From positions 1 through 52,850 of the forward strand of contig JAKJGY010000010.1 of assembly GCA_022704145.1 (NCBI GenBank): a stretch of DNA of 52,850 nt. Reading direction: 5' to 3'. This stretch comes from Verrucomicrobiota bacterium (GTDB lineage: Bacteria > Verrucomicrobiota > Kiritimatiellia > RFP12 > UBA1067). Below the pieces are notes generated by a model that had not been told where the DNA came from, did not search any database, and saw nothing but the letters and a program-made list of their open reading frames with translations. Below, piece after piece: positions 1-52,850 of this stretch; positions within the stretch are counted from its first letter, which is position 1, and the number at the start of each line of letters is the position of its first letter. A program made the translations under genes and the position numbers.

Positions 1-475
1 GGAGCCGCCGTTCGCGCTGACCGCCGACATGACGCGCGAGGAGGTGATCGCGCAGGTCGAGTCGCTGCGCGCGAGCAACCCTACGGCTGACCTGGCCTTC
101 TATGCGTGGCGCGACCTGACGCGCACGCCCGCCGCGCCGTTCATACGGGCCGCGCTGTCGCGCAACCCGGTCTGCCGTGAGGGTGCGGCCGGGCTGGACG
201 AGGCCGGGCTGGTCAGCCGCGTGGCGGCGTGGCCGGGAGAGTCGATCTACGACGGGCCCGCACGGTTGGCGCAGCCCGACGAGGTGTGGAACTTCCAGCG
301 CGGCGACGGCTTCGAGAAGGCCCTGCTGGTGGCCAGCGTCCTGCGCGGCAGGGGCGAGGGGCCGCTGCGCCTCTCCCTGCGCGAGGGGGCGGCCGCGCTT
401 GAGGACGCGGGCGGCCGCGTGATCTGCGCGCTGCCTACGGCCAAGCGGCCGCGCGAGCCGGTCTGGAATCTCTGA
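1..475 (+). CDS. 3' end of an unidentified protein (partial at window start)
   Basis: The reading frame is open from base 2, with no in-frame stop before the methionine codon at 29, so the gene very probably begins upstream of the window and 29 is an internal Met. About 157 residues are visible, ending in PVWNL. The stretch WNFQRGDGFEKALLVASVLR faintly recalls the region around the active-site Cys of transglutaminase-like domains (GDCxDKA followed by a hydrophobic helix), but the Cys is missing, so I assign no function. There is no signal peptide or membrane segment in the visible part. A probable intrinsic terminator follows at 550-571. The coding call rests on the long open frame and codon use like that of its neighbours; identity is unknown. 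Confidence 0.65.
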   Translation, partial: EPPFALTADMTREEVIAQVESLRASNPTADLAFYAWRDLTRTPAAPFIRAALSRNPVCREGAAGLDEAGLVSRVAAWPGESIYDGPARLAQPDEVWNFQRGDGFEKALLVASVLRGRGEGPLRLSLREGAAALEDAGGRVICALPTAKRPREPVWNL

Positions 476-549
476 AGGCCGGGCCGCCCCCGCTTGGCAC
501 GGCCTTTGCAAGGAGAGTGTCAGGCCGCGGGGCGAAACAGCCCCGGCAA

Positions 550-571
550 GGCCTTCCGCAAGGCCGTTTTT
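550..571 (+). terminator. intrinsic terminator after the partial first gene
   Basis: A six-base stem GGCCTT (550-555) pairs with AAGGCC (560-565) across a four-base CCGC loop and is followed by G and five T residues (566-571). It lies 75 bases after the stop at 475, in the right orientation to end that transcript. Confidence 0.6.
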
Positions 572-663
572 ACGGTTTTGCGGCATAAGAACGCCAGGAT
601 GGACAGGGTCGGGTGCGCACAACGGGACGCGATGGCGCGACGGGGTGTGTAGGCCTGTAGGCG

Positions 664-698
664 GGCCCGCCACGGGAGGGGGGATAACGTGGCGGGCC
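664..698. promoter_or_regulatory. 11-bp perfect inverted repeat upstream of the OmpA-family gene
   Basis: GGCCCGCCACG (664-674) is exactly repeated in inverted form as CGTGGCGGGCC (688-698) with a 13-base purine-rich loop. It could be a second terminator without a proper T tract (GCGTCCTCTTT follows) or a protein-binding site 40 bases upstream of the proposed -35 element. Confidence 0.45.
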
Positions 699-737
699 GC
701 GTCCTCTTTAAGCGCCTCGCGTGCGCCGAATTACGGC

Positions 738-767
738 TTGCGCTGTAGGCGGTCGGTCGGATATTAT
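738..767 (+). promoter_or_regulatory. candidate promoter for the OmpA-family gene
   Basis: TTGCGC (738-743) and TATTAT (762-767) are separated by 18 bases. The -10 matches the sigma70 consensus at five of six positions. Transcription would start near 774, leaving a leader of about 22 bases with AAGGAG (784-789) before the ATG at 796. Confidence 0.5.
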
Positions 768-795
768 TAACAGGCTAAATCTTAAGGAGAGCCAG

Positions 796-2094
796 ATGAA
801 AACGAACCATCTGTCCGTGATCACGTCGAGTGTGTGCCTCTTGATGGCTGGCACCGTATGCGCCGCCGATGAGTTCGCCGACGCCCCGCGTTGGTATGTG
901 AGCCCGGGTGTGGGCATGATGTTCTTCGAGGGCAACCAGCCGGCCGACGAGGGCCTGAACCTCGTGCTGCGCCTGGGGTATGACCTTTCCGAGCACTGGA
1001 CGGCTGAGGGCGGGGTCTCGTGGGCGCCGAACATCACGAGTAACGGCCGCGACGGCGCGGACGACGCGCCCGGCGGCGACAGCGGCATCGGCGCGCAGAG
1101 CGTGCGCGGGGTCTTCATGGACGGGCTGTACCACTTCAGCCGGTATGAGCGTGTGGACCCTTATCTGGCGGGCGGTTTCGGTTATCTTCGCGCCAACAGC
1201 AAGGCGTTCTGTGAGGGCGACGAGTACAGCGCGGTCGGCCCGCGGGTGGGTGTGGGTGTCATGTACCACCTCACCGACCGGTGGTCGCTGCGTGCGGACG
1301 CGCGGGCCTTTATGGCCTTGGACCAGACCTGCGAGTTCATCTACACGGCGGACGCGGGCGTGGCTTACCGGTTCGGCGGCAAGGGCGGCGGCGGCGGAAC
1401 GGTCGCGCCGGCCCCTGACCTTCCGAAGGACTCGGACGGCGACGGCCTGACCGACGACGAGGAGCTGAAGCTGGGAACCGACCCGTTCAAGAAGGACACG
1501 GACGGCGACGGCCTGACTGACGGTGATGAGGTCAAGGTCCACAAGACCAACCCGCTGAACCCTGACACCGATTTCGACGGGCTGAAGGACGGCGAGGAGG
1601 TCCTCACCTATAAGACGAGTCCGCTTGACCGGGATACGGACAAGGGCGGGGTGGCGGACGGGCACGAGGTGATCGAGGACAAGACCAACCCCCTCGACCC
1701 TTCCGACGACCTGATGCTGTTCGAGGTCTACATCCAGTTCGACTACGACACCACGGTGATCAAGCCCGAGTACTTCGCCGAGCTGGATCACGTCACCCGC
1801 GTGCTGGCGCGCAATCCGCAGGCGACGGCGGTGGTGGAGGGCCATGCCGACCGCCGTTACCGCTCGAGCGAGAAGTACAACCAGGAGCTTTCGGAGAAGC
1901 GGGCCCAGGCGGTCGCGGCGTACATCGCGGGCAAGGGCGTCACGGCGGAGCGGCTCTCGGCTGTGGGTTACGGGTACATGCGCCCGAAGGTGCAGTCCGA
2001 CCTGGTCGCCGGTAATCCCGAGAACCGGCGCGTCGAGATCTATATCCGTGGCGCGGGGACGAACGCGGATAAAGCCAAGTACGCGAACCCGTAA
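796..2094 (+). CDS. OmpA-family outer-membrane porin with thrombospondin type 3 repeats
   Basis: A 432-residue outer-membrane protein tethering the membrane to peptidoglycan. Residues 1-23 are a signal peptide ending VCA-AD. Residues 30-195 alternate in the way of an eight-strand beta-barrel. From about 210 to 305 come Asp-rich calcium-binding TSP3 repeats (DSDGDGLTDDEE, DTDGDGLTDGDE, DTDFDGLKDGEE). Residues 312-425 are an OmpA C-terminal domain with FDYDTTVIKPEY and the peptidoglycan-binding NPENRRVEIYI. The start at 796 is chosen for AAGGAG at 784-789 and the signal peptide directly after it. The barrel-TSP3-OmpA architecture is that of the OprF group. It is probably monocistronic, bounded by a promoter at 738-767 and a strong terminator at 2129-2166. 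The family call is secure; pore selectivity cannot be read from the sequence. Confidence 0.92.
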   Translation: MKTNHLSVITSSVCLLMAGTVCAADEFADAPRWYVSPGVGMMFFEGNQPADEGLNLVLRLGYDLSEHWTAEGGVSWAPNITSNGRDGADDAPGGDSGIGAQSVRGVFMDGLYHFSRYERVDPYLAGGFGYLRANSKAFCEGDEYSAVGPRVGVGVMYHLTDRWSLRADARAFMALDQTCEFIYTADAGVAYRFGGKGGGGGTVAPAPDLPKDSDGDGLTDDEELKLGTDPFKKDTDGDGLTDGDEVKVHKTNPLNPDTDFDGLKDGEEVLTYKTSPLDRDTDKGGVADGHEVIEDKTNPLDPSDDLMLFEVYIQFDYDTTVIKPEYFAELDHVTRVLARNPQATAVVEGHADRRYRSSEKYNQELSEKRAQAVAAYIAGKGVTAERLSAVGYGYMRPKVQSDLVAGNPENRRVEIYIRGAGTNADKAKYANP

Positions 2095-2128
2095 GCGTGG
2101 CGGGTCGCCCCTGAGGCCGGTTTGAACG

Positions 2129-2166
2129 AAGGCCGCACAGGAACTTGTTTTCTTGTGCGGCCTTTC
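2129..2166 (+). terminator. strong intrinsic terminator after the OmpA-family gene
   Basis: AAGGCCGCACA (2129-2139) is perfectly repeated in inverted form at 2154-2164. Pairing continues inward through one G-U to a stem of about 15 pairs, with CTTGTT-like bases as the loop. Only three T residues follow, and the hairpin ends 15 bases before the next start codon. Confidence 0.75.
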
Positions 2167-2180
2167 GCCATGGAGAGACG

Positions 2181-3272
2181 ATGAGGATTATCGAGCGATA
2201 TGTGCTGCGCGCGTTTCTCTCGGCCTTCGCCCTGGCCTGGCTGGTGCTCTCGTTCGTCCTGACCATCGGGCTGCTGGTCCGGATCACCCGCCTGCTGATC
2301 GAGGGCCTGCCGCCCCATGCGGTGGGGCTGTTCCTGCTGGTCGGCCTGCCGGAGACGCTGAAGCTGACCGTGCCGATCGCGCTGCTCGTGAGCGCCCTGC
2401 TGGTGTTCGGCCGGCTCTCGGCGGACAGCGAGATCGCGGCGATGCGCGCCTGCGGGGTCAACCTGCTGCACATCATGAAATGGCCGTTCGTCTTCGCGTT
2501 GGGGTGTACGCTGTTGGGCTTCTACGTGAATAACGAGATCGTGCCGCGCAGCCACGAGGTCGGCCGCAACCTGCGCTCGCTGATCAGCGTGGACGTGGGC
2601 CTCGAGCTGCTGGAGCCGGGCCGCATGATCGACGATTTCGACGGGCTCAAGATCTTCTTCGAGAAGAAAGAGGGCAACTGGTTGCAGAACCTGCTGGTCT
2701 TCGACTACTCGCAGACGAACGTCACGCGCGAGATCAGCGCCGAGAAGGCGCTGGTGTCGACCAACGGGGCTGACATCGTTCTGGACATGTATAAGGTGCG
2801 CGTAGACCCGATCGACGCGGGCCGCCCGGGCATCGCCGCGGCGGACCGGTTCCGGCACGTGATCCCGGACGCGATGCGCCGCCGCCCCTACAGCCGCAAG
2901 GAGAAGGACTTCCACTTCCATGAGCTGCGCGCGGCTATCGCCGAGATCCGCGCGAACCCGAAGGCCCTGCCCTACCCGATGCGGCGCAAGCTCCTCAGCA
3001 TCCACCGTACGGAGTTCCACCTGCGGCTGGTCTACGCGTTCGCATCAGCCTGCTTCGTGCTGATCGGCGTGCCGCTGGGCATCCGCTCGCACCGCAAGGA
3101 GTCGACCGTCGGGATGGCGATCAGCCTGACGGTGGCGATGGTCTATTATCTGGTGGTGATCCTGGTGTACTCGTTAGACAAGTACGACTGGGCTTACCCG
3201 TACGTGCTGATCTGGGCGCCCGTTGCGATTTGTGCGGTCTTGGCCGCGCGGCTGATACCCAAGAACCTCTAG
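2181..3272 (+). CDS. LptF/LptG-family LPS-export permease subunit
   Basis: A 363-residue inner-membrane protein of the YjgP/YjgQ (LptF/LptG) family, the membrane half of the ABC machine that lifts LPS from the inner membrane to the periplasmic bridge. Membrane segments lie near residues 12-34, 50-78 and 102-120. A periplasmic beta-jellyroll-like region follows (about 130-265), then three C-terminal segments with the family signature GVPLGIRSHRKES. The start at 2181 follows GGAGAG at 2172-2177; an upstream TTG lies inside the terminator hairpin. The gene sits 32 bases before lpxA, so the pair forms a lipid A/LPS module. Only one permease subunit is in the window; the partner and LptB must lie elsewhere. 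F versus G cannot be decided here. Confidence 0.88.
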   Translation: MRIIERYVLRAFLSAFALAWLVLSFVLTIGLLVRITRLLIEGLPPHAVGLFLLVGLPETLKLTVPIALLVSALLVFGRLSADSEIAAMRACGVNLLHIMKWPFVFALGCTLLGFYVNNEIVPRSHEVGRNLRSLISVDVGLELLEPGRMIDDFDGLKIFFEKKEGNWLQNLLVFDYSQTNVTREISAEKALVSTNGADIVLDMYKVRVDPIDAGRPGIAAADRFRHVIPDAMRRRPYSRKEKDFHFHELRAAIAEIRANPKALPYPMRRKLLSIHRTEFHLRLVYAFASACFVLIGVPLGIRSHRKESTVGMAISLTVAMVYYLVVILVYSLDKYDWAYPYVLIWAPVAICAVLAARLIPKNL

Positions 3273-3304
3273 CCGGCCGCCAGGCCGCTGAAGAAAGGAC
3301 AGAC

Positions 3305-4084
3305 ATGGCGAACATCCATCCTACCGCGATTATTGATCCGCAGGCGCAGCTCGACGACGAGGTTACGGTCGGCCCGTATGCCATCATCGGCCCGGACGTG
3401 CGCGTCCGCACGGGCGCCACGATCCAGGCGCATGCCTATATCGGTGCCCACACGACGATCGGCGAAGGGTGCGATGTTTTCCCCTTCGCCTGTATCGGCA
3501 CCAAGACGCAGGATCTGAAGTATAAGGCGGGCGACATCACCTATGTCGAGATCGGCGCGCGCACGGTGCTGCGTGAGTTTTCCACGGTCCATCTGGGCAC
3601 GAAGCCCGGAGAGGTCACGCGGGTCGGCGAGGGCTGCCTGATCATGGCCTACTGCCATGTGGCCCACGGTTGCCGGGTGGGCAACGACGTGATCATGTCC
3701 AACGGCGCCACGCTGGCCGGCGAGGTGACGGTGCAGGATCACGCGATCATCGGGGGCATGTCGGGCGTGCACCAGTTCTGCCGCATCGGCGCGTACGCGA
3801 TGGTCGGCGGCGCGTCCAAGATCCGTCAGGACTGCCCGCCGTTCATGCTGACCGAGACGACCGGCGTGGAGACGCGCGTGATCGGGCCGAACATCGTCGG
3901 GCTGCAGCGCCGGGGCTTTTCCCCCGAGGTGCGCTCGGCGCTTAAGGAGGCCTACCGCCTGCTGTACCGCGAGGGCCTGAACCGCAGCCAGGCGCTGGAG
4001 CGTATCCGCTACGAGGTGGACAGCCTGCCCGAGATCCAGCAACTGGTCGCGTTCTATGCCGAGAGCCAGCGCGGCGTGACATAA
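3305..4084 (+). CDS. lpxA: acyl-ACP--UDP-N-acetylglucosamine O-acyltransferase
   Basis: LpxA carries out the first step of lipid A synthesis in the cytoplasm, moving an R-3-hydroxyacyl chain from ACP to the 3-OH of UDP-GlcNAc. The 259 residues match the usual length (about 260). The N-terminal two thirds are hexapeptide repeats of the left-handed beta-helix. CHVAHGCRVGNDVIMSNGAT contains the catalytic His of the HxxH-type motif, and GGMSGVHQFCRIGAYAMVGG is the acyl-chain ruler region. The C-terminal helical part starts near SPEVRSALKEAYR. The start is chosen from GAAAGGAC at 3293-3300 and the conserved NIHPTAII opening. The usual neighbours lpxD, fabZ and lpxB are absent; the upstream partner is the LptF-like permease. 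Confidence 0.96.
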   Translation: MANIHPTAIIDPQAQLDDEVTVGPYAIIGPDVRVRTGATIQAHAYIGAHTTIGEGCDVFPFACIGTKTQDLKYKAGDITYVEIGARTVLREFSTVHLGTKPGEVTRVGEGCLIMAYCHVAHGCRVGNDVIMSNGATLAGEVTVQDHAIIGGMSGVHQFCRIGAYAMVGGASKIRQDCPPFMLTETTGVETRVIGPNIVGLQRRGFSPEVRSALKEAYRLLYREGLNRSQALERIRYEVDSLPEIQQLVAFYAESQRGVT

Positions 4085-4108
4085 GCCGTCGTCCGGGACG
4101 CGCCCGGC

Positions 4109-4966
4109 TCAGGCCTCGGGGAAGACGCCGTCGCCGGACTGCCCGGTGCGGCGGCGCAGCTCGCGCCAGGCGTCGAGGTAGACGCTGAGCCCAGCCCACT
4201 CCGGCAGCCTCATCCGGTCTTCGACCAGGAGGCGCACGCGGACTTGTTCCTCGCGGTACTGCTCGCGCGTGAAATGGCCCGAGAAGTGCGCGAGGCGCAG
4301 CCAGACCAGGTAGGTGGTGAGCGCGTCGAAGCCGTTGTACTGCACGACCGCGCGGCGGCGCCCGCCGTACCAGAGCGCGCAGACGTCGTCGCCGGTGGTC
4401 TCCAGCTTGCCGGGGATGCCCGACAGCGTCGCGACCTCGTGCAGCGAGACCGCGTAGCTCTTGCCGAACCCGCCGACCAGCTCCATCAGATCCACGTCCA
4501 GGCTCTCCCAGGGCTTGGCGTCCAGACGCGCGCTGAGCTGGGGCAGGCAGAGGCCGTGCGTGAGGGCGCGCTGCGTCAGGATCCGCAGGTCGGCGTTACG
4601 CGAGTTGAAGCCCACCAGTTGCGGGTTGCGCGTGGCCAGCCCGTCGCTCAGGAAACGCTTGAGGATATAGGGCTCGTCCTGCGCCGGATCGTCAGGGTTC
4701 TCCGGGAGCGCCTGGAGGAAGAGCCGCACGTCGCCAGCCTTCTGTACGCGCCGGATCACCGCCGCGACCGAGACGACGCGGCAGTGCAGGGTGCGCAGGA
4801 AGGGCGTCGGGTTCTCAGGTGTCGCGCCGCCCTGTTCCCACATCAGGCGCAGCACCTCGCTGTCCGGGAGGGTGTCCGGCAGGTGGTACAGGAGCCGGCC
4901 GGCCTGGGTGTCGGGCACCCACTCGCAGTCGAAGGCCCAGACCTCGTCGGGGACGGAGCGTATCAT
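4109..4966 (-). CDS. predicted 3'-5' exonuclease of the PolB-like DEDD family (PF10108 type)
   Basis: A 285-residue cytoplasmic protein with the metal-binding residues of DEDDy exonucleases: FDCEWVPD near the N-terminus (first Asp and Glu), LVGFNSRNADLRIL (second Asp, about residue 125) and YNGFDALTTYLVW (final Asp, about residue 216). The spacing matches proteins related to the proofreading domain of family B polymerases, which lack the polymerase part. It would trim DNA or RNA 3' ends; the substrate is unknown. Its start overlaps the stop of the upstream metallophosphoesterase gene as ATGA (4963-4966), so the two are translationally coupled. The 3' end faces lpxA, with a short hairpin CCGGG/CCCGG at 4093-4107 between them. 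Family confidence is good; biological role is not known. Confidence 0.8.
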   Translation of the reverse strand: MIRSVPDEVWAFDCEWVPDTQAGRLLYHLPDTLPDSEVLRLMWEQGGATPENPTPFLRTLHCRVVSVAAVIRRVQKAGDVRLFLQALPENPDDPAQDEPYILKRFLSDGLATRNPQLVGFNSRNADLRILTQRALTHGLCLPQLSARLDAKPWESLDVDLMELVGGFGKSYAVSLHEVATLSGIPGKLETTGDDVCALWYGGRRRAVVQYNGFDALTTYLVWLRLAHFSGHFTREQYREEQVRVRLLVEDRMRLPEWAGLSVYLDAWRELRRRTGQSGDGVFPEA

Positions 4967-6477
4967 GGCTGTCTGGCCTCCTGCGCGGCGGGCGCGGGCG
5001 CCGCTGCGCGCACGTAGGTGAGCGTGGGCGCGCGCAACACCAGCGTGCCGCTGAACTCGGCGTCCAGCCGCACCTGGACGTGCGTGGCGTATTGGGCGAG
5101 CGCGTCGATCTTTCGGTTGACGCCGTAAAGGGTGTCGCCCTTGACGCCGAGGGTATAGGAGTAGGTCTTCTTGATCTCGGGCGTGCCGTCGGGCCGCATG
5201 GCGTAGACCACAAGCTGATAGCGCAGGTCGTGGGGCGCGAACCCCTCCTCCCGCTCGGCGTGGCCGCTGAGGCGGAGCGACTTGAACTCGCTGCGGGCCA
5301 GCATGATCAGCGGCGACTCGAGGCGGAAGCGGGCGTTACCCGCATGGGTGACGCTCAGGGCCAGCTCGCCGTTCCTCAGGCAGGTGGCGAGCGTCTGGCG
5401 CGCACGGTCCTCGCAGGCGTAACGCCAGCCGGCGAGGGAGGCGTCGGCGGAAAGCGCGGGCGGGAACGCCGGCAGCATGTTCTTATCGGGCTGACGCGGC
5501 TCCGAGACCAGCAGCGGCAACTCCTCCCGCGGCAGCATCAGGGCGGCGTCGGCAGCGCGCCGGTGACGGGCTGAGCGGGCGGCCGACCCTGCGGCCAGGG
5601 CGAGGCTCGCCAGGACGAGCGCGCCCGCCAGCACGCCGAGCGCGCGGCGCCGCGTTCCGAGACGCGCCTCGGCGCGCACGTCGCGCGCGTGCTGGCCGTC
5701 GGCCAGCGGGTTGGAGAAGGAGAGCCGCTGACGCAGCGTGGGCAGGTGGCGCGGGGTGAGCGGCGCCCCCATCCACGGGTCATCGTCGAGGCCCGCCTCG
5801 CGCAGGGAGGCGCGGTAGCCCTCGCTGTCGAACGGCAGGCTGCGGAAGACGACGCTCCGGTCGGCGTCGTCGTACACACAGTAGGTCGAGCGGCACTCGC
5901 CGACACGCGGGTAGCCGACGCTGCCCGGGTTGACGATATAGCGCTTGCCCTCCTCGAGCTGGAAGTCACACGGGCCCACCAGATGCGGCTCGCCGCTGCC
6001 GCCGATCACGTAGATGGCAGGCAGGTGCGAATGGCCGACGAACAGGAGCTGCTCGCGCGTGGCGGACCAGGAGGGGAGCGCCTCGTGCGGGTCGATCACG
6101 TAGCGGAACGCGCCGGGCGCCGAGAAGTCGCCGTGCGCACAGCGGAAACCCGGCCCCGCCAGCACGAGGGGACGCGCCGCGAGCCAGGCCAGGCCCTCGC
6201 GCGAGAGCTGCTGGCGGTGACGCAGGACGGCGGCCTGCGCACGCGGCGAGAAGAGCGACGGGTCGATCTTGCCGCAGACCGCGGCGTCATGGTTACCAAG
6301 GAGCGTGGCGTGGACCTTACGGTAGAGCAGGTCCAGCACGCCGGCCGGATCAGGCCCGTAACCGACCACGTCGCCGAGGCAGATCACCCGGTCCACCGAC
6401 AGGTCCGCCAGATCCGCCAGGACGTTCTTCCAGGCGGGCAGGTTCGCGTGGATGTCGGAGACGAACGCGTAACGCAT
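4963..6477 (-). CDS. metallophosphoesterase fused through a membrane anchor to an unknown C-terminal domain
   Basis: The 504-residue product has an N-terminal calcineurin-like phosphoesterase (residues 1-235) with all metal motifs: SDIHANLPAW, CLGDVVGYGPDPAGV, LLGNHDAAV and VGHSHLP. It is closest in style to the YfcE/ApaH-like DUF2436 group, which acts on small phosphodiesters or nucleotides. A basic stretch and one hydrophobic segment (about 283-303) follow. The last 190 residues are beta-rich with no motif I recognise and would lie across the membrane from the catalytic domain. The gene starts 116 bases after the ferredoxin stop, past a terminator at 6534-6567, and overlaps the exonuclease gene by four bases. 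The anchoring suggests a signalling or sensing role, which is inference. Confidence 0.8.
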   Translation of the reverse strand: MRYAFVSDIHANLPAWKNVLADLADLSVDRVICLGDVVGYGPDPAGVLDLLYRKVHATLLGNHDAAVCGKIDPSLFSPRAQAAVLRHRQQLSREGLAWLAARPLVLAGPGFRCAHGDFSAPGAFRYVIDPHEALPSWSATREQLLFVGHSHLPAIYVIGGSGEPHLVGPCDFQLEEGKRYIVNPGSVGYPRVGECRSTYCVYDDADRSVVFRSLPFDSEGYRASLREAGLDDDPWMGAPLTPRHLPTLRQRLSFSNPLADGQHARDVRAEARLGTRRRALGVLAGALVLASLALAAGSAARSARHRRAADAALMLPREELPLLVSEPRQPDKNMLPAFPPALSADASLAGWRYACEDRARQTLATCLRNGELALSVTHAGNARFRLESPLIMLARSEFKSLRLSGHAEREEGFAPHDLRYQLVVYAMRPDGTPEIKKTYSYTLGVKGDTLYGVNRKIDALAQYATHVQVRLDAEFSGTLVLRAPTLTYVRAAAPAPAAQEARQP

Positions 6478-6533
6478 AGACGGTGTGCGGCGGCCGCAGG
6501 GAGGGCGGGCTGTAGGGCCGCTTCAGCCCGGAG

Positions 6534-6567
6534 AAAAAATAAGCGGCAAGCCATACGGCGTGCCGCT
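6534..6567 (-). terminator. intrinsic terminator after the ferredoxin gene (leftward)
   Basis: Read leftward, AGCGGCA (complement of 6561-6567) pairs with TGCCGCT (complement of 6542-6548) and is followed by TA and six T residues (complement of 6534-6539). It is the textbook form and ends the ferredoxin transcript before the metallophosphoesterase gene. Confidence 0.85.
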
Positions 6568-6592
6568 CAAGCCAGACGTCGCGTGACCGGAC

Positions 6593-6763
6593 TTAACCGG
6601 CGACGATCGCCTCGTTCGGGCACTCGCCCGCGCACGCGCCGCAATCGATGCACTTCGCGCTGTCGATCGTGTAGATCGGGCTGCCCTCATTGATCGCCTC
6701 GACCGGGCAGGCGTCCTTGCACAGTCCGCAGGCGACGCACGTATCGGTAATCTGATAAGCCAT
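6593..6763 (-). CDS. small 2[4Fe-4S] ferredoxin
   Basis: A 56-residue clostridial-type ferredoxin translated from ATG at 6761-6763 to TAA at 6593-6595. Two cluster motifs are complete: CVACGLCKDACP (residues 9-20) and CIDCGACAGECP (residues 38-49), each CxxCxxCxxxCP. It carries low-potential electrons in the cytoplasm, for example between oxidoreductases of anaerobic metabolism. AAGGAG lies just upstream of the start (complement of 6771-6776). A candidate promoter (6844-6872) and a terminator (6534-6567) make it a single-gene transcript. The presence of a dedicated 2[4Fe-4S] ferredoxin fits an anaerobic or facultative lifestyle. The partner enzyme is not in the window. Its small size makes automatic gene calls prone to miss it. 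Confidence 0.95.
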   Translation of the reverse strand: MAYQITDTCVACGLCKDACPVEAINEGSPIYTIDSAKCIDCGACAGECPNEAIVAG

Positions 6764-6843
6764 GGCACTCTCCTTGGAGGGAGTCCTTCCCGTATGCCCG
6801 CGCAGACGTGAGGCGCTCCCGAAAGCGTGTTAAAGTGAGTCGT

Positions 6844-6872
6844 ATGTTAGCCGAAACAGGGGTGTCGCGCAA
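6844..6872 (-). promoter_or_regulatory. candidate promoter for the ferredoxin gene
   Basis: On the minus strand, TTGCGC (complement of 6867-6872) and TAACAT (complement of 6844-6849) are separated by exactly 17 bases, upstream of the ferredoxin start. The same -35 sequence TTGCGC occurs before the OmpA-family gene and the toxin-antitoxin pair. Confidence 0.45.
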
Positions 6873-6887
6873 ACAAAAACAGGCCGG

Positions 6888-8381
6888 TTACGAGCGGTAG
6901 TTCGGAGCCTCTTTGATGATCTTGACGTCGTGCGGATGGGCCTCGCGCACGCCGGCGTTAGTGACGCGGTAGAAGGCGCCCTCACGCTTCAGCTCCGCGA
7001 CCGTGCGGGCGCCGCAGTACCCGAGCGAGGAGCGCAGCCCGCCGCAGAACTGGGTCATGATCTTCTTGACCGAACCCGCTAAGGGCACGATGCCCTCGAT
7101 GCCCTGCGGCACCAGCTCGTCGTCCTTGACGTTGTCCTGGCCGTAACGCTGGCGGCTGCCCTTGCCCTCTTTCATCGCCGCGAGGCTGCCCATGCCGCGG
7201 TAGACCACGTAGTGGCGGCCCTCGTGGATGATCTTCTCGCCGGGGCTCTCCTCGGTGCCGGCCAGCACCGAGCCCAACATGACGGTGTCCGCGCCCGCCA
7301 CCAGGGCCTTGGGCACGTCGCCCGAGAGGCGGATACCGCCGTCGGCGATCACGGGGATGGCGTCGCTCAACGCCTGGGCGGCGTTGAAGACCGCGGTGAT
7401 CTGCGGGATGCCGACGCCGCAGACGACACGCGTGGTACAGATCGAGCCCGGGCCGATGCCGACCTTGACGGCATGGGCGCCCGCCTTCATCAGGGCCAAC
7501 GCGCCGTCGGCCGTGGCGACATTACCGCCGATCACGTCGATATCCGGGTAATGCGCGCCGATCCAGGCGATCATGTCGAGGATGCCTTTAGAGTGGCCGT
7601 GGGCGCTGTCGACCACCACGACGTCGACCTCCTCCTCAGCGAGCCGCTCCATGCGCGCATGGTCGCCCGCGCTCACCGCCGCCGCCACGCGCAGCCGGTA
7701 ACGGCTGTCGCGCGTGTAGAGCGGGTGTGCGTCCTCGACCAGCTCCTGCACGTCCGTGAACGAGTAGAGGCCCACCAGCCGCCCGGCCGCATCGACCAGC
7801 GGGAGCTTGCCGATCTTGTTCTCCATCATGATCGCGAAGGCCTGCTCGAGCGTCGTGCCGGGCTCGGCGGTGATCACCCGCGTCGTCATCACCTCGGAGA
7901 CGCGCGTCGCCGTCTTCTTGGCGAAGCGGATATCGCTGGAGGTCACAATGCCGGCGAGGCGATCCTGCGCGTCCAGGATCGGGAAGCCGCTGAACGAGAG
8001 GTGGTGCTCGTCGCGATACTGACGGAGGTACGTCAGGGTGTCCGAGTCGCGGAAGGCGACCGGCCGCATGATCAGCCCGTTCAGGTAGTGTTTGACGCGA
8101 CGCACATGCTGGGCCTGGACCTCCGGCGGGAGGTTCTTGTGGATAACCCCGATACCGCCCAGCATCGCCATGGCGGTGGCCATGCCGGCTTCGGTCACGG
8201 TGTCCATCGCGGCGCTCACAAAAGGGATGTTGAGCGTGATCCGGCTGGTGAGCCGGGTGGTGAGGTTGGCCTCGTCCGGCAGAAAATCAGCATAACGCGT
8301 GACCAAGGTCACATCGTCGAAGGTGAGGCCCTCAAAAGGGAACTGTTTCATGAAAGCGGCGACATGGGCGTTGACATGCAT
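6888..8381 (-). CDS. guaB: inosine-5'-monophosphate dehydrogenase
   Basis: GuaB oxidises IMP to XMP with NAD+, the committed step of guanine nucleotide synthesis, in the cytoplasm. The 497 residues are full length. The TIM barrel is interrupted by two CBS domains (about residues 105-220). The catalytic loop is intact as [18 protein letters not shown], with the active-site Cys in the SICTT segment. [16 protein letters not shown] binds the phosphate, and the flap region carries [10 protein letters not shown]. The start at 8381 has GGGAG about eight bases upstream; Met11 (MKQFPFEG) is a shorter alternative that fits the usual family start better. A promoter lies at 8414-8444. The gene is separated from the ferredoxin gene by 124 bases. 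Confidence 0.97.
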
Positions 8382-8413
8382 CCGGTTATCTCCCGTTCAT
8401 TCGCTTTCCCCTT

Positions 8414-8444
8414 AGTATATAACCGAAACCGGCCGAGTTGGCAA
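8414..8444 (-). promoter_or_regulatory. candidate promoter for guaB
   Basis: On the minus strand, TTGCCA (complement of 8439-8444) is followed after 17 bases by TATATA (complement of 8416-8421), or after 19 bases by TATACT (complement of 8414-8419). The region is clearly A+T richer than its surroundings. Confidence 0.5.
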
Positions 8445-8503
8445 TCTGAAACACGGGCAACGATACGGCCCGGCCCCCGCGCCGCGCGGCGCGAGGATTG
8501 CGG

Positions 8504-8532
8504 CTGACACCGCACCCCCGATCCGCTACACT
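8504..8532 (+). promoter_or_regulatory. candidate promoter for the beta-helix gene
   Basis: CTGACA (8504-8509) and TACACT (8527-8532) are separated by 17 bases, giving a good sigma70 match. Transcription would start near 8539, which rules out the in-frame GTG at 8498 and supports the ATG at 8567. Confidence 0.5.
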
Positions 8533-8566
8533 ACCGACAGAGATCATTAATCTGGGAGGTGTACGG

Positions 8567-10723
8567 ATGCGGCGTCTGATAGGGATAGGCTTTGTTCTGC
8601 TGGTCGGTGTGTCTGCGGCCCTGGCCGGCGGCGTCACGCGAATCTACGTGTCGCCCTCCGGCGACGACACCGCCTCAGGCTCCTGGTGGCGCCCGTTCGC
8701 CACATTCGGGCGCGCGCAGCAGGCGGTCGCCGCGGCGCGTGCGTCGCGGGACGCGCCCCCGCCCTCCTGTATTGAGGTGCTCTTCGCCGGCGGCGACTAC
8801 CTGCTGGAGGAGCCCCTCCTGCTGCGTCCCGAACACGGTGGCACCCCGGCCTGCCCGGTCGTCTACCGCGCGCGCGGCGCCACGCCTCCGGTCTTCAGCG
8901 GCGGGCGCGCGATCTCCGGCTGGACCGTCGGGCCGGACGGCGCCTGGCGTACGCATCTGCCGCAGGTGCAGGCCGGGCAGTGGGACTTCGCCCAGCTCTT
9001 CGTCAACGGCGAGCGCCGCTTCCGACCCCGCCTGCCCAAGCGCGGGTACTTCGTCACGGCTGGCGACTTCGAGAAGAACGACGCCGGCATCAACGGCTTC
9101 CTCTACCAGAGCAACGACGTCAGCGCCGCGTGGGCCAACCTCTCCGACATCGAGTTCCACGTGTTGCATGTCTGGTCGGCCTCGCGCATGCGCGCCGCCT
9201 CCATCGACCCCGCCGCCCGCGCGGTCAAGTTTCCGAAGACACGCCCCTTTAACGCCTACTGGTCGGACTTTAAGAATAGGCGCTACTGGGCCGAGAACGT
9301 GAAGGAGGCTTTCGGCACGCCGGGCGAGTGGTACCTGGATAAGCCCACCGGCACGCTCGCCTACATGCCGCTGCCTGGCGAGACGCCCGCGAACACACGC
9401 GTCGAGGCGCCGCGCCTGCCCCAGCTCCTGATCTTTCAGGGCTTCGAGAACCAGCCGCTCTCCCACCTGACCATGGAGGGCCTCGTCTTCCGCCAGTCGC
9501 AGTGGCTCACACCGCCGGAGGGTAACTTCACGCCGCAGGGCGAGATGAACATCCCCGCGGCGGTCGAGTTCGTCAACGCGCGCGGCGTCGGCCTGCTGCG
9601 CTGCGCCTTCACCCAGCTCGGCGGCTACGCCATGGGCTTCGGCCCCGGCGCGCACTCCAACACCGTGGCGCACTGCCTGATGACCGACCTCGGCGCGGGC
9701 GGCGTTAAGATCGGCCCGCCCTTCGTGGGCTACCGCATGGCCGAGGCGCCCAAGAACGTGCTCACCCCGGACGCGCCGGACGGCCTCGCCCAGACCACCT
9801 CCGCCATTACGGTATCCGACTGCCGCATCACCGGCGGCGGGCGACTCCACCCTGCCGCGCACGGCGTGTGGGTCGGCCACTCCTCGTTCAATCGTATCCT
9901 CAACAACGAGATCAGCGACCTCTACTACACCGCCGTGTCGCTCGGCTGGGTGTGGGGGTACGCCGAACCGTCGCGCGCGCACCACAACGAGGTCGCCTTC
10001 AACCGCATGCACCATATCGGACAGGGCGTGCTTTCCGACATGGGCGGTGTCTACACACTCGGACTTTCTCCGGGAACCACCGTCCATGACAATGTGATCC
10101 ACGACGTCTATGCCCATGACTACGGCGGCTGGGGCCTCTATACCGACGAGGGCTCCACCGGCATCCGCATGTGGAACAATCTCGTGTACAACGTCAAGAC
10201 CGGCGGCTTCCACCAGCACTACGGACGCGATAACGTGATAGAGAACAATATCTTCGCGAACTCCCTCAAAGACCAGGTCCAGCGTACGCGTGACGAGGAG
10301 CATATCTCCTTCTTCTTCCGTAACAACCTCGTCTACTGGGATAACGACGGCACGCTCCTCGGCAGCAACTGGAAAGGCGGCACGCGCGGCGAGAAGGACG
10401 GCAAGCCCACGCAGCATTATGAGCTGGGCCCCAACCTCTACTGGCACAGCACCGGCAAGCAGGAGATATTCCCCGGCAAGAAGACGCTCGCGCAGTGGCA
10501 GGCGGAGACCGGGCAGGACGCCGGCTCGCTTGTGGCCGATCCGCTCTTCGTAGCTCCCGCCGCCGGCGACTTCCGGCTCAAACCCGGCTCGCCCGCCGAC
10601 AGGGTCGGCTTCAAGCCCTTCGACACCGCCTCCGCCGGCCCGCGTGTCTCCGGCCGGCTGCCGCGCCTCGCCGCCCGTCCTGTGCCGACGATGTACGAGA
10701 CCCGCGCGCGGCTGGGGGACTAG
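8567..10723 (+). CDS. secreted right-handed beta-helix protein, GH141-like glycoside hydrolase
   Basis: A 718-residue exported protein. Residues 1-20 form a signal peptide ([19 protein letters not shown]). The opening [13 protein letters not shown], with [13 protein letters not shown] and [12 protein letters not shown], is the typical start of parallel beta-helix carbohydrate enzymes. [10 protein letters not shown] followed by [13 protein letters not shown] is the pattern I associate with family GH141 (fucosidase/xylanase group). Later repeats such as [19 protein letters not shown] and [20 protein letters not shown] are helix coils. No catalytic residues can be named with certainty, so activity on plant- or host-derived glycans is inference. 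The start is chosen from GGGAGGT at 8554-8560 and the signal peptide. The next genes, a GH16 enzyme and a GH28-type protein, support a role in polysaccharide breakdown. Confidence 0.75.
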
Positions 10724-11043
10724 CTCGGCCCGTCGCGGAAGAGGTCGCCACACGCGCCAAACGCCAGCCTTCCGGAGCCACAAAAAAATGTCCGCCACCG
10801 CCAATTCACTTCTCATGAGAAGTGAATTGGGAATCAATGCGTCTGGAAGGCCATCAACGCTCTGCCCGCAGAGCGTCGCGCGCCTGATTTTAGGCCCCCT
10901 CATTCCGATTACGGTGTCCATGACAGGCACGCAGCGGCAGGGCCGTCTGGCCTGCGCCGGCCGTTGCGGGACGAGACGGAGTTTGATAAGGTTGCGGCAC
11001 CGTGAGGCCGTCACGCCTCGACATACCCAACCAGAGAGAGGCT
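10724..11043. other. 320-base intergenic region with a perfect palindrome
   Basis: No gene is supported. The notable content is the 30-bp perfect palindrome at 10801-10830. Short open frames across it, such as one starting at 10644, are frame shadows of the end of the preceding gene plus the palindrome. A weak promoter-like TTGCGG (10964-10969) lies upstream of the GH16 gene. Confidence 0.6.
10801..10830. repeat. 30-bp perfect palindrome, copy 1
   Basis: The half-site CCAATTCACTTCTCA (10801-10815) is followed immediately by its exact reverse complement (10816-10830), with no spacer. An identical copy lies at 18798-18827. Flanking bases differ, so the conserved unit is the palindrome itself. 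It lies 78 bases after the stop of the beta-helix gene. Confidence 0.9.
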
Positions 11044-11880
11044 ATGAATAGGATGCCCCGCTACGGTGTGTGCCTAAAGGTACTTATTGCCGTGTCCTGC
11101 GTCTCAGCCGTTAAGGCCGAGGACGGAGGCGCGGCAACGGCTCCCCAGCCGTCCGAATGGAAGCTGGTGTGGTCGGACGAATTTAGCGGCGAGACACTGG
11201 ACAACACCAAATGGGCCCGCTGTCAGCGTGGTACGCCGGATTGGCAGAACACCATGTCCGGTGACCCGCGCCTGCTGAGAATCGAGGACGGCGTGCTGCG
11301 CCTGCTCGGAATCGCCAACGATGACAAAGAAAAGGATCCGGCCCCTTATCTGACGGCCGGCATCACCTCCGAGGGCCGCTTCGCCTTCACCTACGGCAAA
11401 GTCGATATCCGCGCACGGTTCAGAAGCGCACAAGGCGCTTGGCCCGCACTCTGGATGCTGGGGACGGAAGGCGGCTGGCCGGACAACGGGGAGATCGATC
11501 TGATGGAGCACCTGAACTTCGATGAGATCGTGTATCAGACGGTGCACTCCAAGTACACGCTGAAGATCGACAAGACCGGCATGCCCAAGAAGGGCGGCAC
11601 GGCCAAGATCAGACGCGACGAATGGAACACGTACGGGTGTGAGTGGAACGAAAATCAGATTGTCTTTCTGGTCAACGGCGAACCCACCCATACCTATCCG
11701 CGTGTGCCGGAGAAGGGCAGCGCGCAATGGCCTTTCAAACAGCCCTTCTATTTCATCCTCTCGATGCAGATCGGGGGCGGATGGGTCAATGGCTCGGGCC
11801 CGACCAATCCCGCGCACTATCCCGCCTGGATGGAAATCGATTGGATCCGCGTGTGGCAGCGGACGAACCCAGTCAAATAA
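11044..11880 (+). CDS. secreted GH16 family glycoside hydrolase (beta-glucanase type)
   Basis: A 278-residue exported endo-hydrolase of the GH16 jellyroll family, which cuts beta-1,3/1,4-glucans, laminarin or related galactans. A signal peptide occupies about residues 1-24. The domain begins WKLVWSDEFSGETLDNTKW, a family hallmark. The catalytic motif ExDxxE is present as EIDLMEH, with nucleophile Glu150, Asp152 and acid/base Glu155. W-rich substrate strands include GAWPALWMLG, and the C-terminus is MEIDWIRVWQR. The start at 11044 follows an AGAGAGAGG run. The stop is only six bases before the RCC1-GH28 gene, so the two are very likely one transcript. Exact substrate cannot be set from sequence; laminarinase-type specificity is the most common for this branch. 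Confidence 0.93.
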   Translation: MNRMPRYGVCLKVLIAVSCVSAVKAEDGGAATAPQPSEWKLVWSDEFSGETLDNTKWARCQRGTPDWQNTMSGDPRLLRIEDGVLRLLGIANDDKEKDPAPYLTAGITSEGRFAFTYGKVDIRARFRSAQGAWPALWMLGTEGGWPDNGEIDLMEHLNFDEIVYQTVHSKYTLKIDKTGMPKKGGTAKIRRDEWNTYGCEWNENQIVFLVNGEPTHTYPRVPEKGSAQWPFKQPFYFILSMQIGGGWVNGSGPTNPAHYPAWMEIDWIRVWQRTNPVK

Positions 11881-11886
11881 CACACC

Positions 11887-14844
11887 ATGAAACCTCTGCT
11901 CCTGTCACTGGCCGTCTTCACTGCGGGCGCGGTGCGCGCGGCCGACCTCGCGGCGGGCTGGACCCACTCAGTCGCCCTGCAGGAGGGCCGCGTCTGGGCC
12001 TGGGGCGATAACGCCTATGGCCAGCTCGGCCAGCCCGACGCCGGCCGCACGCTCCGGCCGCGGCCCGTGTCGGGCGTCACCGGCGCGGTCGCCGTGGCCG
12101 CCTCATGGCACACGCTGGCGCTGACCGCCGACGGCCGCGTCTACGCCTGGGGCCGCAACACGTACGGGCAGCTCGGCAACGGCCGCTTCGGCCTCGATGC
12201 GCGCGAGGCCACGCCGGCGCGAGTCAAGGGACTTGAGAACGTCGCCGCCATCTCCGCCGGCTGGGACCACAGCCTGGCCCTGACGCGCGACGGCCGCGTC
12301 TACGCCTGGGGCGGCCGCTCACACGGCCAGCTCGGCGACGGCGTCCGCGCGACCGGCCGCCCGCTTGCGACGCCGCACCCCGTATCGGGAGTGGAGGGCG
12401 TTGCGGCGATCGCGGCCGGCGGCCAGCATTCGCTCGCACTGACGCGCGACGGCCGGGTGTTCGCCTGGGGCAGCAACTGGAACGGCCAGCTCGGCGACGG
12501 CCGCAGCGGCGCCGGCACGCACAGCGCCGCGCCGCTGCCGGTGTCCGCCCCCGACGGCAAGGGCGCGCTCACCGGTGTCGTCGCGATCGCCGCAGGCGCC
12601 TTGCACAGCGCGGCGGTCATGGCTGACGGCCGCCTGTTCGTCTGGGGCTACAACGGTACCGGGCAGGTACCGGAGGGCTCACGCGGCGGCTTCTGGGAAG
12701 GCAAGGGCCCGCGCGATGTGACGCGGCCGACGCCCGCCCTGGGCGGCGGCAAAAACAAGGCTGCGCGCACGGACGTGACGGGCGCGACGGCCGGCTTCGA
12801 GTCGACGGTCGCGCTGACCCGCGCGGGCGAGGCGCTGGCCGCAGGCTGGAGCATGTACGGCGAGCTGGGCGCGGGCTCAACCGGCGGCGGCAACCGCGAC
12901 ACGCTCGGGCCGGTGCTCACCGGGCGTCAGATCACCTGGGACCCGCCGCGCGCCGGAACCTGGCGGCCGGAGCTGGCCTACCGCTATACCGACCGGGGCC
13001 ATACGGCGGCAGGCGTCAAGGATCTGGAGCTGGCCGACGCCTTTGCCGGCCCGCCCCTCGTCGCGGGCCCGGCGGCCGCCTCCGGCATACGGAGCGCGCG
13101 CCTCAGCCGGAATGCGAACCATGTCGAGGTGGTGGCCGAGCTGACCTATCCCGCTCAAGCCGTTGTCGGCCGACCGGTCGAGTTCCTGCTGACGCGCCTG
13201 CTGTTCGGGTCGCACGAGGGCGACGATGATTTCGCGACGCACGTCCGGCTCAGGTGGTGCTGCGACGAGAGCGGCGAGAGGGTCGAGGTCCCGCTTGAGC
13301 TGGGCGAGCGCGCGAGCCTGCTGCCGCCGCTGGGCGATATCGTCGCCGCGGCGTCCGGTGCGCACCACACCTTGGCCCGCGACCGCTCCGGCGCGCTCTG
13401 GGTCTGGGGCCACAACGGCTTCGGCCAACTCGGCGACGGCACCGCCGCCGACGGCGCGGTGGCGCATAGGCTGCCGCCGTTCGACGCGGCGGCCCGGCCG
13501 TTGCCGCCTGCGGCGCGCAAGCCTACGCCGCGCGAGGCGGCACCGCCACCGGCCGACGCTGTCAACGTGCGGCAGCAGGGCGCGTCCGGTGACGGCCTCA
13601 CACTCGACCAGGCGGCGCTGCAGGCGGCGATCGACGCAGTCGCGAAGAAGGGCGGCGGTACGGTCTGGCTGCCGCCAGGCGCCTACCGCACCGGCACGCT
13701 GGAACTGCGCGACGGCGTGCGGCTCCACCTCAGCGCCGGCGCCACGCTCCTCGCCTCGGGCAACCGCGAGCACTTTCTCAAGCCGGCGCTGCTCTGCGCC
13801 GAGGGCGTGCGCCATGTCGCGATCACCGGGCAGGGCGTGCTGGACGGTCAGGGACGCTTCGTCGGCGCGCGCGACCGTAGGCATTATGTGATCCTCATGG
13901 AGAACTGCCGCGACGTGCGGGTCGAGGGCGTCAGCACGGTCAACTCCGGCTCGTGGACCCAGCACTATATCCGCTGTCTCGGCCTGGAGATCCTTGGCGT
14001 CACCGTGCGCAGTCTGCTGCCGGGACGCAACAACGACGGCATCGACCTTTCCGGCTGCGAGGACGTGCGCATCGAAGGCTGTACCGTGATCTCCGACGAC
14101 GACGCGATCGTCATCAAGAGCCAGAGCGCCGACCGCGTGAACCGCAACATCCGCGTGCTCGGCAACACCTGCTACACCTTCCGCGGCGCGTTCAAGCTCG
14201 GCACCGAGACGCGCGCCGCCTACGCGGACATCCTCTGCCGCGACCTCACCAGCTACGGCGCGAAGGCGATCGAGCTGTATTCGGTCGACGGCTCGGAGAT
14301 CGCCGGCGTGACCGTCGAGAACGTCCGCGCGCATGACGCGCTCATGGCGCTCAACATCCGCCTCGGCGCGCGGCTGCGCCCCTCTTACTGGGACAAGGGG
14401 CTGACGCCGAAGGTCGGCTTCCTGCGCGACCTGCGCGTGAGCGGCCTTACGGCGGACATCGCCTACCGCTCGTGGCGCGAGATTCTGCTGGAGCATGACA
14501 TCCCCGACGCCGAGTGGGCCACGGGGCGTCCCGAGACGCCGTACGACAGTTGCGTGTCCGGTCTGCCCGGCCATCCGGTCGAGAACGTGATGATCGAAAA
14601 CGTGGCCGTGCGCGTACCCGGCGGCGTCCGGCAGGTGCCCGACGCGGCGACGCTGCCTGAGAGGCCCGAGGCCTATCCTCACGGCGGCAACTTCGGCACG
14701 CTGCCAGCCTACGGGCTCTTCGTGCGCCATGCGCGCAACGTGAACGTGAGGAATGCGCGCTTCGCGACGGAGCAGCCGGACGCGCGCCCGCCGCTCGCCT
14801 CGTTCGACGCGGTGGGGCTTGTGACGGAAGGCGTAAAACCGTAG
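11887..14844 (+). CDS. secreted RCC1-repeat protein fused to a GH28-like polygalacturonase domain
   Basis: A 985-residue exported protein. After an 18-residue signal peptide come at least five RCC1 blades (residues 20-330), each with GWxHSxAL and VxAWGxNxxGQLG. A non-repeat insert follows (about 340-480), then one more blade (GAHHTLARDRSGALWVWGHN). From residue 558 (VNVRQQGASGDG) starts a parallel beta-helix of the GH28 polygalacturonase family: LQAAIDAVAKKGGGTVWLPPG, GVLDGQGRF, RNNDGIDL and SDDDAIVIKS. These supply the Asp residues of the catalytic centre, but the GHG motif is replaced by RGAFKLGT. The RCC1 propeller may bind glycan or anchor the enzyme. It is co-transcribed with the GH16 gene six bases upstream and followed by yceH ten bases downstream. 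Confidence 0.85.
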   Translation: MKPLLLSLAVFTAGAVRAADLAAGWTHSVALQEGRVWAWGDNAYGQLGQPDAGRTLRPRPVSGVTGAVAVAASWHTLALTADGRVYAWGRNTYGQLGNGRFGLDAREATPARVKGLENVAAISAGWDHSLALTRDGRVYAWGGRSHGQLGDGVRATGRPLATPHPVSGVEGVAAIAAGGQHSLALTRDGRVFAWGSNWNGQLGDGRSGAGTHSAAPLPVSAPDGKGALTGVVAIAAGALHSAAVMADGRLFVWGYNGTGQVPEGSRGGFWEGKGPRDVTRPTPALGGGKNKAARTDVTGATAGFESTVALTRAGEALAAGWSMYGELGAGSTGGGNRDTLGPVLTGRQITWDPPRAGTWRPELAYRYTDRGHTAAGVKDLELADAFAGPPLVAGPAAASGIRSARLSRNANHVEVVAELTYPAQAVVGRPVEFLLTRLLFGSHEGDDDFATHVRLRWCCDESGERVEVPLELGERASLLPPLGDIVAAASGAHHTLARDRSGALWVWGHNGFGQLGDGTAADGAVAHRLPPFDAAARPLPPAARKPTPREAAPPPADAVNVRQQGASGDGLTLDQAALQAAIDAVAKKGGGTVWLPPGAYRTGTLELRDGVRLHLSAGATLLASGNREHFLKPALLCAEGVRHVAITGQGVLDGQGRFVGARDRRHYVILMENCRDVRVEGVSTVNSGSWTQHYIRCLGLEILGVTVRSLLPGRNNDGIDLSGCEDVRIEGCTVISDDDAIVIKSQSADRVNRNIRVLGNTCYTFRGAFKLGTETRAAYADILCRDLTSYGAKAIELYSVDGSEIAGVTVENVRAHDALMALNIRLGARLRPSYWDKGLTPKVGFLRDLRVSGLTADIAYRSWREILLEHDIPDAEWATGRPETPYDSCVSGLPGHPVENVMIENVAVRVPGGVRQVPDAATLPERPEAYPHGGNFGTLPAYGLFVRHARNVNVRNARFATEQPDARPPLASFDAVGLVTEGVKP

Positions 14845-14854
14845 GAGTCAAACG

Positions 14855-15541
14855 ATGGATCATGAGTTGTCTCTTCCCCCGCTGACCGTAATGGAGGTCC
14901 GCATCCTCGGTGCGCTGATCGAGAAGGAGGTCACGACACCCGAGTACTATCCGCTGACGCTCAACGCGCTGCTCGCGGCCTGCTGCCAGAAGAACAACCG
15001 CGCGCCGGTTCTCTCGCTTGACGACGACACGCTCGCGTGCGGCATCGTCGCGCTTCAGGACAAGGGCCTGCTGGAGTCCTTCGCCGGCGCGGGCGCCCGC
15101 GCCCTCAAGTACCGCGAGCGTCTCTGCGCGCGCCTCGCCCTCAAGCCGGACGAGCGCGCCGTGCTCTGCGAGCTGCTGCTGCGAGGCCCGCAGACGCTTG
15201 GCGAGCTACGTACCCGCGCCGAACGTATGTGCCCGTTCGCCTCGGTGGAGGAGGTGCAGGCCGCCCTCGCCCGCCTCGCCGCGCGACCCGACGGCCCGCT
15301 CGTCACAGAGCTGCCGCGCCAGCCCGGCCAGAAGGAGGTGCGCTTTGCCCACCTGCTCGGCGATCAGCCGCCTGCGGACGAGGCGCCGCACGGCGCCGAG
15401 CCGCCGCCGCCCCCCGCGCTCGCCGCGGCCCGCAGCGAGGCCGCGCGTGCGGCCGGGCTGGAGGCGCGCATCACGGCGCTGGAAAGCGAAATTGCGGAAC
15501 TGAAGGCCGTTTTCGCGACGTTCAAGGCGCAGTTCGAGTAG
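14855..15541 (+). CDS. yceH: YceH/UPF0502 (DUF480) family protein
   Basis: A 228-residue cytoplasmic protein of the YceH family, which folds as tandem winged-helix domains; its function is not established. It follows the family pattern closely: LTVMEVRILGALIEKEVTTPEYYPLTLNAL, the CCQKNNRAPV segment, LLLRGPQTLGELRTRAERM and LARLAARPDGPLVTEL. The C-terminal third is Ala/Pro-rich and ends in a predicted coiled coil (ARITALESEIAELKAVF) as in the E. coli protein. GGAG at 14844-14847 precedes the start, which is only ten bases after the RCC1-GH28 stop. Read-through is possible, though the gene is functionally unrelated to glycan degradation. Confidence 0.9.
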   Translation: MDHELSLPPLTVMEVRILGALIEKEVTTPEYYPLTLNALLAACCQKNNRAPVLSLDDDTLACGIVALQDKGLLESFAGAGARALKYRERLCARLALKPDERAVLCELLLRGPQTLGELRTRAERMCPFASVEEVQAALARLAARPDGPLVTELPRQPGQKEVRFAHLLGDQPPADEAPHGAEPPPPPALAAARSEAARAAGLEARITALESEIAELKAVFATFKAQFE

Positions 15542-15598
15542 GAATAGACCTTCTTGTCCGCCCGTTTTGCGACTCAGGGCATACGCTTCTTCATATTC

Positions 15599-15618
15599 CC
15601 ACACCTCTGGAGGTGTGG
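15599..15618. repeat. 20-bp near-perfect palindromic hairpin after yceH
   Basis: CCACACCTC (15599-15607) and GAGGTGTGG (15610-15618) pair around TG. Directly after it a second small stem, ACGCC (15622-15626) with GGCGT (15630-15634), follows. No T tract, so factor-independent termination is uncertain. Confidence 0.5.
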
Positions 15619-15733
15619 CAAACGCCTGTGGCGTGTTCCGTTTTCGGCAGCGCGAACGGGAGCGGGTCAGGAGCGGTTGTGCGCAGAGCGTGGATATGCG
15701 CCGCGTTTCACACGAAGGAACAATTTGCCCACC

Positions 15734-15766
15734 AGCCAGTAGCCCGTGTTGTACTGGCTACTGGCT
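15734..15766. repeat. 10-bp inverted repeat with 13-base spacer
   Basis: AGCCAGTAGC (15734-15743) is repeated in inverted form as GCTACTGGCT (15757-15766). Inside it, the short unit TACTGGC also repeats directly (15752-15758 and 15759-15765), so the element combines direct and inverted copies, as small dispersed intergenic repeats often do. Confidence 0.5.
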
Positions 15767-15885
15767 AGCGGGGTCGAGACTGTGTCCCGAAACGCGTCTC
15801 ATGCGGATTGCGACAGTCTCGTGCGGGAGCGTTGACGGCCCCGCTCCCTTCCGGTAAGCTGAAGTCACTATAAGGAGGACTCCTC

Positions 15886-16758
15886 ATGCACATGCACCGA
15901 CGTCTGTTCGCCTGTTCCGCTCTTCTTTCGTTAACAATATCGCTGCTTGCGGCTGAGCCTGTCGGAACGAGCCCGTCATTCAAAGGCCCCGTGGGGCTGC
16001 AGCTCTATTCCTTGCGGAACCAGATCAAAGAACAGGGCGCCTCCGCGCTGGATTTTGTCAAGCAGCAGGGCTTTGTCGAGGTCGAGATCGGTCTGGAAAG
16101 CCATTACGGCCTGAGCGCGGAGGCCATGAAGGAGGCCCTCGACGCGCGCGGCCTCAAGCCGATCGCGGCCCTCGCCAGTCTCGACTTCTTCCTGAAGCAG
16201 ACTGACAAGGCCGTCGCCGAGGCCCGGCGTTTCGGTGTCCGGTATGTCGGTGTGGCCTGGGCGCCTCACAAGAAGCCTTTGGACGAGCAGCAGGTTCTGA
16301 GCATCGCCGAGGGCTTCAATCAGGCGGGCAAGCTGCTCAAGGCTCACGGGCTCCAGTTCTTCTACCACAACCACGGGTTCGAGTTCGTGCCGCATCAGGA
16401 CGGCACCCTGTTCGACCTGCTCGTGCAGAAGACCGACCCCGACCTCGTCAAGTTCGAGATGGACGTGCTGTGGACGATCCACCCCGGGCAGGATCCGGTC
16501 GCGCTGCTGAAGAAATACCCGAACCGGTGGGCGCTGATGCATCTGAAGGATCTGCGTAAGGGGGTCAAGGGCGACCTTAGCGGCGGCACGGCGCTTGAGA
16601 ACGACGTGGCGCTCGGCAGCGGGCAGGCCGACTACCCGGCGATTCTGAAGGCCGCCCAGGAGATCGGCGTCAAACACTACTTCATCGAGGACGAGAGCCC
16701 GGTCGTGCTGGAGCAGATCCCGGTGAGCCTGAAGTACCTTTCGACCGTGACGTTCTGA
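15886..16758 (+). CDS. exported sugar phosphate isomerase/epimerase-like TIM-barrel protein
   Basis: A 290-residue protein of the AP-endonuclease-2-type TIM-barrel superfamily, which includes xylose isomerase-like and inosose dehydratase-like enzymes. A signal peptide (about residues 1-23, LFACSALLSLTISLLAAEP) sends it to the periplasm. The barrel opens with VGLQLYSLRNQI and contains the metal-site pattern HNHGFEF (about 152-158), FEMDVLWTIHPG and LMHLKDL, which place His, Glu and Asp residues at the mouth. Secreted members of this group are frequent in PVC and Bacteroidota genomes beside sugar dehydrogenases. The reaction is unknown; keto-sugar isomerisation is inferred. AAGGAGG lies at 15870-15876. 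It stands alone, with no co-directional partner closer than the toxin-antitoxin pair. Confidence 0.85.
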   Translation: MHMHRRLFACSALLSLTISLLAAEPVGTSPSFKGPVGLQLYSLRNQIKEQGASALDFVKQQGFVEVEIGLESHYGLSAEAMKEALDARGLKPIAALASLDFFLKQTDKAVAEARRFGVRYVGVAWAPHKKPLDEQQVLSIAEGFNQAGKLLKAHGLQFFYHNHGFEFVPHQDGTLFDLLVQKTDPDLVKFEMDVLWTIHPGQDPVALLKKYPNRWALMHLKDLRKGVKGDLSGGTALENDVALGSGQADYPAILKAAQEIGVKHYFIEDESPVVLEQIPVSLKYLSTVTF

Positions 16759-16818
16759 TCCGACGCCGCCCCCGACCTTGATGCCGGGCCGCCCCGTTTG
16801 TGTGTTTCCGGTTTTCTG

Positions 16819-16865
16819 TTGCGCACAGCGACAGCCTGTTATACATTATCGGAGACGGTATAACA
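16819..16865 (+). promoter_or_regulatory. promoter and operator of the AbrB/PIN toxin-antitoxin pair
   Basis: TTGCGC (16819-16824) and TACATT (16842-16847) are separated by 17 bases. The perfect inverted repeat TGTTATAC (16837-16844) / GTATAACA (16858-16865), with a 13-base spacer, overlaps the -10 element and the start site. That is the expected place for autorepression by the AbrB-type antitoxin just downstream. Confidence 0.65.
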
Positions 16866-16879
16866 AACAGGAGATGGGT

Positions 16880-17137
16880 ATGGTGACCGCAACAGTTTCG
16901 GCCAAGGGCTGGATTGTCATCCCAGCTAAAGAGCGGCGTGACTTCGGTATCGCGCCAGGGACACAGGTTGTGATCCGAAGGGACGGGGACGCCCTCCGCC
17001 TGACACCGGCGACGCCTGATCCCATCGCGAAGGCGTACGGCCTGTTGTCGGGCGGCAAGAGTCTTTCCGCTTCGCTGCTGACCGAGCGTGAGAAGGAGAT
17101 GAAGTGTGAAGAAGCGCGGTTGCTCGCTTGGCGGTAA
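16880..17137 (+). CDS. AbrB/MazE-type (SpoVT-AbrB fold) antitoxin
   Basis: An 85-residue DNA-binding antitoxin. VTATVSAKGWIVIPAKERRDFGIAPGTQVVIRRDGDALRLTP is the swapped-hairpin AbrB domain in form (residues 1-45), with the typical KGWIVIP strand and LGI-PGT-like turn. The C-terminal 40 residues (SASLLTEREKEMKCEEARLL) would wrap around the PIN toxin and block its active site. I chose ATG 16880 because GGAG at 16870-16873 is six bases upstream; ATG 16874 would leave no spacing. The stop codon lies 32 bases inside the toxin gene, so translation is coupled. The inverted repeat at 16837-16865 is the likely self-regulation site. Family and pairing are clear; the named subtype is not. Confidence 0.88.
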   Translation: MVTATVSAKGWIVIPAKERRDFGIAPGTQVVIRRDGDALRLTPATPDPIAKAYGLLSGGKSLSASLLTEREKEMKCEEARLLAWR

Positions 17138-17543
17138 GTATGTGCTGGACTCCTTTGCCCTGCTCGCTTTCCTTCAGGGCGAGAACGGTGCCCAGCAGGT
17201 CAGGAACGTGCTGGAGCATGGCCGGGAGAACGCGGGCACGCTGTTCCTCTCCGTGGTGAATCTGAGCGAGTGCCTTTACATCGTCGAGCGGAACCGGGGG
17301 AGTGCGTGTGCGCGGCAAGTATGGGAGTCGCTTCAGGAGTGCCCGATACATATCGAGCCGGCCACCGAGCGACACGCTTTGGTCGCGGCCCGCATCAAAG
17401 CCTCACATCGCGTCTCCTTGGCCGATGCGTACGCCGTCGCCTTGGCGTTGGAGCAAGCGGCCACAGTCGTTACAGGCGATCCCGAGTTCAAAGAGGTGGA
17501 GGGGCTGGTTCCGGTGCTTTGGCTTCCCCGGACTAAGCCGTGA
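17106..17543 (+). CDS. PIN-domain ribonuclease toxin (VapC family)
   Basis: A 145-residue PIN-domain nuclease; family members cut tRNA or rRNA and stop translation when freed from the antitoxin. The four acidic metal ligands are present: Asp15 in YVLDSFALLAFL, Glu55 in NLSECLYIV, Asp107 in SLADAYAVALA and Asp125 in VVTGDPEF. The start is GTG at 17106, with GAAGGAG seven bases upstream, and it overlaps the antitoxin gene by 32 bases in another frame. The overlap and the antitoxin-first order are usual for type II modules. A terminator at 17544-17574 closes the operon. With every catalytic residue intact, the toxin should be active. Confidence 0.9.
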   Translation: MKKRGCSLGGKYVLDSFALLAFLQGENGAQQVRNVLEHGRENAGTLFLSVVNLSECLYIVERNRGSACARQVWESLQECPIHIEPATERHALVAARIKASHRVSLADAYAVALALEQAATVVTGDPEFKEVEGLVPVLWLPRTKP

Positions 17544-17574
17544 AGGGTGGCGTGAGTCAGCGACCCTCTTTTCT
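17544..17574 (+). terminator. intrinsic terminator after the toxin-antitoxin operon
   Basis: AGGGT (17544-17548) pairs with ACCCT (17563-17567), with an inner GC/GC pair and a GTGAGTCA loop, followed by CTTTTCT. It starts one base after the toxin stop codon. Confidence 0.6.
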
Positions 17575-17631
17575 GCGGGCCGACTTGTAGGTGACGGATC
17601 CGGCTTCGGCCGCAGTCTTGGCTCCACCCAG

Positions 17632-17787
17632 TCCGGGCTGGCGCTCAAGGACGAGATCAACGCGGACGCCTGGGCCACGCTCAACAGCGACACCTCCCGG
17701 CCCTTCGCGAGACCCCCGTCCGGCCGCATCGCCGTCAAGGTCATCAACCACCTCGGCGACGAGGTGATGAAGGTTTTCAAGGTGTAG
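17632..17787 (+). pseudogene. C-terminal remnant resembling a type III restriction-modification protein
   Basis: About 51 codons are open in the frame that ends at 17787. The segment LALKDEINADAWATLNSD, then SRPFARPPSGRIAVKVINHL and GDEVMKVFKV, reads like the tail of type III restriction-modification subunits or related adenine methylases, which often end in GDEVxKVxxV. That recognition is from memory and the exact subunit (Mod or Res) is not settled. Upstream the frame has no matching domain and runs through the toxin terminator, so no intact gene can be built. I see a 3' fragment left by deletion next to a toxin-antitoxin module. A short genuine gene is less likely because there is no plausible start with a ribosome site. 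Confidence 0.5.
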
Positions 17788-17820
17788 GAAAGGGCGCCGG
17801 GTCGTGTCACGCGCCTCTGT

Positions 17821-18711
17821 CTACATCATCCGGCTGTCGACCTCGGCGATCTTGGCCAGGATGGCCGCCTCGTCCTCGTGGTACATCTCGCGAATCATGG
17901 GGTCGTCAAAGCGGTAGACACGATCCTCGAACGAGGTGCTGTCCAGCCGGTTGAAGAGGCGTTGCTCGGCCTGTTCCAGATCTTTGCCGTAGATATGGTA
18001 GGAGTCGGCCTGCCAGTTCATGCGGCCGAGGCGCACCGGACGTCCGGTCCGGCGCGCCACCTCGTCGGCGATCACCCGCTTGTTGAACTGGGTCAGGCCG
18101 AACATGTTCATGAAATTCGCGCCCCAGGCGTCGTTGCTGCGGAAGCGCACGTTGACGTTCAGCCAGCGGACGCCCTGCTCGTCCTCCAGCAGGCGATACC
18201 AGAGCGACTGCAAGCAGGGCGGATCGTAACAGTCCAGGTCGAGGTTCGGCATCCACGTGATCATCTGGGCCTGGCGCGTATACGGCTGGGCGCAGAGCTT
18301 GGCCACGACATGCTCGATCTGGTCGAGGTCGAAATGTCCGGCAAAGCGCGTCTGGCCGTCGTGCCGTTCCTTCCACTGTCCGTAATGCTGCAACCGGCCG
18401 TGGTAGGTGTACTCCCAGCGTGTGTCTTCGGGGTCGTTGATCGCCTTGACCCACCTGTCCTTATGTCCCTCCAGCTCGTACACGTACTCGCGCAGGTCGG
18501 CGATCCCGCCGGGGAACGCCTTGTGGATCATGGGGTCCGCCAGGGGGTCGTCGACGGTCAGGTTCAGGGTCGCGTCCAGGCTCAGCGGGTCGCCGGGGCG
18601 GTCGTACTGCGTCTTAAACCGAATCCCTTCCTTGTAGAGGCGGACCAGCGCCGTTTCAAAAGCTTCGGCCAAGGAATGGCCGCGCACGCACAACACGGGT
18701 ATGGACAGCAT
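17821..18711 (-). CDS. thymidylate synthase family protein
   Basis: A 296-residue cytoplasmic enzyme of the ThyA/dCMP-hydroxymethylase fold, which makes dTMP from dUMP with methylene-tetrahydrofolate. The active-site Cys is Cys166 in YDPPCLQSLWYRL. The nucleotide-binding run is NVRFRSNDAWGANFMNMFGLTQF, where the RSND segment corresponds to the RSxD motif. ADSYHIYGKD matches the late GDxHLY motif region (His and Tyr conserved). The N-terminal 120 residues are longer and more divergent than in the E. coli enzyme, as in the archaeal-like branch. Because of that divergence I leave the symbol blank. No partner gene (dihydrofolate reductase) is adjacent. The gene may have its own promoter in the 220 bases to its right, which also carry palindrome copy 2. 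Confidence 0.82.
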   Translation of the reverse strand: MLSIPVLCVRGHSLAEAFETALVRLYKEGIRFKTQYDRPGDPLSLDATLNLTVDDPLADPMIHKAFPGGIADLREYVYELEGHKDRWVKAINDPEDTRWEYTYHGRLQHYGQWKERHDGQTRFAGHFDLDQIEHVVAKLCAQPYTRQAQMITWMPNLDLDCYDPPCLQSLWYRLLEDEQGVRWLNVNVRFRSNDAWGANFMNMFGLTQFNKRVIADEVARRTGRPVRLGRMNWQADSYHIYGKDLEQAEQRLFNRLDSTSFEDRVYRFDDPMIREMYHEDEAAILAKIAEVDSRMM

Positions 18712-18797
18712 GTGAAGTTCTCCCTGTTATCAACAGTCCAGATTATGCGGGAACGGGATCAGCACCGTCAACCTCGAAGCGCCGGAACGCGCGGATG

Positions 18798-18827
18798 CCA
18801 ATTCACTTCTCATGAGAAGTGAATTGG
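18798..18827. repeat. 30-bp perfect palindrome, copy 2
   Basis: Identical over all 30 bases to the palindrome at 10801-10830. It lies between the thymidylate synthase start (18711) and the stop of the large leftward gene (18933), so it is 105 bases downstream of a secreted-protein gene, as copy 1 is. Confidence 0.9.
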
Positions 18828-18932
18828 GGCTCGCGCGCTTATACGGGTGAGCCGACCCTGTCGCGGGGGTGTGCCCCGGTTCTCCCGGAGCGGGAGGGGC
18901 CAACGCGAGGTGGCGCGGGCGGCGGCGCGGCG

Positions 18933-21900
18933 TCACTGGAGGAGGAGGATGGTGCCGTAGAGCGGGGTCAGGCGGATCTCCGAGAAGGTGGCGGTCTGTA
19001 GGAACTTCGTGGAGGTGGTGGTGGGCGAGGTGACGGAGAAACCCGCCACGAGGCTTGTGTTGAAGACGCCGTTGGTGTCGACGTAAGTATGGAAGTCCGT
19101 CCAGTCGCCCCCGGTGTTCTTGAAGGAGGTGGTGAAGGTGTTGCCGCGCCGCTTGACGCGCAGCCAGCAGGGGTTGGTGGGCGTGCCCTGCCAGGCGAGC
19201 AGATCGGTAATGGTGCCCCCCTCGGCGAGCCGCGCCTTGTAACCGAGCTGGCCGGTGGCCATCCGTGCCGGAGCGAGGAACGGGCTGCCGGAGACGAGGG
19301 AGGTACGGATCATCAGCAGGGCTTTGGCGGAGAGCGCGTTTACGTCGGTCTGCTGGGTGACCTTGGCCTCCAGCAGGAACGGCCCGCTGATCGTCTTCCA
19401 GATGAAGTGGTGGCCTTCAGCGGCGCCCGAGAGGTCGACGCCGGAGCTGCCGACGGTGATGCCTCCGGAGGCCTGGTCGAGGGTGTGGGCACCGAGGCGG
19501 CTGGCGTTGAAGGTGCGTCCCTGCCAGCCGCTGATCGTGTCGGGCGGCAGGTCGAGAGGCAGGAGCTGCGAGGCGGGGATGGTCTCGCGCAGGACCGCGC
19601 CGCTCCAGTCGAGGCGTACGGACGCGCCGCCCCCGCCCTGGAAATAGTCGAGGCGGAGGAGGTGCTCGCCTGCGGTGAGCGTGGCGGAGCCGCTACGCTC
19701 GTAGGCACCGTCGGACCAGTCGTTGAGCACGTACTGGCCGTCGAGGCTCAGGGCGGCACCGTCGTCGCTGACGGCGTGGAAAGTGTAGGTGCCAGAGTGG
19801 GGCACGAGCAGCTTGCCGTACCAGGTCACGCAGGTGTTCGTGAGGGAGGAAGGCGTGCCGTCGGCGAGCGGGACTGTGCCGCCCCAAGTGAAGTCGACGG
19901 TGGGGTCGGTACGGGTGAGCACGAGGTTTTGGGCCGGGTCGAAGGCTTTGGTGAAGGGGTGGCAGTAGTGGCCTTTGAGTCCGGTGCCTGAGCCGGCGGT
20001 GTAAAAGATGGCCGGGTAGGAGTCGGAATAGGCGGTCTCCTCGCCGTTTTCGCCGGTACGGGTCGAGGCGACGCGGTAGAGGTAGCGCACGCCCGCGATC
20101 GGGTTGGCGTCCGCGAGGGCGGTGTCGGTGGTGGTACCGACTTCGGTCCAGCCGGAGGAGGCGTCGGCGGGCATGCGTTCGACCCGGTAGGCGGTCTGGT
20201 GGGTTGCGGCGCTCCAGCTTAGCGCGAGGGCGGCGGCCTGCCGGGTGATCGTGACGCTGAGCGGGGCGGTCATGATGGCGGGCAGCGTATCCGGATCCCA
20301 ACCGTACAGCTCAAGCTCGGCGAGGTTGCCGTAGAATTCGGCGCCGTCGAGGCGGGTGGCGAAGACATAGCGGTAGGTGCCGCTGGCGGTGGTGCGGTTG
20401 ACGGTATAGGCGCCGGCAACGGCGTTCGCGAAGGGGGCCAGCGTCGTGGCGGAGTCGAGGTCGTTCGAGCCGCGCAGCACTGCGCCGTTGACGCGCGCGG
20501 CATAGGTGGCGCGCGGGCTGAAGCGCAACCAACCGACGCCGTAGGGCTTGCCGAGGTCGAGGCCGACGCTGCAGGCGCTGGGCGTGATATCGGCGAAGGT
20601 GGCGAGCGAGCCGTCGAAGAGCTTGTCGACGTCCAGGGTCGCCGTCTGGTTGTTGTAGACGGTGCCGATGCGGAAGGCGGAAATTCCGGCCTTCAGGGTT
20701 GTGGGTGTGGCCCAGTCACGCTCGAGTCGCTGGCAGCGGCGATAGGACAGCGAGGCGGTGGGGGGACTCTCGAACCAGCCGTACGCGTCACAGGCGACGG
20801 CGCTGACCCGGTAGAAGTAGAGGACGCCGACCAGAGCCGAGGTGTCGGTCCAGGAGCGGACGGCCACGCCTTGCGGTGTGACGGGGGTGTAGGGTCCGCC
20901 CGGCGCGGTGGCGCGGTAGACGAGGCTGGAGGAGACGGTGGTGTGGGTGTCGAAAGACCAGGAGAGCACGGGGAAGTCGTTGGTGATGTCAGACGAGGCG
21001 ACAGACAGGCCGAGGGGCGTTTTGGGCGCGGACGCGGCCAGGTCGAACTCGACCTCCGAGACGTTGCCCCAGCCGCCGTTGGGGGAGAGGTAGCGCACGT
21101 AGCGGAAGGTGGCGGGCGAGGTGAGCGCCACGACGGTCATGTTGGTGTAGTGGGGGGCGGGCGAGACCGTGTGGAGCGTGGTCGCGCCGGTGAAGTCCGG
21201 GTTATCCGCACCCTGGAACAGGCCGCCGGTCATGCGGCTGGCCCAGGCGGGGCGTGGCGTGAAGCGCAGGCCGACAACGGCGCGCGGTGCGCCGAGGTCG
21301 AGTCCGGCCCAGAGGCCGTTGCCATTGGAGGCGGCGGGGCCGTCGAAGAAGGTGTCGATGTTGGCGTCGAAGACCTTGTCGCCGGTCATGTTGTTGCCGT
21401 AGGTGCCGGCGGTGCCGATCCACGTGCCGGTGGCCGCGTGATAGGCGGCGGCCGTGAAGGCGAGCCAGGCGGAATCGCCGGCGCTGTTGCGGGCGCGGAT
21501 GCGGTAGTCCGTACTGCTGAAAAGCGGCACGGGGTCGCGCCAGGTCGAACTGCCCGCGTTGCTGTAGAAGTTGGTGTAGACGGGCGCGAAGTCGGGCTCG
21601 TCGGCGCGCCGACGCTGGACCTCGTAGGCCAGCGCGGTGGCGTCGACGGTCCAGCGCAGGCTCGCGTACCAGTTGGCGCTGTCCGCGAAGCTGAGGGCCG
21701 GGGTAGGCGGCGGCGACGACTGCGCGTCCATACCGTAGAACTCGCACTCCGCCATATTACCGCCGTAGGAGGCGGCGGCCGTGGCGATGAAACGCACATA
21801 GCGGCACGCACGCAGTACGTTCGTGGTGCTGTTGAGGGTCACGTCGATCCAGGTGGTGCCGGTCCAGTTGGCGGGAGGCGTGTGGGAGTGGAGCGTGACG

Positions 21901-22280
21901 GCGTCGGAGAAGTCGGCGCTGTTGGCGGTCTGGAAGAGCACGCCGTTCATGCGCGCGGCCTGTCCGCTGCGGCCGACATAGCGGATGCGGGTGACGACCT
22001 TGGGCGAGCGCAGCTCGAAACCTGCCCAGGCGTTCTGGGCATTTGCGGCGAGGGGGTCGAAGAAGGTGGCGGTGTTTCCGTCAAAGGCCGCCTCCTTGGT
22101 TGCGGTAGGGGAGTTGTTGTAGGAGCCCTCAGTGCCAAGGACGACGAGGGCCCCGGCCGCGTTGGTCACGGCGGCATTGTTCAGCTTGTTTGTCGTCCAG
22201 TATTGGGCCCGGGCCGCCAGAAGGGGCGACAGGCAGGCGAAGGTAAAAAGGGCGCGCCACGTGTGAACGGATTTTTTCAT
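18933..22280 (-). CDS. large secreted multidomain protein with three discoidin, Fn3-like, PA14 and LamG-like domains
   Basis: A 1115-residue exported protein with no catalytic domain I can identify. Signal peptide 1-26 (KKSVHTWRALFTFACLSPLL). Three F5/8 type C (discoidin) domains lie at about 30-195, 285-420 and 515-660, each with a pattern of FDGNxxTFFD / WAGxxLxxP / RYVRF. Each is followed by an Fn3-like domain. A PA14 carbohydrate-binding domain lies at about 755-905 (GKLLVPHSGTYTF, DDGAALSLDGQYVLND). A concanavalin/DUF1349-like domain runs from 920 to 1110. The chain ends in GTILLLQ, resembling the end of the protein at 37470-40319. The start at 22280 follows GAGAGG; the longer form lacks a signal peptide at its N-terminus. 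It is probably a surface adhesin or glycan-capture protein. Confidence 0.85.
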   Translation of the reverse strand: MKKSVHTWRALFTFACLSPLLAARAQYWTTNKLNNAAVTNAAGALVVLGTEGSYNNSPTATKEAAFDGNTATFFDPLAANAQNAWAGFELRSPKVVTRIRYVGRSGQAARMNGVLFQTANSADFSDAVTLHSHTPPANWTGTTWIDVTLNSTTNVLRACRYVRFIATAAASYGGNMAECEFYGMDAQSSPPPTPALSFADSANWYASLRWTVDATALAYEVQRRRADEPDFAPVYTNFYSNAGSSTWRDPVPLFSSTDYRIRARNSAGDSAWLAFTAAAYHAATGTWIGTAGTYGNNMTGDKVFDANIDTFFDGPAASNGNGLWAGLDLGAPRAVVGLRFTPRPAWASRMTGGLFQGADNPDFTGATTLHTVSPAPHYTNMTVVALTSPATFRYVRYLSPNGGWGNVSEVEFDLAASAPKTPLGLSVASSDITNDFPVLSWSFDTHTTVSSSLVYRATAPGGPYTPVTPQGVAVRSWTDTSALVGVLYFYRVSAVACDAYGWFESPPTASLSYRRCQRLERDWATPTTLKAGISAFRIGTVYNNQTATLDVDKLFDGSLATFADITPSACSVGLDLGKPYGVGWLRFSPRATYAARVNGAVLRGSNDLDSATTLAPFANAVAGAYTVNRTTASGTYRYVFATRLDGAEFYGNLAELELYGWDPDTLPAIMTAPLSVTITRQAAALALSWSAATHQTAYRVERMPADASSGWTEVGTTTDTALADANPIAGVRYLYRVASTRTGENGEETAYSDSYPAIFYTAGSGTGLKGHYCHPFTKAFDPAQNLVLTRTDPTVDFTWGGTVPLADGTPSSLTNTCVTWYGKLLVPHSGTYTFHAVSDDGAALSLDGQYVLNDWSDGAYERSGSATLTAGEHLLRLDYFQGGGGASVRLDWSGAVLRETIPASQLLPLDLPPDTISGWQGRTFNASRLGAHTLDQASGGITVGSSGVDLSGAAEGHHFIWKTISGPFLLEAKVTQQTDVNALSAKALLMIRTSLVSGSPFLAPARMATGQLGYKARLAEGGTITDLLAWQGTPTNPCWLRVKRRGNTFTTSFKNTGGDWTDFHTYVDTNGVFNTSLVAGFSVTSPTTTSTKFLQTATFSEIRLTPLYGTILLLQ

Positions 22281-22571
22281 AGCCGACCTCTCATCAACAT
22301 GAGCCAACCACATCAAGATACTTATTAAATTACCAAAAGAGTGGTATGGGACTCAATAGGGCAGGACAAACTCATCGAGCTTACCGTACGCGGGGCCAAC
22401 AAACCGACCCCCGCCGCTTGGAAATGCGGGGCGGGTCTGGATTTCTATTGCGAATTGCCCGGGGGTATGGCATGTTTCAACGTGTTGTTCACACCGCATC
22501 GGCGCACGGACGGGGCGCCCCGGAGCGGCCGCGTCATTCACTTCAGGAAAGCATGAGGTCAGAGTCCCGAG
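22281..22571. other. 291-base divergent intergenic region before speA
   Basis: A+T-rich bases near 22315-22345 probably hold the promoter of the leftward secreted protein. Rightward, TTGCGA (22448-22453) with CATGTT (22471-22476), 17 bases apart, is a weak promoter candidate for speA. An open frame at 22341-22556 has no ribosome site and no recognisable content, so I do not call it. Confidence 0.5.
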
Positions 22572-24497
22572 ATGTCACAGAATCTGCTGGAAGCGTTGGA
22601 CGGTTGGAGCAGCGTCAAGAGCGCTGAGCTGTACGGCATCGGCTCCTGGGGGCAGGGGTACTTCAAGGTCACGGAGGACGGTTTCGTGGCCGTTAACCTG
22701 CAGAACGCCAAGGGGACGGTCAGCGTTAAGCTGTGTGAGATCGCCGACGGGATCCGCGACCGCGGCATGGGGCTGCCGCTGTTGCTGCGGTTCAGCGACC
22801 TGCTGGGCAACCGCATCAGGCTGATCAACGAGACCTTTCGCAAGGCGATCAACGATTACGGGTATCAGAACACCTACCGCGGCGTCTTCCCGATCAAGGT
22901 CAACCAGCAGCAGCAGGCCGTCCATGACGTCGTCACGTTCGGCGCGCCTTACCATCACGGGCTTGAGGCGGGCTCCAAGGCTGAACTGATCGCCGCGCTG
23001 GCGTACATGCGCGACCCTGACGCCTTCCTGATCTGCAACGGCTACAAGGACGTTGAGTTTATCGACCTGGCGCTGTCGTCGCTCAAGATGGGCCTGCAGA
23101 CGATCCTCGTGCTGGAGACCAACGACGAGCTGGAGATGATCCTCGAGCGGTCGGCCGCGCTCAAGATCCGTCCGCGGATCGGCGTGCGCGTCAAGCTGTC
23201 GAGCCGCGTGGGGGGCAAATGGGCGGAGTCCGGCGGCGAGCGCAGCGTTTTCGGGCTGACCCCGTCGCAGGTGATCGACGCGGTTGACCGCCTGCGTGGC
23301 GAGAACATGCTGGACTGCCTGGAGCTGCTCCACTATCACCTCGGCTCGCAGGTGCCCAACATCCGCGAGATCCGTGACGCGATCAAGGAGGCGTCGCGCT
23401 TTTACGTCGGCCTGGTGCGCGAGGGCGCCCGCATGGGCATTTTCGACATCGGCGGCGGCCTCGCGATCGACTATGACGGCTCGCACACCAATTTCGCCAG
23501 CAGCGCCAACTACGAGATCTCCGAGTATTGCGCGGACGTGATCGAAGGCATCATGACAGCCTGCAACGAGGAGCAGATCCCGCATCCGGTCGTGATCAGC
23601 GAGTCCGGCCGCGCGCTGATCGGCTATTATTCGGTGCTGCTGATCAACGTGCTCGACACGGCCGTCTACGAGGAGAAGGAGCCGCCGGAGCAGATTCCCG
23701 AGCCGCGGCCCGAGGCGATCGAGAACATGCTGTATGTCTCGCGCACGCTGAGCCTGAAGAACCTGCAGGAGTCCTTCAACGACGCGCTCTACTACCGCGA
23801 GGAGATCCAGAAGGCGTTCAAGCACGGCGACATCACGCTGCGGCAGCACGCGGCGGCCGACTGCCTGTTCTGGTACATCCTGACGCGCATCCGCGAGCTG
23901 CTGCCCGGCCTCAAGGTGGTGCCGCGCGACCTGCTCGGGCTGGACGCGCTTCTCGCGGACGTCTACTACTGTAACTTCAGCGTGTTCCAGTCGCTGCCTG
24001 ACGCGTGGGCCATCGACCAGCTCTTCCCGATCATGCCGGCGCACCGCCTGACCGAGAAGCCCACCCGCGTGGCGTGCCTCTCGGACATCACCTGCGACTG
24101 CGACGGCCGGATCGACCGGTTCATCGACCAGCACGACGTCAACCCGGTGCTGCCGGTCCACACGTTCCGCCGCGACGAACCCTACATGCTGGCGGCGTTC
24201 CTCGTCGGCGCCTATCAGGAGACCCTCGGCGACCTCCACAACCTCTTCGGCGACACCAACGTGGTCAGCGTGCGCGTGGATGAGGACGGCGACATCGACT
24301 ATGTGCAGGAGCTGAGCGGCGATTCGGTCGGCGACGTGCTGAGCTACGTCGAGTACCGCCCTGAGCGTCTGATGGAGCAGTTCCGCGCCTTGGCCGAGGA
24401 CGCCGTCAAGGCCCGCCGCATCACGCCGGCCGAGCGCCGCGAGATCCTCGCCGCCTACGAGAACGGTTTGCGCGGGTACACCTATTTCGAGCAGTGA
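22572..24497 (+). CDS. speA: biosynthetic arginine decarboxylase
   Basis: SpeA converts arginine to agmatine with pyridoxal phosphate, the first step of the agmatine route to putrescine and spermidine. The 641 residues match the family length (about 630-660). The start of the alanine-racemase-like barrel is GVFPIKVNQQQQAVHDVV, with Lys109 as the PLP lysine. GIFDIGGGLAIDYDGS is the glycine-rich phosphate site. Substrate residues lie around CDCDGRIDRFID, near the second active-site Cys. The end RGYTYFEQ is characteristic. GAGG lies at 22555-22558, 14 bases upstream. The agmatine-processing genes are not nearby. The GH10 gene begins 42 bases after its stop. Confidence 0.97.
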   Translation: MSQNLLEALDGWSSVKSAELYGIGSWGQGYFKVTEDGFVAVNLQNAKGTVSVKLCEIADGIRDRGMGLPLLLRFSDLLGNRIRLINETFRKAINDYGYQNTYRGVFPIKVNQQQQAVHDVVTFGAPYHHGLEAGSKAELIAALAYMRDPDAFLICNGYKDVEFIDLALSSLKMGLQTILVLETNDELEMILERSAALKIRPRIGVRVKLSSRVGGKWAESGGERSVFGLTPSQVIDAVDRLRGENMLDCLELLHYHLGSQVPNIREIRDAIKEASRFYVGLVREGARMGIFDIGGGLAIDYDGSHTNFASSANYEISEYCADVIEGIMTACNEEQIPHPVVISESGRALIGYYSVLLINVLDTAVYEEKEPPEQIPEPRPEAIENMLYVSRTLSLKNLQESFNDALYYREEIQKAFKHGDITLRQHAAADCLFWYILTRIRELLPGLKVVPRDLLGLDALLADVYYCNFSVFQSLPDAWAIDQLFPIMPAHRLTEKPTRVACLSDITCDCDGRIDRFIDQHDVNPVLPVHTFRRDEPYMLAAFLVGAYQETLGDLHNLFGDTNVVSVRVDEDGDIDYVQELSGDSVGDVLSYVEYRPERLMEQFRALAEDAVKARRITPAERREILAAYENGLRGYTYFEQ

Positions 24498-24538
24498 GCC
24501 GGGGCTGCCGGCGGAGTGCGGCGACGGAGGGTTCGGCG

Positions 24539-26050
24539 ATGTGCAGGATACGGGTCGGGGCGGTCTGGATGGGGCTGGCGGTGGCGCTGGCGCGGGGCGC
24601 GGAGCCGGGCGCGGCGCTGAGCGCGGCGTACTGGAAGGTGTGGGGTCCGGAGGAGCAGGCGCGCATCGACGCCGACATCGAGCGGCACCGTAAGGCGGAC
24701 GCGGTGCTGTCGCTCGCGGGGGTTGCGGAGGGGGCCGAGGTACGGGTGGAGCAGCTTTCCCACGCCTTCTTCTTCGGGGCGCACATCTTCAACTTCCGGC
24801 AGTTGGGGACGGCGGAACGGAACCGCAGGTACGAGGAGCTGTACGGGACGCTGTTCAACTCCGCCACGATCGCCTTCTACTGGAAGAAGTTCGAGCTGGA
24901 GCCGGGGCGGCCGCGCTTCGCGGCGGAGGAGCGCGACACGGAGGCGTACTGGAACCGGGCGGAGGAGCCCAAGAGCGAGCCGCACTGGCGGCGGCCGGCG
25001 TCCGACCCGGTGGTGGCGTTCTGCGAGGGCAAGGGCATCCGGCTGCACGGGCACACGATCGTCTGGGGGAACCGTAAGTGGCATCATCCGGAGTGGCTGT
25101 TCGAGCAGTACTGCCCGGCGGGCGAGAAGGAGCGGCTCCTCGCGCTCGGCAAGGAGGGTCTCGCCAAGCTGACGCCCGCGCAGATCGTTGAGCAGGCGCC
25201 GGTGTTCACGGCGGAGCTGCACCGGCTGTTCGAGAGGCGCATGCGCGAGCTGGCGTCGCACTACGGCGCGCGGCTGCAGAGCTGGGATGTGGTGAACGAG
25301 AGCGCCACCGATTTCAGCCGCGGGGCCATGGTGCCCGGCGACGCGGTGTGCAAGAGCCATTACGGGCTGATGCCCGGCGACTACACCTTCGCGGCGTTCC
25401 AGCAGGCGGGACGGCTCTTCCCGCAGGGCGTGAAGCTCAACATCAACGACTACCTGAACAACGAGGCCTACGTGCGGCAGGTCGAGGAACTGCGCGCGCG
25501 CGGCTGCCGCATCGATATCCTAGGCTCGCAGATGCATCTCTTCAACCCGCAGGAGTGCCTCGACCTCGCTGACGGCAAGCGCATCGGCAAGCCCGTCAAC
25601 ACGCCCGACGAGATACGCGCGACGATGGCGACGCTTGCGCGGGCCGGGCTGCCGCTGCACCTGAGCGAGATCACCATCACCTCGCCGGGCAGCGACGCGC
25701 GCGGTTTCGAGATCCAGGCGGTGCTGGCGCGGAACCTGTACCGCACGTGGTTCAGCATCGGGCCGATGGTGGCGATCACCTGGTGGAACGTGGTCGACGA
25801 CTGCGGCGCGCCCGGCGAGCCGACCATCTCGGGCCTGTTCACGCGCGACATGCAGCCCAAGCCCTCCTACCACGCGCTGAACAGGCTGATCAACGACGAG
25901 TGGAAGACGCGCGCCACGGTGCGGGCCGGTGCGGGCGGGCGGGTGGGCTTCCGCGGCTTCAAGGGGCGGTACCGCGTGACGTGGGCCGACGCCGCCGGGG
26001 TGCGGCAGAGCGCGGAGTTCGAGCTGGCGCGCGACGGCGACGGCCTCTGA
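24539..26050 (+). CDS. secreted GH10 endo-beta-1,4-xylanase
   Basis: A 503-residue exported enzyme of family GH10, which cleaves the xylan backbone with retention of configuration. Signal peptide about 1-23 (RVGAVWMGLAVALARGAEP). The barrel carries the family motifs: GHTIVWGNRKWHHPEW (substrate His and Trp), WDVVNESATDF with acid/base Glu254, GSQMHLF and LHLSEITI with nucleophile Glu377, then ITWWNVVDDCG. The first 110 residues precede the usual barrel start and may form a small accessory domain. GGAGG at 24526-24530 precedes the start. The C-terminal 60 residues look like a short beta domain. Together with the GH141-like, GH16 and GH28 genes it shows a plant-type polysaccharide diet, though these genes are not contiguous. 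Confidence 0.93.
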   Translation: MCRIRVGAVWMGLAVALARGAEPGAALSAAYWKVWGPEEQARIDADIERHRKADAVLSLAGVAEGAEVRVEQLSHAFFFGAHIFNFRQLGTAERNRRYEELYGTLFNSATIAFYWKKFELEPGRPRFAAEERDTEAYWNRAEEPKSEPHWRRPASDPVVAFCEGKGIRLHGHTIVWGNRKWHHPEWLFEQYCPAGEKERLLALGKEGLAKLTPAQIVEQAPVFTAELHRLFERRMRELASHYGARLQSWDVVNESATDFSRGAMVPGDAVCKSHYGLMPGDYTFAAFQQAGRLFPQGVKLNINDYLNNEAYVRQVEELRARGCRIDILGSQMHLFNPQECLDLADGKRIGKPVNTPDEIRATMATLARAGLPLHLSEITITSPGSDARGFEIQAVLARNLYRTWFSIGPMVAITWWNVVDDCGAPGEPTISGLFTRDMQPKPSYHALNRLINDEWKTRATVRAGAGGRVGFRGFKGRYRVTWADAAGVRQSAEFELARDGDGL

Positions 26051-26060
26051 GCGGGGCGGC

Positions 26061-27560
26061 TCAGAAGCTGAAGAGCACGTCGGGATACGTCTTAGGGGTG
26101 AGGCCCGCCTGGCGGAGCACGTTGACGTGCGGCCAGAACTCGCCCGCCTCGGCGAGGTCGTGCGTGTCTGAGGCGAGGGCGAGCTTGACGCCGCGCTCGA
26201 CGCACAGCCGGATGAACTCGGGGTCGGGGCTGTCGGTGTGGAAGTTGATCTCGGCGGCCACGCCGCTGTCGGCGAGCAGGCCTGCGACCGTGGGGAACAG
26301 GTGGCGCGGCAGGTCGAGGCGGTTGCGCGCGAAGAAGCGGAACGGGTGGGCCAGGACGGCGATCGGGTGATCCACGAGGCGGGTGACGTCGCGCAGGAAG
26401 AGCGCCTCCGCCTCGGCCTGCGGGGTCACGCCCGGCACGTAGTCCTGGATGGCGTGGATCGCGCCGACGAGCAGGTCCCAGCCGTGTGCATCCTCGGGGG
26501 CGAGCAGGAGCCGCCCGTTGTCGAAGAGATCCACCTCCAGTCCGATCTTCACGAAGGGCGAGCGCAGGCGTTCGGCGAAGCGCCGGTACGCGGCCATGCG
26601 GTGCCGTCCGGGGCTTTGCCAGACCGGGCCGACGCGCGAGGGGTCGGCCTGCCACTTGAAGCTCATGGCGGCCTTCTTGTCGAAGTAGAGCTGGAAGGCG
26701 TGCTCGGTGAGGCAGAGGGTCGAGACGCCCAAGGCCTGGGACAGCGCGATACAGGAGGCGGCGTCGACGGTCGTGCCGCAGTAGGCGTGCTCGGTGTGGC
26801 AGTGGACGTCCACGAGGTTGGGGAGCGAGAGCCCCAGGCACAGCTCCTCGACTTCGGCGTGGCGGCCGTTGAGCCGCACGAGGCTGAAGCGGAAGGGGGC
26901 CTCGCAGAGGGCGGGCACGGTATGGAAGAGCACGTCCTGGTGGGCGCGCGCCTTCTGGCCTTTGTGGAAATGCCCGCTGAGCGAGAGGAAGACGCCCGCC
27001 TGGCGGTAGGCGTCGATGATCTCGGCGGCGTTGGTGGGGCGGTAGGGGTAGTGCGAGTCGATCGCCGGGTAGATGGGGCTGTGCTGGAGCGCGACCAGGG
27101 GCAGGCCGGGGTGGGCGTCCGCGAGGGCCTGGACCTGGTCGAGCGCCGCGCGGTCACGGGTGGTCTCGTGGGCGTCGTTGTAGGTGTCGGCGAAGACGAT
27201 GAAGCCGTACCCGCCGAGCTGATGCAGCCCGGGCTCACAGGCGAACTGCTGGAGGAAAGGGCCGGGGGCGGTGTCGTGGTTGCCGGGCACGGCGAGCACG
27301 GGGATGCCGCTGTGCGTCACCTCGCCGAGGAGGGCGATAAGATCGAGTTCGGCGCTGCGGTCCGTGCCGTTCTCGATCAGGTCGCCCAGCAGGACGGTCA
27401 GGTCAGGCCGCACGCCCATATGCGCCAGGCGCTGAAAGACCTTGCGCAGCAGGACGCGCGCGAGTTCGCCGCGCATGTGGGGCGGCTGCGCGTTCTGCCG
27501 CGCGAGGCCGGTGTAATGCAGGTCGGAGACCACCAGCAGGGTGAGGGAGGGTTCGCTCAT
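26061..27560 (-). CDS. fusion of a calcineurin-like metallophosphoesterase and a PHP phosphoesterase
   Basis: The 499-residue cytoplasmic protein carries two different metal-dependent phosphoesterase domains. Residues 1-240 hold SDLHYTG, LLGDLIENG, VPGNHDTAPG and LSGHFHKGQ, the complete calcineurin-like set. Residues 250-499 hold the PHP motifs VDVHCHTEHAYC, CLTEHAF, KIGLEVDLFD, LAHPFRFF and ASDTHDLAEAG, all ligands of a trinuclear centre. Each alone would act on phosphomonoesters or cyclic/nucleotide substrates; together they might run two successive hydrolyses. No signal peptide. It is transcribed away from dacC across a 331-base region and converges on the xylanase gene with an 11-base gap. 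Domain assignment is firm; substrate is unknown. Confidence 0.85.
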   Translation of the reverse strand: MSEPSLTLLVVSDLHYTGLARQNAQPPHMRGELARVLLRKVFQRLAHMGVRPDLTVLLGDLIENGTDRSAELDLIALLGEVTHSGIPVLAVPGNHDTAPGPFLQQFACEPGLHQLGGYGFIVFADTYNDAHETTRDRAALDQVQALADAHPGLPLVALQHSPIYPAIDSHYPYRPTNAAEIIDAYRQAGVFLSLSGHFHKGQKARAHQDVLFHTVPALCEAPFRFSLVRLNGRHAEVEELCLGLSLPNLVDVHCHTEHAYCGTTVDAASCIALSQALGVSTLCLTEHAFQLYFDKKAAMSFKWQADPSRVGPVWQSPGRHRMAAYRRFAERLRSPFVKIGLEVDLFDNGRLLLAPEDAHGWDLLVGAIHAIQDYVPGVTPQAEAEALFLRDVTRLVDHPIAVLAHPFRFFARNRLDLPRHLFPTVAGLLADSGVAAEINFHTDSPDPEFIRLCVERGVKLALASDTHDLAEAGEFWPHVNVLRQAGLTPKTYPDVLFSF

Positions 27561-27891
27561 GCGTGAGTCCGCTTTCCGGAAAAAGGCTGTTAGGGGGCAG
27601 AAAAAGTCCGGTTAGGGTAAGAAAACCCCTTCGGCAGGTCAACAGGAATTGAGCGAATAACGGTGGAAGCCGTCTGGAGCTTCACCGGCCGGATCGGAGG
27701 CCGGAATCCGCCTTCGCTTAGGATTCGGGTGGCGGCGGTTAGGGGAAACGTGTTTTCGCTGCGTGCCGGGATATCCGGCGCGGCGTAACGGACGCTTTTC
27801 AAACCCGGCCGAACATGATTTACTTACCGCCTTTCGTCGGACGGCCGAGGGGCCGTCAGGCGGTTGCCTACCGTTAACCCGAGGTCTTCAG
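27561..27891. other. 331-base divergent region with structured dacC leader
   Basis: No gene supported. CCGGCC with GGCCGG forms a hairpin near 27687-27705. Closer to dacC, GACGGCC (27840-27846) and GGCCGTC (27851-27857) form a seven-pair stem with a GAGG loop, enclosed by CCGCCT (27828-27833) and AGGCGG (27858-27863). The structure ends 28 bases before the dacC start and may form in the leader RNA. Confidence 0.5.
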
Positions 27892-28845
27892 ATGAACCGT
27901 TTGTTTCTCCTTCTCCTCGCCTCCTTGACCCTGTGCACGACGGCGGAGGTGCGCGCCCAGGCCAAGAGGGCGGCGGCCCCCCGCGCGCCCGTGAAAAAGG
28001 CGGCGACGCCCGCAGCCCAGCCGCAGAAGCCGGCCGGCAGCGTCTCGCGTGACCCTTACGTCGGGGCGCTGATCGTGGACGCCGACAGCGGCGCCGTGCT
28101 GTTCGCCGACCGCGCCGACGCCCCGGGGTATCCGGCGAGCACGCTCAAGCTGATGACACTGCTGGTCATCCAGGAGAAGATCGACGCGGGGCAGGTGCGG
28201 CTGGCGGACCGGGTCAAGGTGTCAGTGGCGGCCTGCAAGACCGGCGGCTCCCAGGTCTATCTCGACCCCAAGGAGAACTTCTCCGTCGAGGAGATGCTCT
28301 ACGCGATGATGATCCAGTCCGCCAATGACGCGGCGGTCGCGCTGGCCGAGCATGTCGCAGGCTCCAAGGAGGCCTTTGTCGAGCTGATGAACGCCCGCGC
28401 GCAGCAGCTCGGCATGACGAACACGCGGTTCGCCTCGGTGCACGGCCTGCCGCCCTCGGCCGGTCAGCGCCCGGATGTCTCGACGGCGCGCGACATGGGC
28501 CTCCTCGCCCGCGAACTCTGCCGCCATCCGGCGGTCTTCGCCTACACCTCCGCAACCTTCCGTCAGTTGCGCGCGGAGACCGGGAAGCCGTTCGACATGC
28601 GGACCCACAACCCGTTCCTGAAGGAGGGCGTGGAGGGGTGCGACGGCTTCAAGACCGGCTATACGGCTGCGGCGGGCTGGTCGATCGTGGTCACCGCCAA
28701 GCGAGCAGGCCGCCGTGTGATCGTGGTGGTGCTGGGGAGCACGGACCGCAAGCTGCGCGACGCTCAGGCGCGCGAGCTGCTCAGCCGGGCCTTCACCCTA
28801 CTGCCGCCGGCCGCCCCCGCCCCCGCTCCCGCCCCCGTCCCTTGA
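27892..28845 (+). CDS. D-alanyl-D-alanine carboxypeptidase (PBP5/6 type)
   Basis: A 317-residue periplasmic serine carboxypeptidase that removes the terminal D-Ala of peptidoglycan stem peptides. Signal peptide 1-21 (NRLFLLLLASLTLCTTAEVRA), then a Lys/Ala/Pro linker of about 35 residues. The penicillin-binding motifs are complete: STLK with nucleophile Ser83 and Lys86, SAND with Ser143, and KTG beginning at Lys254. The C-terminus is a Pro-Ala repeat (PAAPAPAPAPVP) in place of the second domain and amphipathic anchor of E. coli PBP5, so the protein may be soluble. The start at 27892 follows GAGG. Its last 48 bases overlap the end of the convergent AraC gene. Confidence 0.93.
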   Translation: MNRLFLLLLASLTLCTTAEVRAQAKRAAAPRAPVKKAATPAAQPQKPAGSVSRDPYVGALIVDADSGAVLFADRADAPGYPASTLKLMTLLVIQEKIDAGQVRLADRVKVSVAACKTGGSQVYLDPKENFSVEEMLYAMMIQSANDAAVALAEHVAGSKEAFVELMNARAQQLGMTNTRFASVHGLPPSAGQRPDVSTARDMGLLARELCRHPAVFAYTSATFRQLRAETGKPFDMRTHNPFLKEGVEGCDGFKTGYTAAAGWSIVVTAKRAGRRVIVVVLGSTDRKLRDAQARELLSRAFTLLPPAAPAPAPAPVP

Positions 28846-29796
28846 GCCAGGCCCGGCAGGCTCGACCTGCGTGTCGCGCAAGAGGTCGGCCGCGGTCGCG
28901 GTGCCCTCGTCCCCCGCGCGCCAGGCGAGCGGCGTGACCCCGGTCTGCCGCTTGAAAAGCGTCGCGAAATGCGGCGAGGAGGAGAAGCCGAGGTCGAGCG
29001 CGATCTGCGTGACCGGATGACAGGAGGCGCGCAGCCGGGCCTTGGCGGCCTCGATGCGGCAGGCGATCAGGAACTGGTGCGGGGGCAGGCCGGTGAGGGC
29101 CTTGAAACGGTTGATCAGGTGACCCGGCGCCAGGCCCGACGCGCGTGCGAGGTCGTCGACCGGGTACTCCTGTTCGGGCTGCCTGCGCATACGCTCGATG
29201 ACCTGCTGCAGGCGAGCGGTGGCGGAGACGCACGCGGGCGCGGACGAGGCGTCGAGCAGCGCCAGCATCAGCGCGAGGCAGGATCCGCGTAGGGCGCAGC
29301 GGCGGTAGGCGGAGTCGGGCGAGTCATAGAGCGTGAAGAGCCGCTGGAACAACTGCCGGATCGCGGCGTTGCCCGCAAAGGGCCGCTTCGGGAGCGCCCG
29401 CAGACGGTCGCTCAGCGCCTGCGCCTCTGTGCGCGGCAGGCCCAGGAAGCCCGCATGCACGGCCGGTGCGCGCACGATCATCCAGTCCAGCACCAGGCCC
29501 TTTGCATGCGTGCTGAAACGGTGCGGCAGGTTCGGCGGCGTCGCCAGGATCTGCCCCGGCAGCAGGTCGAAGGTGTCATGACCGTCCTGATAGGTCAGCG
29601 CGGTCCGCAGACAGTAGGAGATCTCGATGCAGTCCGGGTGGTGGTGCTCCGGGATCTCCGGACGCGACTTCTGATAGTGGCAGTAGCCGAGACAGGGCAC
29701 GCCCGCGATCCCCAGCCGCTCCAGATCGAGCAGCCGCCGTTCTGGCGTGTCGACATATTCGAAGTGCAGCGTCGATATGGGCGGGCCTCTTCGCAC
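28798..29796 (-). CDS. AraC-family transcriptional regulator
   Basis: A 332-residue regulator. The N-terminal half is a cupin sensor (EHHHPDCIEISY, LLPGQILATPPNLPHRF) for a sugar or similar ligand. The C-terminal AraC DNA-binding domain has two helix-turn-helix units: YPVDDLARASGLAPGHLINRFKALTG and the second ending in VTQIALDLGFSSSPHFATLFKRQTG, both typical. The start is GTG at 29796 with no strong ribosome site, so a later start is possible. A Gly-rich tail of about 20 residues (DGGGSGGGGG) comes from the overlap with dacC on the opposite strand and is probably disordered. The next leftward gene, 45 bases to its right, is a second AraC-type regulator; the pair may share a transcript. Confidence 0.88.
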   Translation of the reverse strand: MRRGPPISTLHFEYVDTPERRLLDLERLGIAGVPCLGYCHYQKSRPEIPEHHHPDCIEISYCLRTALTYQDGHDTFDLLPGQILATPPNLPHRFSTHAKGLVLDWMIVRAPAVHAGFLGLPRTEAQALSDRLRALPKRPFAGNAAIRQLFQRLFTLYDSPDSAYRRCALRGSCLALMLALLDASSAPACVSATARLQQVIERMRRQPEQEYPVDDLARASGLAPGHLINRFKALTGLPPHQFLIACRIEAAKARLRASCHPVTQIALDLGFSSSPHFATLFKRQTGVTPLAWRAGDEGTATAADLLRDTQVEPAGPGSRDGGGSGGGGGRRQ

Positions 29797-29841
29797 ATTC
29801 CCACTTTACGCGCGGCCCCTGCGGCCGTCAACGCCCATCCG

Positions 29842-30765
29842 TCACAAAATTTCCGCACCGGAAGACGAGGGGGCGCCGCGGCCGGTACGCCGGCGGGCCT
29901 GCAGCCGGTACGCGAGCGGCGTCAGCCCCGTATGCTTCTTGAAGGCCGTGGCGAAGTACTGGCTCGTACGGAATCCGGTGTCGAGCGCGATGGCCGTGAC
30001 CGGTTCGCGCGACGTACTGAGACGCTCCTTGGCCCGCGCGACACGCCGTAACGTGACGTAGTTGCCCGGCGCGCTGCCGACCTCGCGCTTGAACTGCGCC
30101 TTGAAGTGCGAGACCGACAAGCCCGCGACCGCCGCCAGGTCAGACACCGAGAGCGCCTCGTCGCTGAGCCGCTCCTCCACCGCTGCCTGCACCTTGCGGA
30201 TCGCCGCGTGGATCGGCCGCTCCGCGTGACGCCGCGCGTCGTGCAGCACATCCAGCACGAAACGCAACGCCCAGTTCTGCAGCTCGGCGATGCGGAACGG
30301 CGACTGGGGGTTGTCGAACACGGCGAACATCCGCTCGAGGCAGGCCTTGAGCTGGGGCCGCCCGCTGAAGTGGCGCTGCGGCGCGCGCAGGAGCGCGTCC
30401 ACCAGGCTGCGGCCGACCGCAGGGGGCAGGTTGAGGAAACGTTCGCCGCGCCGCGGCACGCGGATCAGCAGCCAGTAGAGCCGCCCGCGGTTCTCCGGCG
30501 CCGGGCCCGTGCCGTGGCGCTCGTTCGGCAGCACCAGCAGCAGGTCGCCCCCGCGCAGCAGATAGCGCCGACCTTCGACCACATAGGGCTGCTCGCCTTC
30601 ATCCAGCAGGCAGATCTCAAACATATCGCCGTGCGTGTGGTGCGACAGCGCGCGGCGGGCCTGCGCGTAGTGGTAACGCCCCAGCACCATGATGTCGGAC
30701 AGCCCCAACGTGCGGAAGTCGGCGATCTTGCGCTGGGCGGAAGGGTCGATCAGGATATTCAGCAT
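29842..30765 (-). CDS. AraC-family regulator divergent from the UroD-like gene
   Basis: A 307-residue AraC-type activator. Cupin sensor in residues 1-150 (HHTHGDMFEICLLDEGEQ, LRGGDLLLVLPNERHG) and a C-terminal AraC domain (LSVSDLAAVAGLSVSHFKAQ and VTAIALDTGFRTSQYFATAF). The open frame extends far upstream, but homology starts at MLNILIDPS, so I place the start at 30765. It is transcribed divergently from the UroD-like gene with a 78-base shared region containing CGTACGGCCATACG near 30775-30788, an imperfect inverted site. Divergent location suggests it controls the UroD/DUF6807/Gfo-Idh cluster. It shares overall design with the AraC gene next to it, so the two may be an old duplication. Confidence 0.87.
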   Translation of the reverse strand: MLNILIDPSAQRKIADFRTLGLSDIMVLGRYHYAQARRALSHHTHGDMFEICLLDEGEQPYVVEGRRYLLRGGDLLLVLPNERHGTGPAPENRGRLYWLLIRVPRRGERFLNLPPAVGRSLVDALLRAPQRHFSGRPQLKACLERMFAVFDNPQSPFRIAELQNWALRFVLDVLHDARRHAERPIHAAIRKVQAAVEERLSDEALSVSDLAAVAGLSVSHFKAQFKREVGSAPGNYVTLRRVARAKERLSTSREPVTAIALDTGFRTSQYFATAFKKHTGLTPLAYRLQARRRTGRGAPSSSGAEIL

Positions 30766-30843
30766 GTTCAAAATCGTACGGCCATACGTCCGTGAAAGCA
30801 AGCCAAACCGTTTTCTGCTAGGATCCGTGACAGTGGTAATCAG

Positions 30844-31896
30844 ATGACCCGACGCGACAACATCCTGCGGGCGGCCCGCTTCGAGCGGCCGGAGTCGATC
30901 CCGATGACGTTCCACGTCAATGCGGCGTGCTGGCACCACTATGACCAGGAGGCGCTGAAGGAGCTGCTTGAGGCGCACCCGCGGCTCTTTCCGGGCTACC
31001 GGCGGCCGGCCGGGAAGGTCACGCCGGAGTACGCGCTCAACGCGCGCGCCGGCCGCCCCTACACCGACCCGTGGGGCTGCGTGTGGGAGACGGCGGACGA
31101 TGGCATCACCGGCTCGGTACACACCCATCCGCTCGCGGAGTGGTCGGCGTTCGACGGCTATGCCGCGCCTGACCCGGCTGTCACGGACGGGACTTTCCCG
31201 CTCGACTGGGCCGGGGTCGAGGCCGACGTCGCGCGCGCCCGCCAGCAGGGCGAGCTGGTGTGGGGCGGCCTGCCGCACGGCCACACCTTCCTGCGCCTCC
31301 AGGATCTGCGCGGCTATGAGAGCCTGGTCTACGACATGTGCGACGGGCACCCGGACCTGCCGCGCCTGATCGGTCTGGTGGAACGCTTCAATCTGTCTAT
31401 CGTAGAACGTTGGATGGCGCTGGAACCGGACATTTTCAGTTACCCCGAAGACCTCGGCATGCAGGTCGGGCCGATGCTCTCGCCGCAACACTTCCGCCAC
31501 TTCATCAAGCCCTCGTACGAGCGTCTGATGCGGCCCGCGCGCGAGCGCGGCTGTATCGTGGAGATGCACGCCGACGGCGACGTGCGCACGCTGGCCGCGG
31601 ATCTGGTCGAAGCGGGCGTGCAGGTCGTTAACCTTCAGGATCTTGTCAACGGGGTCGATTGGATCGCCGCGACCTTCGCGGGTAAGGTGTGCGTGCACCT
31701 CGACCTCGACCGCCAGAGCGTGACCCCCTTCGGCACGCCCGCCGACATCGACGCCCTGGTGCGCGACGAAGTCGAGAAGATCGGCTCCCGCGAAGGCGGG
31801 CTGATGATGATCTACGGGCTCTATCCGGGCGTGCCCCTCGCGAATGTGAAAGCGGTGATGGACGCCATGGAACGGTACATGGGATACTACAGTTAA
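30844..31896 (+). CDS. uroporphyrinogen decarboxylase superfamily protein (not HemE)
   Basis: A 350-residue cytoplasmic protein of the URO-D superfamily, which covers HemE and many corrinoid methyltransferases (MtaA/MtbA type). It starts MTRRDNILRAARFERPE, a typical opening (RENILRALRFERPDRIP). Features include IFSYPEDLGMQVGPMLSPQHF, VEMHADGDVRTLAADLVEAG and VNLQDLVNG, matching the catabolic branch rather than heme synthesis. In PVC genomes such genes sit beside sugar catabolic clusters, as here: DUF6807 and two Gfo/Idh/MocA genes follow. Reaction unknown; methyl transfer or a decarboxylation is possible. A short A/G spacer lies before the ATG, with a weak ribosome site GTGGTAA. The divergent AraC gene is the probable regulator. 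Confidence 0.82.
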   Translation: MTRRDNILRAARFERPESIPMTFHVNAACWHHYDQEALKELLEAHPRLFPGYRRPAGKVTPEYALNARAGRPYTDPWGCVWETADDGITGSVHTHPLAEWSAFDGYAAPDPAVTDGTFPLDWAGVEADVARARQQGELVWGGLPHGHTFLRLQDLRGYESLVYDMCDGHPDLPRLIGLVERFNLSIVERWMALEPDIFSYPEDLGMQVGPMLSPQHFRHFIKPSYERLMRPARERGCIVEMHADGDVRTLAADLVEAGVQVVNLQDLVNGVDWIAATFAGKVCVHLDLDRQSVTPFGTPADIDALVRDEVEKIGSREGGLMMIYGLYPGVPLANVKAVMDAMERYMGYYS

Positions 31897-31920
31897 CGCC
31901 TTACAAACGAACAACAGGCA

Positions 31921-32032
31921 TGAATAACAAGCTGTTTTGGAAGGGTGGAATACTGGAAGGTTGGAAGAGCACTTCGGCTGCTTCTGTCTCAACTCCCATC
32001 ATTCCATCATTTCTGTATTCCAGTTTGGGTGC
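31921..32032. repeat. low-complexity TGGAA/TTCCA intergenic element
   Basis: Runs based on TGGAA (31938-31966: TTGGAAGGGTGGAATACTGG and onward) are mirrored downstream by ATTCCATCATTTCTGTATTCC (split across 32010-32031 region), so GGAATAC (31948-31954) and GTATTCC (32015-32021) can pair. Similar fragments are commonly seen between genes in this bacterial group, to my recollection. Confidence 0.4.
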
Positions 32033-32074
32033 ATGAGTTATTGAATAGCCAATAATCAGCAAGGAACGTGTCAG

Positions 32075-34897
32075 ATGAAACACACTCCCTTCACAAGCGC
32101 GGCCTTCTGGCTCGGAGCCTGTCTCGCCGGTAGCGCCCGCGCGGAGCTGGCGATCCGTGTCGAGGAGGCGGCGCAGCGCTACACGGTTGAGGAGGCGGGG
32201 AAGCCTGTGCTCACCTATAACTTCGGCCCCGTGCCGGTGCCGGCGGGCGTCAGCGGCAAGTACGCCGTCGCACGCGGCGACTACGTTCACCCGCTCTACG
32301 GTCCGGACGGCCAAGTCCTGACGACCGACTATTCGCCGGACCATCCGCATCATCGCGGCCTCTACTGGGCGTGGCCGGAGGTGACCTATAAAGGCGAGAC
32401 CCGCGACCTGCACGCGCTGCAAGGGGTCTTCGCGCGGCCGGTGCGGATCGTGCGGCAGGAGGCCTCGGCGCAGGCCGCCGTGCTGGAGGCGGAGAATGTC
32501 TGGAAGTGGGGCGACCAGGAGGAGATCGTGCGCGAGCACGCCACGCTCACGGTTCGCGCCGCGCAGGGCGGTCTCAGGGCGCTCGACTTCTCCTTCCGTT
32601 TCGAGGCGCTCCAGCCCGGCGTGACGCTCGCCCGCCGGAGCAAGAACCAGTATGGCGGTTTCAACCTGCGCTTCTCGCCGCGGGAGCGCCAGACCATCGA
32701 GAAGCACACCGGCAGCGCGGCGGCATATCCGCACGTGGCGTGGGCTGCGCTGACGGGCGTTCCGCCCGGCGGCCAGGGGCCGGTCGGCGTCCTGCTGTTC
32801 CAGAAGCCGACCAACCCCGGTTATCCCGGCGACTGGCAGGACTATCCGAACCTGAACTGGCTGCAGCCCACCTTTCCGGCGGCGGGCGCGGCCTATGCCC
32901 TGGTGCCCGGCAAGCCGCTCGTGCTGGAATACCGCGTGCTCGTCCGCAGCGGCGAAGGGCTGAAGGCCGACCCGGCCGCCCTGTTCGCCGCGTACGCCGA
33001 AGGCTGCCCCGACCCGCTCGCCGCGCTCGCGGGATACAAGATCGGCGACAGCCGGGAGGCTCTGGCCGTCTTTGAGGAGGGCCTGCGCGTGTGCACGCCT
33101 GCCGAGCGCGCGGCGGCCGAACGACGACTGCTCAAGCTGCTCGCGGCACAACCCTCGCCGGACCTCACGCGCTGGGCCTGCCGCCAGCTTCAGCTCGTCG
33201 GCGGCCCCGCGAGCGTCCCGGCGCTGGCGCCGCTGCTCACGGGCGAAGCCTGGCAGGAGGCGTGCGACGCCTTGCTCGCCCTGCCGGGTCCGGAAGGCGC
33301 GGACGCCCTGCTGGCCGCGTTGCCCGCGCTTGTCCCGCCGCGTCGCGCCACCGTGCTTCATGCGCTGGGGCTCAAGCGCCATACGGCCGCCGTGCCCGCT
33401 CTGGCGCGCGCGGCGGCGTCGCAGGACGCGGCAGTCCGCGAGGCGGCCCTGACCGCGCTCGGCCGCATCGCCACGCCGGAGGCGGCGGACGCGCTGCTCG
33501 GCCGCCAGACCGCCGGCGCGGCCGCGGCCAGCGAGTTCGAGGCCCGCCTGCTGTGCGCGCAAGGCCTGGCCGGGTCGTCGCGCGATGACCCTGCGGCGAA
33601 AGCGCCTCTTCACGGGCTGGCGCACCTTGCGCGTGCCGCCGCGCTCCTCGCCTCGGTGCGCGATGACCCCGCGGCGACGGCGCCCCAGCGCGCGGCGGCC
33701 TTTCTCGGGCTGGCGCGCCTCGCGCCGGCCGAAAACGTGGACGCCGTGCTGACCGCGCTGGCCGGCACCGACGCCCACCTGCGCCGCGCCGCTGCGGCCG
33801 CGCTGCAGGAATACGACGTCGCGGCCCTCGCGCGCCTGCGGCCGCGCTTCGCCAGCCTGCCGCGCGAGGCCCGGCTCGCGGTGCTGGCGGCGTGGGGCGG
33901 CCGCGGTGTGGCGGCGGCCGAACCCGAACTCCTGGGCTGTCTCGCGGGCGGCGACGAGGCCGAGCGTCTCGCCGCTGTGCGCGCCTTGTGTACGGCGGGC
34001 GGCGCGGCCGCTGTGCCGCCCCTGCTCACGCTGGCCGGGGCCGACACGGGCGACTTCGGCCGCGAGGCCGAGGCGGCGCTGCGCCAGCTTCCGGGCGCGG
34101 GCGTGTCTGGCGCGCTGCAGCAGGAGGCGCGCTCCGGCGAGCCCAAGCGCGCGGCCAGGGCTCTCGTGCGGCTCGCCGAGCGCAAGGACGCCGGCCACCT
34201 CGCGTTCCTGCTGGGGCTCGTCAAGGAGGGCGACACGCGTCAGCGCGAGGACGCGCTGGACGCGCTCAAGCGCTTTGCGGACGGCGACACGCTGACGGCG
34301 CTGGGCCAGGCCCTGGCCGAGCGGCCCGAGCAGGAGGAGGCGCTCGCGCAGACGATGCTCGCCATCTGCCAGCGCCAGGCCGTCCCGCCCGAGGTGCAGC
34401 GCGTGGCGCTCAGGGCCGCGTGTGCCGGCGCCCGCGGCGAACGTGCGCGCGCGTTGCTCCGAGAGCGGCTCGCCGAGCTGGACACGGTCAGCCTCGCGCG
34501 CGGCAAGAAGGTCACCTCCTCGCACCCGTGGCAGGGCGACCTGCGCCCTGAGCGTGCGGTGGACGGCAACCCCGAGACCTACTGGAGCTGCGCCTTCTCG
34601 CCGTCGTGGCTGCAGGTCGATCTGGGCGCGGTCCAGAGCGTGTCGCGCGTCGGGGTGGTCAATTTCGTCGATGGCGCGCGCTACTACCAGTTCAAGGTCG
34701 AGGTGTCACCGGACGGCGCAGCCTGGACGTGTGTCGGCGACCTGAGCGCGAATACGGCCCCGGCCACGAAGGAGGGGGTGACCTTCTCGTTTCAGGCTGT
34801 GGCGGCGCGGTACGTAAGGGTGACGATGCTCAAGAACAGCGCCAACCCCGGGATGCACATTTCGGAACTCAGCGTGTTCGGAGGAGGCGCGCCCTGA
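32075..34897 (+). CDS. secreted DUF6807/PmoA-like protein with HEAT repeats and a discoidin domain
   Basis: A 940-residue exported protein in three parts. After a 22-residue signal peptide, residues 25-310 are a DUF6807 (PmoA-like) beta domain with the signature SPDHPHHRGLYWAW and GLLLFQKP-type strands; this domain is frequent beside sugar oxidoreductases and its function is unknown. Residues 315-790 are Ala-rich HEAT/armadillo-like repeats. Residues 800-940 are an F5/8 type C domain (HPWQGDLRPERAVDGNPETY and RYVRVTM, ending ELSVFGGG). The start at 32075 follows AAGGA 14 bases upstream. It belongs to the cluster with the UroD-like and Gfo/Idh genes. The HEAT region may bind partner proteins. 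The naming PmoA refers to a domain-family label, not a proven methane oxygenase. Confidence 0.84.
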   Translation: MKHTPFTSAAFWLGACLAGSARAELAIRVEEAAQRYTVEEAGKPVLTYNFGPVPVPAGVSGKYAVARGDYVHPLYGPDGQVLTTDYSPDHPHHRGLYWAWPEVTYKGETRDLHALQGVFARPVRIVRQEASAQAAVLEAENVWKWGDQEEIVREHATLTVRAAQGGLRALDFSFRFEALQPGVTLARRSKNQYGGFNLRFSPRERQTIEKHTGSAAAYPHVAWAALTGVPPGGQGPVGVLLFQKPTNPGYPGDWQDYPNLNWLQPTFPAAGAAYALVPGKPLVLEYRVLVRSGEGLKADPAALFAAYAEGCPDPLAALAGYKIGDSREALAVFEEGLRVCTPAERAAAERRLLKLLAAQPSPDLTRWACRQLQLVGGPASVPALAPLLTGEAWQEACDALLALPGPEGADALLAALPALVPPRRATVLHALGLKRHTAAVPALARAAASQDAAVREAALTALGRIATPEAADALLGRQTAGAAAASEFEARLLCAQGLAGSSRDDPAAKAPLHGLAHLARAAALLASVRDDPAATAPQRAAAFLGLARLAPAENVDAVLTALAGTDAHLRRAAAAALQEYDVAALARLRPRFASLPREARLAVLAAWGGRGVAAAEPELLGCLAGGDEAERLAAVRALCTAGGAAAVPPLLTLAGADTGDFGREAEAALRQLPGAGVSGALQQEARSGEPKRAARALVRLAERKDAGHLAFLLGLVKEGDTRQREDALDALKRFADGDTLTALGQALAERPEQEEALAQTMLAICQRQAVPPEVQRVALRAACAGARGERARALLRERLAELDTVSLARGKKVTSSHPWQGDLRPERAVDGNPETYWSCAFSPSWLQVDLGAVQSVSRVGVVNFVDGARYYQFKVEVSPDGAAWTCVGDLSANTAPATKEGVTFSFQAVAARYVRVTMLKNSANPGMHISELSVFGGGAP

Positions 34898-34933
34898 CGC
34901 GGCACGCAACTTGCTTTTAAGAGAAAGGCAAAG

Positions 34934-36250
34934 ATGATGCCCTCGATAACAGACAATAATGGCGTGTGCCGGGCGCCCCGCCGCGCGTTCCTGCGGGCGG
35001 CGCTCGCCGCTGGCGCGGCGCCTTGGCTCATACCCGGCCGTGCGCTGGGGCTGGACGGGGCGGTCGCGCCGAGCAACCGGATCGCGCTCGGCCTGATCGG
35101 AGTCGGCGGCCGCATGGGCGGCGTGTGGGGCGCGCTCAAGGGTTGCGCGGGCGTACAGGGCGTGGCGGTCTGCGACGTGCAGGCGGCCTGCCGCGAGAGT
35201 TATCGGCAGAGCCTGGGCCTCGCCCCCACGGACAGCGTCGTGGATTTCCGCGAGCTGCTCGCGCGCGCCGACGTCGACGCGGTGGCGATCGCCACGCCCG
35301 ACCACTGGCACGTGCCGCAGGCGGTGGCCGCGATCCGCGCGGGCAAGGACGTCTACTGCGAGAAGCCGCTGAGCAACACGATCCGCGAGGGCCGCGTGCT
35401 GGTCGAGACCGCCGCGCGGTACGGGGCGGTCTTCCAGCACGGCACGCAGCTCCACTCCATGTCGGGCACGCGGCGCGCCTGCGAGCTGGTGCGCAACGGC
35501 CGCCTCGGCAAGCTCAAGGAGATCCGCATCGGGTCGCCGCCCGGCCACGCCTTCGGGCCGGTCGCGCCTGTGCCGGTGCCAGCCGGGCTGGAGTACGACC
35601 TCTGGCTCGGCCCCGCGCCGGTGACCCCGTATCATCCGGTGAAGGTCGGCGCGATTCCCGGCGTGGGGCTGCGCGGCTGGTACTTCGTCTCCGACTGCAG
35701 CAAGGCCGGCTGGATCGCGGGGTACGGCGTGCACGACCTCGATATCGCGCAGTGGGCCATCGGCATGGAGCGCAGCGGCCCGGTCAGCATCGAAGGCCGC
35801 GGCGTCTACCCCCAAGACGGGCTGTTCGATACGGTGCTGACCTTCGAGATCGTCTACGAGTATGCCAACGGTGTGCGTATCGTGATGACCGACACCGGCC
35901 GCAACCGCCACGGCGTGACTTTCGTGGGCGAGCGCGGCACGCTCTTCACGCGCGGCCAGATCGAGGCCGATCCGCCCGCGCTGCTGCGGGAGGTGATCGG
36001 CCCCGGTGAGACCCACCTGTACCGCTCGGACAACCACGCGCAGAATTTTATCGACTGCATCCGCACGCGCGGCGAGACCATCACGCCGCCTGAGATCGCG
36101 CACCGCGCCACGAGCGCGGCGCTCTTGGGCGGTATCGCCTGCCAGCTCGGACGTAAGCTGCGCTGGAACCCCGAACGCGAGGCGTTTGTGAACGATGACG
36201 AGGCCAACCGCCTGCTGTTCTGCGCCCTGCGTTCGCCTTGGCAGGTGTGA
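34934..36250 (+). CDS. Gfo/Idh/MocA-family oxidoreductase with Tat signal
   Basis: A 438-residue NAD(P)-dependent dehydrogenase. The N-terminus has a twin-arginine-type signal (RRAFLRAALAAGAAPW) for export in folded form, common among secreted Gfo/Idh/MocA members. The Rossmann fold starts IALGLIGVGGRMGG. The conserved motif is YCEKPLSNT, and the catalytic-side WGAVFQHGTQ and GVHDLDIAQWAIG (His of the EKP/DxxxH type) follow. Substrate is likely a sugar or inositol derivative, inferred from the cluster. AAAGGCAAAG precedes the start; two ATGs lie in tandem. It is followed by a second, cytosolic family member 56 bases downstream. Co-occurrence with DUF6807 is the usual arrangement. Confidence 0.9.
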   Translation: MMPSITDNNGVCRAPRRAFLRAALAAGAAPWLIPGRALGLDGAVAPSNRIALGLIGVGGRMGGVWGALKGCAGVQGVAVCDVQAACRESYRQSLGLAPTDSVVDFRELLARADVDAVAIATPDHWHVPQAVAAIRAGKDVYCEKPLSNTIREGRVLVETAARYGAVFQHGTQLHSMSGTRRACELVRNGRLGKLKEIRIGSPPGHAFGPVAPVPVPAGLEYDLWLGPAPVTPYHPVKVGAIPGVGLRGWYFVSDCSKAGWIAGYGVHDLDIAQWAIGMERSGPVSIEGRGVYPQDGLFDTVLTFEIVYEYANGVRIVMTDTGRNRHGVTFVGERGTLFTRGQIEADPPALLREVIGPGETHLYRSDNHAQNFIDCIRTRGETITPPEIAHRATSAALLGGIACQLGRKLRWNPEREAFVNDDEANRLLFCALRSPWQV

Positions 36251-36306
36251 GGCCGGAGGCCGGAGGTCAGAGGAGTTCGCGCGTCGCGAGTCAGAAAGGA
36301 GCGGAG

Positions 36307-37386
36307 ATGGGTAAGAAGCTGGGCGTCTTGATACACGGTGCGGGCTGGGTCTCAGGACAGCACCTGAGCGCCTTCCGCAACAACCCGCACACGGAGGTCG
36401 TCGCGGTCTCCAGCCTCCCGCGCGCGAATGCGGAGCGGTGCGCGGCGGCCGCCGGGCTGGACGTGCCCTGCCTGGAGGATTACGAGGCCGCGCTCGCGCG
36501 GCCGGACGTCGATATCGTGGCGCTCGGCACGCCGCAGGAGTTCCATGCGTCCAACACGATCGCCGCCGCGCGCGCCGGTAAGCATATCCTGATCGAGAAG
36601 CCTGCGGCGCAGACGCCGCAGGAGCTGGCCGCCATGCGCGCGGCGGTCCGCGCGGCCGGGGTGCGGACGGTCGTCGGCTTCGTGCTGCGCTGGAACCCGC
36701 TCTTCCGGCGCATCAAGCGGCTCTCGTCCGAAGGGGTGTTCGGCACGCTCTACCGCGTGGAGACCGATTACCAGAGCTACCAGGGCGACTGGTGGGGCGG
36801 CTACGCGACCGGCCGCACCGTCGCGAAGGGCGGCAGCGCCATGCTGGTGGCGGGCTGTCACGCGGTCGACGCGTTGCGCTGGTTTGCGGGCGCGGGCGAG
36901 TTCGAGGCGGCCGACCCTGTCGAGGTCTTCGCCTACAGCGGCGGCAGGCGGCTGGGCCAGACCCGCCAGTACAGCCCGCTCACGTTCGACTGGCACGAAG
37001 GCGAACCGCTCGAGTATCCCGGTTTGGAGATGCTCCTCGTCAGGTTCTCGAACGGCGTGCTCGGACGGGTCAGCGTGGATTTCGAGTGCATCCAGCCCTA
37101 TGCCTTCCCCGTGCGGCTGTTTGGTGACGCGGGGACCGTGCGCGACAGCCGTATCTTCGTGCCGCGGCAGGCCCGTGAGTGGCAGACGCTCGAAGACCCT
37201 GGACCCGAAAGCTCCGATGTCAGGCACCATCCCTTTCAAGGCGAGATCGACCATCTCGTCACGTGCGTCCTGACCGGCCGTGAGTCGCACTGCAGCCTGG
37301 AGGACGCCGCCAAGACGCATGCGGTGCTTTTCGCGGCGCAGACCTGTTACCGGACAGGACAGCCGGTCACCCTGGGGCAGGAATAG
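36307..37386 (+). CDS. Gfo/Idh/MocA-family oxidoreductase (cytosolic)
   Basis: A 359-residue NAD(P)-dependent sugar dehydrogenase without an export signal. Rossmann start GVLIHGAGWVSGQHLSAF, the EKP motif as LIEKPAAQTP (Lys of catalysis), then FVLRWNPLFRRIK and a His pair in AGCHAVDALRWFAG. The Trp/Tyr-rich DYQSYQGDWWGGYATG matches the substrate loop of myo-inositol/glucose-type members. The start at 36307 follows AAGGAGCGGAG. The 56-base spacer to the previous gene is GGAGGTC-rich and holds no gene. It probably reduces or oxidises the product of the upstream secreted paralogue, giving a short pathway with a periplasmic and a cytosolic arm; that is inference. Confidence 0.88.
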   Translation: MGKKLGVLIHGAGWVSGQHLSAFRNNPHTEVVAVSSLPRANAERCAAAAGLDVPCLEDYEAALARPDVDIVALGTPQEFHASNTIAAARAGKHILIEKPAAQTPQELAAMRAAVRAAGVRTVVGFVLRWNPLFRRIKRLSSEGVFGTLYRVETDYQSYQGDWWGGYATGRTVAKGGSAMLVAGCHAVDALRWFAGAGEFEAADPVEVFAYSGGRRLGQTRQYSPLTFDWHEGEPLEYPGLEMLLVRFSNGVLGRVSVDFECIQPYAFPVRLFGDAGTVRDSRIFVPRQAREWQTLEDPGPESSDVRHHPFQGEIDHLVTCVLTGRESHCSLEDAAKTHAVLFAAQTCYRTGQPVTLGQE

Positions 37387-37399
37387 TTCCTCTGGCCTA

Positions 37400-37429
37400 T
37401 TGACAGGGAAGCGGGAGATGGAAAATACT
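37400..37429 (+). promoter_or_regulatory. candidate promoter for the beta-strand repeat protein
   Basis: A perfect -35 TTGACA (37400-37405) is followed after 18 bases by AATACT (37424-37429), a four-of-six -10 match. Transcription would begin near 37436, giving a leader of about 34 bases with GGAGAAGG before the ATG at 37470. Confidence 0.5.
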
Positions 37430-37469
37430 TGTGATAGTTGGTGTGTGGTTCAAATCTGAAGGAGAAGGT

Positions 37470-40319
37470 ATGAAACGTGCGATCAGTTGGGTGTGTAAGG
37501 TGACCTGTCTGGCCGTGGCGACGCTGTCCGTGCGCGCGGCGACGAACTACTGGGACAGCAACGGCGACACCGCAGGCTTCGGCGTGGCGGGCGGCCTCTG
37601 GGGTGTCGATGTCCGCTGGAGCGCCGACGCGACGGGCGCGTCCGTGCCCGGCGTGACCGACACGACGGCCGATGACGTCCTCTTCTTCGGCACGGCGACA
37701 AACGGACTGGGAGCGGGCGCCGTCACGGTCGACGGTACCGACCAGGCCTTCCGGTCGATGACCTTCGGCGCGGCCTCCGGCGCGCTTACACTGAGCGGCG
37801 GCGCGCTGAACCTGGCGGCTCCGTCCTCGGCGGTCTTCGTCAACAACGGCGCGGACACGATCGCTTCCGCGCTTGCCAGCACCAACGGACTCATCAAGGC
37901 GGGCACGCTCTCCTACACCGCGTTCCTGACCACGAACGCCACGGTGGTCCTCCCCAACGCGCTCCTGGCCGACCTAAGGGGCGCGGGCGGCAAGCTCGGA
38001 GGCGGGAGCCTCTCGCCCACCGCCGTCAAGAGCACCGTGTACTTCTTTGTGAACAACGCGACGAACGCGACGTACCAGCTCCAGTACTACGACGGCAGCA
38101 CCTACACCAAGTGCGTGAAGGTCGAGCTGCTGCAGGTCGGCGCGGACATCGCGGCGCGTGTGCTGTACGCCAAGTATGTAAGCGGTTTCAATTTCGGCCT
38201 GGATTTCGATACGACAGGTTCGGACTATCCGGTCGCCACCTCCTACGGGAGCGGCGGCTACGGCGTTGCCGAGACCTACCTTTACCTCCAGGCCGGGGTC
38301 TATGAGACGTTCCTGCCAAGCACAACGACTACGGTCTTCCCTAAAGCCACGCTTGCGGACTTAATCGCCGTGACCAACTGTATCATGGGCGGAAGCAACA
38401 TCAGCGGCACATTTGCTTATGCGACGCCCTTCTTCTTCACCAACAACGTGACGAACGCCACCGTGCAGATCCAGCTCGTCAACGGCGGCTATACCAAGTG
38501 CGTGAAGGTCGAGCTGACGCAGGTCGGGGCGGATATCAGAGGCCGCGCGGTTTACGCGAAATACACCGCCAACAACATGCTCGGCTTCAACTTCGACACG
38601 GGCGGGAACAACGGTACGGTCGTCACCTCCTACACCGCAGGGGGATACGGCCTCACACAGCTTCTTCTCACCCCGGCCACCGACAGAGCGAAGCTGACGC
38701 TCGCCGGCGTGAACACCTACACCGGCGCGACGTCGGCCGGCGGCGGCACGCTGGAGGTCGGCGCGGGCGGCGTGCTGGGCGGCGGCAGCTATGCGGGCCG
38801 CATCCTCACCTCCGGCACGCTCTTCTACAACAGCTCCGCGCGCCAGACTCTGAGCGGCGCTATTTCCGGCACCGGCGCGCTCGTGAAGGGCACGCCCGTC
38901 ACAAACAATACGCCGGTCACCCAGTCCGCGTATGTCCAGAGTGTCGCGACCGTCTATTTCAGCAACGCCACGCTCTCGGACTACCTCAGCGCGGGAGGCC
39001 GGATGGGAGGCAACTGGATCCCCAGCGCACCTCAAGCGACGGTCTGTTTCTACACCTTCGACGGCGTGAAGGCGACCGCCCAGTTCCAGTGCCTGGACGG
39101 CGGCCACACCAAGTGCCTGAAAGTCGAGTTCACGCAGGTCGGCGCGGACATAGCCGCCCGCGCGGTCTATGCCAAGTATCTGCTCAACACGCTCCAGATC
39201 GGCTATAACTTCGACACCGGCGGCAACGGCGGGACGATCTGCACCACACCCGGCACGGACGGCTATGCGGTGACGCAGATCACGCTCAACACGACCGGCG
39301 GCTCCACGCTGACCCTCTCCGGCGCCAACACCTACACCGGCGGTACCACAGTGAACGCAGGCGTGCTGGAGGCCACGACCACCGCCAGTGCGCTGCCCCC
39401 CTCCGGCGGCATCACCGTAGGCCCTTACGGCGAGCTGCTGCTGAATGTCTCAGGCCTGACCGTCCCGAACGGCGCCAGTGTCGGGGGCGTCAACCCGATC
39501 ACGGTGAACGGCGGCCGGCTGACGCTGGCCAACCTGTTCAACGCCGGATACAGCCGCCCGATCACGATCAACGGCGGCACGCTGAACAGCCTCTATACGG
39601 AAGCGGTACGCGACGATAACGGCAACTACATCAACAACCTGACGCTGCTCAACGGCGCGCAGGTCACCGGATACAAGGTCCGCATCGGCTTTGTCTCAGC
39701 GCCGACGATCACGGTCAGCGGCACCAGCCCCTCCACGCTCGCGGCGGGCCTGAACATGGTGCGGAACGGCACGCTTCCGCTTACGCTGAACGTGGCGGAC
39801 GTGACGGGCGACGCCGCCGTGGACTTCTTCATCACCGGCGGCATCTGCGACTTTGCAGGATATGAGAATATGCCGACCGTCAAGACCGGCGCGGGTACCG
39901 TCAGCCTCGCGGGCCTGAACACCCATTACGGCCCGTACACCGTCGCCACCGGCACGCTGGCCCTGGCGGTCAGCGGCGCGCTGAACGTGAGTAACGACGT
40001 CACGTTGGCCGGCGGTACGCTGGCCATGGGCGCGGTCACCAACACCGTCGGCACACTGACGATGTCGGCGGACAGCACCCTCGCCTTGGGTGAGGGCACG
40101 CTGGCCTTCGCAGACAGCCGCGCCGTCACATGGACCGCGGGCGCGGACCTCACCCTGACCGGCACGCTCGGCCGCTACACGCTGCGCTTCGGCACGGACG
40201 CCGCCGCACTGACCCCCGCACAGCTCGCCGCCATCTCGTATCTCGGCGGTGCGGTCCGGTTGCGCCCCGACGGCTACCTGGCCGAGTCGGCCAAAGGCAC
40301 GCTCATCCTGCTCTATTGA
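37470..40319 (+). CDS. secreted autotransporter-strand-type protein with three copies of an unassigned ~125-residue unit
   Basis: A 949-residue exported protein. Signal peptide about 1-26 (KRAISWVCKVTCLAVATLSV). It contains passenger-type strand motifs such as LTLSGANTYTGGTTVNAGVLE and LAGVNTYTGATSAGGGTLEV (the PATR/autotransporter-associated repeat). Between them, at about 151-278, 281-405 and 486-610, lie three copies of a unit with ATLADL, TKCVKVELTQVGAD, RAVYAKY, NFDTGGN and GGYGVTQ. I do not recognise this unit. No C-terminal transporter barrel is present; the chain ends in GTLILLY, like the ends of the other two giant proteins. The start follows GGAGAAGGT. A 13-bp hairpin follows the stop. 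Role is probably at the cell surface. Confidence 0.85.
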   Translation: MKRAISWVCKVTCLAVATLSVRAATNYWDSNGDTAGFGVAGGLWGVDVRWSADATGASVPGVTDTTADDVLFFGTATNGLGAGAVTVDGTDQAFRSMTFGAASGALTLSGGALNLAAPSSAVFVNNGADTIASALASTNGLIKAGTLSYTAFLTTNATVVLPNALLADLRGAGGKLGGGSLSPTAVKSTVYFFVNNATNATYQLQYYDGSTYTKCVKVELLQVGADIAARVLYAKYVSGFNFGLDFDTTGSDYPVATSYGSGGYGVAETYLYLQAGVYETFLPSTTTTVFPKATLADLIAVTNCIMGGSNISGTFAYATPFFFTNNVTNATVQIQLVNGGYTKCVKVELTQVGADIRGRAVYAKYTANNMLGFNFDTGGNNGTVVTSYTAGGYGLTQLLLTPATDRAKLTLAGVNTYTGATSAGGGTLEVGAGGVLGGGSYAGRILTSGTLFYNSSARQTLSGAISGTGALVKGTPVTNNTPVTQSAYVQSVATVYFSNATLSDYLSAGGRMGGNWIPSAPQATVCFYTFDGVKATAQFQCLDGGHTKCLKVEFTQVGADIAARAVYAKYLLNTLQIGYNFDTGGNGGTICTTPGTDGYAVTQITLNTTGGSTLTLSGANTYTGGTTVNAGVLEATTTASALPPSGGITVGPYGELLLNVSGLTVPNGASVGGVNPITVNGGRLTLANLFNAGYSRPITINGGTLNSLYTEAVRDDNGNYINNLTLLNGAQVTGYKVRIGFVSAPTITVSGTSPSTLAAGLNMVRNGTLPLTLNVADVTGDAAVDFFITGGICDFAGYENMPTVKTGAGTVSLAGLNTHYGPYTVATGTLALAVSGALNVSNDVTLAGGTLAMGAVTNTVGTLTMSADSTLALGEGTLAFADSRAVTWTAGADLTLTGTLGRYTLRFGTDAAALTPAQLAAISYLGGAVRLRPDGYLAESAKGTLILLY

Positions 40320-40329
40320 GGCCCTGGCG

Positions 40330-40363
40330 GTCACACCGTACGGGCACCGTCGTACGGTGTGAC
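40330..40363. terminator. 13-bp perfect stem hairpin after the beta-strand repeat gene
   Basis: GTCACACCGTACG (40330-40342) and its exact reverse complement (40351-40363) flank the eight-base loop GGCACCGT, ten bases after the stop at 40319. There is no T run, so it may stabilise the 3' end or end transcription together with a factor. Confidence 0.55.
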
Positions 40364-40467
40364 GGCTCTCGGAGCCGCCGCGCTGAGAGGCCCTCGCCGG
40401 GTTACAGAAAAGCGTGAACGTGTTTTCTCGATAGCCCGCCACAACCGGGTGCCTCACACTGGACACC

Positions 40468-43400
40468 ATGAGTGCGCGCTGGTCCGGTTTGCCCTTGGTG
40501 CTGATTCTGTTCTGGTGTGTCCCTGCGTCTCCTGCCGGGGCTGCGCATGTGCGGCTGTTCGTGCTTACGGGCCAGTCCAACTCGCTCGGCACCACGGCGG
40601 GCGGCGAGGCGGACCCCTCGCCCGGCTCGGATCCGGCCGACGCGCACGTGCGCTTCTTCTGGCACAATGTCGCCGATGCGACCACGTCGCTCGGCGACTC
40701 GGGCGGCGCCTTCACCAACCTCTGCGCGCAGCAGGGCGGCTATTACCCTGGCAGCGCCACGCACTGGGGGCCCGAGATCGCCTTCGGCCGCCGCCTCTAC
40801 CGTGCCGGCCTGCGTGATTTCGGCGTCGTCAAGGCCAGCCGCGGCGGCGGCGGCAACACCCACTGGTCCAAGGCCGACAACGGCCACATGTACGCGCTGG
40901 TCACCGGCACCGTCGCGCAGGCCGCGTCCGCGCTCGCGGCCAGCGGCCACAGCTTCGAGGTCTCGGGCCTGCTCTACCTGCAAGGCGAGAGCGACACCGC
41001 CGCCGAGGCCGCCGCCGCCTCGAACCGCCTCGCCGCGCTCGTCGCCAACCTGCGCGCCGACCTGCCGAACGCCGCCAGCCTGCGAACCGTCGTCGGCGGC
41101 ATCGCCGCGGCGGGCGCCACGCGCGACATCGTGCGCACCCAGCAGGCCGCGTTCGCGTCAGCCGACCCGACCGCCGCCGCCTTCAGCACCGTCGACCTTC
41201 AAAGCCAGCTCTACGACAGCCTGCACTTCGACAGGGCCGCCAAGCTCGAGGTCGGCGCGCGCTACGCCGACGCCTTCCTCTCCTCCGGTTTCGTGACCCC
41301 CCGCTACGGCCGCCTCGTCTTCGTCGGCGACTCCATCACCCAGGGCGGCAACGGCCGCCCCAGCTACCGCTTCCCGCTCTTCAGGCATCTGGCCACGAAC
41401 CGCGCCGACTTCACTTTCGCGGGCTCGGTCACCGGCGCCTACGCCTGGAGCGCGGTCTCCACGCCCGCCTGGTCCGGGCAGGCCTTCACCAACGCCCACG
41501 ACGGCCACTGGGGCTGGCGCGCAGGCTGGTCCTGCGGCCGCACACCGCTTCCGTCCGGCCGCTACAACGTGAACAACCTCGGCAACGGCACGCTCTCGAA
41601 CTGGACCGGGCTCGCCGCCTCCTATGTCACTGCCGATGCCGGCGCGCTCGCGTATGCCGGCGCGACCTACTCTCCCGATACCGCCGTCATCCTCATCGGC
41701 ATCAATGACCTCGGCGACGGCGTCGCGACCAACCAACTCCTCGCCGACGCCGCCAGCCTCGTGCGTACCCTGCAGACCGTCAACTCGAACGTCGCCGTAC
41801 ACGTCGCCTCGGTCACGCGCGTCGGTTCGGGCCACGCGCAGTACCTCACGCTCAACACCGCCGTCAACGCCTACAACGCCCAGCTCGCCCGCCTCGCGCC
41901 GACCTGGTCGACCGCCAGCTCGCCGGTGTTCTTCGCCGACGTCACGACCGGTTTCGACGCGGACGCCCTGACCTACGACAACGTCCACCCCAACGCCGCA
42001 GGCGAGGCGTTTCTCGCGGGGAGACTCGCCGCCGCCCTCGGCCTGCCGACGGTATCGACCGACGCCTCCGGCCTGCCGCAGAAGGACTCCTCCGCCTTCG
42101 TGAACCGTTTCAACGGCAGCGAGATCTGGGACGGCGCCTGGACGAACGGCTGGTTCCAGAACGGCACGGCGACACGCGCGCTGGAGAACGGCGACGACCT
42201 CCGCTTCACCGCCTCCGGCTCGGGCGCCACCCTCTCCGGCGAAGGAGAGGACGGCGTCGGCGGCGTCAACTGGTCCTCCGGCTACGGCCAGGACTGGACC
42301 CTCGAGGTGCGGCTGCGCGTGCGCGCGGCGCCCAACGGTGTCGCCCTCTGGGCCGGCGAGGGCGAGAACAAGCCGCTGACCTGCGTCACGATCTACAACG
42401 ACCGCACCACCAGCTCAGCCGGCCGTTTCACCAACACCGTCGCCAACAGCGACGGCCTCTACCACGCCTTCCGCGTGGCCTACCGCGCCGCGACCGACAC
42501 CTACCACGCCTGGCGCGACGGCGCGCCCCTCACCGCGCCCGACGGCGTCGCCGCCGACCTCGCCTCCAACGCCAACGCGGAGTGGCTCTTCATCGGAGAC
42601 TACACGGGTGCCGCCTTCGGCGACAGTTTCGACATCACTCTCGACTATGTGCGCTATGACCTCACCGGGGCCTTCGCGCCGCCGCCCGGGCCGTCGGACT
42701 CGACCGACGGCCCCTCGCTCTCGGACGTGTTCGTCAACGGCGACGGCCATTATCCCGCCTACCGCATCCCCGCCGTCCTGACCAGCTCGGCAGGGACGCT
42801 GCTCGCCTTCGCGGAAGGCCGCGCTTCGCTCTCCGACCACGCCGCCAACGACATCGTGCTCCGTCGGAGTCTCGACCACGGCCTCACCTGGGGGGCGCTC
42901 CAACTGTTGCACGACGACGGCACCAACTCGCTCAACAACCCCTGCGTGGTGCAGGACGCGCTCACCGGCCGGATCTTGCTCATGTACCAGCGCTACCCGT
43001 ACGGCTGCCACGAGAGCTGCGTCGTTCCCGGCTATACCGGCGCCAACATCTGCCGTAGCTTCCTGCTGTCCAGCGACGACGACGGCGCCACCTGGTCCGA
43101 GCCGCAGGAGATCACCGAACAGGTCAAGCCGCCCGCACCGGCCGATAGCGTGTGCAGCGGCCCCGGCATCGGTATCCAGCTCCGCCACCCCGGCGCGGAC
43201 GGCATCCCCGGCACGGCGGACGACCGCGCCGGACGGCTCGTCATGCCGTTCAACCACGGCGAGGCCGGCTCCGTCTGGCGCGTCTACGCGGTCTTCAGCG
43301 ACGACCATGGCGTCACCTGGTCCTACGGCGCGATCGCGCCCGCAGGCGCGGAGGCCGGTTACGGCAACGAGGTCCAGATGGTCGAGCTGTCGGACGGCCG

Positions 43401-45237
43401 CGTGCTGCTCAACGCCCGCAACCAGGGCGGACTCAAGTACCGCAAGGTCGCCACGAGCGCCGACGGCGGCGCCACCTGGTCGCCGCTCGCGGATGACACC
43501 GAGCTGATCGAGCCCACCTGCTGCGCCTCGGTACTTCGACTCACCGACCCGCTCGACGGCCAGGCCAACCGCCTCCTCTACGCCGGGCCGTACTCGCAGT
43601 CGTCGCGCGTCAACGGCCGCGTCTGGCTCAGCGCCGACGACGGCGGCACCTGGCCGACCCACCGCGAGGTCTACACCGGCTCCTACGCCTACAGCATCCT
43701 GACCGCCCTCGCGGACGGCCGCGTCGGCGTGCTCTTCGAACGCGACAACTACGCCAAGATCAGCTTCTCGCGCGTGCCGCTCGCCTGGCTCACGTACGGC
43801 ACGGACACCTTCACGGGCGGCTACCCGCGCGTCACCGTGCTGGGCGGGCCGACGTCGGTCACGCCCACTTCCGCCGTGCTACGCGCCACACTGACCGCGA
43901 CCGGCACGGCGGCGACCGCCGTCTCGTTCTACTGGGGCCCCTCCGACGGCGGCACGAACACCGCCGCGTGGGCCCACGCCAGCGCGCCAGCCGCCGTCAC
44001 GGCCAGCCTGCCTGCGGCTTGCGAATACGGCGTGACGGGGCTTACGCCCGGCGCGACGCTCTTCTACCGCGCCCACGCCGAGAACGTGCATGGCGCGGTC
44101 TGGAGCGAGCGGATGGTCTTCCAGACCGGCGACGGCGACGGTATCACCGCCTCCAACGGCGCGGGCGCCACAGGCGTCGGCGTGGGCGGCGCCACGCTCA
44201 GCGGCGGCGCCGACGAGGCGGGCGACGTGCGCCTCTACTTCGGCGCCTCCGACGGCGGCACCGACTCCACCGCCTGGGACACCTACAGTGATCATGTCCT
44301 GCCCGCGCCAGGCGCCGTCTCCCACACTGTGACAGGCCTGCTTTTCGGCGTGCGCTACACCTACCGCACCTATGCGTCCAACGCGCACGGCGCGGACTGG
44401 GCCGACGCGACCGCCACCTTCACGACCGCCCGTGCGCCGCTCACCAGCGCGCAGCCGCTCAGCAACAACTACGGCAACTACGCGGGCCAGAGCGTCCGCT
44501 TCGCCGACCTCTCGGCCGGCGTCACCCGCAACCCGTCCGCGCCGCCGCCGCGCGTCAACCTGACGGCCTTCTCCCTCTGGCGGCAGGCGGGCGATAACGG
44601 CACCACCGGCCCGCTCTATCTCAACGTCTACACCGGCAAGGTCTGGAGCAGCCACTTTGTCGGCAGCTCGACCAACGCCCTCGACTTCCGTGCGCTGACG
44701 GACGGACAGAAGGGCACCTGGCTGTTCGACCGCCTGCCGCTCGACAGCGCCGGTCTCACCTGGTTCATAGCCTCCAGCAACGCCGTGCCCGGCGGCATCG
44801 CCACCGTCCGCATCCGCGTGCAGGGCGGCGACCCCGCCGCGGGCGAGCTGAAGGACACCGCAGGCAACACCGCCAGCGCCGGTTTCGACGCGCGCTACGA
44901 GGCGGTCGCCGAGCTGCCTGCCGCGCTCGCGGCCGCGCCCGCCGCAGGCGTGGCCGGCCGCGCGGCCACGCTGCGCGGGACCCTGACGGGCCTCGGCGCG
45001 GTCTACCACGCGGTCGCCTGCTGGGGGCCTGCCGACGAAAGCGGCGTCTGGACAGGCAGCGCCTACGCTGGCTGCCACACGAACGCGTCCGGCCTCGCGC
45101 TCTCGGTCCGCGCCGAGGACCTCCAGCCCGACCGCGCCTACCGCTTCGCGTGGCGCGCCACCAACGCCGTCCATGAGCTGTGGTCAACGGCGGCCCTCTT
45201 TGAGACCCAGAGCGGCACCCGCCTCATGGTGCGGTGA
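40468..45237 (+). CDS. giant secreted sialoglycan enzyme: two SGNH esterases, LamG-like, sialidase and Fn3-like domains
   Basis: A 1589-residue exported protein. After a signal peptide (1-25) residues 26-275 form a sialate O-acetylesterase-type SGNH domain: FVLTGQSNSLG (Ser), YLQGESDT and DSLHFDRAA (His). Residues 280-525 are a second, GDSL-type SGNH esterase with VFVGDSITQGG, IGINDLGDG and NVHPNAAG. A LamG-like region follows (540-750). Residues 755-1110 are a GH33-type sialidase: YRIPAVL with the first Arg, AEGRASLSDHAANDIVLRRS, five Asp boxes (SLDHGLTW, SDDDGATW, SDDHGVTW, SADGGATW, SADDGGTW) and EVQMVELSDGRVLLNARNQG. Two Fn3-like repeats and a final beta domain end in GTRLMVR. The order suggests deacetylation then release of O-acetylated sialic acids from mucins; that is inference. 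Confidence 0.9.
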   Translation: MSARWSGLPLVLILFWCVPASPAGAAHVRLFVLTGQSNSLGTTAGGEADPSPGSDPADAHVRFFWHNVADATTSLGDSGGAFTNLCAQQGGYYPGSATHWGPEIAFGRRLYRAGLRDFGVVKASRGGGGNTHWSKADNGHMYALVTGTVAQAASALAASGHSFEVSGLLYLQGESDTAAEAAAASNRLAALVANLRADLPNAASLRTVVGGIAAAGATRDIVRTQQAAFASADPTAAAFSTVDLQSQLYDSLHFDRAAKLEVGARYADAFLSSGFVTPRYGRLVFVGDSITQGGNGRPSYRFPLFRHLATNRADFTFAGSVTGAYAWSAVSTPAWSGQAFTNAHDGHWGWRAGWSCGRTPLPSGRYNVNNLGNGTLSNWTGLAASYVTADAGALAYAGATYSPDTAVILIGINDLGDGVATNQLLADAASLVRTLQTVNSNVAVHVASVTRVGSGHAQYLTLNTAVNAYNAQLARLAPTWSTASSPVFFADVTTGFDADALTYDNVHPNAAGEAFLAGRLAAALGLPTVSTDASGLPQKDSSAFVNRFNGSEIWDGAWTNGWFQNGTATRALENGDDLRFTASGSGATLSGEGEDGVGGVNWSSGYGQDWTLEVRLRVRAAPNGVALWAGEGENKPLTCVTIYNDRTTSSAGRFTNTVANSDGLYHAFRVAYRAATDTYHAWRDGAPLTAPDGVAADLASNANAEWLFIGDYTGAAFGDSFDITLDYVRYDLTGAFAPPPGPSDSTDGPSLSDVFVNGDGHYPAYRIPAVLTSSAGTLLAFAEGRASLSDHAANDIVLRRSLDHGLTWGALQLLHDDGTNSLNNPCVVQDALTGRILLMYQRYPYGCHESCVVPGYTGANICRSFLLSSDDDGATWSEPQEITEQVKPPAPADSVCSGPGIGIQLRHPGADGIPGTADDRAGRLVMPFNHGEAGSVWRVYAVFSDDHGVTWSYGAIAPAGAEAGYGNEVQMVELSDGRVLLNARNQGGLKYRKVATSADGGATWSPLADDTELIEPTCCASVLRLTDPLDGQANRLLYAGPYSQSSRVNGRVWLSADDGGTWPTHREVYTGSYAYSILTALADGRVGVLFERDNYAKISFSRVPLAWLTYGTDTFTGGYPRVTVLGGPTSVTPTSAVLRATLTATGTAATAVSFYWGPSDGGTNTAAWAHASAPAAVTASLPAACEYGVTGLTPGATLFYRAHAENVHGAVWSERMVFQTGDGDGITASNGAGATGVGVGGATLSGGADEAGDVRLYFGASDGGTDSTAWDTYSDHVLPAPGAVSHTVTGLLFGVRYTYRTYASNAHGADWADATATFTTARAPLTSAQPLSNNYGNYAGQSVRFADLSAGVTRNPSAPPPRVNLTAFSLWRQAGDNGTTGPLYLNVYTGKVWSSHFVGSSTNALDFRALTDGQKGTWLFDRLPLDSAGLTWFIASSNAVPGGIATVRIRVQGGDPAAGELKDTAGNTASAGFDARYEAVAELPAALAAAPAAGVAGRAATLRGTLTGLGAVYHAVACWGPADESGVWTGSAYAGCHTNASGLALSVRAEDLQPDRAYRFAWRATNAVHELWSTAALFETQSGTRLMVR

Positions 45238-45310
45238 CCGCCAGCCTCGCCGACCCCAAGCGGAGCACCCGAACCCTAACGCCGGTCTATTCGGTGGCAG
45301 GCGTCGGGCG

Positions 45311-45338
45311 GTTTTGATACATTCGTGACAATCAAAAC
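45311..45338. promoter_or_regulatory. 8-bp perfect inverted repeat before the defence locus
   Basis: GTTTTGAT (45311-45318) and ATCAAAAC (45331-45338) are exact inverted halves with a 12-base spacer, 44 bases before the first ATG. The local bases are A+T-rich in a GC-rich window, as for a promoter with an operator. It may be the binding site of a controller such as the AlbA/winged-helix protein in the locus. Confidence 0.5.
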
Positions 45339-45381
45339 AAAACGCATTGAGCGTTGAGTTCGCGGCTTTACGGAGCAGTAA

Positions 45382-48300
45382 ATGGCTGAGGTCGAGCGAA
45401 AGCGGTCGGTACAAGACATCCTCACGGACATGCGCGGCTTGGACGGCCTAAAACGCCTGTTCTGGCATGAGCTGAACTACGAGCGCGAGAACAAGCCGCT
45501 CAGCACGCGTCAATGGCCGGAGAGCGCGAAAGGTTGCCTAACGGAAGATCCGGTCCTGTTCGCCAGCGGCGGTGAGGATAACGCCTTCCACGTGGTGTAT
45601 TGCAGGTTGGCGTCGGTAGAGTTGAAACGCGGTTGTCAACGCCCCATCGTCGATCAACTGTTGCGCGATCATCCCTACGCCCTGTTCGTTTTCTCAAATA
45701 AGGCGCAGACGGCTTGGCACTTCCTGAATGTCAAGTATGACGAGCAAGCCGAGAAACGCCGCCTGGTGCGCAGGATTGCCGTACGCCCCGGCGACGGACT
45801 CCGGACGGCGGCTGAACGGCTGGCGTTGCTGGACAGGTCGGACAAGGCTGACACGTCCGACAGCCCGCTGGCGATCCAGCAGCGTCACGACGAAGCCTTC
45901 GATGTCGAGAAGGTCACCAAGGACTTTTATCGGGACATTGCCAACTGGTATTTCTGGGCGCTCAAACATTCCTCGTTTCCCGAGGGTGCTCGGAAGGAGG
46001 ATGACGGTCTCGATCACATCAGCGTCATCCGGCTCATCACGCGGCTGATCTTCTGTTGGTTCATCCGCGAGAAAGGCCTGATTCCGGATGCGTTGTTCGA
46101 GCGGCGGCGGCTGGCGGAATGGCTCGACGGCTTCGCGCCGGACACGCCCGCTGACACGGCATCGGTGTTTTACCGCGCGATCCTCCAGAATCTCTTCTTT
46201 GCCACGCTGAACACGGAGATGGATAAGCGCGACTGGCGGCGTGAAGGCCAGAACCTCATGGCGCATAACCTCTACCGGCACAAGGCGTGCTTCCGCGATC
46301 CGAAGTCGGCGCTGGCGCTGTTCAAAGACATCCCGTTCCTGAATGGCGGTTTGTTCGAATGTCTGGACAGGGACTTTGGCGAGGGTGCCAAGCCTCGCTA
46401 TCTGCGGATCGACGGATTCTCCGATCGTGCCGACAGCCAGCCGACCGTACCGGATTACCTTTTCTTCGGCCCGGAGCAGGACGTGGACCTGAGTGCGGAT
46501 TACGGGGATAAGAAATTCAAGAAAGTGCGGGTCCGCGGGTTGATCGACACGCTGAGCCGCTACAAGTTCACCATCGAGGAGAACACGCCTTTCGACCAGG
46601 AGGTCGCCCTCGATCCGGAGATGAGCGGCAAGGTGTTCGAGAACCTGCTGGCGGCCTACAACCCCGAGACCGGCACCACGGCGCGCAAGGCCACCGGCTC
46701 GTTCTACACACCGCGTGAAATCGTGGACTACATGGTGGATGAAGCGCTGGCGGTGTATTTGAAGGGCAAGCTTGAACCGCAAACACTCGCCAATGAACGC
46801 GAAGCTGGCGGGCAGGCGACTTCCGTGTCGGCCAAAAGCAAGACGGCTGCGCCTGAGCGCGTGACAATCGAAAACGAGTCACGCATTCGCGCGTTGCTGG
46901 CCTATGACGAGAGTCTGCCCGAGTTCAGCGAAGCCGAGACCGAGCGTTTGCTTGACGCCATCGACAACCTCAAAGCCTTGGATCCGGCCGTGGGATCGGG
47001 CGCGTTCCCGATGGGACTCTTGCACAAGCTGGTGCACGCGCTCGGCAAACTCGACCCGGACAACGAAAAGTGGAAGGCCAAGCAGATCGCCAAGCTTGAT
47101 GACGCGGTCATGCGCGAAGAGGCGGAGCGGATTTTCCGCGACAACACCGACAACTACGGCCGCAAGCTCTTCCTGATCGAGAACTGCATCTACGGCGTGG
47201 ACATTCAGCCGATCGCGGTACAGATCGCCAAGATGCGGTTCTTCATCTCGCTCATCGTGGATCAGAAGATCAACCCAGCCGCACCGAATCGCGGCATCCG
47301 AGCCCTGCCGAATCTGGAGACCAAGTTCGTCGCCGCCAATACGCTGATCGGCATTGAGAAGAAGGAAGTGCAGGGAGACTTGCTGACCGAAGATGCGGCG
47401 GCCCACCAGAAGCTGAGAGAGCTGCGCAAGCGTCTGACGGATGTGCGCCACCGTCATTTCACGGCCCGTACGACGGCCAGCAAGGCCAAGTGCCGCGAGC
47501 AAGACCGCGCCTTGCGGGCGGACATGTCCACCCTGCTTGGGGGCGCCGGGCTGTCCGCGGCCTGGTCCCGTCAACTCGCCGCCTGGGACCCTTATGACCA
47601 GAATGCGGCGTCCCCTTTCTTCGATCCTGAATGGATGTTCGGCGTACGGGACGGCTTCGACGTGGTGATCGGTAATCCGCCGTATGGCAGGATACTGGCA
47701 GAGAAAGTTCAGACACAACTGAGTCACAATTACCCGGCCTTTGGCGCCACGAAGGACGCATATGTGGCTTTCATGTTAATCGGTCTCGGCTTGCTGAAGG
47801 ACTGTGGTTGTGAATCCTATATTGTACCCTCGGCTTGGCTGGGTGGTCCGGCTTATCATTTGCTACGTGAAGATATGTTACACCAGACATTTTGGCAGGT
47901 GATTGCGCTTCCGTTTGACATGTTTTCAGCGGCATATGTCGATAACGTGGTATATGTCATCACAAAGGGAGCTCCAAAACAAGACCATCGAGTACGGGTC
48001 TTCTCGTATGCGAAAAGAAGTGAAATTGGTGAGTTTCGCCCCAGCCCTTGGCAGGAGATCATTCAATCTGCATGGGATAGCATGCCGGATCGGAAGCTTG
48101 TCTTGTCGGAGGAAGGGCTTCAACTACATCGAACCATCCGATCCATGTGTAAGAGGACGCTTGCAGATGTTGTGGAAATGCGTCGTGGAGTTCTGTTCGA
48201 CCCTTGTATCTTAACCGACCGAAAAACGGACCGTACTTCGTTTAGATACTTTGAAGGGGATGTCTATCGATATGAAATACGTGCGGCTATGCCTCACTGG

Positions 48301-48789
48301 GTAGAACTTGGCCTGAAGATGAAAGAGTATCCCAAGGAAGACAAATGGTTCAAGGGTGATCGGATATTACTCAGACGTTTAGTCAATCGCAGGCAACGCC
48401 TGATGGCCACATGTGTAGAGGAGTCATTTATCACGAACAAAAATCTCTATACAGTTCTTGCCAAGACAGGTGATATGCCACTTAAGTGTGTTTTAGCATT
48501 TTTAAACAGTGCCCTCTTTTCCCGTCTCTACATCGATTCTGTTAGCCAAGCAAACAAAGACGATTTTCCACAAGTGACCATCACTGATCTCCTCGGTTTG
48601 CCTTTTCCACATAAGGTTTCAGAGCGATCAAAGGACCAACTAACGGTTCTCGTCACCCGCATTCTCGCCGCGAAGGCCTCTGATCCGGCGGCGGACACGT
48701 CTGCGCTGGAGCGGGAGGTCGACGAGATCGTGTACCGGCTGTACGGGCTGACGGAAGAGGAGGTCCGGATTGTGGAGGGCGGAAAGTGA
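45382..48789 (+). CDS. Eco57I-class adenine methyltransferase / restriction-modification protein
   Basis: A 1135-residue cytoplasmic enzyme of the Eco57I (type IIG-like) group that N6-methylates adenine. Residues 1-400 include LKRLFWHELNYERENKPLS, a known opening of these proteins; a nuclease motif is not obvious there. The methylase core has GSFYTPREIVDYMV, motif I DPAVGSGAFPMGLL (about 535) and motif IV NPPYG (about 767), which binds the adenine. The C-terminal 330 residues are a target-recognition region with clearly higher A+T (47800-48650). A four-unit Ser-Asp-like repeat lies at 45829-45864. The start follows TTACGGAGCAGTA. The stop overlaps the next small ORF (GTGA). DNA specificity cannot be read. 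Confidence 0.88.
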   Translation: MAEVERKRSVQDILTDMRGLDGLKRLFWHELNYERENKPLSTRQWPESAKGCLTEDPVLFASGGEDNAFHVVYCRLASVELKRGCQRPIVDQLLRDHPYALFVFSNKAQTAWHFLNVKYDEQAEKRRLVRRIAVRPGDGLRTAAERLALLDRSDKADTSDSPLAIQQRHDEAFDVEKVTKDFYRDIANWYFWALKHSSFPEGARKEDDGLDHISVIRLITRLIFCWFIREKGLIPDALFERRRLAEWLDGFAPDTPADTASVFYRAILQNLFFATLNTEMDKRDWRREGQNLMAHNLYRHKACFRDPKSALALFKDIPFLNGGLFECLDRDFGEGAKPRYLRIDGFSDRADSQPTVPDYLFFGPEQDVDLSADYGDKKFKKVRVRGLIDTLSRYKFTIEENTPFDQEVALDPEMSGKVFENLLAAYNPETGTTARKATGSFYTPREIVDYMVDEALAVYLKGKLEPQTLANEREAGGQATSVSAKSKTAAPERVTIENESRIRALLAYDESLPEFSEAETERLLDAIDNLKALDPAVGSGAFPMGLLHKLVHALGKLDPDNEKWKAKQIAKLDDAVMREEAERIFRDNTDNYGRKLFLIENCIYGVDIQPIAVQIAKMRFFISLIVDQKINPAAPNRGIRALPNLETKFVAANTLIGIEKKEVQGDLLTEDAAAHQKLRELRKRLTDVRHRHFTARTTASKAKCREQDRALRADMSTLLGGAGLSAAWSRQLAAWDPYDQNAASPFFDPEWMFGVRDGFDVVIGNPPYGRILAEKVQTQLSHNYPAFGATKDAYVAFMLIGLGLLKDCGCESYIVPSAWLGGPAYHLLREDMLHQTFWQVIALPFDMFSAAYVDNVVYVITKGAPKQDHRVRVFSYAKRSEIGEFRPSPWQEIIQSAWDSMPDRKLVLSEEGLQLHRTIRSMCKRTLADVVEMRRGVLFDPCILTDRKTDRTSFRYFEGDVYRYEIRAAMPHWVELGLKMKEYPKEDKWFKGDRILLRRLVNRRQRLMATCVEESFITNKNLYTVLAKTGDMPLKCVLAFLNSALFSRLYIDSVSQANKDDFPQVTITDLLGLPFPHKVSERSKDQLTVLVTRILAAKASDPAADTSALEREVDEIVYRLYGLTEEEVRIVEGGK
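45829..45864 (+). repeat. 9-bp Ser-Asp-type repeat inside the methyltransferase gene (4 imperfect units)
   Basis: Units of the form TCGGACAAG encode LDR SDK ADT SDS within an otherwise ordinary N-terminal region. The same 9-bp pattern appears in the four-helix-bundle gene at 48890-48970 and 49316-49378. Confidence 0.5.
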
Positions 48790-48884
48790 GTGCGGCCTTA
48801 CGCGGGATGCTCTTCGATCTCAAGTCGCTGGATGTGGTGCGGGTGATCGAGGAGGCGGGCGAGGAGAAGGAGAGAGAGCCATGA
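48786..48884 (+). CDS. 32-residue small ORF coupled on both sides
   Basis: Begins with GTG at 48786, overlapping the methyltransferase stop as GTGA, and ends TGA at 48882-48884, overlapping the next gene start as ATGA. The product is Met/Val-SAALRGMLFDLKSLDVVRVI followed by an acidic tail EEAGEEKEREP; the first 20 residues form an amphipathic helix. It has no match I know. Precise overlaps on both sides are the signature of translational coupling and make an accidental frame less likely. It may be a small regulator or assembly peptide of the methylase; that is guesswork. Its ribosome site would be inside the methyltransferase end (GGAGGTCC, 48760-48767, spacing about 18, so weak). Confidence 0.45.
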   Translation: MSAALRGMLFDLKSLDVVRVIEEAGEEKEREP

Positions 48885-49534
48885 GCATGTCAGACGGGTC
48901 GGACAGGTCGGACGGGTCGGACAGGTCAGACGGGTCGGACAGGTCGGACAGGTCAGACAGGTCGGACGGGAGAGCCCGCCTGATCCCCAAGCACGGTGGC
49001 TACCGCAAGCTGCGCAGCTTCCAGACGGCGCAGCTCGTGTACGACGGCACGGTGGTGTTTTGCAACCGCTTCGTTGACCGCCGGTCGCGCACGCACGACC
49101 AGATGGTGCAGGCGGCGAGGTCCGGCGTGCAGAACATCGCGGAGGGCAGCGTGGCCTCGGCCACCTCCAAGAAGACCGAGCTCAAGCTCACGGGCGTGGC
49201 CAAGGCTAGCCTGGAGGAACTCCTGCTCGACTGCGAAGATTTTCTGCGCCAGCGCGGGCTGCGTCTCTGGCCCAAGGATGCGCCCGAGGCGCTGGCGGTC
49301 CGGGGCCGGTTCAGGTCGGACGTTTCAGACAAGTCGGACCTGTCAGACTCGTCAGACAAGTCTGACTGGTCGGACAACCCCGAAGTGGCCGCCAACACGC
49401 TCATCTGCCTGATCCATCAGGCGACCTACCTGTTGCGCCGCCAGATGGAGAATCTGGAGCGGCAGTTCCTGAGCGAGGGCGGTTTCACGGAGAAGCTTTA
49501 TCGGATGCGGAGTGAGCAGCGGAGAATGACATGA
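48881..49534 (+). CDS. four-helix-bundle suffix-domain protein with Ser-Asp repeats
   Basis: A 217-residue protein of the four-helix-bundle (23S rRNA intervening-sequence/suffix) family. After the start, residues 4-30 are a run of SDG/SDR triplets coded by nine 9-bp units. The bundle follows: LRSFQTAQLVYDGTVVFCNR, RTHDQMVQAARSGVQNIAEGS (family signature QMVxAARSGxQNIAEGS), LTGVAKASLEELLLDCEDFL and ANTLICLIHQATYLLRRQME. A second repeat run (SDVSDKSDLSDSSDKSDWSD) interrupts it at about residues 146-166, in a loop. GGAGAAGGAGAG precedes the start. Family members often sit in variable or defence loci; molecular function unknown. Stop overlaps the next start (ATGA). Confidence 0.85.
   Translation: MSMSDGSDRSDGSDRSDGSDRSDRSDRSDGRARLIPKHGGYRKLRSFQTAQLVYDGTVVFCNRFVDRRSRTHDQMVQAARSGVQNIAEGSVASATSKKTELKLTGVAKASLEELLLDCEDFLRQRGLRLWPKDAPEALAVRGRFRSDVSDKSDLSDSSDKSDWSDNPEVAANTLICLIHQATYLLRRQMENLERQFLSEGGFTEKLYRMRSEQRRMT
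48890..48970 (+). repeat. nine tandem 9-bp units (TCGGACAGG type)
   Basis: Nine in-frame units alternate TCAGACGGG, TCGGACAGG and TCGGACGGG, encoding (Ser-Asp-Gly/Arg)9 at the N-terminus of the four-helix-bundle protein. The unit length is a multiple of three, so gain or loss keeps the frame. Confidence 0.9.
49316..49378 (+). repeat. seven tandem 9-bp units, second array in the same gene
   Basis: Units TCGGACGTT, TCAGACAAG, TCGGACCTG, TCAGACTCG, TCAGACAAG, TCTGACTGG and TCGGACAAC encode seven Ser-Asp-X triplets in a loop between helices. The third position of each unit varies more than in the first array. Confidence 0.85.
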
Positions 49535-50352
49535 CCACAAAACGAAAAGCCAAGACGGCACAATCCGAATCGCTCCCGCAGCGGATGGAGCGACTGACGG
49601 GCTCTGTCCTAAAGCGCAGAGTGCGTGAGTCGGAGGATCTGGTCTTTGACTCTTGTGAGGCGGCGGACAGCGATGAAGAATTCGAACTGCTGACCAAGGC
49701 CGTCGAACTCGACCCGCGCAATGTGGACGCCTGGCTGGGGCTGATGCGCTTCGAGTCGCTTGAGGGAGACGAGGAGATCGCGTTTCTCCGCCGCCTGATC
49801 GCGTTGGGCGAGAAGAACCTCGGCAAGAAGGTGTTCAAGGAGGCAAAGGGCATCTTCTGGGGCCTTTTGGAAACGAGGCCCTACATGCGGGCGCGGGCGC
49901 GGCTGGCCTTCCGCCTCATGGAGACCGGGCGGCTGGAGGAGTCTGTGGCCGAACACGAGGGTATGCTCGAACTCAATCCCAACGACAACCAAGGCGTGCG
50001 TTACGGTCTCATGGCGCTCTATTTGGCGCTGAACAACCTCGACGGCTCGAGGCGTCTCTTCCGCGAGTATGATGAGCGGGAGCACTGCGCGATGTTCGCC
50101 TGGGCCTACGTCATGGACCGTTATTTGGCCGGTGACACCGGGGGCGCGATTCAGGCACTCGCGGCCGCGCGGAAGCAGAACGCGCACGCTGAGGCGTATT
50201 TTGCCGGGCTCAAGCGTTTGCCCAAGAAGATGCCGGGGTCGTACAGCATGGGGAGCCCTGAAGAGGCTGTGATCGCATGGGAAATCCTCAAGCCTGCATG
50301 GAAGAAGCATCCGGAGGCGCAGGCCTGGCTGATCGGCCAGTGTGCGCAGTGA
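49531..50352 (+). CDS. TPR-like protein of unknown function
   Basis: A 273-residue cytoplasmic protein made of helix pairs. LTKAVELDPRNVDAWLGLMRFESLEGD, ARARLAFRLMETGRLEESVAEHEGMLELNPNDNQ and RYGLMALYLALNNLDGSRRLFREYD are TPR-like repeats (residues about 55-85, 125-155, 158-185). The basic N-terminus (TTKRKAKTAQSE) and acidic stretch are not conserved motifs I know. It starts by ATGA overlap with the four-helix-bundle gene, so it is translated with it. TPR proteins commonly hold complexes together; here it might link the bundle protein and the AlbA-type regulator. That role is inference. Confidence 0.78.
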   Translation: MTTKRKAKTAQSESLPQRMERLTGSVLKRRVRESEDLVFDSCEAADSDEEFELLTKAVELDPRNVDAWLGLMRFESLEGDEEIAFLRRLIALGEKNLGKKVFKEAKGIFWGLLETRPYMRARARLAFRLMETGRLEESVAEHEGMLELNPNDNQGVRYGLMALYLALNNLDGSRRLFREYDEREHCAMFAWAYVMDRYLAGDTGGAIQALAAARKQNAHAEAYFAGLKRLPKKMPGSYSMGSPEEAVIAWEILKPAWKKHPEAQAWLIGQCAQ

Positions 50353-50365
50353 GGGTGAAACGTCT

Positions 50366-52114
50366 ATGAACGCTCCCGCACAAAACGATATCGCCCGATG
50401 GTCCGCAGCCGAAGAAGGACAATTCTTCGAGCGGAAGTCGGCACTCGACCGTTCGGGCGGCGCACGCAAGCCGCGAAAGGTGGCCGCTATCGCACATGAC
50501 ATCGCCGAGGCGCTGGCGGCTTTCGCCAATGCCGACGGCGGCGAGCTGGTGGTCGGCATCGAGGATGACGGCACGGTTTCGGGGGTGCCGCATGCCGACG
50601 CCAAGGTCCAGTTGCTGCTGGGCGTGCCGAAGGACCGGAATTACGTGGACCCGCCCATCCCCTGCCGCGCGCGAAAGATGAGCACGCCGGACGGCTTGAC
50701 GCTGCTGCACTTCGAAGCGGACTGGAGCCCGAACGTGCATCTGCTGGCGGACAGCCGGTGCCTGCGGCGGGTGCAGGATCAGAACGCGCCGTTCGACAAG
50801 GACCAGGTGCGCGCGCTGAAGGAGGCGAAGGCGCAGGGCCTGTTCGAGCGGAGTTTCCCGGCCGGGGCTCGGATGGAGGATCTGGACGAGGCGCTGCTGA
50901 CGCGCTTTGCTGAAGCGGCGGGTTCCGGCGCGGCGTACCGGGACGCGCTGACGCGCTTCCGGCTGACCGAGGGACGCAACGGGCACGCGGTGCCGACGCT
51001 GGCGGCGCTGCTGCTGTTCGGGCGTGACCCCGGGCGTTGGCACGAGCGGGCCGGGATTGACTTTGTGAGGTGGGACGGGAAGGAGCGCAAGACGGGCGCG
51101 GACCTCAACGTCTCCAAGCGGTTCCGGATTGAAGCGCCGCTGTCGGTGCTGCCGGACAGGGCGTTCGAGGCGATCAAGCCGTTCATCCGCGAGCGTCAGC
51201 AGCTCCATGACCTCTTTTTCATCGAAAAGCTCGAGTACCCGACCTTCGCCTGGCAGGAGGCGGTGGTCAACGCGATCGCGCACCGCGATTACAGCATCCG
51301 CGGCATGGGGATCGAGGTCTGGATGTTCGACGACCGCATGGAGGTCCGCAGTCCGGGCCTGCCGCCGGCGCCGGTGACGCTGGAGGCGTTGGCCTCGCGC
51401 GCGCCGATGCATTGCTCAAGGAATCCGATGATCGTGCGGGCGCTGACCGCGCTGGGGTATATGCGGGAGCTTGGGGAGGGCGTGCCGCGCATGTTCGACG
51501 AGATGGAGCGCGCGGGCTGTTATCCGCCCCGGTTCGACGCGATCGGCGGCGCGGTCGTCCAGTTGACCCTGCGCAACGAGCCGATCTATGACCGGGCGAC
51601 GCTGGAGTGGCTCAGGCAGTTCGCGGGGGTGGAGTTGTCGGGGGATCAGAAGCGCGTGCTGGCCTTCGCGCACGCCCACGGCGACCGGTTCACCAGCCGC
51701 GACTACCAGAAGGTCATTGAGACGGATCTCTATACGGCCTCGAACGCGATCAAGGACATGATCCGGAAGGGTGTTGCTGTCCTTCCAACGAAACGTGGAA
51801 AGGTCTATCAAACACGAGAACCGTTGCACGCGACTTCCGAAATGCCGGAGCTGCTGCTGGATCTGCTTCCCCGCTTGCAGAAGACGGGGGTGCTGCGAAA
51901 TCAGGATGTTCGCAAGATCTTCTCCAGCAACCGAATTGCAGCCGGACGTCTGTTGCGGTCTCTCGTTGATGCGGAGTGGCTTGAAGGAACCGGACGCCGA
52001 GGCGCTGGAGCCACATACCGGCCGGGAAAACGTTTATTGAATCAGTCTGCCATTGCACCGGAAGCACGGGAAACTGATGCAATGGGCCGGGAGACTGATG
52101 CAATGAAACGGTGA
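50366..52114 (+). CDS. AlbA/Schlafen-type ATP-binding transcriptional regulator
   Basis: A 582-residue protein. Residues 15-125 are an AlbA_2 (Schlafen AlbA) domain: GQFFERKSALD, AHDIAEALAAFANADGGELVVGIEDDG. Residues about 270-420 carry the HATPase_c_4-like region typical of these proteins (YPTFAWQEAVVNAIAHRDYS, GIEVWMFDDRMEVRSPG, LGEGVPRMFDEMERAG). The C-terminal part has winged-helix segments (FTSRDYQKVIETDLYTASNAIKDMI and LRNQDVRKIFSSNRIAAGRLL) that bind DNA. It ends in the 21-bp duplication at 52070-52111. GAGGGTG lies upstream of the ATG. Members act as regulators or as toxin-like nucleases in defence loci. The inverted repeat just downstream (52132-52187) may be its target. Confidence 0.85.
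   Translation: MNAPAQNDIARWSAAEEGQFFERKSALDRSGGARKPRKVAAIAHDIAEALAAFANADGGELVVGIEDDGTVSGVPHADAKVQLLLGVPKDRNYVDPPIPCRARKMSTPDGLTLLHFEADWSPNVHLLADSRCLRRVQDQNAPFDKDQVRALKEAKAQGLFERSFPAGARMEDLDEALLTRFAEAAGSGAAYRDALTRFRLTEGRNGHAVPTLAALLLFGRDPGRWHERAGIDFVRWDGKERKTGADLNVSKRFRIEAPLSVLPDRAFEAIKPFIRERQQLHDLFFIEKLEYPTFAWQEAVVNAIAHRDYSIRGMGIEVWMFDDRMEVRSPGLPPAPVTLEALASRAPMHCSRNPMIVRALTALGYMRELGEGVPRMFDEMERAGCYPPRFDAIGGAVVQLTLRNEPIYDRATLEWLRQFAGVELSGDQKRVLAFAHAHGDRFTSRDYQKVIETDLYTASNAIKDMIRKGVAVLPTKRGKVYQTREPLHATSEMPELLLDLLPRLQKTGVLRNQDVRKIFSSNRIAAGRLLRSLVDAEWLEGTGRRGAGATYRPGKRLLNQSAIAPEARETDAMGRETDAMKR
52070..52111 (+). repeat. 21-bp tandem duplication at the end of the AlbA-type gene
   Basis: Two adjacent 21-bp units (52070-52090 and 52091-52111) agree at 17 positions and encode ETDAMGR and ETDAMKR, the last residues before the stop. 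It lengthens the C-terminus without a frame change. Confidence 0.7.
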
Positions 52115-52131
52115 ATCAAATAGTGCCGTAC

Positions 52132-52205
52132 CGGCATTGTTGCACGCTCATACTTTCCTGGAAAACCGTGAGACTGCAACAATGCCGCCTGAGTGTGCAA
52201 CAATG
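52132..52205. promoter_or_regulatory. operator-like inverted repeat with a third half-site before the PLD gene
   Basis: CGGCATTGTTGCA (52132-52144) is perfectly repeated in inverted form as TGCAACAATGCCG (52175-52187), 30 bases apart. A further direct half-site TGCAACAATG (52196-52205) begins 21 bases after the second, two helical turns away, and ends 17 bases before the ATG at 52223. Confidence 0.6.
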
Positions 52206-52222
52206 AAGCCGAAGGACTAGCG

Positions 52223-52850
52223 ATGGCGACGCATGACATCATTGACAATCAGAACGAGAAGCTGGTCGATCACCTGAACAATATTCTGGGCACAACCGAG
52301 CGTGCCCGCTTTGCGGTCGGCTATCTGTTTCTCTCGGGGCTCACAAGCGTGGCAAAGCGGCTCCTGAACGTGAAGGAGCTGCGGCTCCTGATCGGCAATA
52401 CGACCAACAAAGAGACGGTCGAGCTGTTGGCCGAGGGGTACCGTCGGCTTGACCTGGCGGCCGAGGAGCTTGAGCGGCAGGCCTATCCGAAACGGACAGA
52501 GGCGGCGAAGATGGCCGATGAGACGGCGGGGAATCTCCGCAACGCCGTTGCGCGTGTTCACGAAAGGGCGGCTCCACGCCAAAGCGTACATCTGTGATTA
52601 CGGCCGGGTGTTCGATGGGGTCGGGCAAGAGATCCCGAGGCACGAAAAAGGGATCGCCGTGGTCGGCTCGTCCAACCTGACGCTGTCGGGGCTGACGCAC
52701 AACACGGAGTTGAACGTCGTGGTGCAGGGCAACCAGAACCACGCGGAGCTGGTCCGCTGGTTCGATGAGCTTTGGAAAGAGGGGCAGGATTTCGACGAGG
52801 CCTTGATGGCCGAGCTCAAGGCGTCCTGGGCGGGCGCGGAGGTCCGCCCG
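52223..52850 (+). pseudogene. start of a phospholipase D-domain gene (probable helicase partner), frameshifted, cut by window end
   Basis: The frame from ATG 52223 reads MATHDIIDNQNEKLVDHLNN and RFAVGYLFLSGL, the N-terminus of the PLD-like domain found on SNF2-type helicases in defence loci. It stops at 52597 after about 124 residues. From 52551 the next frame (+1) continues the same domain to the window end: FTKGRLHAKAYICDYG with HxK(x4)D, VVGSSNLTLSG (GSxN) and NTELNVVVQGNQNHAELVRWF. So the HKD motif lies out of frame with the start. The junction also seems to lack a short segment. Either a real inactivating deletion/frameshift or an assembly error; the helicase part, if any, lies past the window. 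GAAGGACT precedes the ATG. Confidence 0.7.

Follow-up and report, generated by a model that had tools for sequence, protein, structure and literature searches.

Several described systems resemble, each in part, the locus studied here. The intervening sequence (IVS) in the 23S rRNA of Coxiella burnetii combines an S23 open reading frame (ORF) with tandem heptamers and a 28-bp terminal stem, and is cleaved by RNase III in vitro; the accessible sections of that report describe it as unclear how rRNA intervening sequences arose and what they do (PMC4990558). The heptameric repeats of Xanthomonas often occur as inverted pairs (70 and 75 cases). Those of Nostoc PCC 7120 form few inverted pairs, are absent from plasmids and are generally unassociated with mobile elements, and the role of the repeats is left open for both genera in the accessible text (PMC4692102). 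In REPtrons, a TnpA-REP gene is bordered by REP palindromes, according to the available passages (PMC8266576). The family PF05635 is described, in the accessible part of PMC10053308, as resembling the DGR accessory protein Avd, and the accessible part of PMC8700078 mentions bundle genes merely among strain-specific genes. Our literature search, which covered little subscription content, found no paper with the name or accession TIGR04258 and no description of array-bracketed S23 genes in defence operons.

The window, i.e., the whole 52,850-nucleotide stretch of Verrucomicrobiota DNA analysed, carries six ORFs on the plus strand near its end. All six ORFs of the original prediction are there, and so are their protein families and the overlaps GTGA (48786-48789), ATGA (48881-48884) and ATGA (49531-49534). 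The first gene (45382-48789) encodes an Eco57I-class DNA adenine methyltransferase (MTase) of 1135 aa with a TaqI-like specificity domain (Pfam Eco57I, 5e-25; TaqI_C, 6.6e-14; PADLOC type IIG model, 1.9e-64); the protein is 93% identical in L064. A 32-residue ORF (48786-48884) and a gene for a four-helix bundle with the S23 fold (48881-49534; 217 aa) follow. Next come a TPR protein of 273 aa (49531-50352; TPR_19, 4.6e-11), which is 88% identical in the nearest relative, L064, and has a 73% DNA match in L069, and an AlbA/Schlafen-type ATP-binding protein of 582 aa (50366-52114; SLFN_AlbA_2, 1.4e-10; HATPase_c_4, 5.9e-20), with an identity of 74% in L064 and 71% in L070. The last is the 5' part of a PLD-SNF2 helicase gene (52223-52850) with a PLDc_2 domain. 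No Rfam match was obtained in 45000-52850.

The two outer genes belong together in related genomes. A PLD-SNF2 helicase was present in 12 of the 17 fetched MTase regions; of the five regions where it was missed, four are contigs 3.9-10.6 kb long, and the fifth contig has a separately listed helicase match. In relatives, the PLD and SNF2 parts lie in one protein next to the Eco57I-class MTase, and the relative's helicase matches the PADLOC model 'HKD+Snf2' (C3a139) with an E-value of 9.5e-81, residues 5-865 aligning to model positions 3-774 of 948. These comparisons support the view, already put forward from the sequence alone, that the MTase and the PLD-SNF2 protein form a predicted restriction-like core. 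The methylase would modify the host DNA, while the PLD-SNF2 protein would unwind and cut unmodified DNA. Of the PLD gene as originally predicted, the domain stands, but neither the start nor the intact frame does: the ORF aligns to L064 from residue 1 at 52223, not at 52193, and the homologous frame is split in two (52223-52558 and 52545-52850) because around 80 bp are missing near 52550 relative to L064. The contig (C34) stops at 52850, so that the expected downstream helicase domain must lie outside the window. It was located on another contig of the same genome, C128, which from base 3 matches residues 421-1115 of the L064 helicase with 97% identity (94.7% at the DNA level). The PLD-SNF2 gene of this genome is thus broken as assembled, i.e., split over two contigs and frame-shifted.

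The locus was rightly set apart from BREX and DISARM. The MTase scores 48.3 bits against a PglX cut-off of 500 for BREX-1 and 45.4 against 900 for BREX-6 (NCBIfam), and PglZ, BrxC and BrxL are absent among the ORFs scanned at the locus. DISARM DrmC reaches 27.5 bits against a cut-off of 133, and no DrmA or DrmB model is among the matches listed for the locus ORFs (for the MTase, the best 25 of 52 families). Between the MTase and TPR genes lies an exchangeable slot (48782-49519). The DNA is 92% identical to L064 up to 48781, shows no identity across the slot, and is 88% identical from 49520 onwards. The slot is occupied by the four-helix bundle in the window, by an AIPR/AbiU gene in L064, and by two small genes resembling a DUF4258/DUF2283 pair (read by eye) in L069; an empty version of the window's own site was not found, a different occupant being seen there instead. 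The 32-residue ORF, proposed as a part of the system, matched nothing convincingly among the loci compared (best E 0.39); it was rejected as a conserved peptide and is, judging from these searches, probably a chance ORF.

The bundle protein matches TIGR02436 above cut-off and carries the TIGR04258 suffix. The PDB search with its profile gave no match at E 1, and profile searches assigned it neither to the HuH nor to another catalytic family. In nine hand-chosen pairs, dN was 0.025-0.108 and dS 0.285-1.551, which suggests that the protein is under purifying selection and has a job. Its gene contains two arrays of the 9-bp unit GTCNGACNN. The N-terminal array (48889-48970, plus strand, in frame; exact three-unit matches) scores higher as a tandem repeat than any other stretch of the window (TRF 136). 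The other (49315-49375, plus strand, exact matches) codes for a loop between the long bundle helices three and four that is predicted to be disordered; the structure model has helices at 97-124 and 167-199 and a pLDDT below 50 at 149-152 and 154-159. The arrays are predicted to pair with each other in the RNA (pairing read from the structure string), forming a plus-strand stem (48860-49420) with a z-score of -4.72, as stable as which none of 100 shuffles was. They bracket only the bundle-coding part, not the whole gene. The arrays do not appear in the original prediction.

Arrays inside the gene are a feature of the window-type relatives. In a set of 81 such genes, 68 of them with SDxSD, Ser is encoded by TCN in 375 of 377 cases inside the arrays vs. 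750 of 1260 elsewhere, Asp by GAC in 330 of 360 vs. 450 of 798, and the base before Ser is G in 331 of 359 vs. 364 of 1245. By these counts, the arrays are DNA-level features. The array unit differs between loci within the bundle family, and the complementarity is locus-specific: in 20 of 49 suffix-type genes, the best complementary partner of an array is its own other half. For the tree, the SD arrays were excised, and 7 of 80 proteins were left out because of stop codons or disrupted frames.

A bracketing inverted repeat with a score of at least 18 was found around 26 of 30 plain S23 genes (high-scoring matches), 9 of 11 plasmid S23 genes (11 of 23 records) and 22 of 49 suffix genes, as compared with 1 of 300 controls. 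These S23 genes lie outside rRNA. Their repeats are mostly short tandem units, by eye mostly of 7-8 bp, although not all arms are of this kind, e.g., L322. Sites with and without the gene were seen in L350 as opposed to L355 and L356, and at one such site the similarity ends on the right exactly at the array edge and on the left no more than ~30 bp from it. At the L112-type site, the unit is present in three genomes and missing in seven; both anchors were found in 9 of 11 loci (three with, six without the unit), and the seventh genome without it, G001, was placed from coordinates. Two of the six printed gene-less sites (L362 and L372) carry, as judged by eye, another short array of 9-bp units and may therefore represent remnants instead of virgin sites. 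The presence of TIGR04258 in array-bearing genomes (24 of 27 and 19 of 24, vs. 128 of 191 overall, by our own reading) is a weak signal and was not used as support.

From these data, the locus is on balance probably a restriction-type defence operon, predicted as such, whose slot has received an intervening-sequence-type insertion element, the bundle gene not being a part of the machine. This origin of the bundle gene is likely because it has its own complementary repeats, and because its relatives lie beside many defence genes and at sites that are without the gene in sister genomes. The same association with defence genes would also be expected if the bundle protein were a functional accessory of such operons, for instance a nucleic-acid-binding regulator whose arrays are autoregulatory binding sites instead of element ends, a reading we consider rather unlikely. 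Among the best 80 of 580 loci, spread over many phyla, window-type relatives adjoin type I R-M genes of HsdS/HsdR clusters in 13, type I-C cas genes in nine (between cas7 or cas3 and cas4 in seven, beside cas7 in two more) and SNF2 in one; in this set PADLOC was run on representatives and the others were assigned via transitive BLAST clusters, so that single assignments may err. In the cas operons, the genes are closely packed around the bundle gene. The 54 genes adjacent to high-ranking TIGR04258 matches, mostly on the same strand and with three next-over genes added by hand, matched 270 PADLOC families, vs. 12 for 54 distal ORFs drawn at random from 146; the commonest model was hit by 5 of 54 vs. 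1 of 54. Together with the low dN/dS, this recurrence speaks for an accessory. However, members of the family also lie between nrdB and nrdA, next to a plasmid transfer gene and among unrelated genes, the unit is present at some sites and absent from their counterparts, and the array units vary from copy to copy, as would not be expected of fixed binding sites. The one plasmid match of the window bundle protein has genes for a peptidase and for a methionine sulfoxide reductase as immediate neighbours.

Several observations count against an insertion element as well. An inverted pair around the whole gene is present in only 2, and fewer than two units are found in 18, of the best 80 of 580 window-type genes; the two-unit GTCNGACNN motif is missing in 5 of 9 CRISPR-resident copies. 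No transposase, reverse transcriptase or other mobility enzyme is among the six ORFs. By our own profile, a suffix-type bundle gene is missing at 19 of 20 fetched dispersed-array loci, one of which (G123:C16) has a plain S23 gene ~1.5 kb away. Dispersed arrays might instead be served by the bundle protein as a cognate helper, as TnpA-REP serves REPs. In G014 the bundle gene is indeed flanked on both sides by a hairpin unit also dispersed in the same genome, which counts for the insertion element as well, and palindromes border the gene as in the REPtrons of PMC8266576, so far as its available passages describe them; but the protein belongs to no catalytic family searched, and several bundle genes of array-bearing genomes have another unit or none, making a helper role improbable. 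Less probable still is the original proposal of a genuine anti-phage system with six components. The genes are tightly packed and overlapping in the window, but not one of the 17 fetched regions contains this set; AlbA, TPR and bundle genes occur in 4, 2 and 4 of them without set co-occurrence, the slot changes its occupant, the 32-residue ORF lacks support, and bundle genes are also found next to unrelated defence systems and to ordinary genes. The six ORFs do not make up a single fixed machine.

If the bundle gene is an insertion element, as we favour, the array stem in the transcript would be cut by RNase III, for which the Coxiella IVS offers a precedent in vitro in the available account (PMC4990558), and the element could thereby sit inside operons at little cost. 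The S23-fold protein would attach to this stem and promote the spread of the element or control the expression of its neighbours. Excision and mobility of the unit are inferred. More tentatively, and with somewhat less than even confidence, array-bracketed S23/bundle genes may constitute one widespread class of intervening elements that invades operons, above all those of defence, with the 23S rRNA IVSs as its rRNA-resident members only, many cyanobacterial and Xanthomonas heptamers as its footprints, and a suffix subclass using 9-bp units for in-frame insertion. The footprint idea is weakened because the Nostoc PCC 7120 heptamers are, in the accessible text of PMC4692102, rarely inverted, absent from plasmids and generally unlinked to mobile elements; these passages and the arrays at the two gene-less sites weaken both the insertion-element and the broad-class readings. 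If the same stem-bracketed unit enters CRISPR, restriction and other operons, the IVS and heptamer questions both become testable by site comparison and RNA mapping in an rnc mutant. It would also be a warning for defence-system discovery, as a gene found again and again near defence systems of many kinds may be a passenger and not one of their components.

Compared with known systems, the core is closest to PADLOC 'HKD+Snf2' with an Eco57I-class MTase, as the relative's helicase fits the model; unlike it, the operons here add AIPR/AbiU, HEC-01, TPR and AlbA modules, and the window's PLD gene is broken. For the bundle gene, Avd is one of the closest known systems, although no DGR reverse transcriptase accompanies it among the six ORFs. 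A gene bordered by palindromic repeats dispersed elsewhere is shared with REPtrons, as available in PMC8266576, at least in G014, but the bundle units have no HuH transposase (TnpA-REP), and short tandem units replace the single REPs. G-rich 7-bp tandem arrays are shared with the Xanthomonas and Nostoc repeats; the accessible main text of PMC4692102 does not use the term S23, and the link to bundle units is our own. Unlike the 23S rRNA IVSs, the bundle units sit in protein operons (the window gene is no insert in a 23S rRNA gene but lies between MTase and TPR genes), the arrays are of 9 bp with a unit differing per copy (plain S23 mostly 7-8 bp, by eye), a suffix helix is added, the window subfamily has its arrays inside the gene, and excision is a prediction. 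The Coxiella S23 ORF is decaying, whereas the bundle protein has a low dN/dS, which counts against an IVS. Like the Coxiella IVS, as the available text describes it (PMC4990558), the bundle units have an S23-fold gene with short tandem repeats next to it and a complementary stem, which in the window is predicted and encloses only the bundle-coding part.

The ORFs and families named in the original prediction are present in the locus (45382..52850, + strand), and its GTGA, ATGA and ATGA overlaps were confirmed in the sequence. The entire window is one contig, C34, whose end cuts the PLD gene. The helicase part of this gene is placed on C128, another contig of the same genome, because sequence 97% identical to residues 421-1115 of a relative's PLD–SNF2 protein begins there at base 3. 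Compared with L064, the nearest relative of the locus, the PLD gene (52223-52850) lacks ~80 bp near 52550 and is frame-shifted. This defect lies within a few hundred bases of the contig end and may reflect real gene decay or an assembly error there. In the loci retrieved before that search, the 32-residue ORF had no clear homologue. Upstream of the locus, a 1589-residue ORF (40468-45237) looks by eye like a secreted protein of the sialidase/esterase type.

Seventeen MTase regions from relatives were compared with the window proteins. The MTase and PLD–SNF2 form a core with exchangeable cargo, in which AlbA is sometimes present. Twelve of the 17 regions contain PLD–SNF2; of the five misses, L066, L068, L069 and L071 are 3.9-10.6 kb contigs, and L081 has a helicase match listed on its contig. 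AlbA is present in four regions (L064, L067, L070 and L072), TPR in two (L064 and, by DNA, L069) and the four-helix bundle in four (L077, L078, L079 and, from a separate search, L080). The order in L064 is MTase (93%), AIPR, TPR (88%), AAA_21, DUF4276, AlbA (74%) and PLD–SNF2. According to PADLOC, its AIPR gene matches AbiU, and the AAA_21 and DUF4276 genes between TPR and AlbA (L064:8906-10785) match HEC-01A/B. DNA similarity between the window and L064 ends at 48781, 8 bp short of the MTase gene end, and restarts at 49520, 11 bp upstream of the TPR start; the MTase–TPR interval is therefore an exchangeable slot. This slot holds two small genes in L069 (a DUF4258/DUF2283-like pair, named by eye), and an AAA_15/OLD-like ATPase comes next after the MTase in L070. 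With such counts for bundle, TPR and AlbA, and with an exchangeable slot, the proposal of a single six-part anti-phage or restriction system is not supported. A core plus exchangeable cargo is a known style of defence locus.

The bundle gene encodes an S23 fold with a TIGR04258 suffix. Bundle and S23 genes favour defence loci, with other places too. Among 80 window-type loci, from many phyla by record title, 13 genes adjoin members of protein clusters whose representative is a PADLOC-verified HsdS or HsdR, nine adjoin cas genes (cas7c or cas3c-like upstream in all nine, cas4 downstream in seven) and one adjoins a SNF2 helicase. At E 1e-10, 270 PADLOC families were obtained for 54 neighbours in relatives versus 12 for 54 distal ORFs, a contrast exaggerated by the overlap of many models. 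Pfam tallies of the neighbours also include genes outside defence, such as FGE-sulfatase, sigma-54 activators and amylases. Annotated plasmids carry cas6–S23–cas4 (Anabaena sp. 90 and Pseudanabaena galeata), cas10–S23–Cmr3 (Picosynechococcus) and, outside defence, nrdB–S23–nrdA and S23 beside a plasmid transfer gene. Four bundle proteins (P0030, P0058, P0066 and P0075) have a zf-C4_Topoisom domain (PF01396), C-terminal to the suffix in P0030. A DprA-like protein (Pfam, below cut-off) follows the suffix bundle gene at L078:11286-11732, and the ORF after the L017 bundle has, by eye, a stretch similar to it.

The arrays of window-type genes are DNA-level repeats. At least two GTCNGACNN units lie within the gene in 62 of the 80, and 747,914 bp of their flanking DNA contain 15 such matches. 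Array codons in a set of 81 genes, 68 of them with SDxSD, are nearly all TCN and GAC, with G preceding the Ser codon, unlike the remainder of each gene; the N positions vary. Unit number differs among close relatives. Other suffix genes have other 9-bp units, L077 alone being noted with a 10-bp unit. Up to 400 bp from the genes, 69,786 bp contain 55 arrays with a period that is a multiple of 9 bp (score at least 50); the other 593,390 bp of these loci contain 13. TIGR04258 matches within open frames of >3600 residues (G139:C11:12297-12437 and G154:C12:18958-19098) may be in-frame insertions.

RNA folding predicts that the window's two arrays pair with each other (z -4.72, 0/100 shuffles). Inverted repeats with a score of at least 20 occur in 25/48 suffix-gene windows versus 4/140 controls, and in 20/80 window-type genes versus 1/231. 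The best complementary partner is the gene's own downstream half in 20 of 49 suffix genes, where ~1 is expected by chance. Units vary by locus while complementarity is retained, suggesting selection for array pairing; a single unit spreading in inverted orientation within its locus could produce this too. Of 30 loci with plain S23 genes (no suffix) in relatives, 27 show an inverted pair bracketing the gene at a score of at least 15 and 26 at 18 or more; by eye, most arms are locus-specific 7-8-bp tandem units. At the higher cut-off, such a pair was seen in 9 of 11 plasmid S23 genes tested (10 of the 11 cyanobacterial), in 22/49 suffix genes of relatives and in 1/300 random segments.

Related sites occur with and without the unit, which may reflect either gain or loss. 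In Nostoc ATCC 53789, L350 is array–S23–array; both gene and arrays are absent from L355 and L356, which are ~90% identical to it. Comparing L346 with L352/L358 and L342 with L354 gives the same picture, with some intergenic DNA lost as well. By eye, the L346 site is occupied in L353 by an array-bracketed insert that lacks S23, and in L357 an array-bracketed insert is nested inside the S23 unit. The L112-type suffix unit is present in three genomes (G050, G053 and G027) and absent, with flanks close together, from seven (G026, G054, G064, G001, G040, G057 and G033); G010 has ~1.7 kb of other sequence there. Homology to the other genomes restarts at the right array end of L112 and breaks off ~25-30 bp ahead of the left array. 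At two of six inspected gene-free sites (L362 and L372), another short 9-bp array is seen by eye in roughly the same position. The right 9-bp array of the unit (L112:8480-8620) is seemingly in frame with the downstream gene, supplanting its N-terminus by eye relative to unit-free sites.

Arrays are also dispersed: of 191 genomes, 27 carry three-unit GTCNGAC arrays and 24 carry GGGGAC arrays. In G014, a hairpin of the same unit was found at ten fetched sites, intergenic by eye and with a weak first arm in some, and on both sides of the bundle gene. Around 19 of the 20 dispersed GTCNGAC sites fetched, no suffix-type bundle gene was found; one of these, on G123:C16, has a plain S23 gene ~1.5 kb away. 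Several bundle genes in array-bearing genomes have a different unit or none. The bundle-protein tree mixes phyla and needs five context changes for R-M and four for CRISPR, well supported branches forcing only two and one. The strongest objection to reading the unit as an element is that the bundle protein is tightly integrated in cas and hsd operons and under purifying selection, as a working accessory would be; dN is far below dS in nine hand-picked close pairs. For the window itself, the main weakness of the element reading is that the arrays of window-type genes lie internally, the whole gene being bracketed in 2/80. Element and working accessory may both be true, at different stages. As an element, the unit would be mobile by predicted means of movement, RNase III would excise it from the transcript, and the bundle protein would bind the array stem.

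Heptamer repeats are known from Xanthomonas, two genomes having 70 and 75 inverted pairs, and from Nostoc PCC 7120, with few inverted pairs and plasmids free of the repeats; the paper describes generally no link to mobile elements, and 'S23' does not occur in its main text (PMC4692102). A known structure sharing the anatomy of array-bracketed S23 units is the intervening sequence (IVS) of 23S rRNA. The Coxiella IVS comprises an S23 ORF, upstream tandem heptamers and a 28-bp terminal stem, and RNase III cleaves it in vitro; the S23 protein is probably not produced, and the origin of the IVS is described as unclear (PMC4990558). The bundle gene of the window is read as a defence-operon-resident relative of these IVS units.
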